In this document: piece after piece, positions 1 to 62,448 of the stretch
Layout: every line of letters begins with the position of its first letter
Position numbering within the stretch: the stretch's first letter is position 1
NCBI RefSeq assembly: GCF_000745895.1
Contig: NZ_JQKE01000012.1
Location: 1-62,448 of the forward strand
Origin: Stenoxybacter acetivorans DSM 19021
GTDB lineage: Bacteria; Pseudomonadota; Gammaproteobacteria; Burkholderiales; Neisseriaceae
Direction of reading: 5' to 3'
DNA length: 62,448 nt
Notes under the pieces: model-generated
Seen by the model: only the letters and a program-made list of their open reading frames with translations
Told to the model about the DNA's origin: nothing
Databases searched by the model: none
Program-made: the position numbers and the translations under genes

Positions 1-95
1 ATCAGACATCAGACATCAGACATCAGACATCAGACATCAGACATCAGACATCAGACATCAGACATCAGACATCAGACATCAGACATCAGACATCA
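1..95. repeat. 7-bp tandem repeat, ATCAGAC
   Basis: Thirteen perfect copies of ATCAGAC plus four more bases run from the window edge to position 95, so the true array may be longer. It ends 344 bases before pyrG. The unit length is not a multiple of three, which would make it phase-variable if it lay inside a coding region to the left, but no reading frame can be judged from this side. The array has no spacers, so it is not a CRISPR. Confidence 0.95.
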
Positions 96-277
96 TTATA
101 GACAGATGTGAAGATGTTGAGATCTACTTTGTTTAATTTCTTAATTAGATTATTACATAAGTTACTAAAATAAGGTGATTGTATTTTTTGAGCAAATGAT
201 TGTAAAAATATATCAGATATAAAATTTTCATGAAGTTTGACTAGTATCAAATAAGTATGTGATGCTGCTGTATTTTT

Positions 278-306
278 TTGACAAAATATGGTAGTCGTTT
301 TTTACT
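278..306 (+). promoter_or_regulatory. possible pyrG promoter
   Basis: A perfect -35 hexamer TTGACA (278-283) is followed after 17 bases by TTTACT (301-306), a weak -10. It lies 134 bases before pyrG in the AT-rich stretch 96-439, which holds no convincing gene. A second -10-like TTAAAATAG lies near 404. Both assignments are by eye only. Confidence 0.3.
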
Positions 307-409
307 AATCTGATTACCGCGTTCTTGATTGAAAAGAAGCCTTTATTTTAAAGGCTTGTATCAAAGCGATGCCCATGCGGTTCTGCTGCTGTGGGGGCAT
401 TTGTGTTAA

Positions 410-2068
<1,659 letters not shown>

Positions 2069-2074
2069 TTTTTT

Positions 2075-2153
2075 TTCAGGCAGCCTGTTTATTCAGGGAG
2101 GGCAATGCGATGCGTTTCGATACGATGTATTCAATCTGTTCAGGCTGCCTGAA
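2075..2153. repeat. two DNA uptake sequences flanking a start codon
   Basis: TTCAGGCAGCCT occupies 2075-2086, directly after pyrG. AGGCTGCCTGAA occupies 2142-2153, inside the next gene, where it encodes residues 11-15 (SGCLK) of a signal peptide. The second copy is part of a 15-base near-palindrome. Exact 12-base matches are visible on both strands. Confidence 0.85.
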
Positions 2154-2730
2154 GCGGCTGGTGTTGATCATGGTTTGTGCGCTTGGTTTAACGGCGTGTG
2201 CCGTGAGTATTCACACCGCTTCACCCAACACCGAACAGCAAGCCGATGTTATTGATGAAATAAAGCCCATATTGCAGCACGGCGATTGGCTGGTGGTGCG
2301 CGGTGTTCATGCCACCGATGATTTTGTGTCTGCCGTAACCAATGCGCCTTTATCCCATGCCGCCGTTTATGATGCCGAGAATCAGGAAGTGATTGAAGCG
2401 GAAGGCATTGGTGTACACAGCACGCCATTGGCTGATTTTATTGCCAAATCGCAGCGGGTAATGATTATTCGTTCACAGTGGCATACGCCTGAAAACGCCG
2501 TCCAGGCTGTTAAACGCGCTCGCTCTCACATCGGCAAACGTTATAATCTGAGCGGCTTAATCGGTATCAATACGCCAGACACCTATTACTGTACTCAATT
2601 GGTGGTGGACGCTTATACGGCGGGTAAACGAGCGGAAACGGTCAATCCCTTGCCGCCCGTGATTTTGCCGCGGCAAATGTTTCACTGGGGGCGGATTGTT
2701 TATGATTCGGGCGTGGGGCTGCGGGAATAG
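2110..2730 (+). CDS. YiiX/YebB-like lipoprotein, permuted NlpC/P60 fold
   Basis: Predicted cell-envelope lipoprotein of 206 residues. A hydrophobic signal segment ends in the lipobox LTAC with the lipidated Cys at about residue 30. The rest resembles the YiiX/YebB/YaeF group of permuted papain-like hydrolases: a conserved His in LSHAAVY and a Cys in YYCTQLVVDAY would be the catalytic pair. The substrate is unknown; cell-wall peptide or lipid amide bonds are typical for the superfamily. I chose the ATG at 2110 because AGGGAGG lies upstream and it begins the signal peptide. It is unusual in having a DUS coded inside the signal peptide. Confidence 0.75.
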   Translation: MRFDTMYSICSGCLKRLVLIMVCALGLTACAVSIHTASPNTEQQADVIDEIKPILQHGDWLVVRGVHATDDFVSAVTNAPLSHAAVYDAENQEVIEAEGIGVHSTPLADFIAKSQRVMIIRSQWHTPENAVQAVKRARSHIGKRYNLSGLIGINTPDTYYCTQLVVDAYTAGKRAETVNPLPPVILPRQMFHWGRIVYDSGVGLRE

Positions 2731-2782
2731 GCAGCAGGTTGCCTGAAAACGGCAGAGTAACAAATCAATCGTATTCACGGCG

Positions 2783-2788
2783 TATAAT
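2783..2788 (+). promoter_or_regulatory. -10 box upstream of dadA
   Basis: A perfect TATAAT lies 37 bases before the chosen dadA start, with no strong -35 partner at the usual distance. The gap from the preceding gene (94 bases) allows an independent promoter. Based on sequence match only. Confidence 0.4.
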
Positions 2789-2824
2789 GCGCATTTTTTG
2801 ATTGGCAGTGAAAAGGCAATGTCA

Positions 2825-4081
2825 ATGAAAGTATTGGTTCTCGGCGCGGGCGTGATTGGTGTCAGCACGGCTTGGTATTTGGCAAAAAACGGGCATGAGG
2901 TTACAGTAATAGACCGTGCGGCAAGTGCCGCGGCGGAAACCAGTTTCGCCAATGCAGGGCAGTTGTCATATGGTTATACCACGCCTTGGGCAGCACCCGG
3001 AATGCCGAAAAAAGCGATGAAGTGGTTGTTTAAAGAACATTCGCCGCTGATTATTCGCCCGGACGGCAGTGTGTATCAATGGCTGTGGCTGTGGCAAATG
3101 TGGCGCAACTGTAATGCACATGCCTATACCACCAATAAAGAGCGCATGGTGCGGGTGTCTGAATACAGCCGCGAAATGCTGAGCCGATTGCAAGCAGAAG
3201 AACACATTGATTTTGAAGGCCGCCAACGCGGTACTTTGCAAATTTTCCGTACCGACAAAGAAGTTGCCGCCTCAAAAAAAGACATTGGTGTACTGCAAGA
3301 GTATGGCGTGCCGCTTACGGTGATTGACAACCCCGCACAATGCACCGAATACGAGCCTGCGTTGGCACACATTGCGCCGCGTTTGGCAGGTGCGCTGTAT
3401 CTGTCCAATGACGGCACGGGTGATTGCCGTTTGTTTACTGAGCGGCTGGCTGAAAAATGTGTGGGTTTGGGTGTGCGGTTTTTATTTCAGCACACCATCA
3501 ATGCCATTGAAACCAATGGCTGCCGCGTACGCAGTGTGTTGGCAAACGGACAGCGTTTTGAGGCAGACCATTATGTGTGCGCTTTGGGCAGTTTCAGCCG
3601 CCCGATGTTGAAAACCGTGGGCATGAACGTGCCGATTTATCCGGTTAAAGGCTATTCACTCACCATTCCGATACACAACGAAGCCGCCGCGCCGGTATCA
3701 ACCGTGCTTGACGAAACCTATAAAGTGGCGATTACCCGTTTTGATCGGCGCATTCGTGTTGGCGGCATGGCAGAGTTATCGGGTTACCGTTTACAGCATC
3801 ACCCAAAACGCAAAGAAACTTTGGATTTGGTGGTAAACGAATTGTTTCCAAACAGCGGGCAAACGGAATCTGCTGAATTTTGGAGCGGTTTGCGCCCAAT
3901 GACTCCTGACAGCGCGCCGCTGATTGGTGCGACTCGTTTTGCCAACTTATCGCTTAACAGCGGACACGGTACTTTGGGTTGGACTATGGGCTTGGGCGCG
4001 GGCAAAATTTTGGCGGATTTAATCAGCGGTATTCAGCCGGAGGTGGTATATGGCGATTTATCACCGGCGCGCTATGTTTAA
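2825..4081 (+). CDS. dadA: D-amino acid dehydrogenase, FAD-dependent subunit
   Basis: Oxidatively deaminates D-amino acids, chiefly D-alanine, and passes electrons to the respiratory chain at the inner membrane. The N-terminal dinucleotide fold is plain ([15 protein letters not shown]), and the C-terminal FAD-contact region [16 protein letters not shown] is intact. At 418 residues it matches the family. Two in-frame ATGs lie close together (2819 and 2825). The AAGG ribosome site at 2813 is too near 2819, so 2825 is preferred. No racemase gene (alr/dadX) is adjacent. Confidence 0.95.
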
Positions 4082-4191
4082 GGCTGCGGCAACACAATGA
4101 AAAACACCATTGCCCGCACGGAAAACAGATGACAGCGGGGCGATTGCATTGCTTTTTGTTTTTAAATATAGCGACAGCGTACAAATAAACA

Positions 4192-4226
4192 TTCAGGCTG
4201 CCTGAAAAAATCACAAGCAGCCTGAA
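4192..4226. repeat. DUS-derived inverted repeat
   Basis: TTCAGGCTGC (4192-4201) pairs with GCAGCCTGAA (4217-4226) across a short loop after dadA. It contains an exact DUS at 4195-4206. No T-run follows, so it is a weaker terminator candidate than the paired DUS elsewhere in the window. Confidence 0.6.
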
Positions 4227-4308
4227 TCTTCAAACGAACACATCTTTCAAAACCGAAGGTATTGCCCGATAATGTGTTTCAATATTTGCTTATCCTGAAA
4301 TGCCGCTC

Positions 4309-5265
4309 ATGAATATTTTATTTATTGCCGACCCTTTACCTGCCTTCAAAACCTATAAAGACACCACTTATGCCATGATGCGCGAAATGGCATCGCGCGG
4401 CTGGGTGTTGTCGCACACTTTATCTGAACAATTAAGTGTTTCAGGCAGCCAAGTATCGGCACAAACACGCGTGTTTGATTTTTTGGGTGCAAAAAACGAA
4501 CATGACCACGCGTGGTTTCGTTATCAGCAGGCTGAAAAACGGGCTTTAAACGAATTTGATGCCGTGATTATGCGCACCGATCCGCCGTTTGATTTGCAAT
4601 ATTTATACGCCACACAATTATTAACTTTAGCAGCACAGCAAGGTGCAAAAGTGTTCAACAGCGGGCAAGCCATGCGTGATTTCAATGAAAAACTGGCGAT
4701 TTTGCCGTTTAAATCATTCATTGTGCCAACGCTGGTGTCCACACGTGCCGCAGACATGCGTGAATTTCTGGCAGAGCACGGCGATATTATTGTGAAGCCT
4801 TTAGACGGCATGGGCGGTATGGGCATTTTTCGGCTCACCGAACACGATCCGAATATCGGCAGTATTTTGGAAACACTGATGCGTTTGGATACGCGCACCA
4901 TTATGGCGCAGCGTTATATTCCTGAAATCCGCGCCGGCGATAAACGTGTGCTGGTGATTAACGGCGAAGTGATTCCCTATGCGCTGGCACGGATTCCGCA
5001 AGGCGGCGAAACGCGCGGCAACTTGGCGGCGGGCGGCAAAGGCGTGGCACAACCATTGAGTGCACGTGATCGTGAAATCGCTGAAAATTTAGCACCCATG
5101 CTGCGCGAGCGCGGGATTTTATTGGCGGGATTAGACATCATCGGTGATTATTTAACCGAAATCAATGTAACCAGCCCCACCGGTTTTCAGGAAATCATGC
5201 AGCAAACCGATTGCAATGTTGCCGCTGTGTTTACCGATGCGCTGGCACAGGTTGCGGCTGCCTGA
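4309..5265 (+). CDS. gshB: glutathione synthetase
   Basis: ATP-grasp ligase that joins glycine to gamma-glutamylcysteine, the second step of glutathione synthesis. The 318 residues match the prokaryotic family. The protein starts with NILFIADPLPAF, and the ATP-grasp core is visible at IIVKPLDGMGGMGIFR and EINVTSPTGFQEI, the latter with the metal-binding Glu/Asn. An ATG nine bases earlier (4300) is in frame; 4309 gives the family-like N-terminus. Neither has a strong ribosome site. gshA is not in the window. Confidence 0.97.
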   Translation: MNILFIADPLPAFKTYKDTTYAMMREMASRGWVLSHTLSEQLSVSGSQVSAQTRVFDFLGAKNEHDHAWFRYQQAEKRALNEFDAVIMRTDPPFDLQYLYATQLLTLAAQQGAKVFNSGQAMRDFNEKLAILPFKSFIVPTLVSTRAADMREFLAEHGDIIVKPLDGMGGMGIFRLTEHDPNIGSILETLMRLDTRTIMAQRYIPEIRAGDKRVLVINGEVIPYALARIPQGGETRGNLAAGGKGVAQPLSARDREIAENLAPMLRERGILLAGLDIIGDYLTEINVTSPTGFQEIMQQTDCNVAAVFTDALAQVAAA

Positions 5266-5309
5266 AAACAGAGCAGCCCCTCTCTCAATTTTTCAGGAAA
5301 TGGCAAACC

Positions 5310-5708
5310 ATGACCCAATCGCCCGTAAACGATTACGCACAGCAGATTAAAGGCAAAACAGGTATTCGCCGCATCATCAATGCCTGCGGCTATTCGCTGG
5401 CAGGTTTTCGTGCCGCATGCAGTGAAGCGGCATTCAGGCAGCTGTTGTGGCTCAATGGTGTGCTGCTGATTCTGGTTTTGGTTTTGGATCTGGGCGTATC
5501 TTCGCGAATGATGCTGGTTATGGCGTCTGCGCTCAGCTTAATTGTGGAATTGTTTAACACTGCGCTGGAAGCCGCTGTTGACTACACCTCAACCGAATAC
5601 CACCCCTTGGCAAAACGCGCCAAGGACGTGGCTTCGGCGGCGCAAATGATTGTGTTAATCTTGTTGGCAATCTTGTGGCTGCTGGCTTTGTGTTACGATT
5701 GGCACTGA
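5310..5708 (+). CDS. dgkA: diacylglycerol kinase
   Basis: Small integral inner-membrane kinase that recycles diacylglycerol to phosphatidic acid. The 132-residue protein has three hydrophobic segments (about residues 45-62, 64-85 and 107-127) and the family signature EAAFRQ, VELFNTALE and DYTSTEYHPLAKRAKDVASAA. It lies 44 bases after gshB on the same strand. The start is the ATG at 5310, preceded by CAGGAAATGGC. Confidence 0.95.
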   Translation: MTQSPVNDYAQQIKGKTGIRRIINACGYSLAGFRAACSEAAFRQLLWLNGVLLILVLVLDLGVSSRMMLVMASALSLIVELFNTALEAAVDYTSTEYHPLAKRAKDVASAAQMIVLILLAILWLLALCYDWH

Positions 5709-5838
5709 TTGTGTCAAAACAATGATTTTCTTTTAAAATCACGGCGGTGCTGTTCTGAAGAATGCGCCGCTGTCTTCAAAATTCGGCTGTTGCTGACGGC
5801 TGTTTCCGATTCCCCGATTTTTTCCTTTGTCCATTCGT

Positions 5839-7146
5839 ATGAATATACCCCATTCCAATCACGCTTCTCAAACCCAATCGCGCCTGCGGCAGCAAATTTT
5901 CAGCCGCCGTATGTTGCTTTGTGTTTTTACGGGCTTTACTTCAGGCTTGCCGCTGTATTTTTTGATTAATTTATTACCTGCATGGCTGCGCACTGAAGGT
6001 GTGGATTTGAAAAGTATTGGTTTATTTTCGCTGATTGGGCTGCCGTTTACATGGAAATTTATGTGGTCGCCGTTAATGGACGCGGTGCGTTTGCCATTTT
6101 TGGGCAGGCGGCGCGGCTGGATGGCGGTAACGCAAATCATGTTGCTGGTATTGATGGCTTTATTTGCGCTGCTCGACCCCAAGCAAAGCGGCATGTTGTG
6201 GTGGATTATGGGTTTGGCATTGGCAGTAGCATTTTTTTCAGCCAGCCAAGACATTGCGTTGGACGCGTTTCGGCGCGAAATACTGCCTGACAGCGAATTG
6301 GGTTTGGGTAATGCCATTCATGTTAATGCGTATCGCATTGCTGCTTTAATTCCGGGTTCTTTGTCTTTGGTGCTGGCGGATATTTATCCGTGGCAGACGG
6401 TGTTTATGATAACTGCACTGTTTATGCTGCCGGGTTTGCTGATGACACTGTTTTTGGCAAAAGAACCCACATTGCCGAGTATTGCCCCAAAAACCTTGCA
6501 CCAAACCAGTGTTGAGTCGTTTATTGAATTTTTTGGCAGAAAGGGCATCAAATCAGCCTTGCTGGTGTTGCTGTTTATCTTTTTATACAAATTGGGCGAC
6601 AGCATGGCAACCGCGCTGGCAACGCCGTTTTATTTGGATATGGGCTATTCCAAAACCGATGTGGGCTTAATTGCCAAAAATGCGGGGCTGTGGCCGGCGG
6701 TGATTTCCGGTATTGTCGGCGGTATTTGGATGCTGAAAATCGGCATTAATAAAGCCTTGTGGCTGTTTGGTGTGGTGCAAGTCGTTACCATTTTGGGCTT
6801 TGTTTGGCTGGCGGGTTTTGGGCATTTCGATACCATTACTGCAACAGAGCAGTGGATGCTGGCGGCGGTGATTGCTGCCGAAGCGGTGGGTGTTGGTTTG
6901 GGTACGGCGGCATTTGTGGCGTATATGGCGCGTGAAACCAATCCCGCATTCACGGCCACTCAGCTGGCTTTATTTACCAGCCTTGCCGCAGTGCCGCGCA
7001 CTTTTTTCAATTCCGGCACAGGCTATTTAATTGAGTGGCTGGGCTATGTGTCGTTTTTCTGGCTGTGTTTTGCTTTGGCAATACCGGGTATGTTGCTGCT
7101 GCATTGGGCAGCACCTTGGCGGGAAACGCCGCGCAATATCGGCTGA
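5839..7146 (+). CDS. ampG: AmpG-type muropeptide permease (MFS)
   Basis: Twelve-helix major facilitator transporter of 435 residues. AmpG proteins import anhydromuropeptides released during cell-wall turnover. Family-like stretches include FTGFTSGLPLYFL near the N-terminus, GLPFTWKFMWSP and SASQDIALDAFRRE. A TTG codon 12 bases upstream is in frame, but the ATG at 5839 is a better start. Next to genes for lipid and thiol metabolism; no recycling enzyme is adjacent. Confidence 0.88.
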   Translation: MNIPHSNHASQTQSRLRQQIFSRRMLLCVFTGFTSGLPLYFLINLLPAWLRTEGVDLKSIGLFSLIGLPFTWKFMWSPLMDAVRLPFLGRRRGWMAVTQIMLLVLMALFALLDPKQSGMLWWIMGLALAVAFFSASQDIALDAFRREILPDSELGLGNAIHVNAYRIAALIPGSLSLVLADIYPWQTVFMITALFMLPGLLMTLFLAKEPTLPSIAPKTLHQTSVESFIEFFGRKGIKSALLVLLFIFLYKLGDSMATALATPFYLDMGYSKTDVGLIAKNAGLWPAVISGIVGGIWMLKIGINKALWLFGVVQVVTILGFVWLAGFGHFDTITATEQWMLAAVIAAEAVGVGLGTAAFVAYMARETNPAFTATQLALFTSLAAVPRTFFNSGTGYLIEWLGYVSFFWLCFALAIPGMLLLHWAAPWRETPRNIG

Positions 7147-7183
7147 ATAAACAAAAAATCTTTGTTCTAAACAGCTTAGAAAG

Positions 7184-7335
7184 TAATCCACAGAATCTGT
7201 GGATAAGTCTGTTGATAAGTTGTTGGTCGGTGCGTTAAAGTGCCCAAAATAAACGGTTCAAGCCCAATTGATTAAAAAATAATCAGCTTAAATAATTTAT
7301 TTATAATCAATATGTTAAAATAATCATGTTGTTTT
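7184..7335. repeat. dispersed DnaA-box/AT-rich element, copy 1
   Basis: This lies in the 384-base gap between ampG and phoH. It carries TGTGGATAA (7198-7206, the consensus DnaA box), TGTTGATAA (7210-7218, one mismatch) and, on the opposite strand, TAATCCACA (7184-7192, one mismatch). An AT-rich tract follows, starting with ATTGATTAAAAAATAATCA at 7267. A second copy at 40287-40438 shares the boxes, this 19-base word and a terminal GTTGTTTT at the same spacing (140 bases from CCACAG to GTTGTTTT in both). The remaining gap, 7336-7530, shows nothing else clear. Confidence 0.75.
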
Positions 7336-7530
7336 GAAATCACCATTTATTGTCAATGCGCTGAAAACATGACATCAATAAAACGCTGTGTAAAAAATCC
7401 CTTGTTTTTCTTGACAAGTGGTGGTTTACGGGAAAATTGCTTCGGTTGATTGACCAAGCCGCAAAGGTAGACTTGCCGCACTTTTGCTATTGCTTGTCAT
7501 AAGCCGATTGAGGTTGGCTCGCCGATTTTT

Positions 7531-8478
7531 TTACTCTTCATTTGCGTTGTCATAAGCATCAACAATTTTTTGTACCAGCGGGTGGCGCACAATGTCTTCA
7601 CTGGTGAATACGTGAAAGTAAATGCCGTCGATATTTTGCAATTTTTCGCGGGCATCTTTTAAGCCGCTTTTAATGTGTTTGGGTAAATCAATTTGGCTGA
7701 TGTCGCCGGTAATCACGGCTTTTGCGCCAAAGCCGATGCGGGTGAGAAACATTTTCATTTGCTCCGGCGTGGTGTTTTGCGCTTCGTCCAAAATCACATA
7801 CGCGCCATTGAGGGTGCGTCCGCGCATATACGCCAAAGGTGCGATTTCAATTAAGCCTTTTTCCAAAAGTTTGGTTACGCGGTCAAAGCCCATTAAGTCG
7901 TATAAAGCATCGTAGAGCGGGCGCAGATAGGGATCTACTTTTTGCGCCAAATTACCGGGTAAAAACCCCAGTTTTTCACCTGCTTCCACAGCAGGGCGCA
8001 CCAATACGATGCGTTCCACTTGGTGTTTTTCGATGGCATCAACCGCTGCTGCCACTGCCAAATAGGTCTTGCCTGTGCCGGCAGGTCCCAATCCGAACAC
8101 CACGTCGTGAGTGAGTAAGGCGCGGATATAGCCGCTTTGGCGCGGGGTTCTGCCGCTGAGGTTGCCGCGGCGGGTGCGGAAATGCCAATTGCCGCCTTGA
8201 TTTTCGTGTTGTTGTGTATGGGTTTTGGCTTCTACTGCCGCCAGTTGAATGTCGTGGTTGTCCAAATCGCGTTCTGCGGCGGTTTTTGCCAATATGTTTA
8301 AAGCCGTAATGCCGATTTTCGGGTTGCCGCCGCTGATAATAAATTGATGAAAGCGGCGGCTGATGTCTAAATCCAATGCTTTGGCAAGGGCTGTGATGTG
8401 TTCGTCTAATGCGCCGCACAAACGCTGTAAAATGGTGTTGTCAATGTCAGTGAGGTTGTGGTGTAAAGTTTGGGTCAT
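7531..8478 (-). CDS. PhoH-family ATPase (YbeZ type)
   Basis: Cytoplasmic P-loop ATPase of 315 residues. PhoH/YbeZ proteins are linked to RNA metabolism and often paired with the RNase YbeY; the exact role is unsettled. The Walker A motif GPAGTGKT and Walker B region [10 protein letters not shown] are intact, followed by [15 protein letters not shown], which is typical of the family. The N-terminal 110 residues form the usual nucleic-acid-binding-like extension. ybeY is not in the window. Minus-strand transcription continues from the gene at 8527-9405, 48 bases upstream. Confidence 0.9.
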
Positions 8479-8526
8479 ATGAAAGGATTGTCTGTGGGGT
8501 AAGTATGAAACAGGCTGCCTGAAAGG

Positions 8527-9405
8527 TTAAGCAGCAGTAATTACGCCATGTGCACCGGCAGCCAAACTCAAGGCGAGTAGAGTGTCGGCACGCATATAGG
8601 CGTGAGGCAGATGCAAAATGTTGGCAATAATCGGCAAATGGCTGATTTGTCTTGCTTTCACCATGGCTTCAATATCCAAGCGGTAGGGCGCGGCGCGATC
8701 AAGGCATAATGTGCCTGCTTCACCCAAAATAATGTGGTGATTGCCTTTGAGGGCGATGTGTTCTGCGGCAATCAGCCAGTCATCTGTTTGGTGGTGTTTG
8801 TCTTTGCACAACACCACGGGAACATTCAGCCGTCCGATTTCTTCTTGTAAATCACGCCCTGCCATGAGTTCGCCGCCCAAATAAATAAAATCTGCCTCGG
8901 CTTTTAAAACAGCACTCAGCTGGCGAATATCGCGCACACGTACCAACACGGGTTTTTCGGCTTGATGCGCGGCAGCGATAATGCGGTTTAAATAAGCCAG
9001 CCGCTCATTTTCAGGCAGTCCATTGTCATGGGCATAAGGGGTGTTCGGCCGGAAAAAAGGGTCGAAAAATATGGCGGCGGTATCGGGCAGTTTGTCTTTG
9101 ATAACAGGGGCGATGCGATGAAAATGCACGCCGCCGAAAGAGACACCGCGCACGGTAATGACGCTGTCGGTTTCTTGGGTTTGGCGGCTGATGATGCGCC
9201 AGTCATGCAATACTTTTACGGCTTTTTCCACACCGCGCAAAACCTCAATTTCACGCGGTTCAAACACGCGTTCATCACCCACTGCACCGATAATGGTGCG
9301 TTCAGTGCCGCGCGAAATATGTTCTTGCAAACCGCGCTCACGGATAAAACACACAACATCATCAATGGCATCATCATCGGCGTGGTGCTGCATTACGATA
9401 ATCAT
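8527..9405 (-). CDS. DAHP-synthase-like protein lacking catalytic residues
   Basis: The 292-residue protein opens with a ferredoxin-like regulatory domain of the type found on class I-beta DAHP synthases (MIIVM, then ERGLQEHISRG). It continues as a TIM-barrel-like domain with recognisable remnants of that family (WLIAAEHIALKGN, ILGEAGT, HLPIIANILH, AAGAHGVI). The metal-binding Cys of the GPCS motif, the His of the PSHA motif and the C-terminal Glu are not visible, so catalysis of the first shikimate step is doubtful. A start at 9468 is possible, but 9405 has AAAGAGA upstream and the standard MIIVM opening. A DUS (8512-8523) follows the stop. Confidence 0.55.
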   Translation of the reverse strand: MIIVMQHHADDDAIDDVVCFIRERGLQEHISRGTERTIIGAVGDERVFEPREIEVLRGVEKAVKVLHDWRIISRQTQETDSVITVRGVSFGGVHFHRIAPVIKDKLPDTAAIFFDPFFRPNTPYAHDNGLPENERLAYLNRIIAAAHQAEKPVLVRVRDIRQLSAVLKAEADFIYLGGELMAGRDLQEEIGRLNVPVVLCKDKHHQTDDWLIAAEHIALKGNHHIILGEAGTLCLDRAAPYRLDIEAMVKARQISHLPIIANILHLPHAYMRADTLLALSLAAGAHGVITAA

Positions 9406-9548
9406 ATTCAGATCTCTTTTATTGTGCTGGTTTAACAGGATTTTAGGTGATGCCGCACGGTTTGTCATGAACGGAATGCGGATTGGTGCGTAAACTGTTT
9501 AGTAATGTTAGTAAGTGCAAATGGAATATAGCTGATACGAAAAATAGA

Positions 9549-9579
9549 TACAATATCGCCTATTCGGTACGATACCGAA
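9549..9579 (+). promoter_or_regulatory. -10 box and palindromic operator upstream of cytochrome c'
   Basis: TACAAT (9549-9554) is followed nine bases later by a perfect inverted repeat, TTCGGTA-CGA-TACCGAA (9563-9579). The palindrome would cover the transcription start, a position suited to a repressor. The regulator cannot be named from sequence; cytochrome c' genes elsewhere are linked to nitric-oxide-responsive control. Confidence 0.45.
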
Positions 9580-9624
9580 ATATGTTTGCTAAATAATAAA
9601 CACCATACCATAAGGACACGCACT

Positions 9625-10083
9625 ATGAAAAAAATTGCTTTACTGCTGACTTTGGCAACATCAATTGGCTTGGCAGCCTGTAGCGGCGCACCTGCTGAAG
9701 TGGCAAAAGGCCCCAACGCCGAAGCGCGTACAGCTGCATTTAAAAAAATGATGCCTGATTTTTCAAGCATGGGCAAAATGGTGAAAGGCGAAGAAGCCTA
9801 TGATGCGGAAAAATTCAAAGCCGCCGCTGCTTCTTTTGCTCAATTGAGCCAAGAGCCATTTAAACACTTCACTTCTGACGGTGAAGGCAAAGACGGCGAT
9901 TCACTGCCGAACATTTGGACTGACGCAGAAAAATTTAAAGCAGAAGAAACCAAATTTGCCGATGCGGTGGTGGTTTTGAATGAAAAAGCACAAGCAGGTA
10001 ATTTGGAAGAAATTAAAGTGGCTTACGGCAATACCGGTGCAACTTGCAAATCTTGCCATGATACTTTCCGCCGCCCGAAATAA
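9625..10083 (+). CDS. cycP: cytochrome c', lipoprotein form
   Basis: Lipid-anchored periplasmic cytochrome c' of 152 residues. The signal peptide ends in LAAC (Cys 19), and the single haem c site CKSCH sits at residues 141-145, near the C-terminus, as in the class II cytochrome fold. In Neisseria, cytochrome c' helps resist nitric oxide. The ATG at 9625 follows a TAAGGAC ribosome site. A palindromic operator lies upstream and a DUS-pair terminator directly downstream, so it is probably a single-gene unit. Confidence 0.9.
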   Translation: MKKIALLLTLATSIGLAACSGAPAEVAKGPNAEARTAAFKKMMPDFSSMGKMVKGEEAYDAEKFKAAAASFAQLSQEPFKHFTSDGEGKDGDSLPNIWTDAEKFKAEETKFADAVVVLNEKAQAGNLEEIKVAYGNTGATCKSCHDTFRRPK

Positions 10084-10102
10084 AATAATTTTATATTGAA
10101 TG

Positions 10103-10138
10103 AAAAGGCTGCCTGAAAATGTTTTCAGGCAGCCTTTT
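10103..10138 (+). terminator. inverted DUS pair, terminator of cytochrome c' gene
   Basis: AAAAGGCTGCCTGAAAA (10103-10119) and its exact complement (10122-10138) form a 17-bp stem with a 2-base gap, ending in a T-run. Both arms contain the 12-base DUS. It can act in both directions. Confidence 0.9.
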
Positions 10139-10340
10139 TTCAGGCAATTTTCTAACAGAATATGATTCCGATTTCTATTGCACGGATAGAGTTGTTTCGG
10201 ATTACGGTGTCATAAAAAAAGAAAGTCATTTGGTTGTGTATTGCTTTTTCGCTGCGAACGCACCGACGCACATGAAATCTCTTGGCTCTGTTTGCCAACG
10301 CCGAATACGACACTTTATTCCGATATAAAAACAGCAAAAA

Positions 10341-10374
10341 ATCAGCCCTTAAATACCAAGATTTAAGGGCTGAT
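10341..10374 (-). terminator. terminator downstream of lpdA
   Basis: A perfect 14-bp stem, ATCAGCCCTTAAAT with its complement and a 6-base loop, is followed on the minus strand by six T. It lies 52 bases after the lpdA stop. The stretch between it and the cytochrome c' terminator (10140-10340) shows no supported gene. Confidence 0.85.
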
Positions 10375-10425
10375 CATAATGACTCATGGCTGAAGGCAAC
10401 AGCACAAAGCTAATTCACAAGAATA

Positions 10426-11856
10426 TTAACCGTGTAAAGCGCGTTTATCCGCTGCCAAAGCCGCTTCGTGTAATACTTCAGATAAAGTGGGGTGGGCGTG
10501 GATAATGCGGCCGATGTCTTCGGCAGAAGCAGAAAATTCCATACTCACCACGGCTTCTGCAATCAATTCCGATGCCATCGGACCAATAATGTGAACACCC
10601 AAAATACGGTCGCTGTCGGCGGCACTCAATATTTTCACGAAGCCTTGTGCCGCACCCAAGCCCAGAGCGCGGCCATTGGCGGCGAAGCCTGATTGTCCTT
10701 TTTTGTATGCCACACCTTCGGCTTTGAGCTGCTCTTCGGTTTTGCCTACCCAAGCGATTTCAGGGTGGGTGTAAATCACCCAAGGCACGGTGTTGAAATC
10801 GAAATGCGGCAGCTGTCCGTCAATGCGTTCGGCAACAATAACACCTTCTTCACTGGCTTTGTGTGCCAGCATCGGACCGCGCACCACATCGCCGATTGCC
10901 CAGACATTGGGCAAATTGGTGCGGCAATCGTCGTCCACTTTGATAAAACCGCGTTCGTCTTTTTCCAAACCAACTGCTTCGGCATTCAGACCGGCAGTGT
11001 TGGGGACACGGCCAATGGCAACAATCAATTTATCAAAGGCTTCACTGCGCTGTTCGCCGTTTACCGCGTATTTGACGGTTACACCGCCCTTGCCATTGTT
11101 CACGCTTTCAATCGCCACGCCCAATTCGATTTTTAAACCTTGTTCTTTGGTGAAGATTTTGAAGGCTTCTTTGGCAACTTGCTGGTCGGCAGCAGCCATA
11201 AAGGCGGGAGCGGCTTCCAAAATGGTTACTTCCGAACCCAAACGTTTCCACACCGAACCCATTTCCAAGCCGATAACGCCTGAACCAATCACACCCAAGC
11301 GGGCGGGAACGGCATTCAGGTTTAACGCACCTTCGTTATCCAAAATGTTGATGTTGTCCACGGGTGCAATCGGCAAAGGCCGCGGCACAGAGCCGGTTGC
11401 CACAATCACGTGTTTGGCTTCAATCACTTGTTTTGTGCCATTGTTGTCCACTTCGATTTGCCATAAATCGCCGTTTTTACCGACAAAAGAACCTTTGCCA
11501 AACAGGCTTTCTACTTTGTTCTTTTTAAACAAGAAGCCAATGCCGCTGGTGAGTTTGGTAACAATGCCGTCTTTGCGTGCAATCATTTTTTTTGCATCAA
11601 ACGCGTTTACGCTCACATCAATGCCGTGCTCGGCAAAGTCATGCTGGGCGGCGTGATAGTTTTCACTGGATTGCAGCAGGGCTTTGGAGGGAATACAGCC
11701 CACGTTTAAGCATGTACCGCCCAAAGCGGGGGCATCGCCCGCTTTGTTCACACCGGCATCAATACAAGCGGTTTTAAAACCCAATTGTGCGGCACGAATG
11801 GCGGCAACATAGCCGCCGGGTCCGGCACCAATGACCACGACATCAAATTGAGACAT
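10426..11856 (-). CDS. lpdA: dihydrolipoamide dehydrogenase (E3)
   Basis: FAD flavoprotein that reoxidises the lipoyl groups of the 2-oxoglutarate dehydrogenase complex. The 476 residues contain the FAD fold [14 protein letters not shown], the redox disulfide [16 protein letters not shown], the NAD fold [13 protein letters not shown] and the C-terminal HAHPTLSE with the catalytic His. It is the last gene of the sucA-sucB operon but is separated from sucB by about 3.3 kb of lipoprotein genes. A DUS (11937-11948) lies in the 157-base gap upstream, where a separate promoter would fit. Confidence 0.97.
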
Positions 11857-12013
11857 ATTTTTTCCTTTTCGTTATGTGCTGCTTTTAATAAACCATTATC
11901 AGCAAGTTGGTTATAAATGAGATTGCATATAATTTCAGGCTGCCTGAAACTATTGGCAGGCGTGTAATCATGTTGTTGCAAATCATTGTGTTTTCGAAAT
12001 TAATTTGCTGTAT

Positions 12014-12754
12014 TTATTCTGCTTCTGCGGGGGTGTTGCCGAATGCATCATCTTTTTCTTCATACAGCAAGCTGTCCAGATAAAAAATTAAATATTCGGA
12101 TTGAATGCCGGACAATACTGTTCCGTCAGTATCCCAAGCCTCCTCAGCATTGCCGTTTTTGTAAATCGCTGCCGGTTTGCCGTTGCTGTACCAATAACGG
12201 ATTTCTTGTGCACCATTAACTTCTGCCACTTGTTCGATGAGTTTGCCGGTTTTATTGTAATAACGGATTGATTGGTATTCTCCGTCGGCATTCGGGTCAA
12301 AAAAAGCAGTGCGCATATGTCCTTGCTTGTCATATATCATGGTATTGTCCGGTTTGCCGCGCATGAAGTAGGTACTGGATTCACGGCTGCCGTCGGGACG
12401 ATACCAAATGACTAAACCGTCAACGACATTATTTGAGAAATCACGCAAGCCTTCAGGGTGGAACACCACGATAGGATCGACTTGCTTGGTTTGGCTGTCT
12501 TGATAAAAGTCTTGAACCACCCAGCCGCCGTCTTTGGTTTTGCCCAGCACTTTGCGGTAGAACCCGTCTTTAACCGATGTACTGCTGTATTGACCGGTTT
12601 TATCAAAATACAAATCCGGTTGATTGACTTTTTCCGCAACCAATGAAGTGATTGATTGCGGCTGAGGTATTGCACCGGCAGATAATTGCGTGGTTTGACA
12701 CGCTGTCAAAGAACACGCGGCTATTATCAAGCCAATCAATAAACGCCATTTCAT
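12014..12754 (-). CDS. lipoprotein with MORN-variant repeats, paralogue A
   Basis: Predicted envelope lipoprotein, 246 residues, function unknown. The signal peptide ends in the lipobox LTAC at about residue 19. The mature part has repeated short beta motifs such as WYRPDGSRESS, IYDKQGHMR and IRYYNKTGKLIEQ, which resemble the MORN-variant (YwqK-like) repeats. It is the last of four tandem copies. Copies share nearly identical N-terminal halves and diverge after about residue 130. The AAGGAATTAACA ribosome site is the same before every copy, which fixes the start. Confidence 0.75.
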   Translation of the reverse strand: MKWRLLIGLIIAACSLTACQTTQLSAGAIPQPQSITSLVAEKVNQPDLYFDKTGQYSSTSVKDGFYRKVLGKTKDGGWVVQDFYQDSQTKQVDPIVVFHPEGLRDFSNNVVDGLVIWYRPDGSRESSTYFMRGKPDNTMIYDKQGHMRTAFFDPNADGEYQSIRYYNKTGKLIEQVAEVNGAQEIRYWYSNGKPAAIYKNGNAEEAWDTDGTVLSGIQSEYLIFYLDSLLYEEKDDAFGNTPAEAE

Positions 12755-12765
12755 TGTTAATTCCT

Positions 12766-13503
12766 TTATTCACACTCTGTGGGGAGATTGCCAAATGAAC
12801 CACCTTTTTCTTCATACAGCGAACTGTCCAGATAAAAAATTAAATATCCGGATTGAATGTCGGACAATACCGTTCCGTCTGTGTCCCAAGCCTCAAGTTT
12901 GTCGCTTGTGTAAACGGCTGCCGGTTTACCGTTGCTGTACCAATAACGGGCTTCTTTTGCACCATTAACTTCTGCCACTTGTTTGATGAGTTTATCGGCT
13001 TCATTGTAATGACGGAGTATCTGGGTTTCGCCGTCGGCATTCAAGTCATCAACAATGCGCACACGCCCTTGCTCGTCATACGTCATGGCACTGCCCGTTG
13101 GTTTGCCGCGCATGAAATAGGCACTGGAATTACGGCTGCCGTCAGGACGATACCAAATAACCAAACCGTCAATGACATCATTTGAGAAATCACGCAAACC
13201 TTCAGCGTGGAACACCACAATGGGATCGGTTTGTTTGGTTTGGCTGTCTTGATAAAAGTTTTGAATCACCCAGCCTCCGTCTTTGGTTTTGCCCAGCACT
13301 TTGCGGTAGAACCCGTCTTTAACCGGTGTGCTGCGGTATTGACCGGTTTTATCAAAATACAAATCCGGTTGATTGACTTTTTCCGCAATCAATGAAGCGA
13401 TTGATTGCGGCTGAGGTATTGCACCGGCAGATAATTGTGTGGTTTGACACGCTGTCAAAGAACACGCGGCTATTATCAAGCCAATCAATAAACGCCATTT
13501 CAT
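12766..13503 (-). CDS. lipoprotein with MORN-variant repeats, paralogue B
   Basis: Second-last of the tandem array; 245 residues with the same signal peptide and lipobox LTAC as paralogue A, 11 bases upstream of it. Differences cluster in the C-terminal half (for example RHYNEADKLIKQ and YTSDKLEAWDTDG). The shared ribosome site and short intergenic gaps indicate one transcript. Function unknown; the surface-lipoprotein design and tandem amplification suggest a variable envelope component, which is inference. Confidence 0.75.
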   Translation of the reverse strand: MKWRLLIGLIIAACSLTACQTTQLSAGAIPQPQSIASLIAEKVNQPDLYFDKTGQYRSTPVKDGFYRKVLGKTKDGGWVIQNFYQDSQTKQTDPIVVFHAEGLRDFSNDVIDGLVIWYRPDGSRNSSAYFMRGKPTGSAMTYDEQGRVRIVDDLNADGETQILRHYNEADKLIKQVAEVNGAKEARYWYSNGKPAAVYTSDKLEAWDTDGTVLSDIQSGYLIFYLDSSLYEEKGGSFGNLPTECE

Positions 13504-13514
13504 TGTTAATTCCT

Positions 13515-14273
13515 TTATTCACTTAAGGGTTGCTCACACTTGTACTCTGAGGGGATGTTGCCAAATGAACCATCCTTTTCTTCATACAGCAAACTGTCCA
13601 GATACAAAGCTAAATAAATGGACTGTCCGTAGGGCAATGCAGTTCCGTCTGTATCCCAAGCCTCAGTATTGTCGTTTTTGTAAACCACTGCCGGTTTGCC
13701 GTTGCTGTACCAATAACGGATTTCTTGTGCACCATCAACTTCTGCCATTTGTTTGATGAGTTTGCCGGCTTCGGTGTAAAAGCGAAGTGACTGAGTTTTG
13801 CCGTCGGTATTCAGGTCATCAACAATGCGCACACGCCCTTGCTTATCATACGTCATGGCATTGTCCGTTGGTTTGCCGCGCATGAAGTAGGTACTGGATT
13901 CACGGCTGCCGTCGGGACGATACCAAATAACCAAACCGTCAATGACATCATTTGAAAAATCACGCAAGCCTTCAGCGTGGAACACCACGATGGGATCGGT
14001 TTGTTTGGTTTGGCTGTCTTGATAAAAGTCTTGAACCACCCAGCCGCCGTCTTTGATTTTACCCAACACTTTGCGGTAAAACCCGCATTTAACCGGTGTA
14101 CTGCTGTATTGACCGGTTTTATCAAAATACAAATCCGGTTGATTGATTTTTTCCGCAACCAATGAAGTGATTGATTGCGGCTGAGGTATTGCACCGGCAG
14201 ATAATTGTGTGGTTTGACACGCTGTCAAAGAATACGCGGTTATTATCGAGCCAATCAGTAAACGCCATTTCAT
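13515..14273 (-). CDS. lipoprotein with MORN-variant repeats, paralogue C
   Basis: Third-last copy, 252 residues. The start at 14273 matches the MKWRLLIG start of the other copies; an upstream in-frame ATG at 14330 lies inside the neighbouring copy. It carries VKCGFYRK where A and B have VKDGFYRK, a change shared with copy D, so C and D are the closest pair. Its C-terminus is extended by a few residues (SEYKCEQPLSE). The signal peptide (SLTAC) is intact. Confidence 0.75.
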   Translation of the reverse strand: MKWRLLIGSIITAYSLTACQTTQLSAGAIPQPQSITSLVAEKINQPDLYFDKTGQYSSTPVKCGFYRKVLGKIKDGGWVVQDFYQDSQTKQTDPIVVFHAEGLRDFSNDVIDGLVIWYRPDGSRESSTYFMRGKPTDNAMTYDKQGRVRIVDDLNTDGKTQSLRFYTEAGKLIKQMAEVDGAQEIRYWYSNGKPAVVYKNDNTEAWDTDGTALPYGQSIYLALYLDSLLYEEKDGSFGNIPSEYKCEQPLSE

Positions 14274-14286
14274 TGTTAATTCCTTT

Positions 14287-15077
14287 TCACTCTGTGTGGA
14301 TGTTGCCAAATGCGCCATCTTTTTCTTCATACAGTAAACTGTCCAGATACAAAGCTAAATAAATGGGCTGTCCGAAGGGCAATGCAGTTCCGTCTGTGTC
14401 CCAAGCCTCAGTATTGTCGTTTTTGTAAATTGCTGCCGGTTTGCCGTTGCTGTACCAATAACGGATTTCTTTTTCATCATCAACTCCTGCCACTTGTTTG
14501 ATGAGTTTGCCGGTTTCGGTATAAAAACGAAGTGACTGGGTTTCGCCGTCGGCATTTAGGTCATCAACAATGCGCACACGCCCTTGCTCGTCATACGTCA
14601 TGGCACTGCCCGTTGGTTTGCCGCACATGAAGTAGGCACATTCTCAACAGCCACCACAAACCAACGACTTTTTGGTTTGCCGCGCATGAAGTAGGCACTG
14701 GATTCACGGCTACCGTCGGGACGATACCAAATAACCAAACCGTCAATGACATCATTTGAAAAATCACGCAAGCCTTCAGCGTGGAACACCACGATGGGAT
14801 CGGTTTGTTTGGTTTGGCTGTCTTGATAAAAGTCTTGAACCACCCAGCCGCCGTCTTTGGTTTTACCCAACACTTTGCGGTAAAACCCGCATTTAACCGG
14901 TGTGCTGCTGTATTGACCGGTTTTATCAAAATACAAATCCGGTTGATTGATTTTTTCCGCAACCAATGAAGTGATTGATTGCGGCTGAGGTATTGCACCG
15001 GCAGATAATTGTGTGGTTTGGCAAGCCGCCAAAGAGCACATGGTTATTGCCAAGCCAACCAATAAACGCCATTTCAT
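14287..15077 (-). pseudogene. lipoprotein paralogue D, broken by a 59-bp insertion
   Basis: First copy after sucB. It begins normally (MKWRLLVG, lipobox LAAC) and matches its siblings through RGKP. The frame then shifts at a 59-base insertion and runs into a stop at 14598. The remaining 3' part (14628-14287) is still recognisable in another frame through the usual C-terminus. The insertion repeats about 25 bases of the gene around a 34-base core. Deletion of one repeat would restore the frame. The upstream ribosome site matches the other copies. Confidence 0.8.
14615..14698. repeat. 25-bp direct repeat flanking a 34-bp insert
   Basis: GGTTTGCCGC followed by CATGAAGTAGGCAC (one base differs in between) occurs at 14615 and again at 14674, 59 bases apart. 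The intervening 34 bases have no counterpart in the three intact paralogues. 59 is not a multiple of three, so the insertion is what breaks paralogue D. Confidence 0.85.
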
Positions 15078-15151
15078 TGTTAATTCCTTTAGTGAATACA
15101 ACAACAAAAGCACAGGCTGTCTGAAACATTTTCAGGCAGCCTGTTTGTGGG

Positions 15152-16363
15152 TTACAAATCCAATAATAAACGGGCAGGATCTTCCAGTGCATCTTTAATG
15201 GCAACCAAGGTCAGCACCGCTTCACGGCCGTCAATAATGCGGTGGTCGTAAGACAAAGCCAAATACATCATCGGGCGCACCACCACTTGACCATTTTCAA
15301 CCACAGCGCGTTCTTTGGTCGCGTGCATACCCAGAATGGCGGATTGCGGCGGGTTGATAATCGGGGTGGACATCATAGAACCGAAAGTGCCGCCGTTGGT
15401 GATGCTGAAAGTACCGCCGGTTAAATCTTCCAGAGCCAATTTGCCGTCTTTGGCTTTAACGGCGTAATCGGCAATGGCTTGTTCAATTTCGGCAATACTC
15501 ATGTCTTCAGTGTTGCGCAAAATCGGTACAACCAAGCCGCGCGGGCTGCCGATGGCGATGCCGATGTCGAAATAGCCGTGGTAAACAATGTCTGTGCCGT
15601 CCACAGAAGCATTGACAATCGGGTATTTTTTCAGTGCGGCAACGGCGGCTTTCACAAAGAAAGACATGAAGCCGAGTTTAACGCCAAACTCTTTTTCAAA
15701 TTTTTCTTTGTATTTATTGCGTAAATCCATCACCGGTTTCATGTTGACTTCGTTGAACGTGGTGAGAATGGCGTTTTCGGCTTGTGATTGCAATAAACGC
15801 TCGGCAATACGGGCACGCAGGCGCGACATCGGCACGCGCTGCTCGGTGCGGTTGCCGCCGGCAATGATTTGTGGTGCGGTCGTTTGTGCGGCGGATTTTA
15901 ACGCAGGTGCAGCGGCTAAAGCAGCAGCGGCACTTTTCACGTCTTCTTTCAAAACGCGTCCATCGCGGCCTGAACCGGCAACCGCGCCCACATTCACGCC
16001 TTGTTCTGCAGCCAATTTGGCGGCAGCGGGCAGGGCAATGCCGGCAGCAGATGTTGATGCAACGGCGGGTGCAGGTGTCGGCGCGGCAACCGGTGCTGCT
16101 GCGGGAGACGGCGCAGCGGCAGTGGCGGCGGTATCAATTTTTGCCAGCAATTGACCTGAAGTAACGGTTGCACCGTCTTGTTCAATGATTTCCACCAATA
16201 CGCCGGCTTGTTGGGCAGGTAATTCCAACACCACTTTGTCGGTTTCCAAATCAATCAGGTTTTCATCACGGGCAACGGCTTCGCCGACTTTTTTGTGCCA
16301 AGTCATCAAGGTGGCTTCGGAAACGCTTTCGGGCAGCGTGGGAACGGTAACTTCAATAATCAT
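15152..16363 (-). CDS. sucB: dihydrolipoamide succinyltransferase (E2)
   Basis: Core subunit of the 2-oxoglutarate dehydrogenase complex, transferring the succinyl group to CoA. The 403 residues comprise one lipoyl domain (residues 1-77, lipoyl Lys in [10 protein letters not shown]), an Ala/Pro-rich linker (about 80-105), the E3-binding segment (about 105-145, [13 protein letters not shown]) and the catalytic domain with the HRIIDGREA active site near the C-terminus. It lies 42 bases after sucA. A DUS (15131-15142) follows its stop. Confidence 0.97.
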
Positions 16364-16405
16364 GTGAGTGCTCCTAAAAATAAAGATTTTTGATTTTAAA
16401 ACGGG

Positions 16406-19237
16406 TTATTTTAATGCCAAGGCGTCATCAATCAATTGGTTCAGCTGGGCGGTGTGTTTACTCATATAACCAACAGCAGGCGAGGCACTGGTAGGGCGGC
16501 CGGCAAATGAGAGTTTTTGTTTGTTGGCAATCACGCGTTCAATGCGATGGCGGATTTGATACCAAGCACCTTGGTTTTTCGGTTCTTCCTGCGCCCACAC
16601 CACTTCAGCGGCATTCGGATAGCGTGCCAATTCGGCTTCCACCTCGTCATAAGGGAAGGGGTAGAGTTGTTCTATGCGCACAATGGCAATGTCTTTTTCC
16701 AAGCCGCGCTCAACACGGGCGTTGTGAATATCGTAATACACTTGACCTGCACACAAAACCACGCGTTTTACGCTTTGTTCATTGCCTTCAATGACATCAC
16801 CAATGACGTTGCGGAAGCGGCTGCCTTCAGTGAAGTTTTCCAAGGGGCTCATGGAGTTTTTCAGGCGCAGCAAGCGTTTTGACATGAAAATAATTAATGG
16901 TTTTCGTGCATTGCGCAAAACTTGACGGCGCAGCATGTGGAACATTTGTGATGCTTCAGACGGCATGATCACTTGAATATTGTGTTCTGATGATAATTGC
17001 AGCCAGCGTTCCACACGGCCTGATGAATGTTCAGGTCCTTGTCCGTCATAGCCGTGCGGCAGAATGACGGTTAAGCCGCATAAACGCCCCCACTTGGTTT
17101 CACCGGAGGTGATGAATTGGTCAATGGCAACTTGCGCACCGTTGGCGAAATCACCAAATTGTGCTTCCCAAATCACCAGCTGGTCGGGTGCGGAGCAGGC
17201 ATAGCCGTATTCGTATGCCAATACAGCTTCTTCGTTCAAAATGGAATCAATCACCAAAAACGGTGCTTGGTTGGGCGACATGTGGCGCAGAGGAATATAT
17301 ATGCCTGCATCGGATTTTTCGCGGTTTTGGTCGTGCAATACCGCATGGCGGTGTGAGAATGTACCGCGTCCTGAATCTTCACCGGAAATGCGTACACCGC
17401 AGCCGTTGGTTACCAAACTGGCATAAGCCAAGGTTTCTGCCATGCCCCAGTCCATGTTTTGTTCACCGACAGCCATAGACGCACGCGCTTCCAAGGTTTT
17501 TTTTGCGGTGTTGTGCAGGGCGAAATCTTCAGGTGCTGTGGTAAATTTGTCTGCCAAACGTTTAATATCAGCAGCGGGTAAGGCGGTATCAACTGCTTGA
17601 TTGAGATCACCGTTTTGATAAGGCGTCCAGTCAACTGAATACTTGCGGCGGTAATCGGTAATTGTGGTTTGTTCTACGTGTTCTCCGCGGTCTAAGGCGG
17701 CGCGGTATTCTTGGATATAGCCGTCTGCTTCGGCAGCGGTGATTTCTCCGGACTGGATTAAACGGTCGGCATAAACAGCGCGGGTGCCCGGGTGTTTTGC
17801 CACTTTTTTGTACATCATGGGTTGAGTTAATGTGGGGTCATCTGCTTCGTTGTGTCCCAATTTGCGGAAACACACCAAATCAATCACGACGTCTTTGCCG
17901 AATTCTTTGCGGTAGTCCATGGCCAGGCTCATCACGTAGCACACGGCTTCAGGATCGTCTCCGTTCACGTGAAAAATGGGTGCATCTACCATTTTGGCAA
18001 TGTCGGTGCAATAAACAGAAGAACGGACATCGCGTAAATCAGAAGTTGTGAAACCGATTTGGTTATTGATGACCAAATGAATACTGCCGCCGGTGCCGTA
18101 GCCGCGAGTCAGTGATAAGTTGAAGTTGGACTGATTAACACCCAAGCCGATAAATGCTGAATCGCCATGAATCAGTACAGGCAATACGGCAGAACGTCCG
18201 GTTTTACCGCGGCGGTCTTGACGAGCGCGGACAGAACCTTCCAACACGGGGTTTACAATTTCTAAGTGAGAGGGGTTGAATGCCAAAGATACGTGTATCG
18301 GGCCGTTTTGCGTGTTTAAATCGGAGCTGAAACCCATGTGGTATTTTACATCGCCGCTGGGGAGCTTAATGGTGTATTTGCCTTCAAATTCACTGAACAG
18401 CAGCGCGGGGGATTTTCCTAAAATATTCACCAGCACATTCAGGCGGCCACGATGCGCCATGCCGATGCTCATTTCTTCTACGCCTTGCGTGCCGCAGTGT
18501 TGAATTAAATAATCCAACGCCACAATCGCACTTTCACCGCCTTCTAAAGAGAAACGTTTTTGACCGACGTATTTGGTGTGCAGATACCGTTCCAGTGTTT
18601 CGGCGGCAGTGAGTTGTTTCAGAATGCGGCGTTTGGTGTCGATATTGTAGTGCGGTGTGCTTAAATCGTGTTCTACGCGGCTTTGTACCCAGTTTTTTTC
18701 TTCAGGGTGGTTGATGTGCATGTACTCAACACCAATGGTGCGGCAATAGGTTTGTTGTAATTTATTGATGATTTCAGACAGCGGCAGCTTCATGCTGGTG
18801 GATAAATTGGTACCCGAGTGGAACTGAACAGCCATGTCCGCATCGGTTAATCCGTAGTGTGCGGGGTCAAGCTCGGAAAGATATTCTTTAGGACGGCGTT
18901 GCAAGGGGTCTAAGTTGGCGGTGTATGAACCCAAACGGCGGTAAGCAGTCATTAAGTTTAAAACCGACACTTGTTTTTGCATCATGTTGAAATCAACATC
19001 ACCATGAGCCGCACCTGCTTGATTTTTGTGTTTGGTTAAATTGGCAAAAGATTCCTGAATTGGACGGTGAGCAATGTCTTTGGCGGTGGATCCGGGCAAT
19101 GCGCTGACGGCATCAAAATATTCTTTCCAATAAGCTCCGACAGAATCAGGGTCTTTCAGGTAACTTTCATATAACTCTTCAATATAAGATGCATTGGCAC
19201 CATATAAATAAGAAAGATCTTGTTGTTTTTGAATCAT
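16406..19237 (-). CDS. sucA: 2-oxoglutarate dehydrogenase (E1)
   Basis: Thiamine-diphosphate-dependent decarboxylase of the TCA cycle. The 943 residues have the family's length and order: an N-terminal E2-binding helix (LSYLYGANASYIEELYESYL), the TPP-binding domain with HRGRLNVLVN and HGDSAF, and the transketolase-like C-terminal half with GRGTFSHRHAVLHDQ and LPHGYDGQGPEHSSGR. First gene of the operon. The 296 bases upstream (19238-19533) are AT-rich and probably hold the promoter, but no clear -35/-10 pair stands out. Confidence 0.98.
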   Translation of the reverse strand: MIQKQQDLSYLYGANASYIEELYESYLKDPDSVGAYWKEYFDAVSALPGSTAKDIAHRPIQESFANLTKHKNQAGAAHGDVDFNMMQKQVSVLNLMTAYRRLGSYTANLDPLQRRPKEYLSELDPAHYGLTDADMAVQFHSGTNLSTSMKLPLSEIINKLQQTYCRTIGVEYMHINHPEEKNWVQSRVEHDLSTPHYNIDTKRRILKQLTAAETLERYLHTKYVGQKRFSLEGGESAIVALDYLIQHCGTQGVEEMSIGMAHRGRLNVLVNILGKSPALLFSEFEGKYTIKLPSGDVKYHMGFSSDLNTQNGPIHVSLAFNPSHLEIVNPVLEGSVRARQDRRGKTGRSAVLPVLIHGDSAFIGLGVNQSNFNLSLTRGYGTGGSIHLVINNQIGFTTSDLRDVRSSVYCTDIAKMVDAPIFHVNGDDPEAVCYVMSLAMDYRKEFGKDVVIDLVCFRKLGHNEADDPTLTQPMMYKKVAKHPGTRAVYADRLIQSGEITAAEADGYIQEYRAALDRGEHVEQTTITDYRRKYSVDWTPYQNGDLNQAVDTALPAADIKRLADKFTTAPEDFALHNTAKKTLEARASMAVGEQNMDWGMAETLAYASLVTNGCGVRISGEDSGRGTFSHRHAVLHDQNREKSDAGIYIPLRHMSPNQAPFLVIDSILNEEAVLAYEYGYACSAPDQLVIWEAQFGDFANGAQVAIDQFITSGETKWGRLCGLTVILPHGYDGQGPEHSSGRVERWLQLSSEHNIQVIMPSEASQMFHMLRRQVLRNARKPLIIFMSKRLLRLKNSMSPLENFTEGSRFRNVIGDVIEGNEQSVKRVVLCAGQVYYDIHNARVERGLEKDIAIVRIEQLYPFPYDEVEAELARYPNAAEVVWAQEEPKNQGAWYQIRHRIERVIANKQKLSFAGRPTSASPAVGYMSKHTAQLNQLIDDALALK

Positions 19238-19533
19238 AACGTAACACCTTGATTATTTAAATATTAAAATAAAACCGACAAGCGGGGTAACGGGTAATTT
19301 AATGATTGGCGGCTCAATTTATTCAGTCAATTGATGTCGGTAACTGCCGATTTTTGTAAACGATATTGCTTGTTTAAAATTATCCGTCATTCTGAAACAT
19401 TAGTCAGTAGTTATAAATGTTATATTAGGAAAATACATTGGCGGATTGAATTTTGATCAATGTGCAAAAACGGCACAGTGAATTAATGTTTGATTATGGG
19501 TAAATTGGCTGCAACGGAATAAATAATAATGAT

Positions 19534-20217
19534 TCACCAGTCTGTTTGTCTTTTCAGGTAGTGTTCGTCGTTAAAGGTACTTAAAAATTGAGGTGCAAAT
19601 GCAATAAAAACTGCACTGAACAAACCGGTTAAAAAAGCATCTCCCCACGCAATAAGAATAAACAAGGGCAAGACTTGCTGCAATAAAGTTTCGGTATTGA
19701 ATACCTGCGCCGAATAAAGGCTGATGCCGACGCACAAGGCAATGAATGCCATGCCGATGATTGCCGCTAAAAAGCCATTGACAAAAATATACACAAACAC
19801 ATTTTCAGGCAGCCTTTTTTGGGCGAAACGCAGCAATAAGGTGCTGATAAACACAGGGGGAATAATGCAGCAGATGAGGTTGATTCCCCATGCTGTTAAA
19901 TTATCAATACCGCCGAAAATCACACAAGCTGCCAACATCAGCATACCGCACAACCACAATGCACCCGCCGCACCCAGCATTAAGGCAGCCAAAGCCACGC
20001 CCATTAAGTGATAGCTCATGCCTGCGAGATGACCATCGGTGATGTTTGCGCGTAATCCCCAAAACAGAGCCAGCATTAAAGTTGCCGATACAACCGCGGC
20101 ATGGTGGGTGCGGATAATGCGGCAGGCGGCGGGGAAGGTGATGAACATCAGTATCAGACAAACACCGTTTGCCGCCCACAAAACAGGCGGATTAAACCAA
20201 TGACTGTAAAAGTTCAT
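19534..20217 (-). CDS. CbiM-like multispanning membrane protein
   Basis: Integral inner-membrane protein of 227 residues with about six hydrophobic segments. The motif NITDGHLAGMSYHLMG recalls the conserved His/Asp region of the CbiM family of energy-coupling-factor permeases for nickel or cobalt, and stand-alone CbiM-like proteins are common in Neisseriaceae. No ATPase or partner permease is adjacent, so transport is unproven. It lies 9 bases after nudL and contains a DUS (19804-19815). Confidence 0.5.
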   Translation of the reverse strand: MNFYSHWFNPPVLWAANGVCLILMFITFPAACRIIRTHHAAVVSATLMLALFWGLRANITDGHLAGMSYHLMGVALAALMLGAAGALWLCGMLMLAACVIFGGIDNLTAWGINLICCIIPPVFISTLLLRFAQKRLPENVFVYIFVNGFLAAIIGMAFIALCVGISLYSAQVFNTETLLQQVLPLFILIAWGDAFLTGLFSAVFIAFAPQFLSTFNDEHYLKRQTDW

Positions 20218-20226
20218 GACATTCCA

Positions 20227-20877
20227 TTAGCGGTACGTTTTGGTTTCAGGTTCAGGCAGCCGATGTGCATTATTTTGCGCCAATTGATACAGCATGGCGG
20301 CAGTGGCACCCCAAATATCGTATTGTTCAAAATGCAGATGATAAACCGGTAAGCGGTATTGCTGATGAACAACCATTTCTGTTCGGTAGTGTTGGGTATC
20401 CAAGGCAATGTGCAAGGGCAGGGAGAAAACGGCGGTAACTTCTGCCGGATTGGGCTGCCAAACAGGTGAATCGGCGGATTTTGATTGGTATAAAGCAACA
20501 AACGGCGTAACAGCAAAACCGCTGGGCAAATAACACACAGGCAGTTGCCCTATTATTTGCCAGTTTTCCGGCGATACGCCCAATTCTTCTTGGGTTTCAC
20601 GCAAGGCTGCGGCTAAATGGCTGCTGTCTTCAGCCACCACTTTGCCGCCCGGAAAGGCAATTTGTCCTGCGTGGTGGGGCAAGTGATTGCTGCGTTGGGT
20701 CAGCCACACACAAGCATTGCCGTTGTCTTGCCAATCAAACGGCAACAATACAGCGGTTGCCTGAAAACGCAAGGGCAGCTGTTTAACCAATTGTGTGCGT
20801 TCATCAGGCAGCAGATGGCTGTTATCGCAAGCAAATTGCAGAAATTGCGTCAGCCCACGGCGACTTTGAAACGGCAT
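20227..20877 (-). CDS. nudL: NUDIX hydrolase, CoA pyrophosphatase type
   Basis: Predicted to hydrolyse CoA or related nucleotides. The 216-residue protein has the NudL-specific sequence LTQRSNHLPHHAGQIAFPGGK directly before the NUDIX helix AAALRETQEELG, with spacing as in the E. coli protein. Just upstream is kdsD, only 3 bases away, so the two are co-transcribed. A 5'-proximal promoter is likely in front of kdsD. Confidence 0.85.
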   Translation of the reverse strand: MPFQSRRGLTQFLQFACDNSHLLPDERTQLVKQLPLRFQATAVLLPFDWQDNGNACVWLTQRSNHLPHHAGQIAFPGGKVVAEDSSHLAAALRETQEELGVSPENWQIIGQLPVCYLPSGFAVTPFVALYQSKSADSPVWQPNPAEVTAVFSLPLHIALDTQHYRTEMVVHQQYRLPVYHLHFEQYDIWGATAAMLYQLAQNNAHRLPEPETKTYR

Positions 20878-20880
20878 AAT

Positions 20881-21864
20881 TTAAGCAATGCGCGCTTGCA
20901 ATAAATCTTGCATATTTAATGCACCAACGGGGCGATTGCTGCTGTCCACCACCACCAAGCCGTTTACTTTGTTATTTTGCATGGTTTTCAGTGCTTCCAC
21001 CGCCAGCTGATTGGTGGTTACGGTAATGGGATTGCCGCCCATGATGTTTGCCATGTTCATGCCGATGAGGTGGTCTTCTCTTTGAAACAAGCGGCGCAAA
21101 TCGCCGTCGGTGAATACGCCTGATAATTTACCGTCAGGGTTGGTTATCACCAACATACCCAAGCCTTTTTCGCTCATGGTAACAATGGCTTGTTTTAAGG
21201 GCGTATCTTCACTCACCAACGGCAAGCGATCGCCGCCGTGCATAATGTCAGATACCGTGGTTAATAAGCGTTTACCCAAACTGCCTGCGGGGTGGCTCAA
21301 GGCAAAGTCATCGGAAGTGAAATGACGTGCGCGCAGTAAGGCAACCGTAAGCGCATCGCCCAAAACCAAAACGGCTGTGGTGCTGGAAGTGGGTGCCAAA
21401 CCGAATGGGCAGGCTTCTTGAGAAACGGCGGCAAGCAAATGAACATCGGCATATTGTGCCATGCGTGATTGCGGTTTGCCGGTAATGCAGATTAAATCCA
21501 CGTTTTTGCGTTTAATGGCAGAAATCATGGTGATGATTTCATCGTTTTCACCCGAATTGGAAATGGCAAGCATCACATCACCGTCCACAATCATGCCCAA
21601 ATCACCGTGTCCGGCTTCGGCGGGGTGAATAAAAAAAGCAGGGGTGCCGGTAGAAGCCAAAGATGCGGCAATTTTGCGGGCAATGTGTCCGCTTTTGCCC
21701 ATGCCTGTTACCACCACCCGCCCATGACATGCCAAAATGGTATCCACGGCATGGGCGAAATTTTCATCCAGCGAGGCACACACTTCGCGCACAGCGGCTT
21801 CTTCGGTTTCAAAAACGGCTTTCGCCCATTGTAAATAAGCGGTTTTGGTTTGTTGCTTTGTCAT
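20881..21864 (-). CDS. kdsD: arabinose-5-phosphate isomerase
   Basis: Converts ribulose 5-phosphate to arabinose 5-phosphate, the first step toward the KDO sugar of lipooligosaccharide. The 327 residues contain a SIS domain (about 35-170, GMGKSGHIARKIAASLASTG and the HPAEAGHGD loop) followed by two CBS domains (about 205-325). First gene of a three-gene unit with nudL and the CbiM-like gene. No kdsC follows it here. Confidence 0.95.
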   Translation of the reverse strand: MTKQQTKTAYLQWAKAVFETEEAAVREVCASLDENFAHAVDTILACHGRVVVTGMGKSGHIARKIAASLASTGTPAFFIHPAEAGHGDLGMIVDGDVMLAISNSGENDEIITMISAIKRKNVDLICITGKPQSRMAQYADVHLLAAVSQEACPFGLAPTSSTTAVLVLGDALTVALLRARHFTSDDFALSHPAGSLGKRLLTTVSDIMHGGDRLPLVSEDTPLKQAIVTMSEKGLGMLVITNPDGKLSGVFTDGDLRRLFQREDHLIGMNMANIMGGNPITVTTNQLAVEALKTMQNNKVNGLVVVDSSNRPVGALNMQDLLQARIA

Positions 21865-22007
21865 GATGCAACCTTTGTATTTTCATTTAATTTTAATGAT
21901 GCACAAATCATTGTTTAACTTTGGATTTGCTTGGTATTTTTGCTGATGATACACGCCTTGACTGCTGATTTAAACCCAGGCTGAAATTCGGTGTGAATGC
22001 GCTGAAT

Positions 22008-23027
<1,020 letters not shown>

Positions 23028-23220
23028 GGTTGGTTTGTGTTTTTTATTTTTTGTATTGTGCTGCGGTCAATATTGGCAGTATCTTGGCTGCACACACTTT
23101 GTTTTAAATTTACTGCCGATACTTGAATTATCGTTATTATAAAAGACAAAACGGTATTATTTCCGTTGTGTGCAGAAATAACACCGTTTATTCAATCAAT
23201 TTATTCAATCAATATTCAAT

Positions 23221-23568
23221 TTAAATCAAACCATTTTGCTCAAACGCCGGAAACAATACCCTTTCTTCAAAACGCACATGTGCCGTTAGCTTTTCTGCCA
23301 GCACTGCTGCATTTTCAGGCTGCCTGAAACATTGGCGCAGCTCTTGGTGCTCTTGCAGAAATTGTTCCTGTAAATGCACTTGATTGAGCTTGTGCCAATA
23401 CGCGGAAAATTGCCGCTCTTCTGCATCAAAATGCGCCAAAATGGCATCGCGTACTGCTTCAATTTGCGTTGTGTGATCGGCGTTCGGTTCGCGCCGAATG
23501 CAGTTGCACAAACTCAAAGCGGTGTGATGTTCGCGGGAAAAGTGGGCTAAATCGGGGTGTCGTTTCAT
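23221..23568 (-). CDS. hemerythrin-like HHE domain protein
   Basis: Small cytoplasmic four-helix protein, 115 residues. The pattern of metal ligands is visible: HFSREHHTAL, HFDAEERQF, FLQEHQEL and HVRFEERVLFPAFE. This suits a di-iron centre binding oxygen or nitric oxide. The ATG at 23568 is 11 bases after the guaA stop, so it is probably read from the guaA transcript; a further in-frame start at 23592 would overlap guaA. A DUS (23317-23328) lies within the gene. Confidence 0.75.
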   Translation of the reverse strand: MKRHPDLAHFSREHHTALSLCNCIRREPNADHTTQIEAVRDAILAHFDAEERQFSAYWHKLNQVHLQEQFLQEHQELRQCFRQPENAAVLAEKLTAHVRFEERVLFPAFEQNGLI

Positions 23569-23578
23569 GGTTGGCTGT

Positions 23579-25150
23579 TTATTCCCACTCAATCGTGGCA
23601 GGCGGTTTGCCGCTGATGTCGTAGGTTACCCGATTGATGCCGCGCACTTCGTTGATAATGCGGTTGGATACGCGGCCGAGTAAATCATAGGGCAGGTGCG
23701 CCCAGTGGGCAGTCATAAAATCACTGGTAATCACCGCCCGTAATGCCACCGCATATTCATAAGTGCGCCCGTCGCCCATTACCCCCACCGATTTCACCGG
23801 CAAAAACACGGCAAAGGCTTGGCTGGTTTTGTCGTACCAAGACACATTGTTTTCATCAACCGTATTGCGCAATTCTTCAATAAAAATATGGTCGGCACGG
23901 CGCAGTAAATCGGCATATTCGGCTTTAACTTCTCCCAAAATCCGCACACCCAAGCCGGGTCCGGGAAAGGGGTGGCGGTACACCATTTCCGGCGGCAACC
24001 CTAAGGCAATGCCCAATTCGCGCACTTCGTCTTTAAACAAATCGCGCAAAGGTTCAAGCAATTTTAAATTTAAGGTTTCAGGCAGCCCGCCGACATTGTG
24101 GTGGCTTTTAATGGCGTGTGCTTTGTTGGTTTTCGCGCCTGCGCTTTCAATTACATCGGGGTAAATAGTGCCTTGTGCCAGCCATTTGGCATTCACTCGT
24201 TTTTTTGATTCTTGCTGAAATACTTCCACAAATTCCGCACCGATGATTTTTCGCTTTTGTTCGGGGTCGGTAACGCCCGAGAGCTTGCTCATAAACGCTT
24301 CGGCGGCATCGGCATGAATCACATTTACGCCCAAATGTTTGCCGAACATTTCCATCACCATTTCGGCTTCTTTGTGGCGCAGTAAACCGTTGTCCACAAA
24401 CACGCAAGTCAATTGCGCACCAATGGCACGGTGAATCAGCGCGGCGGCAACCGATGAGTCCACACCGCCGGATAAACCCAGAATCACTTCATCGCTGCCC
24501 ACTTGTCTGCGAATTTTGGCAATGGCTTCATCAATGTAATTGGGCATGGTCCATGAGGGTTTGGCTTGGCAAATGTCCAGCACAAAACGATTCAGCAAAG
24601 CCTTGCCTTGTTTGGTATGGGTTACTTCGGGGTGGAATTGCACACCGTAAAACCGTTTATCGGCGTGTTCCATAATCGCAATCGGGCAGTTGGGGGTATG
24701 CCCCACCGCACGAAATTCAGGCGGCAAGGCGGTTACTTTGTCGCCGTGGCTCATCCACACGTCCAATTGATGGGGTTCGCCGTCGAAAATGCTGTCGGTT
24801 AAGGCATTGGCATCGGTTGCCACGCGGGCGTAACCGAATTCGCGCTGATCGCCCGGCGACACCGTGCCGCCCAATACGTATGCCATCCATTGCATGCCGT
24901 AGCAAATACCCAATACCGGTACACCCAAATCCAGCAAACCGCTTGCCGCTTGGTAATCGGAGTTGTAAACCGACATTGGGCTGCCTGAAAGAATAATGCC
25001 TGCGGGTGCAAAGGCTTTAATGTCTTCCAAAGACATATCAAACGGGTGTAATTCACAATACACATGCGCTTCACGTACACGGCGGGCGATGAGCTGGGTT
25101 ACTTGTGAACCGAAGTCCAGAATCAGAATTTTGTTTTGTGTTGTTGTCAT
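23579..25150 (-). CDS. guaA: GMP synthase (glutamine-hydrolysing)
   Basis: Converts XMP to GMP. The 523 residues comprise the class I amidotransferase domain (1-200, nucleophile in GICYGMQ, HPEVTHT), the ATP pyrophosphatase domain ([13 protein letters not shown]) and the dimerisation domain ending [18 protein letters not shown], the invariant C-terminus. The start [16 protein letters not shown] at 25150 is family-like. Confidence 0.98.
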
Positions 25151-25193
25151 GATGTAATTGATTTGATTATTAAAATAAAATACATTAAAAAAG

Positions 25194-26060
25194 TTAATCC
25201 GCCGTGCGCGCTTCAGGCAGCCTGCCTGCCCAGTCGCACACAAATTGCCACGCCACGCGCCCCGAACGGCTGCCGCGCATCAGCGACCAATTTAAAGCCG
25301 CTTGGCGGGCGGTGTCGTCAAAGGGTAAATCGGCATCTTCCAGCCAGCTTTGCACCGCCGCCAGATAATCTTCTTGCGCAAACGGGTAAAAACTCAGCCA
25401 CAAGCCAAAGCGGTCAGACAACGACACTTTTTCTTCCACGGCTTCTTTTGGGTGAACTTCGCCGCGTATGCCGGTGCTGGCTTGGTTTTCGTCCATGTAT
25501 TCGGGCATTAAATGGCGGCGGTTGGACGTGGCATACACCAATACATTATTCAAGCGCAAAGACAAGCCGCCGTCTAAAGTGGTTTTCAGGGCTTTATACG
25601 CTTCATCGCCTTCTTCAAACGACAAATCATCGCAAAACACAATGAATTTTTCGGTACGCTGTGCCAATATGGTTAATAAATACGGCAGCGTCAGCAGATC
25701 GCTTTTATCCACTTCAATCAAGCGCAAGCCTTGTGCCGCGTATTCGTGCAGCAAGGCTTTGACCAGCGATGATTTACCTGTGCCGCGCGCGCCCGTCATC
25801 AATACATTATTGGCAGTGCGCCCAGCCAAAAACTGTTCGGTATTGCTTACCAATTTGCGCATTTGAGTATTCACTGCCGCCAAACGATTTAATGAAAACG
25901 TATGCGGGCGCGGTAAACTTTCCAACACGCCTTTGCTGCCGATTCTTTGCCAGCGATACGCCACGGCATTCCAATCGGGCTCAACCGTTTCGGGCGGCAG
26001 CCACGCATCTAAACGGCGCAGTACCGAAGCGGCTTGTTTTAAAAATTTATTCAATTTCAT
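25194..26060 (-). CDS. DUF815 family P-loop ATPase
   Basis: AAA-like ATPase of 288 residues with Walker [12 protein letters not shown] (about 90-100) and Walker [13 protein letters not shown]. The central region, with [23 protein letters not shown] and [18 protein letters not shown], is typical of DUF815. The biological role is not established. A DUS (25212-25223) overlaps its 3' end. The 301 bases upstream to ychF hold two further DUS copies and the ychF promoter. Confidence 0.85.
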
Positions 26061-26158
26061 AAATCCATGTCTTTATTCAGGTGTTCAAGATTTTTTGTTT
26101 TGGATAATCGGATAATCTCATAACAAACATTGTATTGCCGAAATCATTTTATTTTTGC

Positions 26159-26267
26159 AGGCTGCCTGAAAAGCAGCGGCTGCATCGGGTTTGTACTGCA
26201 TGTTTGTACTGCATTGTAAACAATGGAATTGCTGCTTACAGCCGCTTACATAAGCAGGCTGCCTGAA
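26159..26267. repeat. two DUS copies in the DUF815-ychF gap
   Basis: AGGCTGCCTGAA is exact at 26159-26170 and 26256-26267, in the same orientation, in the divergent intergenic region. The intervening sequence repeats TTTGTACTGCAT imperfectly. Confidence 0.85.
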
Positions 26268-26316
26268 AACAGTACATTATACTATCCCGCGCCTCGCTAA
26301 AGCACAACCCGCCTTG

Positions 26317-26325
26317 TGCTACAAT
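26317..26325 (+). promoter_or_regulatory. extended -10 promoter of ychF
   Basis: TGCTACAAT is an extended -10 element 37 bases before the ychF start. No strong -35 is seen at the expected distance, which extended -10 promoters tolerate. Confidence 0.45.
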
Positions 26326-26361
26326 ATGCCCATTTTATTGACAGTTTTTTCAAGGAATAAC

Positions 26362-27453
26362 ATGAGTTTGAAATGCGGTATTGTCGGCTTGCCCAATGTC
26401 GGCAAATCCACTTTGTTTAACGCGCTGACCCAATCGGGTATTGAAGCGGCAAACTATCCGTTTTGCACCATTGAACCCAATGTCGGCATTGTCGAAGTAC
26501 CCGATCCGCGCATGGCGGCTTTGTCCGAAATCGTGAACCCGCAAAAAATTCAGCCGGCGATTGTGGAGTTTGTGGATATTGCCGGTTTGGTGGCGGGTGC
26601 CAGCAAAGGCGAGGGTTTGGGCAATCAATTTTTGGCAAATATCCGCGAAACCGATGCCATTGTGAATGTGGTGCGCTGTTTTGACGACCCCAATATTATC
26701 CATGTGGCGGGTAAAGTTGATCCGATTAATGACATTGAAGTCATCGGCACTGAATTGGCACTGGCGGATTTGGCAAGCGTGGAAAAAACCTTGATTCGCG
26801 AAGGAAAACGGGCAAAATCAGGTGATAAAGAAGCACAAAAATTGGTGTCTGTATTGGAAAAATTGCAGCAGCATTTACTTTCAGGCAGCCCAATCAGGGC
26901 TGCGGGATTGAGTGATGACGAATTAATGGTGATTAAACCCTTGTGTTTGCTTACTGTTAAACCCGCGATGTATGTTGCCAATGTTGCTGAAGACGGCTTT
27001 GAGAATAATCCGTATTTAGACGAGCTCAATGCGTTTGCCGCCAAAGACAATGCACCTGTGGTGGTGCTGTGCGCTGCTATGGAAAGTGAAATTGCCGAAT
27101 TAGATGATGCCGACAAAGCCGAATTCTTAAGCGAAATGGGTTTGGCAGAACCGGGTTTAAACCGCTTAATCCGCACGGGCTACGAATTGTTGGGCTTGCA
27201 AACCTATTTTACCGCCGGTGTGAAAGAAGTACGCGCTTGGACGATACACAAAGGCGACACCGCCCCGCAAGCGGCGGGCGTGATTCATACCGATTTTGAA
27301 CGCGGCTTTATTCGTGCCCAAGTGATTGCTTATGATGATTTTGTCAATTTGGGCGGTGAAACACGTGCCAAAGAAGCAGGCAAAATGCGCGCCGAGGGTA
27401 AGGAATATGTGGTGCAAGACGGCGATGTGATTCATTTCTTGTTTAATGTGTAA
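26362..27453 (+). CDS. ychF: redox-regulated ATPase YchF/OLA1
   Basis: Obg-family P-loop protein that prefers ATP and associates with ribosomes. The 363 residues include G1 [15 protein letters not shown]3 [17 protein letters not shown] and the C-terminal TGS domain (about 278-361). The start at 26362 follows AAGGAA and gives the standard MSLKCGIVG opening. A DUS-like word lies inside the gene near 26881. fmt follows after 16 bases. Confidence 0.97.
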
Positions 27454-27469
27454 TGGGTTTTAAACAGTG

Positions 27470-28408
27470 ATGAAACCACGAGTCATTTTTGCCGGTACAC
27501 CGGATTTTGCCGCCGCCGCCTTAACCGCTGTTGTTGAAGCGGGTTTTGATGTGCCTTTGGTGCTGACGCAGCCTGACCGCCCCAAAGGGCGCGGCATGGC
27601 ATTGCAAGCCAGTGCCGTAAAACAGACCGCCGAACGGCTGGGTTTGCCCGTGGCGCAGCCGACAACCTTGCGCACACCTGAAGCCGCAGATTTATTGGCC
27701 GCACAACGCGCCGATGTGATGGTGGTGGCAGCCTACGGCTTGTTGCTGCCTGAAAATATCCTCAACATTCCGCGCAAAGGCTGCCTGAATATCCACGCAT
27801 CATTGCTGCCGCGCTGGCGCGGGGCTGCACCCATTCAGCGAGCCATTGAGGCGGGTGATGCGCAAACCGGCGTGTGTATTATGCAAATGGACAAAGGCTT
27901 GGATACCGGCGGTGTTGTCAGCCGCCATGTGTATCACATTCAACCATTTGACACCGCACAAACCGTACACGATGCTTTGGCAAAAATCGGCGCACACGCC
28001 ATTGCGGCGGATTTACACCGTTTGGACGATTTGCAAGCCGTACCGCAAGACGGCAGCAATGCCACATACGCGCCGAAGCTCAGTAAAGCCGAAGCCGAAA
28101 TGGATTGGACGCAACCTGCCGATGTATTGGCACGGCGGGTACGGGCATTTAATCCTGTGCCAGGGGCATGGACAACGCATCAGGGAAAAATACTGAAGAT
28201 TTGGCAAGCCGAAGCGGTGAACGGTAAAGGCAAAGCAGGTGAAGTACTGCTTTGTCAAAATCAATGTGTGGTTGCCTGCGGTGAAAAAGCATTGTCTTTA
28301 CAAGTGGTGCAGCCTGCCGGCGGCAAACCGATGCCGATTGGTGCATTTTTGGCAGGAAACCGTGTGGAAGCAGGGCAGGTTTTTGCATACAGGAATACCA
28401 ATCCATGA
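27470..28408 (+). CDS. fmt: methionyl-tRNA formyltransferase
   Basis: Formylates initiator Met-tRNA using 10-formyltetrahydrofolate. The 312 residues contain the catalytic region NIHASLLPRWRGAAPIQRA, in which Asn, His and the SLLP loop are intact, and the oligonucleotide-binding-like C-terminal domain. An in-frame GTG lies one codon upstream; the ATG at 27470 is preferred. It overlaps rsmB by four bases (ATGA). An exact DUS lies at 27778-27789, within the coding region. def is not adjacent. Confidence 0.97.
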   Translation: MKPRVIFAGTPDFAAAALTAVVEAGFDVPLVLTQPDRPKGRGMALQASAVKQTAERLGLPVAQPTTLRTPEAADLLAAQRADVMVVAAYGLLLPENILNIPRKGCLNIHASLLPRWRGAAPIQRAIEAGDAQTGVCIMQMDKGLDTGGVVSRHVYHIQPFDTAQTVHDALAKIGAHAIAADLHRLDDLQAVPQDGSNATYAPKLSKAEAEMDWTQPADVLARRVRAFNPVPGAWTTHQGKILKIWQAEAVNGKGKAGEVLLCQNQCVVACGEKALSLQVVQPAGGKPMPIGAFLAGNRVEAGQVFAYRNTNP

Positions 28409-29655
28409 GCATGGTACGGGCGCAAAAGCTGGCAGCACAAACCTTGCTGGCGGTGGAACAAAGGCGTAATTTAAGCGATGTTTTGACTGAAACCGCCGCA
28501 CAATGTGCGCTTTCTGCCGCCGAAAAAGGCGCGTGGTACGATTTTGCCTATGGTTGTTTGCGTTATCGCGGTTTATTGCGGCAGCTGTTGGCTCAAATGC
28601 TCAAACAATCGGCACACCGCGATATTGAAACCTTGCTGTGTGTGGCGTTGTATCAATTGCTTTATACCCGTAATGCGCCCTATGCCGTGGTCAATGAAGC
28701 AGTTAATAATGCCGCTGCCATACAAAAAGGGCGATACAAGCATTTGGTGAATGCGGTGCTGCGCCGCTTTTTGCGTGAACAAGATGCCTTGCTGAATCAG
28801 GCCTTGGGTGATGAAACCGCACAATACAATCTGCCTGCTTGGTGGCTGCGCCGTCTGCGCCGAGATTATCCGCAAGCATGGCAAACGATTATCCATGCTT
28901 ACCAACAACACCCGCCGCTGACATTACGGGTTAATCGGCGGCATCACACCGCAGAAAGTTATTTGGATTTGCTTCAGGCAGCCGATATGAATGCGCAGAT
29001 ATTGGATAAATACGCATTAACATTAAGCGAAGCATCGGCGGTGCATCAGCTGCCCGGATTTGAACAAGGCTGGGTGTCGGTGCAAGACTTCGGCGCACAG
29101 CAAGCCGCGCCTTTGCTTAATCCGCAAAAAGGCGAGCGGGTTTTAGATGCCTGCGCCGCGCCGGGCGGCAAAACGGGGCATTTGCTGGAATGGGCTGATT
29201 GTGATGTTACTGCACTGGATATTGATGCCGAACGATTGGTGCGTGTGCGCAGCAATATAAACCGATTGGGATTTCAAGCGTCAATTCATTGCGCTGCCGC
29301 ACAAAATCTGTCTGCATGGTATGATAATCAGCTTTTTGATGCCGTGCTGGCAGATGTGCCGTGTACCGCATCTGGCGTGGTCAAACGCCACCCCGATATT
29401 AAGTGGCTGCGCCGTGAACAAGATGCTGCGCAAACCGCTGCGCAACAAGTGCCGCTGCTTGATGCGCTGTGGCAAGTATTGAAATCGGGCGGGCGTCTGC
29501 TGCTGGCAACCTGCTCTGTTTTTCAGGAAGAAAACCAAACTCAGCTGGCGCATTTTTTACAACGCCATGCCGATGCCGATTGCCGTGAAACCCGAGTGCT
29601 ATTACCAAGTGAACAACAAGATGGTTTTTTCTACGCGCTTATTCACAAAAATTAG
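28405..29655 (+). CDS. rsmB: 16S rRNA m5C967 methyltransferase
   Basis: Methylates cytosine 967 of 16S rRNA. The 416 residues have an N-terminal NusB-like domain (1-140) and a C-terminal SAM domain with DACAAPGGKTGHLLE, the catalytic-pair motifs VPCTASG and ATCSVF, and DIDAERL for cofactor binding. Start codon overlaps the fmt stop, and its 3' end overlaps the next gene by 35 bases. Confidence 0.96.
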   Translation: MSMVRAQKLAAQTLLAVEQRRNLSDVLTETAAQCALSAAEKGAWYDFAYGCLRYRGLLRQLLAQMLKQSAHRDIETLLCVALYQLLYTRNAPYAVVNEAVNNAAAIQKGRYKHLVNAVLRRFLREQDALLNQALGDETAQYNLPAWWLRRLRRDYPQAWQTIIHAYQQHPPLTLRVNRRHHTAESYLDLLQAADMNAQILDKYALTLSEASAVHQLPGFEQGWVSVQDFGAQQAAPLLNPQKGERVLDACAAPGGKTGHLLEWADCDVTALDIDAERLVRVRSNINRLGFQASIHCAAAQNLSAWYDNQLFDAVLADVPCTASGVVKRHPDIKWLRREQDAAQTAAQQVPLLDALWQVLKSGGRLLLATCSVFQEENQTQLAHFLQRHADADCRETRVLLPSEQQDGFFYALIHKN

Positions 29656-30223
29656 CCTGTTGCTGTGCAGCTTATTTTTGCTGTTGCTGATGCCGCAGGC
29701 ACGTGCCGATGATATTAGCCCCGTGCGTAACCAAGCCTTACGCACCAATGGGGGGCAATTGCTCATCAGCACCCGCTTTCATACACAGTTGCCTGAAACC
29801 TTGCAGCAGGCATTATTGAACGGTGTGCCGATTACTTTCGACTTAAGCTGGCGGCTCACCGAACCATCGCTGACGGCGTACCGCTATCGCATCAGCCATT
29901 TATTTAATCGCAGCGACACCATTCAATACCGCCTTTCTTACCACCCGATTACGCGCCGCTACCGTGTCAGCATCGGCACTTTTTCTACAGAATATATTAA
30001 TCTGGATGCCGCACTCAAAGCCGTGGGCGCGGCTGCCAATTGGCGGGTATTGGCAGAAGAGGCGTTATCTGACGTTGCCTTGTCTGATATTGAAGCACAG
30101 ACGCGATTGAAATTGAGTACGGCGCAATTGCCGAAACCTTTTCAAATTAATGTATTGTCTTCCGGTGATTGGCAATTGGATTCCGGCTGGCACAATTTAA
30201 GCATTGAAGAAGAAGTGAATTAG
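29621..30223 (+). CDS. DUF4390 secreted protein, NtrYX partner
   Basis: Protein of 200 residues with a signal peptide (about 1-30, cleaved near QARA). DUF4390 proteins are small periplasmic proteins found directly before ntrY in betaproteobacteria; their function is unknown. The start at 29621 lies within the 3' end of rsmB and the stop is 2 bases before ntrY, so translation of this chain of genes is coupled. It may act as the periplasmic input for the kinase, which is inference from position. Confidence 0.8.
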   Translation: MVFSTRLFTKISLLLCSLFLLLLMPQARADDISPVRNQALRTNGGQLLISTRFHTQLPETLQQALLNGVPITFDLSWRLTEPSLTAYRYRISHLFNRSDTIQYRLSYHPITRRYRVSIGTFSTEYINLDAALKAVGAAANWRVLAEEALSDVALSDIEAQTRLKLSTAQLPKPFQINVLSSGDWQLDSGWHNLSIEEEVN

Positions 30224-30225
30224 CC

Positions 30226-32328
30226 ATGCCGCGCTCTTTGTTGATTGCTGTATTGCTGAGCTTATTCACATTATTGATACTCACTGCCGCAACGGGCAGC
30301 AGCGGTTTACTGGCGGATTATTTTTGGTGGATATTCAGTTTTGGCGCGGTATTGTTATTGGTGTTGCTGGCGTGGACAATACTCTATGCCCGCCAGTTAT
30401 TTCACACCAAACGCCGGCAAGCATTCGGTTCGCAAATTGCACGGCGGCTGGCACTGATGTTTACCCTGATTGCGGTGTTGCCGGGTTTGTTTTTGTTTGG
30501 TGTATCAGCCCAATTTATCAGCCACAGTATTAATTCTTGGTTTGGTAACGATGTTGCCGAAGCCCTGGACCGCAGCTTGAATTTAAGCCAATCGGCTCTG
30601 GATTTTGCGTCGGACAACAGTTTTCGCCGTGCCGCTGCTGTGCAAGTTCAGCTGATTGCCGCTGTGAGTATGGGGACAACGGCAGATTCTGTGCTGCATG
30701 AATACGGGAAAACCGAGGCATTCAGCCAATTGCAGCTGGTGCGCCTAACGGATTTACATATTCAGGCAGCCTATAACCCGCAAAATTTATCCAATCCCGA
30801 AATAAGTCAGGAAAGTTTAAAAGAACTGACCCAAACCGGTTCTTTGAGTGAACGCGAAAACATCAACCATGTGTTATACGCACAAGGCTGGTTGATGCTG
30901 CCTGAAAACGGTGAATCCCTCGCTTTATTTTTCAGGCAGCCTATTCCGAAAAATGTGGCGGAAGATGCCACTTTAATTGAGCTGACCCGCGCCAAATACG
31001 CCGAACTCAAATATGCCAAACGCGGGTTGCAGATTTTTTTCCTGATGACCTTGTTCATGGCAACCTTGCTGGCGGTGATGTTGTCTTTATTGCTGGCACT
31101 TTATTTTACCAAGCGTTTTTCTGCACCGATTCTGTCTTTGTCGGAAGGCGCGTTGGCAGTGGCACGCGGCGATTTAAGTCAAAAACGTCCTATTTTTCAT
31201 GATGATGAATTGGGTAATCTCACCAAATTATTCAATCACATGACCGAGCAGCTGCGGGGTGCGCATGAACAGCAAACCGCCGCCCGCTTGTATCTGGAAC
31301 ATGTTCTTAACAGCCTGAATACCGGCGTGATTACATTCGACAGTAAAGGCTGCCTGAAAACCCACAACCACAAAGCGCAAGTGATTTTGGGGCAAGACTT
31401 GGATAAATTGGTACAGCAAAATATTGACGAAATTGCCGCTGCTTCGCCGCAAATGTGGTTAATTGCCGAAGTGCTGAATGCTTTTTTGGCAACCGAAAAT
31501 CAAGAAAACCCGATTCAGCTCACCTACAACCGTGAAGATGATGCGGTTATCTTAATCGGCAAAGCCACCGAGCTGCCCACCGATGGCGGTAAAGATACCG
31601 TATTGGTATTTGACGATGTAACCGCGCTGATACGCGCTCAAAAAGAAGCCGCTTGGGGTGAAGTGGCGCGGCGTTTGGCGCATGAAATCCGCAATCCGCT
31701 CACCCCGATTCAATTATCGGCAGAGCGATTGGCGCATAAATTGAGCGGTAAACTCAATGAAGCAGATGCGCATATCTTAATGCGCAGCACCGATACCATT
31801 GTCAAACAAGTATCGGCAATGAAAGATTTGGTGGAAGCATTCCGCAATTATGCCCACGCCCGCACATTGAATTTAACTTTATTGGACATCAATGAATTGA
31901 TACAAGAAATTCTGGTGTTGTATGAAAGCGGGCATTGTACATTTTTGGTTAATTTAAGTAATATGCCATTGTTAATATATGCCGACAACGGCGCAATGCG
32001 TCAAGTATTGCACAATGTATTAAAAAATGCGGCGGAAGCCGCTGCCGTTGATGCCGAGCCCACAGTATTGGTAAGCACTCAAGCAAAAGACAAAACCGCT
32101 GTCATTGCCATTAGCAACAACGGCAAGAATTTCAGCCAAGACATGCTGGCGCGGGCATTTGATCCCTATATCACCGACAAAAACGGCGGCACGGGTTTGG
32201 GTTTGCCTGTGGTGAAAAAAATTGTAGAAGAACACGGTGGGCGTGTACAAATCAATAATCTGCCCGAAGGACGTGCATGTATCAAAATAACTTTACCTTT
32301 AGCCGGTGAATCAAATGCGAAGCAGTGA
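30226..32328 (+). CDS. ntrY: NtrY-type sensor histidine kinase
   Basis: Membrane-bound kinase of 700 residues. Order: two N-terminal helices (about 5-55), a third near 85, a periplasmic stretch, a helix near 268-295, HAMP (about 300-350), PAS (about 365-460), then the kinase with phospho-acceptor His 486 in LAHEIRNPLTPIQL and the ATP-binding motifs NVLKNAAEAA and GGTGLGLPVVKKIVEEHGG. In N. gonorrhoeae NtrYX is reported to affect respiratory enzymes. Three exact DUS copies (30764, 30931, 31347) lie inside it. Confidence 0.93.
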   Translation: MPRSLLIAVLLSLFTLLILTAATGSSGLLADYFWWIFSFGAVLLLVLLAWTILYARQLFHTKRRQAFGSQIARRLALMFTLIAVLPGLFLFGVSAQFISHSINSWFGNDVAEALDRSLNLSQSALDFASDNSFRRAAAVQVQLIAAVSMGTTADSVLHEYGKTEAFSQLQLVRLTDLHIQAAYNPQNLSNPEISQESLKELTQTGSLSERENINHVLYAQGWLMLPENGESLALFFRQPIPKNVAEDATLIELTRAKYAELKYAKRGLQIFFLMTLFMATLLAVMLSLLLALYFTKRFSAPILSLSEGALAVARGDLSQKRPIFHDDELGNLTKLFNHMTEQLRGAHEQQTAARLYLEHVLNSLNTGVITFDSKGCLKTHNHKAQVILGQDLDKLVQQNIDEIAAASPQMWLIAEVLNAFLATENQENPIQLTYNREDDAVILIGKATELPTDGGKDTVLVFDDVTALIRAQKEAAWGEVARRLAHEIRNPLTPIQLSAERLAHKLSGKLNEADAHILMRSTDTIVKQVSAMKDLVEAFRNYAHARTLNLTLLDINELIQEILVLYESGHCTFLVNLSNMPLLIYADNGAMRQVLHNVLKNAAEAAAVDAEPTVLVSTQAKDKTAVIAISNNGKNFSQDMLARAFDPYITDKNGGTGLGLPVVKKIVEEHGGRVQINNLPEGRACIKITLPLAGESNAKQ
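30764..31358. repeat. three DUS copies inside ntrY
   Basis: TTCAGGCAGCCT is exact at 30764-30775 and 30931-30942, and AGGCTGCCTGAA at 31347-31358. In-gene DUS are usually spread thinly; three within 600 bases of one coding region is dense, and all fall in the region between the sensor and PAS segments. Confidence 0.85.
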
Positions 32329-33592
32329 TATTTTAATTGTTGATGACGAAATCGGTATCCGCGAATTGCTGTCTGAAATTCTGCAAGACGAAGGGTACGG
32401 CGTTGCTGTGGCGGAAAATGCCGAAGCCGCGCGCGCTTTGCGTTTGCAAACACGTCCTGCTATGGTGTTGCTTGATATTTGGATGCCCGATTGCGATGGC
32501 ATTACCTTATTAAAAGAATGGGCAAAATCAGGGCTGCTCACCATGCCTGTGGTCATGATGAGTGGACACGCCAACATTGACACCGCTGTGGAAGCCACCA
32601 AAATCGGCGCGTTGGATTTTTTGGAAAAACCCATCACCTTGCAAAAATTATTAAGCACGGTTGATCGCGCCCTCAAATACGGGCAAATGCAAACCGCCTC
32701 AAAAATGTCTTTGGATAAACTGGGCAACTGTGCAGTGATTAAAGACATGCTGGCACAGGCTGCCCGTGCTGCTAAAACCGCTTCTCCCGTATTGTTATTG
32801 GGTGAAAACGGTTCGCCTTTTGAATTGGTGGCACGTTATTTTCACAAGATTAATACCGCTTGGACAGAACCTGCTTTGCCGGCTCAAATCATTGATGATG
32901 CGGTTGGGCTGCTGAAAAAAGCCGGCGGCGGTGTTTTGTATTTGGGCGATATTGACCGCTATGAACCGATGATTCAGCGCGGCATCAATATCTTATTAAC
33001 GCGTGCGCCGCGGCATCAGGTCAGAGTGGTTTTTGCTTGCAGCCGCCCGATACAAGATTTATTGCGCGACAGCAACCAAGATATTGATTTATTACATTCT
33101 CTATCTGTTTTAACCGTATCCATTCCGCCCTTGCGCACCCAGCTGGACGATATGGTGTTTTTGGTAGACCAGCTGATGTTGGAATTGTCGGAAACCCAAA
33201 AAATACCACCGGTTAAATTCACCTCCGCTGCGCTCAATGCTTTGCGCCAATACGATTGGCCGGGTAATTTGGAACAATTAAAAAACGTTGTGAAAAGTTT
33301 GGCATTAAACAGCGATAAACAAGAAGTTGATGCAGATGAAGTGCTTGCCATGCTTGATCAGTTCACTTCTCCCGCCATACCCAACGATACCGGTTTTAAT
33401 TTTAACTTGCCCTTGCGGGAGTTGCGTGAAGAGTTGGAACGGCGTTATTTTGAATACCATATTGCCCAAGCAGGGGGCAATATGAGCAAAGTGGCAAAGA
33501 AAGTTGGTTTGGAGCGTACCCATTTGTACCGTAAGCTGAAACAGCTGGGGATACAAGTGGCCGCGAAAAAGCAAGGGGAGAAAGCAGAGTAA
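32315..33592 (+). CDS. ntrX: NtrX-type response regulator with degenerate AAA+ domain
   Basis: Response regulator of 425 residues. The receiver domain is intact (DDE at 10-12, phospho-acceptor Asp 54 in LLDIWMPD, Lys in LEKP). The central domain aligns with sigma54 activators but is shortened: the Walker A position reads GENGSPFE (163-170) without the Gly-Lys-Thr, the GAFTGA loop is missing, and Walker B reads LYLGDID. The C-terminal Fis-like helix-turn-helix (about 385-422, GNMSKVAKKVGLERTHLYRKL) is good. It overlaps ntrY by 14 bases. It probably acts as a plain DNA-binding regulator. Confidence 0.9.
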   Translation: MRSSDILIVDDEIGIRELLSEILQDEGYGVAVAENAEAARALRLQTRPAMVLLDIWMPDCDGITLLKEWAKSGLLTMPVVMMSGHANIDTAVEATKIGALDFLEKPITLQKLLSTVDRALKYGQMQTASKMSLDKLGNCAVIKDMLAQAARAAKTASPVLLLGENGSPFELVARYFHKINTAWTEPALPAQIIDDAVGLLKKAGGGVLYLGDIDRYEPMIQRGINILLTRAPRHQVRVVFACSRPIQDLLRDSNQDIDLLHSLSVLTVSIPPLRTQLDDMVFLVDQLMLELSETQKIPPVKFTSAALNALRQYDWPGNLEQLKNVVKSLALNSDKQEVDADEVLAMLDQFTSPAIPNDTGFNFNLPLRELREELERRYFEYHIAQAGGNMSKVAKKVGLERTHLYRKLKQLGIQVAAKKQGEKAE

Positions 33593-33652
33593 GTGTTTTG
33601 TTAGTTTACATTAAGAAATGAAAATTATTTTAACAAATTTAACCGTGTATCT

Positions 33653-33742
33653 ATTCTGTGTATAGAATGTTGCGCAACATAGCGTCCTTGGCAGTACGTG
33701 CTTCTATATTCATAGCGGAAGTGCCGATCCCAAGGACTTTTT
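33653..33742 (+). ncRNA. structured leader or small RNA with terminator, before folD
   Basis: Three hairpins follow each other in the 184-base ntrX-folD gap: ATTCT/AGAAT (33653-33668), a perfect palindrome ATGTTGCGCAACAT (33667-33680), and a long stem from GTCCTTGG (33684-33691) to CCAAGGAC (33730-33737), with an inner GTGCTTC/GAAGTGC helix and a run of five T. The last is a good terminator. It may end the ntrX transcript, or the three together may form a small RNA or attenuator for folD; I cannot tell which. Confidence 0.5.
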
Positions 33743-33776
33743 CATAAGAACAACAGTGAAAACAGCGATTTTGACC

Positions 33777-34634
33777 ATGACTGCTCAATTGATTGACGGC
33801 AAAAAAATTTCCGAACAACGCCTTGATGCCGTGTCCGCCGCCGTTGCGCAGCGGCAGGCTGCCAACTTGCGCCGCCCTTGTCTGGCAGTGGTATTGGTTG
33901 GCAATGACCCCGCCAGTGCCGTATATGTGCGCAACAAAAAACGCGCTTGCGAAAAAGTGAATTTTGAATCACGCGCTTATGAGCTACCTGAAAACACTCA
34001 AGAAGCCGAATTATTGAATTTGATTGATGAAATGAATGCCGATAACGGCGTGGACGGCATTCTGGTGCAGCTGCCGCTGCCGAAACACATTGACAGCCAA
34101 AAAGTATTGGAACGGATTTTACCGCACAAAGACGTGGACGGTTTTCACCCGTATAACGTCGGCAGGCTGGCAGTAAAAATGCCGTTGATGCGTCCCTGCA
34201 CCCCAAAAGGGGTAATGACTTTGCTGGCGGCTTACGGTGTTGATGTGGTCGGCAAAAAGGCAGTGGTGGTGGGTGCGTCCAATATCGTCGGCAGACCGCA
34301 AGCCTTGGAATTGCTGCTGGCTCGCGCCACGGTAACCATTTGCCACAGTGCCACCCAAAACCTTGCCGAAGAAGTTGCCGCCGCCGATATTGTAGTGGTG
34401 GGCGTGGGTAAACCCAATTTTGTTAAAGGTGCATGGATTAAGCCCGGTGCGGTGGTGATTGATGTGGGCATCAATCGTTTGGATAACGGCAGCTTGTGCG
34501 GTGATGTGGAATTTGCCGCCGCCAAAGAACGCGCCGCCATGATTACCCCCGTTCCCGGCGGTGTTGGCCCCATGACCATTGTCACCTTGCTGGAAAACAC
34601 GCTTCAGGCAGCCCAAATACATGATTTAGATTGA
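33777..34634 (+). CDS. folD: methylenetetrahydrofolate dehydrogenase/cyclohydrolase
   Basis: Bifunctional one-carbon enzyme that interconverts methylene-, methenyl- and formyl-tetrahydrofolate. The 285 residues contain [20 protein letters not shown], with the catalytic Lys in the YVRNKKRA stretch, [11 protein letters not shown] and the NADP-binding [16 protein letters not shown], then [11 protein letters not shown] near the end. An in-frame GTG at 33756 exists, but the ATG at 33777 gives the family-like opening. Confidence 0.97.
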
Positions 34635-34689
34635 TTGGGTTATTGTTGAATTGATTTGGCTTAATTCACTTGGAATGAAGAAGAACATT

Positions 34690-34723
34690 AAAAGGCTGCC
34701 TGAATGGTTTCAGGCAGCCTTTT
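34690..34723 (+). terminator. inverted DUS pair, terminator between folD and metY
   Basis: AAAAGGCTGCCTGAA (34690-34704) and its complement (34709-34723) form a 15-bp stem followed by T residues. Both arms contain an exact DUS. It separates two converging genes and can serve both. Confidence 0.9.
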
Positions 34724-34752
34724 TATTATTGAATTTAAATGATAACAAAGCC

Positions 34753-36027
34753 TTACTTCGCCGCTGCCAAAGCCTGTTCCAAATCTGCCAATAAATCATC
34801 AATATGCTCAATGCCCACGCTCAAACGCACCATGTCTGCGCTGACACCGGCGGCGGCAAGCTCTTGCGGGTTGAGCTGGCGGTGGGTGGTGCTGGCAGGG
34901 TGCGTTGCCAATGATTTGGCATCACCGATATTCACCAAGCGCACAAATAGTTGAAGTGCATCAATAAAGCGCGCACCGGATTCGCTGCCGCCTTGAATAC
35001 CGAAGCTGAGTAAACCCGAAGCACGATTGCCAAAATCGCGGGCGATTAATGTTTTATAAGGGCTGTTGGGTAAGCCGGGGTAGTTTACCCAGCTGACTTG
35101 CGGGTGGTTTTGCAGGAATTCGGCTACTTTTAAAGCGTTGTCGCTGTGGCGTTCCATACGCAAAGCCAAAGTTTCCAAGCCTTGCAAAAGCAAGAAGACA
35201 TTCATTGGGCTGATGGCGGCACCGGTATTGCGCAGAGGAACAACGCGTGCACGGGCGATGTACGCCGCAGCACCGAAGTGTTCGCTGTAGTTTACGCCGT
35301 GATAGGAAACGTCAGGGGTAGTCAATACTTTAAAGCGTTCGCCTTGCGCTGCCCAGTCAAAACGCCCGCCGTCAATAATTGCACCGCCCAAACTGGTGCC
35401 GTGTCCGCCGATGTATTTGGTCAGCGATTCAATCACAATATCCGCACCCAAAAGCAAGGGGCGGCACAATGCGGGGCTGGCAACGGTATTATCGACAATC
35501 AGAGGCAATCCCTGTGCGTGTGCTGCTTGGGCAAAGGCAGGAATATCGATGACATTGACTGCAGGATTGCCGATGCTTTCACAAAATACGAGTTTGGTGC
35601 GTGCATCGGTGTTTGCAGCGATCTGCTGTGGATCGTTGGGGTTGATAAAGCGTACTTCAATGCCTTGTTTGGGCAGCGTATGGGCAAATAAGTTGTATGT
35701 GCCGCCGTAAAGTGTTTTGGTGGCAATGATGTTGTCGCCGGCTTCGGTGATGGTTTGAACGGCATAGGCAATGGCTGCCATGCCGCTGGCAACGCACAAT
35801 GCCGCCAAGCCGTTTTCAACCGCTGCCAAACGTGCTTCCAATACGGCAGTGGTGGGGTTCATGATGCGGGTATAGATATTACCGGCAACGTTAAGATTAA
35901 ATAAATCCGCGCCGTGTTGGGTGTTGTCGAATGCGTAACTGGCGGTTTGGTAAATCGGCACGGCAACAGCTTTGGTGGTGGGCTCGGGCGTGTAGCCGGC
36001 ATGTATGGCTTGGGTTTCCAGTTTCAT
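34753..36027 (-). CDS. metY: O-acetylhomoserine sulfhydrylase, Cys/Met PLP enzyme
   Basis: PLP-dependent enzyme of 424 residues for direct sulfhydrylation in methionine synthesis. Visible are the N-terminal TQAIHAGYTPEPTT, the cofactor-stacking YGGTYNLF, and the PLP lysine in SLTKYIGGHGTSLGG; C-terminal VRLSVGIEH is intact. The length and the HAGYTPE opening favour MetY over MetB or MetC, but the substrate cannot be fixed from sequence alone. Confidence 0.85.
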   Translation of the reverse strand: MKLETQAIHAGYTPEPTTKAVAVPIYQTASYAFDNTQHGADLFNLNVAGNIYTRIMNPTTAVLEARLAAVENGLAALCVASGMAAIAYAVQTITEAGDNIIATKTLYGGTYNLFAHTLPKQGIEVRFINPNDPQQIAANTDARTKLVFCESIGNPAVNVIDIPAFAQAAHAQGLPLIVDNTVASPALCRPLLLGADIVIESLTKYIGGHGTSLGGAIIDGGRFDWAAQGERFKVLTTPDVSYHGVNYSEHFGAAAYIARARVVPLRNTGAAISPMNVFLLLQGLETLALRMERHSDNALKVAEFLQNHPQVSWVNYPGLPNSPYKTLIARDFGNRASGLLSFGIQGGSESGARFIDALQLFVRLVNIGDAKSLATHPASTTHRQLNPQELAAAGVSADMVRLSVGIEHIDDLLADLEQALAAAK

Positions 36028-36088
36028 CGGTTTCCTTCGGCTGCCTGTTTTACAAAAATGGCAGCTTAAGTTTGTTTATGTGATGTGT

Positions 36089-36520
36089 TTATTCCACAGT
36101 ACATGTGTTACTGGCGGACGCGTCTTCACAAAATACGACAACAACGTCCTGATTGACCCTTAACACGTTGGAGTCTGCCGTATCTTTGGGAGTTGCCTGT
36201 AGGGTGTATGTTTCATCTCCCACACTGATTAACTTCAAATTGAAGTGATTGGTTTCTTTTTTAGGTAGTTCTTTGGGAGGGTTGCTCGTGCTCATATCTT
36301 TTGTGGGATCTTTGAGAATGCCTTTAAACGTACTGTGTTGCGCATAGGTACGCTCCATTACTTGGCTGTTCTCCAACAATGCGCTTCTGGCTTGAGACAA
36401 ACGTGTCCTGCGTGCATATTCTTGATAACTCGGATAAGCAATCGCCGTTAAAATAGCGAGAACCACAATGGTAACCATGAGCTCAATAAGCGTAAACCCA
36501 CTGATTTTTTTTACTTTCAT
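36089..36520 (-). CDS. comP: type IV pilin-like protein, candidate DUS receptor ComP
   Basis: Minor pilin of 143 residues. The prepilin signal is short and basic, cleaved before FTLIEL, with Glu5 of the mature helix intact. The segment ALLENSQVMERTYAQHSTFK and the C-terminal NVLRVNQDVVVVFCEDASASNTC follow the pattern I recall for neisserial ComP, the surface pilin that binds DUS during transformation. Only two Cys are present, fewer than in meningococcal ComP, and the last segment is shorter. A plain PilE-like minor pilin is the alternative. Confidence 0.6.
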   Translation of the reverse strand: MKVKKISGFTLIELMVTIVVLAILTAIAYPSYQEYARRTRLSQARSALLENSQVMERTYAQHSTFKGILKDPTKDMSTSNPPKELPKKETNHFNLKLISVGDETYTLQATPKDTADSNVLRVNQDVVVVFCEDASASNTCTVE

Positions 36521-36913
36521 TTGTTTTACTCCGTGTATGAAGCCGATTATTGCTGTTTCATTGTTTCGGCTTTTTTAATTTGCGCATATTCACATAAAAC
36601 ACCGCAAAATGAAAGGGCAGAACCCAATTGAATTCGGTTTTGCTTTTGATGTACACATGATTTAACAGCATTTTTTTGAATAAACCGAAAACGGTGGTTT
36701 TGTACCGAATCGATGCCCATGCTTGGCTTGTATTCGGTAATGATTGAAATGGTATTCATTGGTTTTCAATTTATCGGATTGTGCAATAATAGCGGCTTAC
36801 AGCTTAATCTGATGACGAGCGATTGGCACATCGGCTGGTGTTGCTTATGTTTTTTAAAAAGCATCGTCTGCTAAAATATTACCTGCTTTGTAAAATTTAT
36901 AAAAGGAAAACCC
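36521..36913. other. gene-poor gap between comP and gloA
   Basis: This 393-base stretch separates divergent genes and should hold both promoters. A 70-codon frame on the minus strand (36759-36547) is the only long one; it has no ribosome site or family resemblance I can see, and I do not call it a gene. gloA has AAAAGGAAAACCC in front of its start. Confidence 0.5.
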
Positions 36914-37312
36914 ATGAGATTACTGCACACCATGCTGCGTGTGGGCGATTTGGATCGTTCACTGGCGTTTTATCAAGATGTTTTGGGTATGCGTTTGCTG
37001 CGTAAAGAAGATTACCCGAGCGGCAAATTTACTTTGGCGTTTGTCGGCTATGGCAGCGAAACCGACCACACCGTATTGGAGCTGACCCACAATTGGGATA
37101 CGGCAGCTTATGACTTAGGCAATGCTTATGGTCATATTGCCATTGAAGTGGACGATGCCGCCGCCGCGTGTGATGCAGTGCGCGCAAAAGGCGGTAAAGT
37201 GGTGCGCGAAGCAGGCCCGATGATGCACGGCAGTACAGTGATTGCTTTTGTGGAAGATCCCGACGGTTATAAAATTGAATTTATTCAGAAAAATTCAGGC
37301 AGCAGTCACTAA
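36914..37312 (+). CDS. gloA: lactoylglutathione lyase (glyoxalase I)
   Basis: Ni/Zn-dependent enzyme that isomerises the hemithioacetal of methylglyoxal and glutathione. The 132 residues include the metal ligand His near the start ([12 protein letters not shown]), Glu in ELTHNW, His in GHIAIEVDD and Glu in [10 protein letters not shown], all four intact. The ribosome site AAAAGGAAA precedes the ATG. gshB in the same window makes its cofactor. Confidence 0.96.
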
Positions 37313-37340
37313 AGCGGTTGCGTTTGTACAACGAAACCTG

Positions 37341-37379
37341 CGGTCATTTATATTATTGCATGTGCTTAAAAAATGACCG
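37341..37379 (+). terminator. possible terminator after gloA
   Basis: CGGTCATTT (37341-37349) pairs with AAATGACCG (37371-37379), followed by CGCGGTTTTG. The loop is long (21 bases) and the T-run short, so strength is uncertain. A DUS follows at 37418-37429. Confidence 0.45.
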
Positions 37380-37495
37380 CGCGGTTTTGCCCGATTCCCT
37401 TGATTTGCTGCTGTTTCAGGCTGCCTGAAGAATGTTTTGGTGCAATCTGAAACAGCATCGGTGTTTAACACAAGCGTGGAGTCGGGCTTTGACGA

Positions 37496-38392
37496 TTACA
37501 ACAGGGATTCTGCATAGAGAACGCCGGATAAATCAAAGTCGTCCTCATCTTCCGCGTCCCAGCATCTCATCAGCGTTATATCGATAAAAAACGCCCGAAC
37601 GACATCGGCTTTTGGGAAACCGAGCATATCTGCAATATACGAAATGGCGCGTTCTACCGCATGTTTTCCGTTTTGATTGTGCTTAATCGCATCGTCATAC
37701 TCGTTTGCAATAAATCGTCCGAGATCGCAAACGGACGGTCAGATTCTTGCATGAGGATCAACGATTACATATCCGCCGCAGGCGTTTTTCAGCAGATTAT
37801 CGCCATGCAAATCACCGTGCAGCAGCAATCGCTCCGAATATTTATCGTATAAATATTTGCATTCCTCCTCCATTCGCCGCGATACCCGCCTGAGATCCGG
37901 AAATCGGCAGTCTTCAGACTGTATTTCCGCCGCTTGACGAACGGTTGCCAGATACGACAGATACAATGCCGCGTTGTTCGGAACGGTGTGCGCGTGTTTG
38001 AATACATCTGCAAACACAGACAGCCGAATGTTTGGCGGTTCAGCTTTGAGCACAGTACCCGGAACAATCTGTTCCAGCAGCAGCGCGCCGTTTTTTTCAT
38101 CACACTCAAATGCGCGAACATACCCGCAGTTACCGCCGAATTCACGCAACGCGCGGATTTCACCGATATACCATTTGAATTCACCGCCGAAAATTTTCAG
38201 AACACAATTGCCGTGCAGTTCAGATCGGCAGATAAACAGACAGTTTACAGAGTAATATTCAATGAATATAAATTGCGACAGCCGCCACTGTTGTGCATAT
38301 CCGTGCAGACGTACAGGCAGTGCGTCTGCAAATGTCTGCCCGAAATTATCTGTGATGTCCTGCAATTGCTTTGGTGTAAAGTTGTATGTCAT
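37496..38392 (-). pseudogene. APH-type kinase with one in-frame TGA
   Basis: A 299-codon frame interrupted once, by TGA at 37739-37741 (codon 218). Upstream it encodes a recognisable aminoglycoside/streptomycin-phosphotransferase-like kinase, with the catalytic loop HGDLHGDN at 192-199 and the metal-binding DPH at 212-214. After the stop the same frame continues as family-like CDLGRFIANEYDDA and runs to a natural TAA. The TGA stands where relatives often have Gly. The start at 38392 has a GAGGA ribosome site. No promoter of special note, and no integron or transposon end is adjacent. Possibly a recent loss of function. Confidence 0.75.
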
Positions 38393-38615
38393 CAATATAT
38401 CCTCGCTCTGTAATAATATTTCAAACTCAGCGAAGAGCAAAATACTTGTGGTATGTTTTACCTGTTGTCAGCGGTTGTTGATTATTAGAAACATCGCTTT
38501 GATTGGGATTGCCATGTGATGTCAGTGCATCGCAGTAATTGCTCGGCAATACAGCGATCGCTTTTGTGCTTCTGAAAGCACTGAATATTCAAGAAGGTAG
38601 TTATAGAAAAACAAA

Positions 38616-38720
38616 TCACCACAAAGTGAAAGCAAAAAATTGGCTTTGCGGGATTTGGTGGAGCAACAATTTAAAGCCGAGTGTCCCAATTAACTGTGGA
38701 TAATGGATTTATTTAGATAG
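38616..38720 (+). pseudogene. IS3-family orfB transposase fragment
   Basis: One reading frame encodes LALRDLVEQQFKAECPN, a stop, then LWIMD, closely recalling the entry to the DDE domain of IS3-family OrfB (RQF-A-PN-LWVTD). Only about 35 codons remain, with an internal TAA and no terminal repeats. The surrounding 38393-38738 is otherwise non-coding. Confidence 0.45.
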
Positions 38721-38738
38721 CTGAATCATGTTAAAATG

Positions 38739-38773
38739 AAAGGGCTGTTTCAGTTTATCCGAAACAACCCTTT
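38739..38773 (-). terminator. terminator of the tRNA-Val/tRNA-Asp unit
   Basis: AAAGGGCTGTTTC (38739-38751) pairs with GAAACAACCCTTT (38761-38773), 12 of 13 pairs, with T-rich sequence on either side. It lies 27 bases after the 3' end of tRNA-Asp. Confidence 0.7.
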
Positions 38774-38799
38774 TATGTTACTTTGAATTTTTTGAAATG

Positions 38800-38876
38800 T
38801 GGCGCGGCGGACGGGGCTCGAACCCGCGACCCCCGGCGTGACAGGCCGGTACTCTAACCAACTGAGCTACCACCGC
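38800..38876 (-). tRNA. tRNA-Asp (GTC)
   Basis: 77 bases read on the minus strand from GCGGTGG to an encoded CCA. The acceptor arm GCGGTGG pairs with CCGCCGC (one G-T pair). The anticodon loop CTGTCAC gives anticodon GTC. The T-loop TTCGAGC is normal. Confidence 0.95.
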
Positions 38877-38918
38877 GCGTTTTTCATTTTCCGGCAATAA
38901 CGCCAAAAACAAGAAACT

Positions 38919-38994
38919 TGGTGGGTGATGACGGAGTCGAACCGCCGACATTCTGCTTGTAAGGCAGACGCTCTACCAACTGAGCTAATCACCC
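38919..38994 (-). tRNA. tRNA-Val (TAC)
   Basis: 76 bases ending in an encoded CCA. The acceptor GGGTGAT pairs with ATCACCC. The anticodon loop CTTACAA gives TAC. It lies 42 bases upstream of tRNA-Asp, and both are probably cut from one transcript. Confidence 0.95.
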
Positions 38995-39385
38995 GCTAAT
39001 CGCTTCAGCGAATTTCTGTATTAAACCATAAACCCAAACGTGTGGCAAGTGATTTATGAATTTTTTTTGTGTTTTATCTTAATATGCTTGCTTGGTTAAG
39101 CATAAACAACACCATAAATATATGTAAATACAGAGAATATATCCAAGCCTGCCATTTAGTCTTTTTTTCTCGTTTACTCTTCCGTCAGTCTCTTAAAGAA
39201 AACTCATCGGCAGCAATTAGCCATTAAACATTTTCACGTGTTCACCGTGTAATAAGCCAATTGCCGCCGCCAATGAATAACAATAAACAGAATTTTTACT
39301 TAATGCCGACAATGCCGCTGTTATGTAAACAATTGTTTCAGCAAAAAAATAACTAAGATTAATCCGTATTGTTTACACCCGCCTA
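38995..39385. other. non-coding stretch between tRNA-Val and the IS5 element
   Basis: 391 AT-rich bases with no credible gene, DUS or tRNA. The promoter of the tRNA unit should lie near 39000-39080. The right end is the insertion point of the IS. Confidence 0.6.
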
Positions 39386-39406
39386 GGGTCTGTGGATATT
39401 TAAAGC

Positions 39407-40201
39407 TCAGCGTGAATTGATTTCAGCAGCACATAAATAAATCATAGCCAAAAAAGACGAATCCGTTTTATCAGCTCTCATCGCAATTCGCTTATATTCC
39501 TTCAACTTGGTAAAGTAATTTTCAACCAAATGCCGCCATTTATACATCTCTTTATCCAATATTCTTGGATTTTTTCGGTTGGATTTTTTCGGTTGGATTT
39601 TTTCGGTTGGATTTTTGTGCGATAACCGCTTTCACGCCACGCCCATCTAATTCCTGAAAAAGCCAATCTGCATCAAAGGCTTTATCTGCTAACAGTGCTT
39701 GAATATCCGTATTTTCAATTAGCGCTAGAACGCCGGCTATGTCGTGCTTGTTACCCGGTAATAAAACAAATTTCACCAAATTACCCAAAGCATCAACCAA
39801 CGCCATAATCTTGGTTGTTACTCCGCCGCGAGAATGACCGATTGCTTGATTACGCGTCCCGCCCACCGCACCTTGTCCGTGACGATGTACTTTCGATATT
39901 GTGCCGTCAATGGCGGCATATTCTAAGTCCGGCTTATTACTTAGTATGTTGAAAATATTCTTAAAAATACCTTTTTTAACCAATTGTTGTATCGTCTGTA
40001 AACGGTATTCCATTTACCAAACGACTTGGGTAAATCACGCCAAGGACTCCCTGTTCGGGCTATCCAAAGAATTGCTTCAAGAAATAAACGATTATTTTTC
40101 CCTATTCGCCCTCTGTCTGTTGCTTTTCCAAGACATAAAGGTTCTATTTTTTTCCATTGGGTATCGGTCAGTTTTAATCTATCCATTTGTTTATTATACA
40201 T
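39407..40201 (-). pseudogene. IS5-family transposase, frameshifted
   Basis: The N-terminal frame (from MDRLKLTDTQW at 40186, or 40201) holds the helix-turn-helix. The second frame holds the first two catalytic Asp (AAIDGTISKVHRHGQGA and LLADKAFDADW). The -1 shift occurs at TTAAAAAAGG near 39977. After NRKNP the frame is thrown off by two extra 14-bp units. The true C-terminus, with RHLVENYFTKLKEYKRIAMRADK and the catalytic Glu, continues in another frame to the stop at 39407. As it stands, the element cannot make full transposase without slippage. Confidence 0.85.
39565..39617. repeat. 14-bp tandem repeat in the transposase gene
   Basis: Three full copies of TTGGATTTTTTCGG start at 39565, 39579 and 39593, followed by a partial copy. 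Read on the coding strand, a single unit would join NRKNP directly to RILDKEM; the two extra units add 28 bases and shift the frame by one. Confidence 0.9.
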
Positions 40202-40286
40202 TATATGGGTAAATATCCACAGACCCTAATCTTGATGAAAAATACGACTGAACAAGAAACCTTTGATTTTGAAAGCAGTTGAAAAA

Positions 40287-40438
40287 TAGCCCACAGAATC
40301 TGTGGATAAGTTTGTGGATAAGCTGTTGGACGAGGCAAGAAAAGTGAATGAAATCCATGCTGCACACATGATTGATTAAAAAATAATCAATCATATATTT
40401 ATATAAAAATCATAATGTTATATATAATACGTTGTTTT
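40287..40438. repeat. dispersed DnaA-box/AT-rich element, copy 2
   Basis: It carries two consensus DnaA boxes, TGTGGATAA at 40301-40309 and 40313-40321, then a 50-base middle, then the AT-rich tract starting ATTGATTAAAAAATAATCA at 40371. Over the first 39 bases from CCACAG it differs from copy 1 at only three positions. The middle part is unrelated. It lies 60 bases from the IS5 end and 82 bases from the dacB stop. The mnmG gene is 5 kb away. Confidence 0.75.
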
Positions 40439-40519
40439 ATTGGCTTAAATAATTTATTTGGTAAGATTGTTTTTGAACGCACAAACACTGTGTATGAATC
40501 ACAAAAAGTAGGGTATTTT

Positions 40520-41980
40520 TTAATCCTTATCGGGTGTTGTGTGTTTTTGTTTGGGTGCTTGCGGCACTGTATGGGCTTCTTCCCAGTTTTGGGCGCGGTG
40601 CAATACTTCGCTTACCAAGTAATCCAAATCAGGCAAATAGGCTTTGCTACCGACAGAGTTGATGATAACCACGATAAGCAGCGGGTGTTGCTGCGGGTTT
40701 TCAGGCAGCCAATAGCCTGCCAAAGCGCGGACATTCGCCAGTGTGCCGGTTTTTAAACGCAAACTGCCGCCGATTTTTTTGAAGCGGTTTTTTAGTGTGC
40801 CGTCATAGCCGGCAATGGGCAGGCTGTCGATAAATGCCGATGCGAACGGGGCGTGATAGGCTTTTTCCAGCATATCGCCGATAAACCGTGCGCTGACGCG
40901 TTCGCGGCGGGATAAGCCGGAGCCGTTTTCCAATATCAAGGTTTCATCGTCCAATCCTGCGGTAATCAGTGTGCGCCGTGCCGTGATTTTGGCGTTTTGC
41001 AGGGTGCTGCCGTTGCTGTTTTGCCCTAAGGTGAGAAACACGGTGCGGGCAATGGTGTTGTTGGAAAACTTGTTCATGTCTGCCAACACTTGCGATAAGG
41101 GCTTGGAATCTTGCACTGCCAAGATTCTTGCATTTATCGGGGTACGGCCTTCGGCAAACGTTACCCGATTGCCGCCGTCTGCCAGCCAATAACCGAGGAA
41201 GCTTTGACGAGCAAAGGTCTGCGTGTCGAGCATATTGAAAAACATTTTTTTGCCGGAGCAGGAAATCGGTATTTGCCCGCGGACACGCAAGGTATCTTTA
41301 TCGTATTGTGCACGCACATAATTGGATAAGCGCGAACAAGCGGCAGAGCTGTTTTGCCGTGTAACTTGAATATCGGTGTTGATGTCTGGCAAGGGCGGGT
41401 CGGTGATGATTTGCGGGTTGCCGTATTCATCAATAGCCGCTTGCAGCCACGCTACTTTATAAGCCACCAGATGCGGGTCGGGCGGTGTGGTGAACGTTTC
41501 GGCGGCATCGGCTTCAAAACCGTCGGCACTGCCGATGCTGTCCCATACGCTACGGTCAAACACCACTTGTCCGTTAATGCGATTGATGCCGTTTAAGCGC
41601 AATTGCGCCTGCATGGCTTGTAAACTTTCTTGGTCAAAAACAGGGTCGCCGCTGCCGATCCAATAGAGATTACCCATCAGTGTGCCGTTGATAATGGGTG
41701 CATCACTTTTCCAAACCGTGCGCCAGCGGTGGTTTTCACCCAAATGGTTCAAAGCGGCAAAGGTTGTTACCAATTTCATTACCGAAGCGGGATTGACGCT
41801 GACATCGGCGCGATGTGCGGTGAGCACTTCGCCTGTTTGCAAATCACGGGTGTAAATAGCGATTTCTTCAGGCAAGATGCGTCCGAAGCTCAAAGCGTGG
41901 ACAGGCTGAAAGATGCCGAAAGACAAAGATGCCGACAATAAATAAGGGCTTACTTTTTTAATAATATTTTTTAAAAACAT
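40520..41980 (-). CDS. dacB: D-alanyl-D-alanine carboxypeptidase/endopeptidase (PBP4 type)
   Basis: Periplasmic low-molecular-mass penicillin-binding protein, 486 residues, with a signal peptide (about 1-30, ending HALS). The class C triad is visible: SVMK with the nucleophile, the SNN motif in MNKFSNNTIAR, and KTGTL. It trims and cleaves peptidoglycan peptides. It starts 4 bases after the priA stop, so the two are translationally linked. An in-frame start at 42010 lies within priA and is less likely. Confidence 0.93.
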   Translation of the reverse strand: MFLKNIIKKVSPYLLSASLSFGIFQPVHALSFGRILPEEIAIYTRDLQTGEVLTAHRADVSVNPASVMKLVTTFAALNHLGENHRWRTVWKSDAPIINGTLMGNLYWIGSGDPVFDQESLQAMQAQLRLNGINRINGQVVFDRSVWDSIGSADGFEADAAETFTTPPDPHLVAYKVAWLQAAIDEYGNPQIITDPPLPDINTDIQVTRQNSSAACSRLSNYVRAQYDKDTLRVRGQIPISCSGKKMFFNMLDTQTFARQSFLGYWLADGGNRVTFAEGRTPINARILAVQDSKPLSQVLADMNKFSNNTIARTVFLTLGQNSNGSTLQNAKITARRTLITAGLDDETLILENGSGLSRRERVSARFIGDMLEKAYHAPFASAFIDSLPIAGYDGTLKNRFKKIGGSLRLKTGTLANVRALAGYWLPENPQQHPLLIVVIINSVGSKAYLPDLDYLVSEVLHRAQNWEEAHTVPQAPKQKHTTPDKD

Positions 41981-41984
41981 GGTG

Positions 41985-44165
41985 CTACATTTCCAAAGGA
42001 TCGACATCAATTAACCACCTGCTTTTTTTGTGTTGTTTTTGTGCCGCGGTTAAGCCTTGCTGCCACAGGCTGATTGCGTGGTGCAGATCGCGGCGGTTTT
42101 CACTTTCCAGAAAAATTTGCGCCCGTTCCCAGCCCGCCAGACGAGCCATCAGCATGGGAACAGGTCCGAGCTGGCGCACCGTTGTCAAAGCCGCCAATGG
42201 TTTTTGTAAGGCTGCCTGAACTTCGCGCAGCAAGGCTTGAGCTTCTGCGGCACTGGGTGCATCGGCACGTATGGCTGCCATGTAGGCAAACGGCGGCAAA
42301 CCCATTTCCTGCCGCTGCCGCAATTCTTCGTCGGCAAATAAGGCATAATCTTGCGCCTGCAAGGCTTGGAACACGCGGTGCTCCGGCCATTGGCTCTGTA
42401 CCCACACTTCACCGATGGCATCAGCACGTCCGGCACGCCCTGCCACTTGCATCAATTCGGCAAACAAACGTTCTGATGAACGAAAATCGGCACTGTAAAG
42501 ACTGCCGTCGGCATTGACCACAATAACCAAATTCAAACGCGCAAAATCATGCCCTTTCGCCAGCATTTGTGTGCCGACCAATACATCAATTTCATTGCGC
42601 TCAATACGGGCATACAAATTTGCCCAATCACTTTTACGGGCGGTGCTGTCGCGATCCACGCGTTCGATGCTGGCGGTTGGCAGTAAGGCGCGCAAAGTAT
42701 CTTCTGCACGCTGCGTGCCTTGTCCCACCGCGCTTAAATCTTGATTGCCGCAATCGGGGCAAATCGATGGAATGGGTTGGCGATGGCCGCAATGGTGGCA
42801 GCGCAATTGCCGTGCTTGCTGATGCAATACCAGTTTTGCCGAACAATGAGGACAACCAAATACATAACCGCAATCGCCGCAAAACAACACGGGCGCGAAA
42901 CCGCGCCGATTCAGATACACCATGCTCATGCCGCCGTCGGCAAAATTATCGCGTAATTTTTGCAAGGCGGGGGCAGAAAAACCGTTATCCAATAATTGGC
43001 GGCGGGTATCCAATAAACGTACTTGCGGCGGTTTGGCGGTTTCACGGGCGCGGCGGCTTAAAGTGAACAGCCGATATTGCCCGCGCGATGCCTTGTGCCA
43101 ACTTTCCAGCGAGGGCGTGGCACTGCCCAGCACAATGGGACACGCCGCTTGTTGCGCACGCCAAATGGCCAAATCCCGCGCATGGTAGCGCAATTCGCTT
43201 TCTTGTTTGAACGAGCTGTCGTGCTCTTCGTCCACCACAATTAAGCCAAGGTTTGGCAATGGTGTAAACACAGCCAAACGTGTGCCGATAATCAAAGATG
43301 CTTGTTGGCTTTGCGCGCGTAAATAATCATGAGCGCGTTCCCCCGCTGCTGTTTGGCTGTGCAACACCACTGCGGGCGTATTGGGGAAATACCGCTGTAA
43401 ACGCGTTAATAATTGTGGTGTGAGGTTGATTTCAGGCAGCAAGAACAATACTTGTTTGCCCGAAGTCAAAACAGCAGCCATGATGTCAAAATACACTTCG
43501 GTTTTACCGCTGCCGGTGATGCCGTGCAGCAAAAACGATGTAAATCCGCCTAAGGCGGCCTGAACGGCATCTGATGCGGAGCACTGTTCTTCGTTTAAAT
43601 CATATTCGCTTTGCGGCAGCACATTTTGCGGCGGTGCTTCGGTTTTCAGCCAGCCGTTATCCAACCAAGTATCAATCCATTTTTTTGCTTGGGTATGAAT
43701 GGATTTTAATTCACTGATTGAGCGCGGTGCGGCAGATAATGCTTGCCACAAAGCGTGTGTTTTTTGATGCCGCATGGGCGGCGGTGTTTGTGTCAAACCA
43801 AGTTCGGATAAAACGTAATAAAGCGGCAACGGCGGCAAAACAGCTGCTTTTGGGGTGCGCAAAACCTGCGGCAGTGCCGCAAATACTGCTTGTCCCAAAG
43901 GATAATGGTAGTAACGGGCAGTGAAATCCAAAAACAAACGCCAATCGCGGTCAAAAGGCATTTCGTTGGTGAACACCGTTTCAATCGGCAGAATTTTATT
44001 GGCATCAATATCGGCTTCATCGGTACAACGCCACACAATACCGACTGCCAATTTGCCGCGAAAACGCACTGCTACCCGTGTTCCCTCCGCCAAACGGACA
44101 GGGTGTGTGTAGGTGAATAAATGCGGCAGCGGTACATTCAATGCCAAATGGTGGTAAATGGTCAT
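41985..44165 (-). CDS. priA: primosomal helicase PriA
   Basis: Restarts stalled replication forks. The 726 residues have the 3'-end-binding N-terminal domain, Walker A GITGSGKTEVY, the DEEHD box, and a zinc-binding insertion with CGDCGYVFGCPHC and CHHCG...CPDC (eight Cys). Helicase motifs V and VI (GTQMLAKGHDF, QVAGRAGR) are intact. A TTG 12 bases upstream is in frame; ATG at 44165 is preferred. A DUS (42209-42220) lies in the gene. Confidence 0.97.
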   Translation of the reverse strand: MTIYHHLALNVPLPHLFTYTHPVRLAEGTRVAVRFRGKLAVGIVWRCTDEADIDANKILPIETVFTNEMPFDRDWRLFLDFTARYYHYPLGQAVFAALPQVLRTPKAAVLPPLPLYYVLSELGLTQTPPPMRHQKTHALWQALSAAPRSISELKSIHTQAKKWIDTWLDNGWLKTEAPPQNVLPQSEYDLNEEQCSASDAVQAALGGFTSFLLHGITGSGKTEVYFDIMAAVLTSGKQVLFLLPEINLTPQLLTRLQRYFPNTPAVVLHSQTAAGERAHDYLRAQSQQASLIIGTRLAVFTPLPNLGLIVVDEEHDSSFKQESELRYHARDLAIWRAQQAACPIVLGSATPSLESWHKASRGQYRLFTLSRRARETAKPPQVRLLDTRRQLLDNGFSAPALQKLRDNFADGGMSMVYLNRRGFAPVLFCGDCGYVFGCPHCSAKLVLHQQARQLRCHHCGHRQPIPSICPDCGNQDLSAVGQGTQRAEDTLRALLPTASIERVDRDSTARKSDWANLYARIERNEIDVLVGTQMLAKGHDFARLNLVIVVNADGSLYSADFRSSERLFAELMQVAGRAGRADAIGEVWVQSQWPEHRVFQALQAQDYALFADEELRQRQEMGLPPFAYMAAIRADAPSAAEAQALLREVQAALQKPLAALTTVRQLGPVPMLMARLAGWERAQIFLESENRRDLHHAISLWQQGLTAAQKQHKKSRWLIDVDPLEM

Positions 44166-44432
44166 GGGTTGAACCAAAAAAGGTTTTTTGAGTGCTTTGT
44201 GGCAGTGTCAATTAAAAAGCATTCCGTTTACGCAGACAGCGCATCGGGCGCACTTGGCGGTAAACCGTGAGTTGTGCCATTCACATGAGCGGCTACTTTA
44301 TTTTTCAGGCAGCTGTTTTGCAAAACACCAAATAATACCATTTGATTTGAATAAAACAGGTAAGTTTGTGAGAAAATGCCACAATGTACTGCCGGATATT
44401 TTAACCATAACAATTTGTATTTGATAAATATT

Positions 44433-45329
44433 ATGATGCGAACCTTACTGATTATTTTAACTTTGTGTATTGGCTGGCTGCTGTTTGGTGAATCACCTGC
44501 CGTGAAAAAATTAACCGACAAACTGCCGTTTGGTCATTGCAGCCGCCCTTTGGTTTTTCATTTGGGTGGCCTTGATTCACGTTTTGAGCTGGATGCGGGT
44601 CATGCCGAAGCAATCTTGCAGGAAGCCGCGGAAAAGTGGAATAGGGCGGCGGGTAAGGAAATATTGAAATTTGATGCGGCAAAAGGATTTCCGGTTAATT
44701 TCGTTTTTGATCAGCGTCAGCAAAGCATGATGGCACTGAAACGCAGTGTGGCAAACCTCAATGAGATGCGTTTGCAGCTGGAGTTTAAAAAACAAGTGTT
44801 GCAGCAAGAAATTGATGTTTATGAAGAGCGGCGCAATGATTATCAGCAAGAAGTTACTGATTTTAATAGTCAAGTTTCGGCATTTAACCGTGCTTATCAG
44901 CACGATGACGCAGAAGCGGGGCGTTTGCGCTATCAGGCAGACAGCTTGAAAATCAAGCAAGCAAATCTAAATGATCAGCACAGCCAATTGGATACGCAAA
45001 AATTCCAACTTCAAATGGACGCAGATACATTCAACCAAATGGTGCAGCAGCACAACCAGCAATATGGCGGTGAGCAGGAATTTACTCAGCGCGGCGTATA
45101 TAAACAAAACGGCAGCGATAAACGCGTTGAAATTTACCAATTCAATGACGACAACGATTTATTGCTGGTTGCCGTTCACGAACTGGGACACGCCTTGGGT
45201 CTTGAGCATTTACCGGCCGAGCACAATATTATGAGTGCCAGCCACAATTACAGTGTTGAAGAAAACAGCACCGAGCCGCAATTAACAGCCGATGACGTTG
45301 CCGCCGTGAAAGCGGTTTGCCGTTTGTGA
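44433..45329 (+). CDS. matrixin-like metalloprotease with internal coiled coil
   Basis: Predicted exported zinc protease, 298 residues. An N-terminal hydrophobic segment (about 2-20) is a signal anchor or signal peptide. The catalytic motif HELGHALGLEH is at 249-259, followed by the Met-turn-like NIMS, both typical of matrixins. Between the substrate-fold N-terminal part and the active site, residues about 97-210 are rich in Gln, Lys, Asp and heptad-like hydrophobics, so form a long coiled coil. This insertion inside a short metzincin fold is unusual. No clear ribosome site; ATGs at 44433 and 44436 are both possible. Substrate unknown. Confidence 0.7.
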   Translation: MMRTLLIILTLCIGWLLFGESPAVKKLTDKLPFGHCSRPLVFHLGGLDSRFELDAGHAEAILQEAAEKWNRAAGKEILKFDAAKGFPVNFVFDQRQQSMMALKRSVANLNEMRLQLEFKKQVLQQEIDVYEERRNDYQQEVTDFNSQVSAFNRAYQHDDAEAGRLRYQADSLKIKQANLNDQHSQLDTQKFQLQMDADTFNQMVQQHNQQYGGEQEFTQRGVYKQNGSDKRVEIYQFNDDNDLLLVAVHELGHALGLEHLPAEHNIMSASHNYSVEENSTEPQLTADDVAAVKAVCRL

Positions 45330-45457
45330 TTCGATTTTCAAGACAACACGGGTTTCAGGCAGCCTGACAATCAATGCACATTCGCGTAAAATGATGCCGT
45401 TTTGCCGCAAATACAGACGTTGTTTGCGGCTGTATTTCTTTTATTGACAGAAAAATA

Positions 45458-47341
45458 ATGAATTACCCCACTTTGTACGACGTAATTGTTGTCGGCGGCG
45501 GACACGCCGGTACTGAAGCGGCTTTGGCGGCAGCACGCATGGGCGCGAAAACACTGCTGCTCACCCACAACATTGAAACACTGGGTCAAATGTCATGCAA
45601 CCCGTCCATTGGTGGCATCGGCAAAGGGCATTTGGTGCGCGAAACCGATGCCTTGGGCGGTGCGATGGCATTGGCGGCGGATTATGCGGGAATTCAGTTT
45701 CGCCGTTTAAATGCTTCTAAAGGCGCGGCGGTGCGTGCCACACGCGCCCAAGCCGACCGTCTGTTGTATAAAACCGCCATTCGCCAAATGCTGGAAAATC
45801 AGGAAAATTTGGATTTGTTTCAGCAGCAAGTGGAAGACATTGTGGTTTCAGGTAGCCGAGTGTGCGGTGTAAAGACGGCAATGGGCGTTACTTTTCGCGC
45901 GCGCGCGGTGGTGCTGACTGCGGGCACATTCTTGGCAGGCAAAATCCACATCGGTATGGAAAATTATGCGGGCGGACGGGCGGGCGACCCTGCGGCGCAA
46001 AGATTATCAGGCTGCCTGAAAGAATTAAACTTGCCGCAGGCGCGTTTAAAAACGGGAACGCCGCCGCGCATTGACGGGCGCAGCATTGATTTTACCCGTT
46101 TACAGGAACAACCCGGCGACACGCCAACGCCGGTGTTTTCTGTGCGCGGCAGTCAAGCCATACACCCGCGCCAGATTTCTTGCTGGATCACCCACACCAA
46201 TGAACACACGCACGATATTATCCGCGCCGGTTTTGACCGCAGCCCGCTGTTTACCGGAAAAATCGAAGGCGTCGGTCCGCGTTATTGCCCGTCGATTGAA
46301 GACAAAGTCAATCGCTTTGCCGACAAAGACAGCCACCAGATTTTTCTGGAACCGGAGGGTTTGACCACCCATGAATATTATCCCAACGGTATTTCCACGA
46401 GTTTACCGTTTGATGTTCAATTGGATTTGGTGCATTCCATGCACGGTTTGGAGAACGCCCATATTTTGCGTCCGGGCTATGCCATTGAATATGACTATTT
46501 TGATCCGCGCAACTTAAAAGCCAGTTTAGAAACCAAAACCATCAGCGGTTTGTTTTTTGCAGGACAAATTAACGGCACAACGGGTTATGAAGAAGCGGCG
46601 GCACAAGGCTTATTGGCTGGTGCGAATGCGGTGCAATATGTACGCGAACAAGAGCCGCTGATTTTACGCCGCGAGCAAGCCTATCTGGGCGTATTGGTTG
46701 ATGATTTAATTACCAAAGGTGTGAACGAACCTTATCGCATGTTCACCAGCCGCGCCGAATATCGCTTGCAATTGCGTGAAGACAACGCCGACATGCGTTT
46801 AACCGAATTGGGTTATCGCTTGGGTTTGGTGAGCGAAGCGCAATGGCGGCTGTTTGAACAAAAGCGCGAAACGGTGGAACAAGAAATTCAACGCTTGCGC
46901 AATACTTGGTTCACGCCGCAAAACTTGGCAGAAAGCGAACAAATTCGCGTGTTGGGGCAAAAATTGACTAAAGAAGCCAGTCTGCATGATTTACTGCGCC
47001 GCCCCAACGTCAATTATGTTGGTTTAATGACTTTACCCAATGCCCAAACGGCTGAATTGGACGAAGAAGTTGCAGAACAGGTAGAAATTCAAGTTAAATA
47101 TCAAGGTTATATTGAGCGGCAAAACGAAGAAATTAACCGCCGTGCCGATTTAGAACACCTTCGGCTGCCTGAAAACATGGATTACGCTCAAGTTAAGGGC
47201 TTATCGGCAGAAGTACAGCAAAAACTCAATCAACACCGCCCCGAAACTGTAGGACAAGCCGCCAGAATTTCTGGCATTACCCCTGCGGCGGTGGCGTTGC
47301 TGATGGTGCATGTGAAGCGAGGATTTGGCGGTATAAAATGA
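45458..47341 (+). CDS. mnmG: tRNA uridine 5-carboxymethylaminomethyl modification enzyme
   Basis: FAD protein that works with MnmE on U34 of tRNAs. The 627 residues begin with the FAD fold [19 protein letters not shown] and contain [31 protein letters not shown] and [16 protein letters not shown], all invariant in the family. A DUS (45354) precedes it and another (46009-46020) lies inside it. Its stop overlaps the next start (ATGA). Confidence 0.98.
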
Positions 47342-47823
47342 ACAATAAGATACAAGGAACAACATCGTTCTCTTATTCAAAAATAGAGCGGCGGCTAAAA
47401 AATATATTGTTATTTGCCTGCTATGCGACATCATTTTGGTGGTGTATTGATAATGGGGGAGGTGTGATTTTTAGCTTACTTGTGTCAATTGTTCATGCCA
47501 TGATACTGATTTTTCCTGCTGTTCCTTATTCGATGGTTGGTGTTCGCGCGGCGGCAATGTCAGGTGTATTGCTGGTGTCATTGGCAGGTATTTTTTTTCT
47601 TTTTTGGAATGCCGATGAAGAAACTTATAAGTGGTTTCTAATCTGGTTTTATGGTTTGTCACTGCTGCCGGTAGCAATAATCAATTTTTGTGGTGCATTT
47701 GTGCTGAAAAACAGTGTATTTAATCAAGCAGAGACCCCCGCAATACAAATAACTGCGATTACCGCTGTGCTTACGGTGCTTGTTCTGCTTTCAGTCCTCC
47801 TCTATTTGCATAATTTAGGCTGA
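47338..47823 (+). CDS. small membrane protein, unknown function
   Basis: Protein of 161 residues with about four hydrophobic segments (residues 22-40, 45-65, 72-95 and 135-157). It starts inside the mnmG stop codon, so it is translationally coupled. I do not recognise the family. It lies first in a cluster of small membrane proteins; its N-terminus ([21 protein letters not shown]) is unlike theirs. Confidence 0.65.
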
Positions 47824-47863
47824 TGAATAAGTTTCTTTGTTGTTGATAATCATGGAGGTAAAT

Positions 47864-48412
47864 ATGCCTGCGGTTAAGATAAAAGAAGAAATAAGTAACA
47901 AAGATTATTCAAAAGCGGAAAAACGTTGCGCCATTACCTTGATACTTATTTGTTTTATTCTGGTGCTGATATATCCATTAATTGCCGCTATTGTTAGTGA
48001 AGATTATATTTTGGATAGTAATTATTCGGTATATTTGTCTGCGGCTATGTGGGAGGTTTTATTTATCCTGCTGCCTGTTGTACCCATGATTATTCTTCGA
48101 CCGGTAGCGGTGTCTGCTGAGGCTATTGTTTCTATTGGTTGGTTTTCTTTGTGGCACTGGTATTTAATCGTTACGCCAAATGATGGATCTGGTTTTATGA
48201 TGCTACTGTTTGATATCATCCCTGCTGTGCTGTCCGCTGTATTAAATTTAATTTTTTCGATTGTGGTTTATCGGCAGTTGTTTAGAAATGAATTCAATCG
48301 ATCCTCTGCTGCCATTGCGGCGGCGATATATGCCGTTTGGTCGGTATTGTCGTTTGCTGTGTCATACTTATTGGTACAAGTTGTCCTTTTGGTGGTGGAT
48401 CGGTTTTTCTGA
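47864..48412 (+). CDS. small membrane protein, paralogue 1
   Basis: Protein of 182 residues with four or five predicted membrane segments. The start at 47864 has a strong GGAGG site seven bases upstream. It shares a conserved cytoplasmic start with the gene at 48693 (VKIKEE, then YSKAEKRCAI) and similar LNLIFSI and AVSYLLVQV segments. Function unknown. The 200 bases at its 3' end are duplicated immediately downstream. Confidence 0.65.
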   Translation: MPAVKIKEEISNKDYSKAEKRCAITLILICFILVLIYPLIAAIVSEDYILDSNYSVYLSAAMWEVLFILLPVVPMIILRPVAVSAEAIVSIGWFSLWHWYLIVTPNDGSGFMMLLFDIIPAVLSAVLNLIFSIVVYRQLFRNEFNRSSAAIAAAIYAVWSVLSFAVSYLLVQVVLLVVDRFF

Positions 48413-48613
48413 TTTTGTATCCCTGTTGTATTGTCCGCTGTATTGAATTTAATTTTTTCGATTGTGGTTTATTGGCTGTCATTAAGGAGTGAATTTAATC
48501 AGTTCTCTGCTGCCATTACGGCGGCGATATCATATGTTGTTTGGGCAGTATTGTCGTTTACTGTGTCGTATTCATTGGTGCAGTTTATCCTTAGAAGTTT
48601 AAGGGTAAATTAA
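48413..48613 (+). pseudogene. partial duplicate of the preceding gene's 3' end
   Basis: Bases 48413-48600 repeat 48212-48412 imperfectly. The translated remnant reads IPVVLSAVLNLIFSIVVY, then a shifted-composition equivalent of the last helices, ending at 48613. It has no own start. This is either decay of a third gene or tandem duplication of one end. Confidence 0.7.
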
Positions 48614-48692
48614 AAATATAAATAAAAAGTTGGTGTTGTTGTACAATTTCCCAGTCGCTGCTGCTTATATGCTTGTAAGCATGGAGGTGAAT

Positions 48693-49259
48693 ATGTCTGT
48701 GGTTAAGATAAAAGAAGAAACAAGTAATATTGTTTATTCAAAAGCGGAAAAGCGTTGTGCCATTGCTTTAGTGCTTATTTGTTTTATTCTGATACTGGAG
48801 TTTCCATTAATTGTCGCTGTTATCAGTGGTAAAGGTTATTTGTTAGAAGATAGTTATTCTTTCTCTCTGGGCGGTCTGCGTTATGCACCATTTATTTTTC
48901 TGCCAGCTGTGCCAATGCTGATTCTTCGGCCGGCAGCGGTATCTGCCGGAGTAGTTCTTTCCGTTTGTTGGCTTTTTTTATGGGGGTTTTTTCTATTTGT
49001 TAGACCAATCGGCGAAAGGGCTGATTTTCTGATTATATTATTTTATATCATTACAACGGTGTTATCAGCTTTATTGAATTTAATTTTTTCGATAATATCT
49101 CGTTTGTCATTGAACAAAGAGGCTAAATACAATCAATCTCCTATTTCTGCTATTTTGGCAACAACAGGGTATGCGGTATGGATGGTATTTTCATTTTGGG
49201 TATCGTATTTGTTGATTTCGGTAATACTGGAGACTTATCATATTTATTCATTTCAGTAA
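48693..49259 (+). CDS. small membrane protein, paralogue 2
   Basis: Protein of 188 residues with four or five membrane segments, related to the gene at 47864 at the N-terminus (VVKIKEE, YSKAEKRCAIAL) and more diverged in the loops. The GGAGGTGAAT site eight bases before the ATG matches that of its paralogue. No charged active site is visible. It ends 80 bases before pheT. Confidence 0.65.
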   Translation: MSVVKIKEETSNIVYSKAEKRCAIALVLICFILILEFPLIVAVISGKGYLLEDSYSFSLGGLRYAPFIFLPAVPMLILRPAAVSAGVVLSVCWLFLWGFFLFVRPIGERADFLIILFYIITTVLSALLNLIFSIISRLSLNKEAKYNQSPISAILATTGYAVWMVFSFWVSYLLISVILETYHIYSFQ

Positions 49260-49339
49260 TACTATGAATACTTTGATAATAGTAGAATTATCTTTTAAAA
49301 ATTTAAATAATTAAAATATAAATAAAAACTGGAGTTTTT

Positions 49340-51700
49340 ATGCAATTTTCCTATCACTGGCTGAACACTTGGGTAAACCCAAATCTTTCTGCCGACGAAT
49401 TAGCACATCTGCTTACCATGGCGGGTTTGGAAGTAGAAGAAACCGCTCCTGCCGCACCCGAGTTTTCGGGTGTGGTGGTGGCGGAGGTGAAATCCGTTGC
49501 CAAACACCCTGATGCCGACCGCTTGAACATCACCCAAGTTGATGCCGGTACGGGTGAGTTGATTCAGATTGTGTGCGGCGCGCCCAATGTGGCGGCGGGC
49601 GTGAAAGTGCCGTGTGCTTTGCCGAGTGCGGTGTTGCCGGGTAACTTTAAAATCAAGCCCACCAAGATGCGCGGACAAGTGTCAAACGGCATGTTGTGTT
49701 CTGCCAAAGAACTTGGGCTGCCTGAAAACGAAGACGGTTTGCTGTTATTGCCGTCTGATGCGCCGATTGGGCAGAATATCCGTGATTATTTGGATTTGGA
49801 CGACACCCTGTTTACGCTGAAAATCACCCCAAATCGTGCCGATTGTTTGAGTATCAAAGGCATTGCCCGCGAAGTGGGTGCGCTGACGCAGCAAGCGGTA
49901 ACGCCTGTTGTGATGACAGCGGCAGCGGCGGATATTAACGACACGCAAGCCATTCGTATTGATGCACCCGCCGATTGCGGCCGTTTTCTGATCCGTGTGA
50001 TTAAAGGTGTGAACGCACGGGCGCAAACGCCGCTGTGGCTGCGTCAACGGCTGGCGGGCAGCGGTGTGCGCAGCATCAGTGCATTGGTGGACATCGGCAA
50101 TTATGTGATGTTGGAATTGGGTCAGCCGATGCACGTATTTGATGCAGACAAACTTTCAGGCAGCCTGATTGTGCGCCGTGCGGAAAACGGCGAAACGCTG
50201 GTGTGTTTAAATGATAAAACCGTTATTTTACAAGACAATACTTTGGTGGTTGCCGATGAAGCGCAAGTCTTGAGTATGGCGGGTTTAATGGGCGGCGCGG
50301 CAAGCGCGGTCAATGAAGATACCGAAAACGTGGTTTTGGAATGTGCGTGGTTTGTGCCCGACATTATTGCGGGCAAATCGCGTCAATACGGTTTTGGTTC
50401 AGATTCCTCATTTCGTTATGAGCGCGGTGTGGACAGCACATTACAGCGCGAAGCCATTGAACGGGCAACGGCTTTGATTGTTGATGTTTGCGGCGGTAAA
50501 GTCGGTGAAATCAGTGAGGCATTGGGTGAATTGCCTGCTGCGCGTCAGGTATCGGTGCGCTTATCACGCGCTGAAAAAATATTGGGCGTATCCCTTAAAG
50601 CAGAGCAAGTTGAAGCCATTTTGCGTCATTTGGGTTTACAGCCGAAAGCAGCGGCAGACGGCTTTGTGGTTACCGCGCCGGGTTTTCGTTTTGACATCGC
50701 CGTTGAAGAAGATTTAATCGAAGAAATCGGCAGAGTATATGGTTACGAAAATATTCCCGATGATTACACTGCCGGGCAATTGTCAATGATTGGGCTGCCT
50801 GAAACCCAAAAACCGCGGGCTGCCGTTTATCAGCAGCTGGCGCAGCGCGGCTATCAAGAAGTGGTGAATTACGCCTTTGTTGATGAGACGTGGGAGCGGG
50901 ATTTTGCTGCCAATGCCGATCCGATTCGCTTGCAAAACCCGATTGCGAGTCAAATGAGTGTGATGCGTTCTACATTAATCGGCGGCTTAATCCAAACCCT
51001 GCAATACAATCTCAACCGAAAACACAGCCGTGTCCGCGTGTTTGAAATTGCCCGCGTATTTCGTAAACAAGCGGGTGGTGAATATGTGCAAACCGAAAAA
51101 GCGGCAGGCTTGGCATATGGTTTGGCGTTGCCTGAGCAATGGGCGGAAAAAAGCCGCAATATTGATTTTTACGATGTGAAAGCCGATGTGGCTGCCTTAC
51201 TTAATCATGCCGCAGTCGTTTGCCGTCCGATACAGCACCCTGCCTTACACCCGGGGCGCGCCGCTGAGCTGTTGGTGAACAATCAAGTGGTTGGTGTGCT
51301 GGGCGAATTACACCCGCAATGGTTGCAGCAATACGATTTGCCGCAAGCGCCGATTGTGTTTGAAATTGATTTAAATGCGGTGCTGCAAAGCGCACCGGTG
51401 CATTGTCAAACCGTATCCAAATTCCAGCCGGTACGCCGTGATTTGGCGTTTGTGCTGCCTGAAAATATACCCGCAGGGCAACTACTGGCTGCTTTGCGCG
51501 GTGCGGCAGATAAGCGTGTTCGCTGTATTGATGTTTTTGACGTATATCGCGGTGCAGGCATTGAAGAAGGCATGAAAAGCATGGCAGTGAGCGTGATTGT
51601 GCAAGACGATGAAACCACGCTGACCGATGAATCGGTTGATGCTTTTGTGCAGCAATTGATTCAGGCAGCCCAAAACACGGGTGCAAAATTGCGCTCATGA
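49340..51700 (+). CDS. pheT: phenylalanyl-tRNA synthetase beta subunit
   Basis: Forms the alpha2-beta2 enzyme that charges tRNA-Phe. The 786 residues have the N-terminal tRNA-binding domain (about 39-150, HPDADRLNITQVD), the B3/B4 editing region, the B5 domain and the C-terminal anticodon-binding ferredoxin-like domain (SKFQPVRRDLAFVLPE). The partner pheS, usually directly upstream, is not in this window, nor is ihfA downstream. tRNA-Phe itself lies at 54521. A DUS (50155-50166) lies inside. Confidence 0.97.
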   Translation: MQFSYHWLNTWVNPNLSADELAHLLTMAGLEVEETAPAAPEFSGVVVAEVKSVAKHPDADRLNITQVDAGTGELIQIVCGAPNVAAGVKVPCALPSAVLPGNFKIKPTKMRGQVSNGMLCSAKELGLPENEDGLLLLPSDAPIGQNIRDYLDLDDTLFTLKITPNRADCLSIKGIAREVGALTQQAVTPVVMTAAAADINDTQAIRIDAPADCGRFLIRVIKGVNARAQTPLWLRQRLAGSGVRSISALVDIGNYVMLELGQPMHVFDADKLSGSLIVRRAENGETLVCLNDKTVILQDNTLVVADEAQVLSMAGLMGGAASAVNEDTENVVLECAWFVPDIIAGKSRQYGFGSDSSFRYERGVDSTLQREAIERATALIVDVCGGKVGEISEALGELPAARQVSVRLSRAEKILGVSLKAEQVEAILRHLGLQPKAAADGFVVTAPGFRFDIAVEEDLIEEIGRVYGYENIPDDYTAGQLSMIGLPETQKPRAAVYQQLAQRGYQEVVNYAFVDETWERDFAANADPIRLQNPIASQMSVMRSTLIGGLIQTLQYNLNRKHSRVRVFEIARVFRKQAGGEYVQTEKAAGLAYGLALPEQWAEKSRNIDFYDVKADVAALLNHAAVVCRPIQHPALHPGRAAELLVNNQVVGVLGELHPQWLQQYDLPQAPIVFEIDLNAVLQSAPVHCQTVSKFQPVRRDLAFVLPENIPAGQLLAALRGAADKRVRCIDVFDVYRGAGIEEGMKSMAVSVIVQDDETTLTDESVDAFVQQLIQAAQNTGAKLRS

Positions 51701-51868
51701 TTTCCGTTTTGTTTTATGCGGCTTCGGCTTAAAATAAACGCGATTATTTATCTGCTTGTTTATTTTAAACGGTATGGGTAAATATTTGTGTGCGGTTTTT
51801 TCAAAAATTAAGACGAGTGAGTATAAATACTGAGTGAAATTAAAGAGATTCTTTATAACGAGTAAAAA

Positions 51869-51918
51869 GCGGCAATCCGGCTGTTACTGTGCTGAGCAGT
51901 TTTTATCCGGATTGCTTC
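51869..51918. terminator. hairpin downstream of pheT
   Basis: GCAATCCGG (51872-51880) pairs exactly with CCGGATTGC (51907-51915), and the flanking AGCG/CGCT extends it. The 26-base loop contains a smaller potential helix and five T on the plus strand. It lies 170 bases past pheT. It may be a terminator or a small structured RNA; the rest of the 289-base gap shows nothing else clear. Confidence 0.45.
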
Positions 51919-51989
51919 GCTGATTCTTACAATGAGGGCAATGGTGTTATTATTTGAATTGCTCGTTGTTTGACCATCTTTTCAATTAC

Positions 51990-52652
51990 CTATTGACGCA
52001 ACAGTTTTGGTAAATCTGCTTCATAATGGGTTTTTAGTATTTCAATATTCTCTTGTATGTTTTTGTTGTGTTCATCTTTATCAAACTGCATGAAATAAGA
52101 ATCGATTGATGCCCAATTGATTTTTGTCATATCCAGATACACACTGAGGTATTCGCGTGCGTCTTCATCACCTTGTTTGGCATTTTCCAGTAATTCTTCC
52201 ATGTCCCATGTACCGCCGCAATCTTCGATAATACCCCAACCTTTGCCTTCTGACACCATCGGAAAATCCTGCAGCGCGGCTTCACGCTCTTCTGCACTTT
52301 CCAATTTCAGCAATACTTGCCAATCATCGCCGAAATCGTAGCAAAAGGTCAGTTGCCAATTGTCGGCACGTTCGATTTCGCGCAGCGTAATTTGGTCAGC
52401 ACGGAAGTATTCTTCATTATCAAAAATATCTTCATCAGGGTCATAAGGCAATTGGTAACGCGGTGGGTTGGCTGATTCCTGTAAAATTTCATTAACCGAA
52501 AATAAGTGTGAGCCGTTCATATTGAATAAGCTCATTAAGGTATAAGCCAGCTCTGCCACGGTTTTGCCACTGTCAATTTCAAAACGCCGCCACGTTGGCG
52601 AGCAATAATCAAGTAATTGAGCATGAAAGCGATAAACACGAATAGTATCCAT
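51990..52652 (-). CDS. pRiA4b ORF-3-like protein
   Basis: Acidic protein of 220 residues. It matches the plasmid pRiA4b ORF-3-like family: VYRFHAQLLDYCSPTWRRFEID at the start, YDFGDDWQVLLKLE and the CGG(T/P)WDMEEL motif in the middle. The family is common on plasmids and in mobile-element passengers, but the biochemical role is unknown. It is divergent from the ABC-F gene, 129 bases away. Confidence 0.8.
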   Translation of the reverse strand: MDTIRVYRFHAQLLDYCSPTWRRFEIDSGKTVAELAYTLMSLFNMNGSHLFSVNEILQESANPPRYQLPYDPDEDIFDNEEYFRADQITLREIERADNWQLTFCYDFGDDWQVLLKLESAEEREAALQDFPMVSEGKGWGIIEDCGGTWDMEELLENAKQGDEDAREYLSVYLDMTKINWASIDSYFMQFDKDEHNKNIQENIEILKTHYEADLPKLLRQ

Positions 52653-52781
52653 ATTTTTGTCTCCACTTGAAAATTATATTGTTTGATTATAACGCGGTTA
52701 CGATTGATTATGCTACAGTACAGGAACGCCGTGTTTTTGGTTTCGGCATGATTGCCGCGCCCTTGCAATGGAGGTGATTTG

Positions 52782-54215
52782 ATGCATAAACCCATTGTGT
52801 TAGAACAAATTGGTTTGCATTACCCCAATAAAATTTGTTTTGAAGATTTCAGCACCACCATTCGCAATGGAATGCGTATTGCCGTTATCGGAGACAATGG
52901 CGCGGGTAAATCATCGCTTTTGCGCATCATTCAAGGCGATATTGAGCCAAGCGAGGGCGAGGTTCACCGAAGCGGCGAAGTGGTTTTCGGACGAGTGCCG
53001 CAGTTGATAAGCGAATATGCACAAATCAGCGGTGCAGAGCGGTTTCATCGGGTGTTCAGCGCGGCATTGGCGGCAGAGCCCGATATTTTGCTGCTGGACG
53101 AACCCACCAATCATTTGGATCGAAAAAACCGCCAATCGCTGATGAGAATGTTAAACGGCTATATTGGTACGCTGATTGTGGTTTCGCACGATGAAGAACT
53201 GCTGCGTACATGTGTGGATACACTGTGGCACATTGACAACGGTACAGTCCGTGTTTTTCACGGGCAATACGATGACTACCAAAACACACTGAGTCAGGAA
53301 CATGTCGCAATCAGGCGTGAATTGGGCAGTCTGCGCCGAGAAAAACAAGCGGCGCATCAGGCGTTGATGAAAGAGCAAGAACGGGCGGCAAAAAGTAAAA
53401 AACACGGTGAAAAAATGGTGGCAAACAAGCGGTGGCTGCCGGCTGTGGGTGATTTAAAGCAAAATGCTGCCGAAAAAGCGGGCGGTAAAAACAACAATCA
53501 ATTGAATGATAAAAGGCATGCCCTAAACGAGCGGTTATCCGCTGTGCGGCTGCCTGAAACCGTAACACCCAAATTTTCACTCACGGCAAAAGAGATTGGC
53601 AGCAAAATGCTGGTGTCGGTGATTGACGGCAGCGTTGCCCGTGAGGATCGGCTGATTTTGCAAAACATCAATCTGTCTTTATCCGGCGGGGAACGGCTGG
53701 GCATCGGCGGCAGCAATGGTTCGGGCAAAAGCACATTATTCCAAGCCTTATTAAACAGCCCTGACATGACACGAGGCGGCGTATGGCACACACCGAGCAA
53801 CAATGATGTGGGTTATCTGGACCAGCATTACCGAGATTTAGACGACAATAAAACCGTATTGGAAACCATCAGCGAAGTGCTTCCTCAATACAGTCATCAA
53901 GAAATCCGATTATTTTTGAATGATTTTTTATTCCGCCGTAACGAAGAAGTGCAGCGGAAAAATCAATATTTATCCGGCGGCGAACGGGCGCGGCTGTCGT
54001 TGGCTTTGTTGGCGGCAAAAACACCGAAATTGTTGTTATTGGATGAAATCAGCAATAATCTTGATTTGACAACACAAAATCATGTGATTCAAGTATTAAA
54101 TGCCTATCCGGGCGCGATGCTGGTGATTTCCCACAATGCCGATTTTTTAAAGGCAATCGGCATTAGCCAATGCGTGGATTTAGATGCACATCAAGCACAC
54201 CTTAAAAGGCAGTAA
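52782..54215 (+). CDS. ABC-F family ATPase
   Basis: Soluble protein of 477 residues with two ATP-binding domains and no membrane segments, so it acts on ribosomes rather than transporting. Domain 1 has Walker A GDNGAGKSS and LLLDEPTNHLD, but its signature reads SGAER, not LSGGE. Domain 2 has GSNGSGKST, a normal LSGGERARL, and a modified Walker B region DEISNNLD. The inter-domain linker (about 200-280) is highly charged. ABC-F members rescue or protect ribosomes, some against antibiotics; which this one does is not known. Strong GGAGGTGATTTG ribosome site. Confidence 0.85.
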   Translation: MHKPIVLEQIGLHYPNKICFEDFSTTIRNGMRIAVIGDNGAGKSSLLRIIQGDIEPSEGEVHRSGEVVFGRVPQLISEYAQISGAERFHRVFSAALAAEPDILLLDEPTNHLDRKNRQSLMRMLNGYIGTLIVVSHDEELLRTCVDTLWHIDNGTVRVFHGQYDDYQNTLSQEHVAIRRELGSLRREKQAAHQALMKEQERAAKSKKHGEKMVANKRWLPAVGDLKQNAAEKAGGKNNNQLNDKRHALNERLSAVRLPETVTPKFSLTAKEIGSKMLVSVIDGSVAREDRLILQNINLSLSGGERLGIGGSNGSGKSTLFQALLNSPDMTRGGVWHTPSNNDVGYLDQHYRDLDDNKTVLETISEVLPQYSHQEIRLFLNDFLFRRNEEVQRKNQYLSGGERARLSLALLAAKTPKLLLLDEISNNLDLTTQNHVIQVLNAYPGAMLVISHNADFLKAIGISQCVDLDAHQAHLKRQ

Positions 54216-54395
54216 ACTGCAATATAGAGATTGAGAATTTTGATTGGTGCAATTGGCGGGCGCAGATTATGAATACTTGCAGAAAATCAATGCAGATTGA
54301 TGTCAGCGCGGCGCAAATTCGGCACAGGTGAGATATCGTCAATATTGTATGGGCAAAAAAATAAGCCAACCAAATGATTGACTTAATTTTTATTT

Positions 54396-54471
54396 TGGTG
54401 CCGGCACCAAGAGTCGAACTCGGGACCTTCTGATTACAAGTCAGCTGCTCTACCAACTGAGCTATACCGGC
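54396..54471 (-). tRNA. tRNA-Thr (TGT)
   Basis: 76 bases with encoded CCA. The acceptor GCCGGTA pairs with TGCCGGC. The anticodon loop CTTGTAA gives TGT. It lies downstream of tRNA-Phe in the same orientation. Confidence 0.95.
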
Positions 54472-54520
54472 TCAAATTTTAAATATTGAGCAATGCGTTC
54501 ATTACTCAATTGGGTGTAAA

Positions 54521-54596
<76 letters not shown>

Positions 54597-54712
54597 GAAT
54601 TAAGTTCGCTATTAAAACAAAAAAATAATCTTTTGGCAAGGGTTTCAGAATATTTTTTTTGCTTTATTGGTGGCAAAGACTGTTTTGAAACACTTTCAGG
54701 CAGCTTTTGTCA

Positions 54713-55105
54713 TTAGTCTGCTGCGTGCCACGGTTTGGCGGCATTGTTGGGTGAAGACGGTTTTTCGCCGCCCCACAGTGCCTCAATGTCGTAATAATCG
54801 CGTACTGCGGGCTGCATTACGTGAATCACAACATCGCCCGCGTCCACCAACGCCCATTCTCCGCTTTCCAGCCCTTCGGTACTGAGAATGTCAAAACCGG
54901 CGGCTTTTAAATCCACCGCCACATTATTGACCAATGCTTTCACTTGGCGTGTGCTGTCGCCGCTGGCAATAATCATGCGTGAAAATAATGGTGTGTGTTT
55001 CGCCGTATCCAATACCAAAATGTCTTTGGCTTTGATGTCTTCTAAAGCGGCAACGGCAATGGCTACCATTTGCGCTAAGTTTGTTTCAGCAGTTTGTTGA
55101 GTCAT
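54713..55105 (-). CDS. rsfS: ribosome silencing factor
   Basis: Binds ribosomal protein L14 and blocks subunit joining during starvation. The 130-residue protein shows the family core ALEDIKAKDILVLD, the MIIASGDSTRQVKALVNNV helix and the GEWALVDAGDVVIHVM motif. Starts 38 bases after lpxL, so may share its transcript. nadD, its usual neighbour, is absent here. Confidence 0.95.
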   Translation of the reverse strand: MTQQTAETNLAQMVAIAVAALEDIKAKDILVLDTAKHTPLFSRMIIASGDSTRQVKALVNNVAVDLKAAGFDILSTEGLESGEWALVDAGDVVIHVMQPAVRDYYDIEALWGGEKPSSPNNAAKPWHAAD

Positions 55106-55143
55106 GTATTTAAATCCTTATGGAAATATATTAAATGAATGGT

Positions 55144-56016
55144 TTAATAAAAAGAATGCTCACCTTCAGGGCGCGTTTTAAAACGCTTATGCAGCCAATA
55201 ATACTGTGCCGGCATTTCACGAATTCGAGCTTCAATGAAGTCGTTCATGCGCTGTGTATCGGCGGCGGCATCTTTACTCGGAAACGCGTCCCAAGGCGGG
55301 TAAAAGCGCAGTGTTACCAAGCCGTCTGCATGACGCATGGGAATGGCAGGGATAATTTTTGCGCCGGTTAGGGCGGCAATGCGGCTTAAACCGGTAATGG
55401 TGGCGGTGGGAATGCCGAAAAAATGAACAAATATTGATTCTTTGCGCCCAAAATCTTGGTCGGGCAGGTATAAAAATGGTGCAGCCGACGCTTTGATTTG
55501 CTTGATAATGGCACGCAAACCGTCGTTTCGCCCCAGTAAAAACACATTATGATAACGATGCCGCCCTTTTAAAATTTGTGCGTCTAAGGTTGGATTCTTT
55601 TGGTGCGAATACATACTGATGAGCGGCACGTCTTGATTTAAGGCATATACCGCCGCTTCAAACGCGGTAAAGTGCGGATACAGTAAAATCACTTTTTCGC
55701 CGTTGTTTAAAGCATCGTCCAAATGGTGTTTGTCTTGATAGCGCACCATTTTTTTTAAACGTGTGGCACTGCCGTACCAATAGACACCATATTCCAATAC
55801 CAACATTGCCATGTGGATAAAATGCTGTTTCAGCAAATTGCGGCGTTGTTTTTCTGTCCATTCGGGGAAACACAATCCGAGATTAGTCAAGCCGATTTTG
55901 CGGCGCGGGGTTACGGCATAATAAGCAAGCCGCCCCAATCCTTGTGCCAATAGGTGAATCAGGCGCAAGGGCAGGAAGTGCAAACAGTACAAAAAGAAAA
56001 AAGCCAATTTTGTCAT
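55144..56016 (-). CDS. lpxL: lipid A late acyltransferase (LpxL/HtrB family)
   Basis: Inner-membrane enzyme that adds a secondary acyl chain to lipid A. The 290 residues have one N-terminal membrane anchor (about 1-25), the catalytic His and acid in YPHFTAFE (an HX4E variant), and LPDQDFGRKES with GLSRIAALTGAKIIP downstream. The specific chain position (LpxL1, LpxL2) cannot be told. Confidence 0.92.
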   Translation of the reverse strand: MTKLAFFFLYCLHFLPLRLIHLLAQGLGRLAYYAVTPRRKIGLTNLGLCFPEWTEKQRRNLLKQHFIHMAMLVLEYGVYWYGSATRLKKMVRYQDKHHLDDALNNGEKVILLYPHFTAFEAAVYALNQDVPLISMYSHQKNPTLDAQILKGRHRYHNVFLLGRNDGLRAIIKQIKASAAPFLYLPDQDFGRKESIFVHFFGIPTATITGLSRIAALTGAKIIPAIPMRHADGLVTLRFYPPWDAFPSKDAAADTQRMNDFIEARIREMPAQYYWLHKRFKTRPEGEHSFY

Positions 56017-56033
56017 ACAAATAGCCCAACAAT

Positions 56034-56074
56034 TTTTCAGGCAGCCTGTTGTTGGTAAACAGGCTGCCTGAAAA
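56034..56074. terminator. inverted DUS pair upstream of lpxL
   Basis: TTTTCAGGCAGCCTGTT (56034-56050) and its complement (56058-56074) form a 17-bp stem with a 7-base loop. Both arms hold an exact DUS. Placed before lpxL on the minus strand, it would end any transcript arriving from either side. Confidence 0.85.
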
Positions 56075-56318
56075 TAAAAAATTACCGTGAAAACGGGCGA
56101 CTATTGTACACGACACCCGCTGTATGTGGGGCTTCTGATTTTTTTATGGTTGTTTCTATTATTATTACATTGATTTTAAATGATTTAATTCCTTGTCTGG
56201 GAAGGTTGGTGTGGGTAAAATGGACAGGTGCGGGCAATGCGGCTGCTTTGTTCTGATTCCGATATTTCACTGCTCGGCGGGAAAATGGCAGGCTGAATGA
56301 AATGAAAGAGATATTGCC

Positions 56319-56489
56319 ATGAAAATTTATGAAATGTGGATTGGGAAAAAGGAAAACCAAAAAATTAATCCTATTGTGTTTGTCATGCGCTTTGTGTGTT
56401 TTCTTATCTGTTTGCTTATTGCTTGGGCGGTACCGTTGGTTATTGTTTGGGTGGTGGTGTCCCATTTAATATCTAAATTATTAAATTAA
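56319..56489 (+). CDS. 56-residue single-span membrane protein
   Basis: The protein opens with a polar start (MKIYEMWIGKKENQK), then has a long hydrophobic segment (about 20-48) and a short tail. An AAAGAGA site lies before the ATG, and a clear terminator follows the stop 48 bases later. No family recognised. A phage origin is possible given the relic just downstream. Confidence 0.5.
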   Translation: MKIYEMWIGKKENQKINPIVFVMRFVCFLICLLIAWAVPLVIVWVVVSHLISKLLN

Positions 56490-56536
56490 TTTTATATTGC
56501 CAATTTAATTATTGCCAATTTAATTTCAAAATCATT

Positions 56537-56565
56537 AAACCTGTCCTTTGGGACAGGTTTTTTTA
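56537..56565 (+). terminator. rho-independent terminator
   Basis: AACCTGTCC (56538-56546) pairs with GGACAGGTT (56551-56559) across TTTG, followed by six or more T. It ends the small gene at 56319-56489. Confidence 0.9.
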
Positions 56566-56577
56566 TGGTTGGATGTT

Positions 56578-56779
56578 ATGGCAAATGCGGCTTCTTTAAG
56601 TGTGTCGTTGGGTATGCGCTCTGCTGAATCAGGCTTCTGCGCAGTTTTCGCTGAAGCTGAACGGCTGCTATAAACGTGTTGGTAACAGCCTTATCGGCAC
56701 GGGTGATAAAAAAATCCAAGGCATGGTGCAAAGCTCGAAGCGGCTGGGCGAGGCTGAAAAAAAATTAAAACAAGAGTGA
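56578..56779 (+). pseudogene. phage tail-protein-like N-terminal remnant
   Basis: The start ANAASLSVSLGMRSA continues, after a +1 shift near 56623, as LNQASAQFSLKLNG, then SLIGTGDKKIQGMVQSSKRLGEAEKK, to a stop at 56777. The composition resembles the N-terminus of a phage tape-measure protein. Only about 67 codons remain and no other structural gene is nearby, so the identification is tentative. It may be part of a decayed prophage edge. Confidence 0.35.
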
Positions 56780-56901
56780 AAAACAGTGGGGTTCATCTTT
56801 ACTGATTTTGCCGAAAAAAATAAATAAACCCATTACCTCAGCTGCAACCGAAATATCGTCACTTCGGTAATTTTTGTTAGAATAAGGCGGGATTAAACAT
56901 A

Positions 56902-57103
56902 AGAACCTATGTTCAATAATATTTAAGAACCAATATTCAAAAAATTCTTAATAAAATCATATGGCGTATAATTAGCAGATAAACCAAGATAGTAGGTAAT
57001 CCTTTATGTACCCGAGTGATTTGACAGATAGCCAATGGGCGATGATTGAGTCGTTTTTTGACATCATATGATTTTATTAAGAATTTTTTTGAACATGGGT
57101 TCT
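56902..57103. mobile_element. palindromic IS remnant, MITE-like
   Basis: A 202-base element with long inverted ends. The right arm, from ATCATATGATTTTATTAAG to GGTTCT, matches the left arm (AGAACC to AATAAAATCATATG) except for about 24 extra bases in the left arm. The interior encodes the first residues of an IS5-group transposase (MYPSDLTDSQWAMIESFFD at 57006-57062) and stops at the right arm. It looks like an internally deleted IS that keeps both ends. Confidence 0.75.
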
Positions 57104-57151
57104 AAATTTGCAGTTGAGCATTTTATTTTTAAGTAAGAAAGAAAAAACAGC

Positions 57152-58558
57152 ATGGCTGATTTGTCAGAACAAAAAGAACAATTATTGGCGCAAACCGAAG
57201 AGCATGTCAGTTCGTTTTTTGGTGATTTATTTGCGCGGCAACAATTGTTTTCTCATCTGCTGGAGCGCAATTTTCACAGCGTGAGCGGCTGGATTGAATT
57301 GGCGGTGTGCGCGGCGGTGTTGGTGTTGTCTTTTTATGCAGGCAAGCTTGTTATCCGCCGCTGGCTGTCTGCAAATAAAGAGTCCGTACGCTGGCCGTTT
57401 GTGTATCATTTGGCGCGCCTTTTGGTGTGGCCGGTGTTGTTGCTTGTTGGTGCGGTATTGTCCATTTATTTGTGGCGATTTACAGGGCATTTGGCTGCTT
57501 GGCTGCTGCTGTTGGCAATGGCGGCGCGTTGGATGATTTTTTTGCGCATCGCCGTGGCAATATTGCGTGAAGTATTTCCGGGTACATGGTTTAGCAGTGG
57601 TGTTGAGCGCGGATTATCCGGTGTGTTGTGGGTGGTTTTTGTGCTGTGGCTGGCAGGGGTGAGCGACAACATCATTCAAATACTGAAAAACACCACCATA
57701 CCTTTGGGTTCAGAACCACTGAGTTTGTGGATGCTGATTACCGGTGTTATTTCAGTGTGTTTGGTGGTGATGGCGGCTCTGTGGCTGGCGCGGCTGATTG
57801 AAAAAAAATTGATGCAAACCACCCATTTGGATTTGAATTTGCGCTTGGTGTTGTCAAAAATTGTTAAAAGCGGGTTTGTGGCATTGGCTGTGGTGATTGC
57901 GTTGCCGATGGTGGGCATCAATTTAACTGTGCTGTCGGTGGTCGGTGGTGCATTAGGCGTGGGCGTGGGCTTTGGGTTACAAAAAATTGCCAGCACTTAT
58001 ATTTCCGGTTTTATTATTTTGGCAGATCATTCCATTCGTTTGGGCGACCGCTTAACCGTGAATAATTTTACCGGCTATGTTACCAAAATCACCTCGCGCT
58101 TTGTGGTGCTGCGCAACACCGCCAGCGGCACAGAAGCCTTAGTGCCGAATGATAATTTTATTTCGTCCACCGTTATCAATGAGTCATATACCAGCCAATC
58201 GCTGCAAAGCAGCGTTACTGTTCAGGTAGCCTATCAAACCGATTTGCCGCTGGCGATGAAGATTATGGAAGCGGCGGCGGCAAAGCAGGTGCGCGTGGCA
58301 AAGAATCCCGCGCCGGTGTGTTTTGTTACTGAATTTGCGGATTCGGGCATCAATCTGTATCTGAGTTTCTGGATAGACGACCCTGAGAATGGTTTTACCG
58401 GTCCGAAGTCGGGCATGCTGTTGGATATTTGGCGTGAATTTAACGCCAACGGTATTCAGTTCCCTTTTCCGCAGCGTGAAATCCGAATTTTAAACGATGA
58501 ACAAAGTCCACTGTTTGCTCAGGTGGCAGTAAATAAATCCGAAAACGGGCAAGCTTAA
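57152..58558 (+). CDS. mechanosensitive channel, MscS family
   Basis: Inner-membrane channel of 468 residues. Four or five helices occupy residues 50-260. The pore-lining helix is the Gly/Ala-rich VVGGALGVGVGFGLQKIAS, followed by the beta-domain with HSIRLGDRLTVNNFTGYVTKI and VPNDNFIS, both strongly conserved in MscS. The long N-terminal region (1-200) places it with the larger homologues. A DUS lies 80 bases after the stop (58638-58649). Confidence 0.9.
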   Translation: MADLSEQKEQLLAQTEEHVSSFFGDLFARQQLFSHLLERNFHSVSGWIELAVCAAVLVLSFYAGKLVIRRWLSANKESVRWPFVYHLARLLVWPVLLLVGAVLSIYLWRFTGHLAAWLLLLAMAARWMIFLRIAVAILREVFPGTWFSSGVERGLSGVLWVVFVLWLAGVSDNIIQILKNTTIPLGSEPLSLWMLITGVISVCLVVMAALWLARLIEKKLMQTTHLDLNLRLVLSKIVKSGFVALAVVIALPMVGINLTVLSVVGGALGVGVGFGLQKIASTYISGFIILADHSIRLGDRLTVNNFTGYVTKITSRFVVLRNTASGTEALVPNDNFISSTVINESYTSQSLQSSVTVQVAYQTDLPLAMKIMEAAAAKQVRVAKNPAPVCFVTEFADSGINLYLSFWIDDPENGFTGPKSGMLLDIWREFNANGIQFPFPQREIRILNDEQSPLFAQVAVNKSENGQA

Positions 58559-58747
58559 AAAGTCATTCGGCAGTCTAATTAAACGACTTGGATTGTCCGA
58601 AGTTGCTGCGCGTGCGTGTGTTGTTGCTGATGACAAAAGGCTGCCTGAAAAATTTTCTTGTTTGCTTGCGGATTGCCGCAGCTTATCCGCACATAAATTT
58701 GTTTATGCAATAACGCAACAACCAGTGAGGATTAACAGCTCATTACC

Positions 58748-58777
58748 TTGACTAAGTTATTGCAAAACCGTTAAAAT
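58748..58777 (+). promoter_or_regulatory. promoter of the rpsL operon
   Basis: TTGACT (58748-58753) and TAAAAT (58772-58777) are separated by 18 bases, 70 bases before the rpsL start. This fits a vegetative sigma70 promoter for the str operon. Confidence 0.55.
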
Positions 58778-58846
58778 TCACCGATTAACTTGCCGACACA
58801 GCGTCGGTTTGTTTATTTTGTATTATCTCAACAGGAAAAGAGAAAA

Positions 58847-59218
58847 ATGCCAACCATTAATCAATTGGTGCGGAAAGGGCGTACAGCTCCGGTTTACGTC
58901 AATAAAGTACCTGCTTTAGAGGCTTGTCCTCAAAAACGCGGCGTATGCACCCGTGTTTACACCACCACCCCGAAAAAACCAAATTCCGCTTTGCGTAAAG
59001 TATGTAAAGTGCGCTTAACCAATGGTTATGAAGTGATTTCATACATCGGCGGTGAAGGGCACAACTTGCAAGAACACAGCGTGGTATTGATTCGCGGCGG
59101 TCGTGTAAAAGACTTGCCGGGTGTGCGTTACCACACTGTACGCGGTTCTTTGGATACCGCCGGTGTGAAAGACCGCAAACAATCCCGTTCTAAATACGGT
59201 GCGAAACGTCCCAAATAA
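58847..59218 (+). CDS. rpsL: 30S ribosomal protein S12
   Basis: The 123-residue protein of the decoding centre. The ATG at 58847 gives the invariant opening [11 protein letters not shown]. The streptomycin-sensitivity region [13 protein letters not shown] and KDLPGVRYH carries the sensitive-type lysines (KKPN and the RVKDLPG segment). First gene of the str operon. Confidence 0.98.
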
Positions 59219-59328
59219 TTTGTTTATCATGTTTCTGTCGGCGGCGGCAACAATGCCCTGTCGAGTAAGTGAATATTTTGATAAATATTCAAGGGCAAAA
59301 GCCCAACTGAATCATTAAAGGAATCGAA

Positions 59329-59799
59329 ATGCCAAGACGCAGAGAAGTCCCCAAACGCGAAGTATTGCCTGATCCGAAATTCGGCAGCACTGATTTATCC
59401 AAATTCATGAACGTGCTGATGATTGACGGTAAAAAATCTGTTGCCGAGCGCATTGTTTATGGTGCACTGGCGCAAATTGAGAAAAAAACCGGCAAAGCCG
59501 CCATTGAAGTATTTAACGAAGCCATTGCCAACGCCAAACCGGTTGTGGAAGTAAAAAGCCGCCGCGTGGGCGGTGCTAACTACCAAGTTCCTGTTGAGGT
59601 ACGTCCTTCACGCCGCATGGCATTGGCAATGCGCTGGGTGCGTGATGCAGCCCGCAAACGCGGCGAAAAATCCATGGACTTGCGTTTGGCAGGCGAATTG
59701 ATTGACGCAGCCGAAGGCCGCGGCGGTGCATTGAAAAAACGCGAAGAAGTGCATCGTATGGCAGAAGCCAACAAAGCCTTCTCGCACTTCCGTTTCTAA
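59329..59799 (+). CDS. rpsG: 30S ribosomal protein S7
   Basis: The 156-residue protein organises the head of the small subunit. Landmarks: [16 protein letters not shown] at the start and the R-rich C-terminal [20 protein letters not shown]. It lies 110 bases after rpsL, and 18 bases before fusA. AAAGGAA site upstream. Confidence 0.98.
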
Positions 59800-59817
59800 T
59801 TGTGAAAGGCGACTGTT

Positions 59818-61920
59818 GTGGCCCGTAAAACCCCTATCGAACAATATCGCAATATCGGTATTTCTGCCCATATTGATGCCGGCAAAACCACTACGTCTGA
59901 ACGCATTTTGTTTTACACAGGCATGACCCACAAACTGGGTGAAGTGCATGACGGCGCAGCAACCACCGACTGGATGGAACAAGAACAAGAGCGTGGTATC
60001 ACCATTACCTCCGCTGCGGTTACTACCTTCTGGAAAGGCATGGGCGGTCAGTTTAAAGAACACCGTTTCAACATCATTGACACCCCGGGACACGTGGATT
60101 TCACCATTGAGGTGGAACGCTCCATGCGTGTATTGGACGGCGGCGTTATGGTTTACTGCGCGGTGGGCGGCGTACAGCCGCAGTCTGAAACCGTGTGGCG
60201 TCAAGCCAATAAATACAAAGTGCCTCGTTTGGCGTTTGTGAATAAAATGGACCGTCAAGGCGCGAATTTTTTCCGCGTGGTTGAACAAATGAAAACCCGC
60301 TTGCGCGCCAATCCGGTGCCGGTGGTGATTCCGATTGGTGCGGAAGAACATTTCCAAGGCGTGGTGGATTTGCTGAAAATGCAAGCCATTATTTGGAATG
60401 AAGAAACCCAAGGTTTGACTTTTGAATACCAAGACATTCCGGCTGATTTGCAAGATTTGGCAGAAGAATGGCGCGAAAAAATGGTGGAAGCTGCCGCAGA
60501 AGCCAATGAAGAATTGATGGAAAAATACTTGGGCGGCGAAGCACTTTCTGAAGAAGAAATTGTGGCTGCTTTGCGCCAGCGTACCCTTGCCAACGAAATT
60601 CAACCGGTTCTGTGCGGTTCTGCCTTTAAAAACAAAGGTGTACAACGCATGTTGGACGCGGTTGTTGAATACTTGCCAAGCCCTGTGGATATTCCGCCGG
60701 TAGCCGGTGAAAACGACAAAGGCCAAACCGAAAGCCGCGAAGCCAGCGATGACGCGAAATTCTCCGCCTTGGCGTTTAAATTGATGAACGACAAATACGT
60801 GGGTCAATTAACCTTTATCCGCGTTTATTCCGGCGTATTGAAATCCGGCGACAGCGTGGTCAATTCGGTAAAAGGCACACGTGAACGCATTGGCCGCTTG
60901 GTGCAAATGAAAGCCAACGACCGTGATGAAATCGATGAAGTACGCGCCGGCGACATTGCCGCCGTTATCGGTTTGAAAGACGTTACCACCGGCGAAACCT
61001 TAAGTGCGGAAAATGCACCGATTATTCTGGAACGCATGGAATTTCCCGAACCCGTGATTCACGTTGCGGTTGAACCGAAAACCAAAGCCGACCAAGAAAA
61101 AATGGGCATTGCCTTAAACCGCTTGGCAAAAGAAGACCCGTCTTTCCGCGTGAAAACCGATGAAGAGTCCGGTCAAACCATTATTTCCGGTATGGGCGAA
61201 TTGCACTTGGAAATCATTGTTGATCGCATGAAACGTGAATTCGGCGTGGAAGCCAATGTTGGCGCACCGCAAGTGGCGTATCGCGAAACCATTCGTAAAG
61301 CAGTGGAATCCGAAGCCAAACACATCAAACAATCCGGCGGTAAAGGTCAATATGGCCATGTGGTTATCAAAATGGAACCGATGGAACCCGGCGGCGCAGG
61401 CTACGAGTTTATCGATGAAATTAAAGGCGGCGTGATTCCGCGTGAATTCATTCCGTCTGTTGATAAAGGCATTAAAGATACCTTGTCCAATGGTATTTTG
61501 GCAGGCTACCCTGTGGTGGACGTGCGCGTTCGTTTAACTTTCGGTTCTTACCACGATGTGGACTCCTCGCAAATCGCGTTTGAGTTAGCCGCTTCCATGG
61601 CGTTCAAAGACGGTATGCGCAAAGCATCGCCGGCACTGTTAGAGCCGATTATGGCGGTGGAAGTGGAAACGCCGGAAGATTACATGGGTGATGTGATGGG
61701 CGACTTAAACCGTCGCCGCGGCATCGTATTGGGTATGGACGACGACGGCATCGGCGGTAAGAAAGTACGCGCTGAAGTGCCGCTGGCAGAAATGTTCGGC
61801 TATTCAACCGATCTGCGTTCTGCCACACAAGGTCGTGCCACTTATTCCATGGAATTTAAAAAATACGCCGAAGCACCTACGCACGTGGCTGAAAAAGTCA
61901 TTGCCGATCGCAAAGGCTGA
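59818..61920 (+). CDS. fusA: elongation factor G
   Basis: GTPase that translocates tRNA and mRNA. The 700-residue protein starts with GTG and has G1 [13 protein letters not shown]2 region RGITITSA, G3 DTPGHVDF, G4 NKMDRQGAN, then domains II-V complete to [16 protein letters not shown]. Third gene of the str operon. Confidence 0.99.
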
Positions 61921-61932
61921 TGTTGTTTTATC

Positions 61933-61956
61933 AGGCTGCCTGAAATTCAGGCAGCC
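61933..61956 (+). repeat. imperfect inverted DUS between fusA and tuf
   Basis: AGGCTGCCTGAA (exact DUS, 61933-61944) is followed closely by TTCAGGCAGCC (61946-61956). The T-run is weak, so it may attenuate rather than end the operon transcript. Confidence 0.7.
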
Positions 61957-61997
61957 ACTGTTCTTTAATCGATCTTTACACTAAGGAAATAGCTATT

Positions 61998-62448
61998 ATG
62001 GCTAAAGAAAAATTCGAGCGGAGCAAACCGCACGTAAACGTTGGCACCATCGGTCACGTTGACCATGGTAAAACCACACTCACTGCTGCATTAACCACTA
62101 TTTTGTCTAAAAAATTCGGCGGTGCGGCAAAAGCCTACGATCAAATTGACAATGCCCCCGAAGAAAAAGCGCGCGGCATTACCATCAATACCTCACACGT
62201 TGAATACGAAACAGCCAACCGCCACTACGCACACGTAGATTGCCCGGGACACGCCGACTACGTAAAAAACATGATTACCGGTGCGGCGCAAATGGACGGC
62301 GCGATTTTGGTGGTTTCCGCTGCCGACGGTCCGATGCCGCAAACCCGCGAACACATCTTATTGGCACGTCAAGTGGGTGTACCCTACATCATCGTATTTA
62401 TGAACAAATGCGATATGGTTGACGATGAAGAATTGTTGGAATTGGTGG
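61998..62448 (+). CDS. tuf: elongation factor Tu, 5' part
   Basis: The window holds the first 150 codons; the gene runs off the right edge. The start [26 protein letters not shown], the effector loop [25 protein letters not shown] and NKCD identify it. It is the distal gene of the str operon; a second tuf gene elsewhere would be usual. An AAGGAAATAGC site lies in front. Confidence 0.99.

Follow-up and report, generated by a model that had tools for sequence, protein, structure and literature searches.

Candidate DARS2-type DnaA-reactivating sites in Stenoxybacter acetivorans and their recurrence in Neisseriaceae

The DnaA ATP/ADP switch has been worked out mainly in E. coli, and two DnaA-box-bearing elements of Stenoxybacter acetivorans DSM 19021, found 33 kb apart in a window of 62,448 nucleotides (the whole stretch of DNA analysed here), raise the question of what DnaA might do at such places. 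A first-pass annotation had considered an origin of replication with a duplicate, a DnaA-titrating site, or a small mobile repeat. We consider it probable, at roughly two chances in three, that the two elements, c1 (7184-7395) and c2 (40287-40497), are DARS2-type DnaA-reactivating sites, a function that we carry over from E. coli. This reading is based on the layout and spacing of the binding sites, their recurrence in relatives, the partner genes of the genome and a better origin candidate elsewhere.

Both elements are intergenic and about 210 bp long, and they share their DnaA boxes, the AT word and an IHF-type site. The likeness described in the first-pass annotation was confirmed by direct reading: the 39 bases counted from CCACAG at 7188 and at 40291 differ by three mismatches (five if the 39-mers are counted from 7184 and 40287 instead), both contain the 19-mer ATTGATTAAAAAATAATCA, at 7267 and 40371, which is 79 and 80 bases past CCACAG, and GTTGTTTT lies 140 bases past CCACAG in c1 and c2 alike. 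The 19-mer has no third occurrence in the window, and the octamer GTTGTTTT has 8 occurrences across it. The likeness of c1 and c2 is beyond chance, since a strict three-box pattern searched in the 2.6 Mb assembly finds exactly c1, c2 and a copy on contig C25 (hereafter c3) and its reversed control finds none.

The left neighbor of c1 is ampG (5827..7146, plus strand) and the right neighbor is a phoH-like gene (7531..8478, minus strand). The two genes converge, and c1 is flanked by their 3' ends. To the left of c2 is an IS5-family transposase ORF (39552..40013, minus strand), and to the right is a dacB/PBP4 gene (40520..42010, minus strand) whose 3' end faces c2. The IS5-family ORF encodes 153 aa, which align with positions 66-211 of a profile 258 positions long. 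Two large ORFs flank the C25 copy; by eye they resemble an ornithine cyclodeaminase-like gene and amtB. All three copies thus have the intergenic chromosomal location that is one criterion for a DARS.

In c1, DnaA box I (TAATCCACA, 7184..7192, plus strand) is inverted relative to boxes II and III and is separated by 5 bp from box II (TGTGGATAA, 7198..7206, minus strand), a perfect box that is in turn 3 bp from box III (TGTTGATAA, 7210..7218, minus strand). The core of the 19-base AT word is the 15-mer GATTAAAAAATAATC (7270..7284, at +72 from box II), which fits the Fis consensus GNNNAWWWWWTNNNC; for this reason, an earlier reading of the word as an unwinding-element 13-mer of the E. coli type was given up. 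That the Fis consensus is 15 bases long is mentioned in PMC4245941. An exact match to the IHF consensus WATCAANNNNTTR follows at +107 (AATCAATATGTTA, 7305..7317, plus strand), then a candidate box IV at +189 (TGTGTAAAA, 7387..7395, minus strand) that fits the loose consensus TTWTNCACA and, to its right, a TTGACA word (7411..7416, plus strand) that is recurrent in the family copies. The corresponding parts of c2 are a degenerate box I (TAGCCCACA, 40287..40295, plus strand), perfect boxes II and III (both TGTGGATAA, 40301..40309 and 40313..40321, minus strand), the same Fis-consensus 15-mer GATTAAAAAATAATC at +73 (40374..40388), an IHF-type site with one mismatch at +107 (AATCATAATGTTA, 40408..40420, plus strand) and a candidate box IV at +188 with one mismatch to TTWTNCACA (TGTGTATGA, 40489..40497, minus strand). 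In the general layout, counted from the first base of box II (0), box III is at +12 and the inverted box I at -14; the Fis 15-mer is mostly at +71..73, the IHF consensus mostly at +102..108, a further box (IV), pointing the same way as II, mostly at +174..192, and TTGACA often at +196..225.

A whole-assembly blastn search with c1, proposed in the first-pass annotation as a way to count copies, returned three places, namely c1 itself, c2 (73%) and the C25 copy (75%). We additionally searched the assembly with a sequence-only profile, R1, which has 142 positions, was built from 10 copies (c1-c3 and seven from relatives) and gives rough E-values. It yielded 7 matches, of which the six listed are c1, c2 and those on contigs C25, C3, C16 and C26. 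The C3 copy (C3:65573-65703) is divergent and nearly full-length, covering model positions 5-136, and the two partial copies (C16:41686-41791 and C26:23997-24104) align with the profile no further than the A-tract motif. Full-length copies in this genome therefore appear to number about four (c1, c2, C25 and C3). Pairwise likeness among c1-c3 is 63-70% over 184-191 aligned columns. The C25 and C3 copies both have their IHF site at +105, exact in the former and with 1 mismatch in the latter; the Fis consensus is exact in c1 and c2, has 1 mismatch in the C25 copy and is not matched in the C3 copy; and box I is off consensus in c1-c3 and in the C3 copy.

This arrangement resembles that of the E. 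coli DARS sites. We located DARS1 and DARS2 in E. coli K-12 by map position and the single perfect box in each stretch; the DARS1 core reads TTATCCACT-5-TGTGGATAA-3-TGTGTATTA and the DARS2 core reads TTATCCCAG-5-TGTGGATAA-3-GGTGTAAGA, with box orientations and spacers equal to those of the c1, c2, C25 and C3 copies. Passages of the literature describe the two DARS sites as equal in box spacing, with box I facing the other way from II and III (PMC5742627), and the head-to-head pair I/II as characteristic of and essential for DARSs (PMC10380432); three boxes with an inverted box I, spaced by 5 and 3 bp, are what the elements here contain. The DARS2 core (NC_000913.3, about 2,969,451-2,969,485) lies upstream of mutH and touches the annotated ygdT, and like the elements here it is followed at +105 from box II by an IHF-like site (1 mismatch), which we infer to be one of the published IBS1-2. 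In the c1, c2, C25 and C3 copies, too, an IHF site stands at such a spacing from the core, a feature of the DARS2 subtype. DARS2 is described as dependent on IHF and Fis and as having additional DnaA boxes, and according to parts of PMC4245941 its activity needs the IHF and Fis sites and the position of IHF matters. DARS1 (right of bioD) shares the three-box core with its spacers and, according to descriptions, needs neither IHF nor Fis for its action; it has no downstream IHF site (≤1 mismatch), thus failing the IHF test, and passes the box IV test. The partial copies on C16 and C26, with boxes and A-tract motif only, may resemble DARS1 more. The elements nevertheless differ from DARS2 in several ways: their Fis-type 15-mer stands between core and IHF site, whereas the required FBS2-3 of E. 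coli appear, from passages of PMC4245941, to be on the far side of the IHF sites; neither a Fis match at +69..75 nor a box IV match at +170..195 is present in DARS2; and about four copies are present here in one genome.

To see how far the layout extends, we surveyed 300 order-level genomes. The strict 5/3 core was found at 83 places in 69 of these genomes (none in the reversed control), and the other 231 genomes are without the strict pattern. When the spacer between boxes I and II was allowed to vary from 0 to 12 bp, 85 distinct places in 71 of the 300 genomes were obtained, and a 5-bp reading was available at 82 of them, the exceptions being three places in G198, G236 and G271. The free-spacer search gave 87 rows, two of which (G298 and G110) are second readings of listed places; one place (G341), given there with a 3-bp reading, has its 5-bp reading from the strict search and is counted among the 82. 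Because the sets of 69 and 47 instances used below include many loci found by a profile trained on the same motifs, the fair test is provided by 20 instances from other families of the order picked by the box core alone (20 loci with 21 of the 83 places, one cut by a contig end; they are partly non-independent, with three from one genus, g87). An IHF match (≤1 mismatch) at +100..110 occurs in 11 of these 20 (shuffled mean 0.18, maximum 2) and is absent from the other 9. The exact Fis 15-mer at +69..75 occurs in 6 (shuffled mean 0.04, maximum 1), leaving 14 without an exact match, and 11 have it with ≤1 mismatch. A box IV at +170..195 occurs in 15 (shuffled mean 0.80, maximum 5). Among the 69 core instances, the Fis 15-mer lies within +30..150 in 48 (shuffled mean 5.0) and an IHF site (≤1 mismatch) within +60..180 in 54 (shuffled mean 11.5). 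DARS-like sequences are reported from many proteobacteria (parts of the review PMC10380432), and Fis and the DARS2 core have been tied to gamma-proteobacteria related to E. coli (passages of PMC4245941). Searches of open-licence literature listed no paper whose title or abstract opening describes DARS-type sites in Neisseriaceae.

Within the Neisseriaceae, for which the profile survey used stricter filters, a profile match (E ≤ 0.01) was found in 82 of 83 genomes, including 71 of 71 good ones (completeness ≥90%, contamination ≤5%); the one genome without a match is 58% complete. Two locations recur in more than one genus, one upstream of proS and the other beside earP, where the element mostly adjoins a gyrase/topoisomerase IV A gene. 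We take genus g11 to be Neisseria-like from an uptake-sequence motif found in L019. The proS location is occupied in 15 of 18 complete Neisseria-like genomes with examined context (14 by clustering and G079 by position; G097 and G098 are excluded from the 18). In G079 (L206:9232-9784), proS has two elements upstream of it, their starts 417 bp apart; both lie within about 0.75 kb of the gene, and dif is 23 kb away. In S. acetivorans itself, the region upstream of proS scores 8.9 bits against the profile (E 0.14), which is not significant. A comparison of the ampG-phoH region in relatives had been suggested along with the first-pass annotation; of 80 phoH-flanking loci of named relatives, 40 were scanned and none of these contains an element, so no relative was seen with an element at the ampG-phoH position of c1.

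In the Neisseria-like genus, the element is found near dif. The median distance of the best copy among the matches listed is 0.059 of the chromosome and the maximum 0.126, in 20 of 20 testable genomes; these are 20 of 24 single-contig genomes, the other four being without a dif match. The statistic uses the highest-scoring element per genome among the matches listed, and the chromosome lengths of G072, G082, G092, G097 and G098 were rounded or set. These 20 genomes are not independent because of shared ancestry and because the element is at proS in 15 of the 18 with examined context, and the small P value obtained for nearness to dif is accordingly an overstatement. The three non-proS genomes, G018 (two copies), G023 and G094, also have it near dif, at 0.0003-0.096; a weaker copy in G023 (53 vs 80 bits) is at proS and 0.474 from dif, and a second copy in G094, 0.5 bit below the chosen one, is 0.245 from dif. 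Of 26 such matches, 24 lie within 0.15 of dif. Outside this genus, in 6 genomes from five genera, the distance to dif is 0.119-0.483 of the chromosome. In E. coli, DARS2 lies between oriC and ter, unlike the Neisseria-like copies, and it is less effective near the terminus (parts of PMC5010248), so the placement of the Neisseria-like copies where E. coli DARS2 works less well is a counterpoint to the DARS2 reading.

The DnaA boxes, IHF site and AT-rich DNA of the elements look origin-like and are shared with oriC of E. coli, from which the elements differ in box arrangement, in being multiple and, in the Neisseria-like genus, in being near the terminus. That one copy is oriC, or that the copies are secondary origins, is nonetheless very improbable, and the origin option of the first-pass annotation found no support in the window skew, in a box cluster elsewhere in the assembly or in the dif positions of relatives. 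GC skew is positive in 12 of the 13 5-kb steps of the window with no clear minimum at c1 or c2, and in 2-kb steps there is one small dip at 38-40 kb, left of c2 and over the IS5 ORF, and none at c1. A GC-skew minimum opposite dif, as expected of oriC, was thus not found for the elements, with dif distances taken from relatives and the genome itself a draft; in the 20 testable Neisseria-like genomes, the best copy among the matches listed is never beyond 0.126 of the chromosome from dif. A cluster of DnaA boxes at C1:99377-99616 (TTATMCACA boxes at C1:99377-99503), between lpxC and an aroA-like gene, lies at a skew turn from -0.139 to +0.099 between 5-kb steps. Its box spacing (31 and 87 bp) is close to that of a cluster in the Neisseria-like genome G061 (30 and 86 bp; 91,073-91,197), which is about 4 kb from lpxC and lies opposite dif, 1.20 Mb from it on a chromosome of 2.24 Mb; the only profile match of G061 among the matches listed is 58 kb from dif, where the sampled GC skew turns from positive to negative. 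The skew of contig C1 is noisy and has its lowest cumulative point at about 75 kb rather than at the cluster (99.4 kb), which speaks for the origin alternative and leaves the C1 cluster only a candidate oriC. The only profile match of G001 among the matches listed also speaks for it, being opposite dif (0.483 of the chromosome) and near a skew switch. No DnaA-box cluster was found in the dnaA/dnaN region on C31 (L030). The lpxC-side cluster on C1 is the better oriC candidate, and together with the dif positions and the skew it led us to reject the oriC reading of c1 and c2.

Whether the elements could instead be datA-like, promoter-linked or simply repetitive was weighed on the same evidence. 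In a datA-like site, the box cluster and box IV would be joined over the IHF bend, and the outcome would be DnaA-ATP hydrolysis (or titration), a control of opposite sign. Box IV, pointing the same way as II and III, recurs past the IHF site in 41 of 47 family instances and 17 of 22 others, as against only 3-15 of 47 and 1-2 of 22 in control windows; E. coli datA has DnaA boxes on both sides of an IHF-type site at a comparable distance, two of them in the same direction with the site 93 bp from the nearer one (same sense), and we infer these to be the published boxes 2 and 3; and E. coli DARS2 itself fails the box IV test. However, the essential datA boxes are all in one direction (passages of PMC5742627), an arrangement that boxes II, III and IV fit and the inverted box I does not. 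An inverted box I at 5 bp, available in 82 of the 85 places, is a mark of DARS, whereas the inverted pair of datA has a 3-bp gap as read in the E. coli sequence, and a Fis-type site is a DARS2 component that the descriptions of datA consulted do not mention. Given the inverted, 5-bp-spaced box I and the Fis-type site, the datA reading fits less well, and we regard it as unlikely. The titrating option of the first-pass annotation stands in kind, in that a non-origin DnaA-binding site fits the elements, but "titrating" is less specific than DARS2-type. It is decidedly improbable that the elements are DnaA-responsive promoter regions controlling a neighbor such as proS. The position upstream of proS in 15 of 18 Neisseria-like genomes, the TTGACA after box IV in many copies and the presence of E. 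coli proS among DnaA-repressed genes (parts of PMC12371093) speak for this reading; but the neighbors vary elsewhere (earP and the topoisomerase gene, ampG/phoH, dacB, mutS, xseA), c1 lies between two converging gene ends, and the upstream region of the species' own proS gave no significant match. A small mobile or passively spreading repeat that carries DnaA boxes by chance might explain several copies per genome in varied places, the IS5-family ORF adjoining c2 and the tandem partial arrays of G006 and G015, yet c1-c3 are just 63-70% alike while their binding sites and spacings are nearly fixed, and two locations (proS, and earP with the topoisomerase gene) recur in more than one genus. We give this small mobile repeat hardly any probability. 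An ordinary scattered repeat is not supported either, with about four full copies in this genome, a layout that recurs in other families and matches in 82 of 83 family genomes.

For the preferred reading of c1 and c2 as DARS2-type sites, the genome contains suitable partners: IHF-beta is encoded on C21 and IHF-alpha on C53 (NCBIfam, both above cut-off), DnaA on C31, a Fis-like protein of 87 aa on C26 and an Hda-like protein on C69, the latter two below the NCBIfam curated cut-off. The presence of DnaA, IHF, Fis-like and Hda-like genes makes both ends of the DnaA-ATP/ADP cycle plausible here. By analogy with E. coli, ADP-DnaA would gather on boxes I, II and III, and the protomers on I and II would meet head to head and release ADP, after which apo-DnaA would take up ATP and become competent at oriC. 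At about +105, IHF would bend the DNA with the help of Fis bound near +72, so that the flank and box IV fold back onto the core; if the complex is active only with IHF and Fis bound, the exchange would be timed and growth-dependent. Protein binding, ADP release, timing and the working state of the copies are all predicted rather than observed.

We also considered a composite, with a DARS core and a datA-like box IV on opposite sides of the IHF bend, in which one site could recharge or discharge DnaA according to IHF and Fis occupancy; such a site might represent an older form that preceded the split of DARS2 and datA, and its placement near dif in the Neisseria-like genus might couple recharging to the end of replication. 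This proposal is speculative and we think it rather improbable.

Neisseriaceae include the meningococcus and the gonococcus. If the DARS2-type reading is true, such a site in nearly every Neisseriaceae genome examined, its IHF site as far from the core as in E. coli, would place the switch in that family and would offer defined 200-bp targets. As judged from sequence, what appears to be new is the presence of about four copies, a Fis-type site on the core side of the IHF site rather than past it, and copies near dif in all 20 testable Neisseria-like genomes. A genome with about four copies would bear on the DARS dose that a cell tolerates, and the terminus-near copies in Neisseria-like genomes on whether position sets timing.

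Some genomes of the survey have further peculiarities. G015 and G006 contain tandem arrays of four partial elements (L064:8776-9441 and L065:8478-9119) with starts about 150-250 bp apart, whose units have the boxes and the Fis-type motif and in most cases no IHF part. The profile matches G019 at 16 places, and the A-tract motif of this genome is inverted in L010, L021 and L023. In the Neisseria-like G061, 16 of 50 TTATMCACA boxes lie within 30 kb (C1:69992-100397; L202, L203) around the oriC candidate, which recalls the origin-proximal DnaA-box density described for E. coli in parts of PMC12371093.
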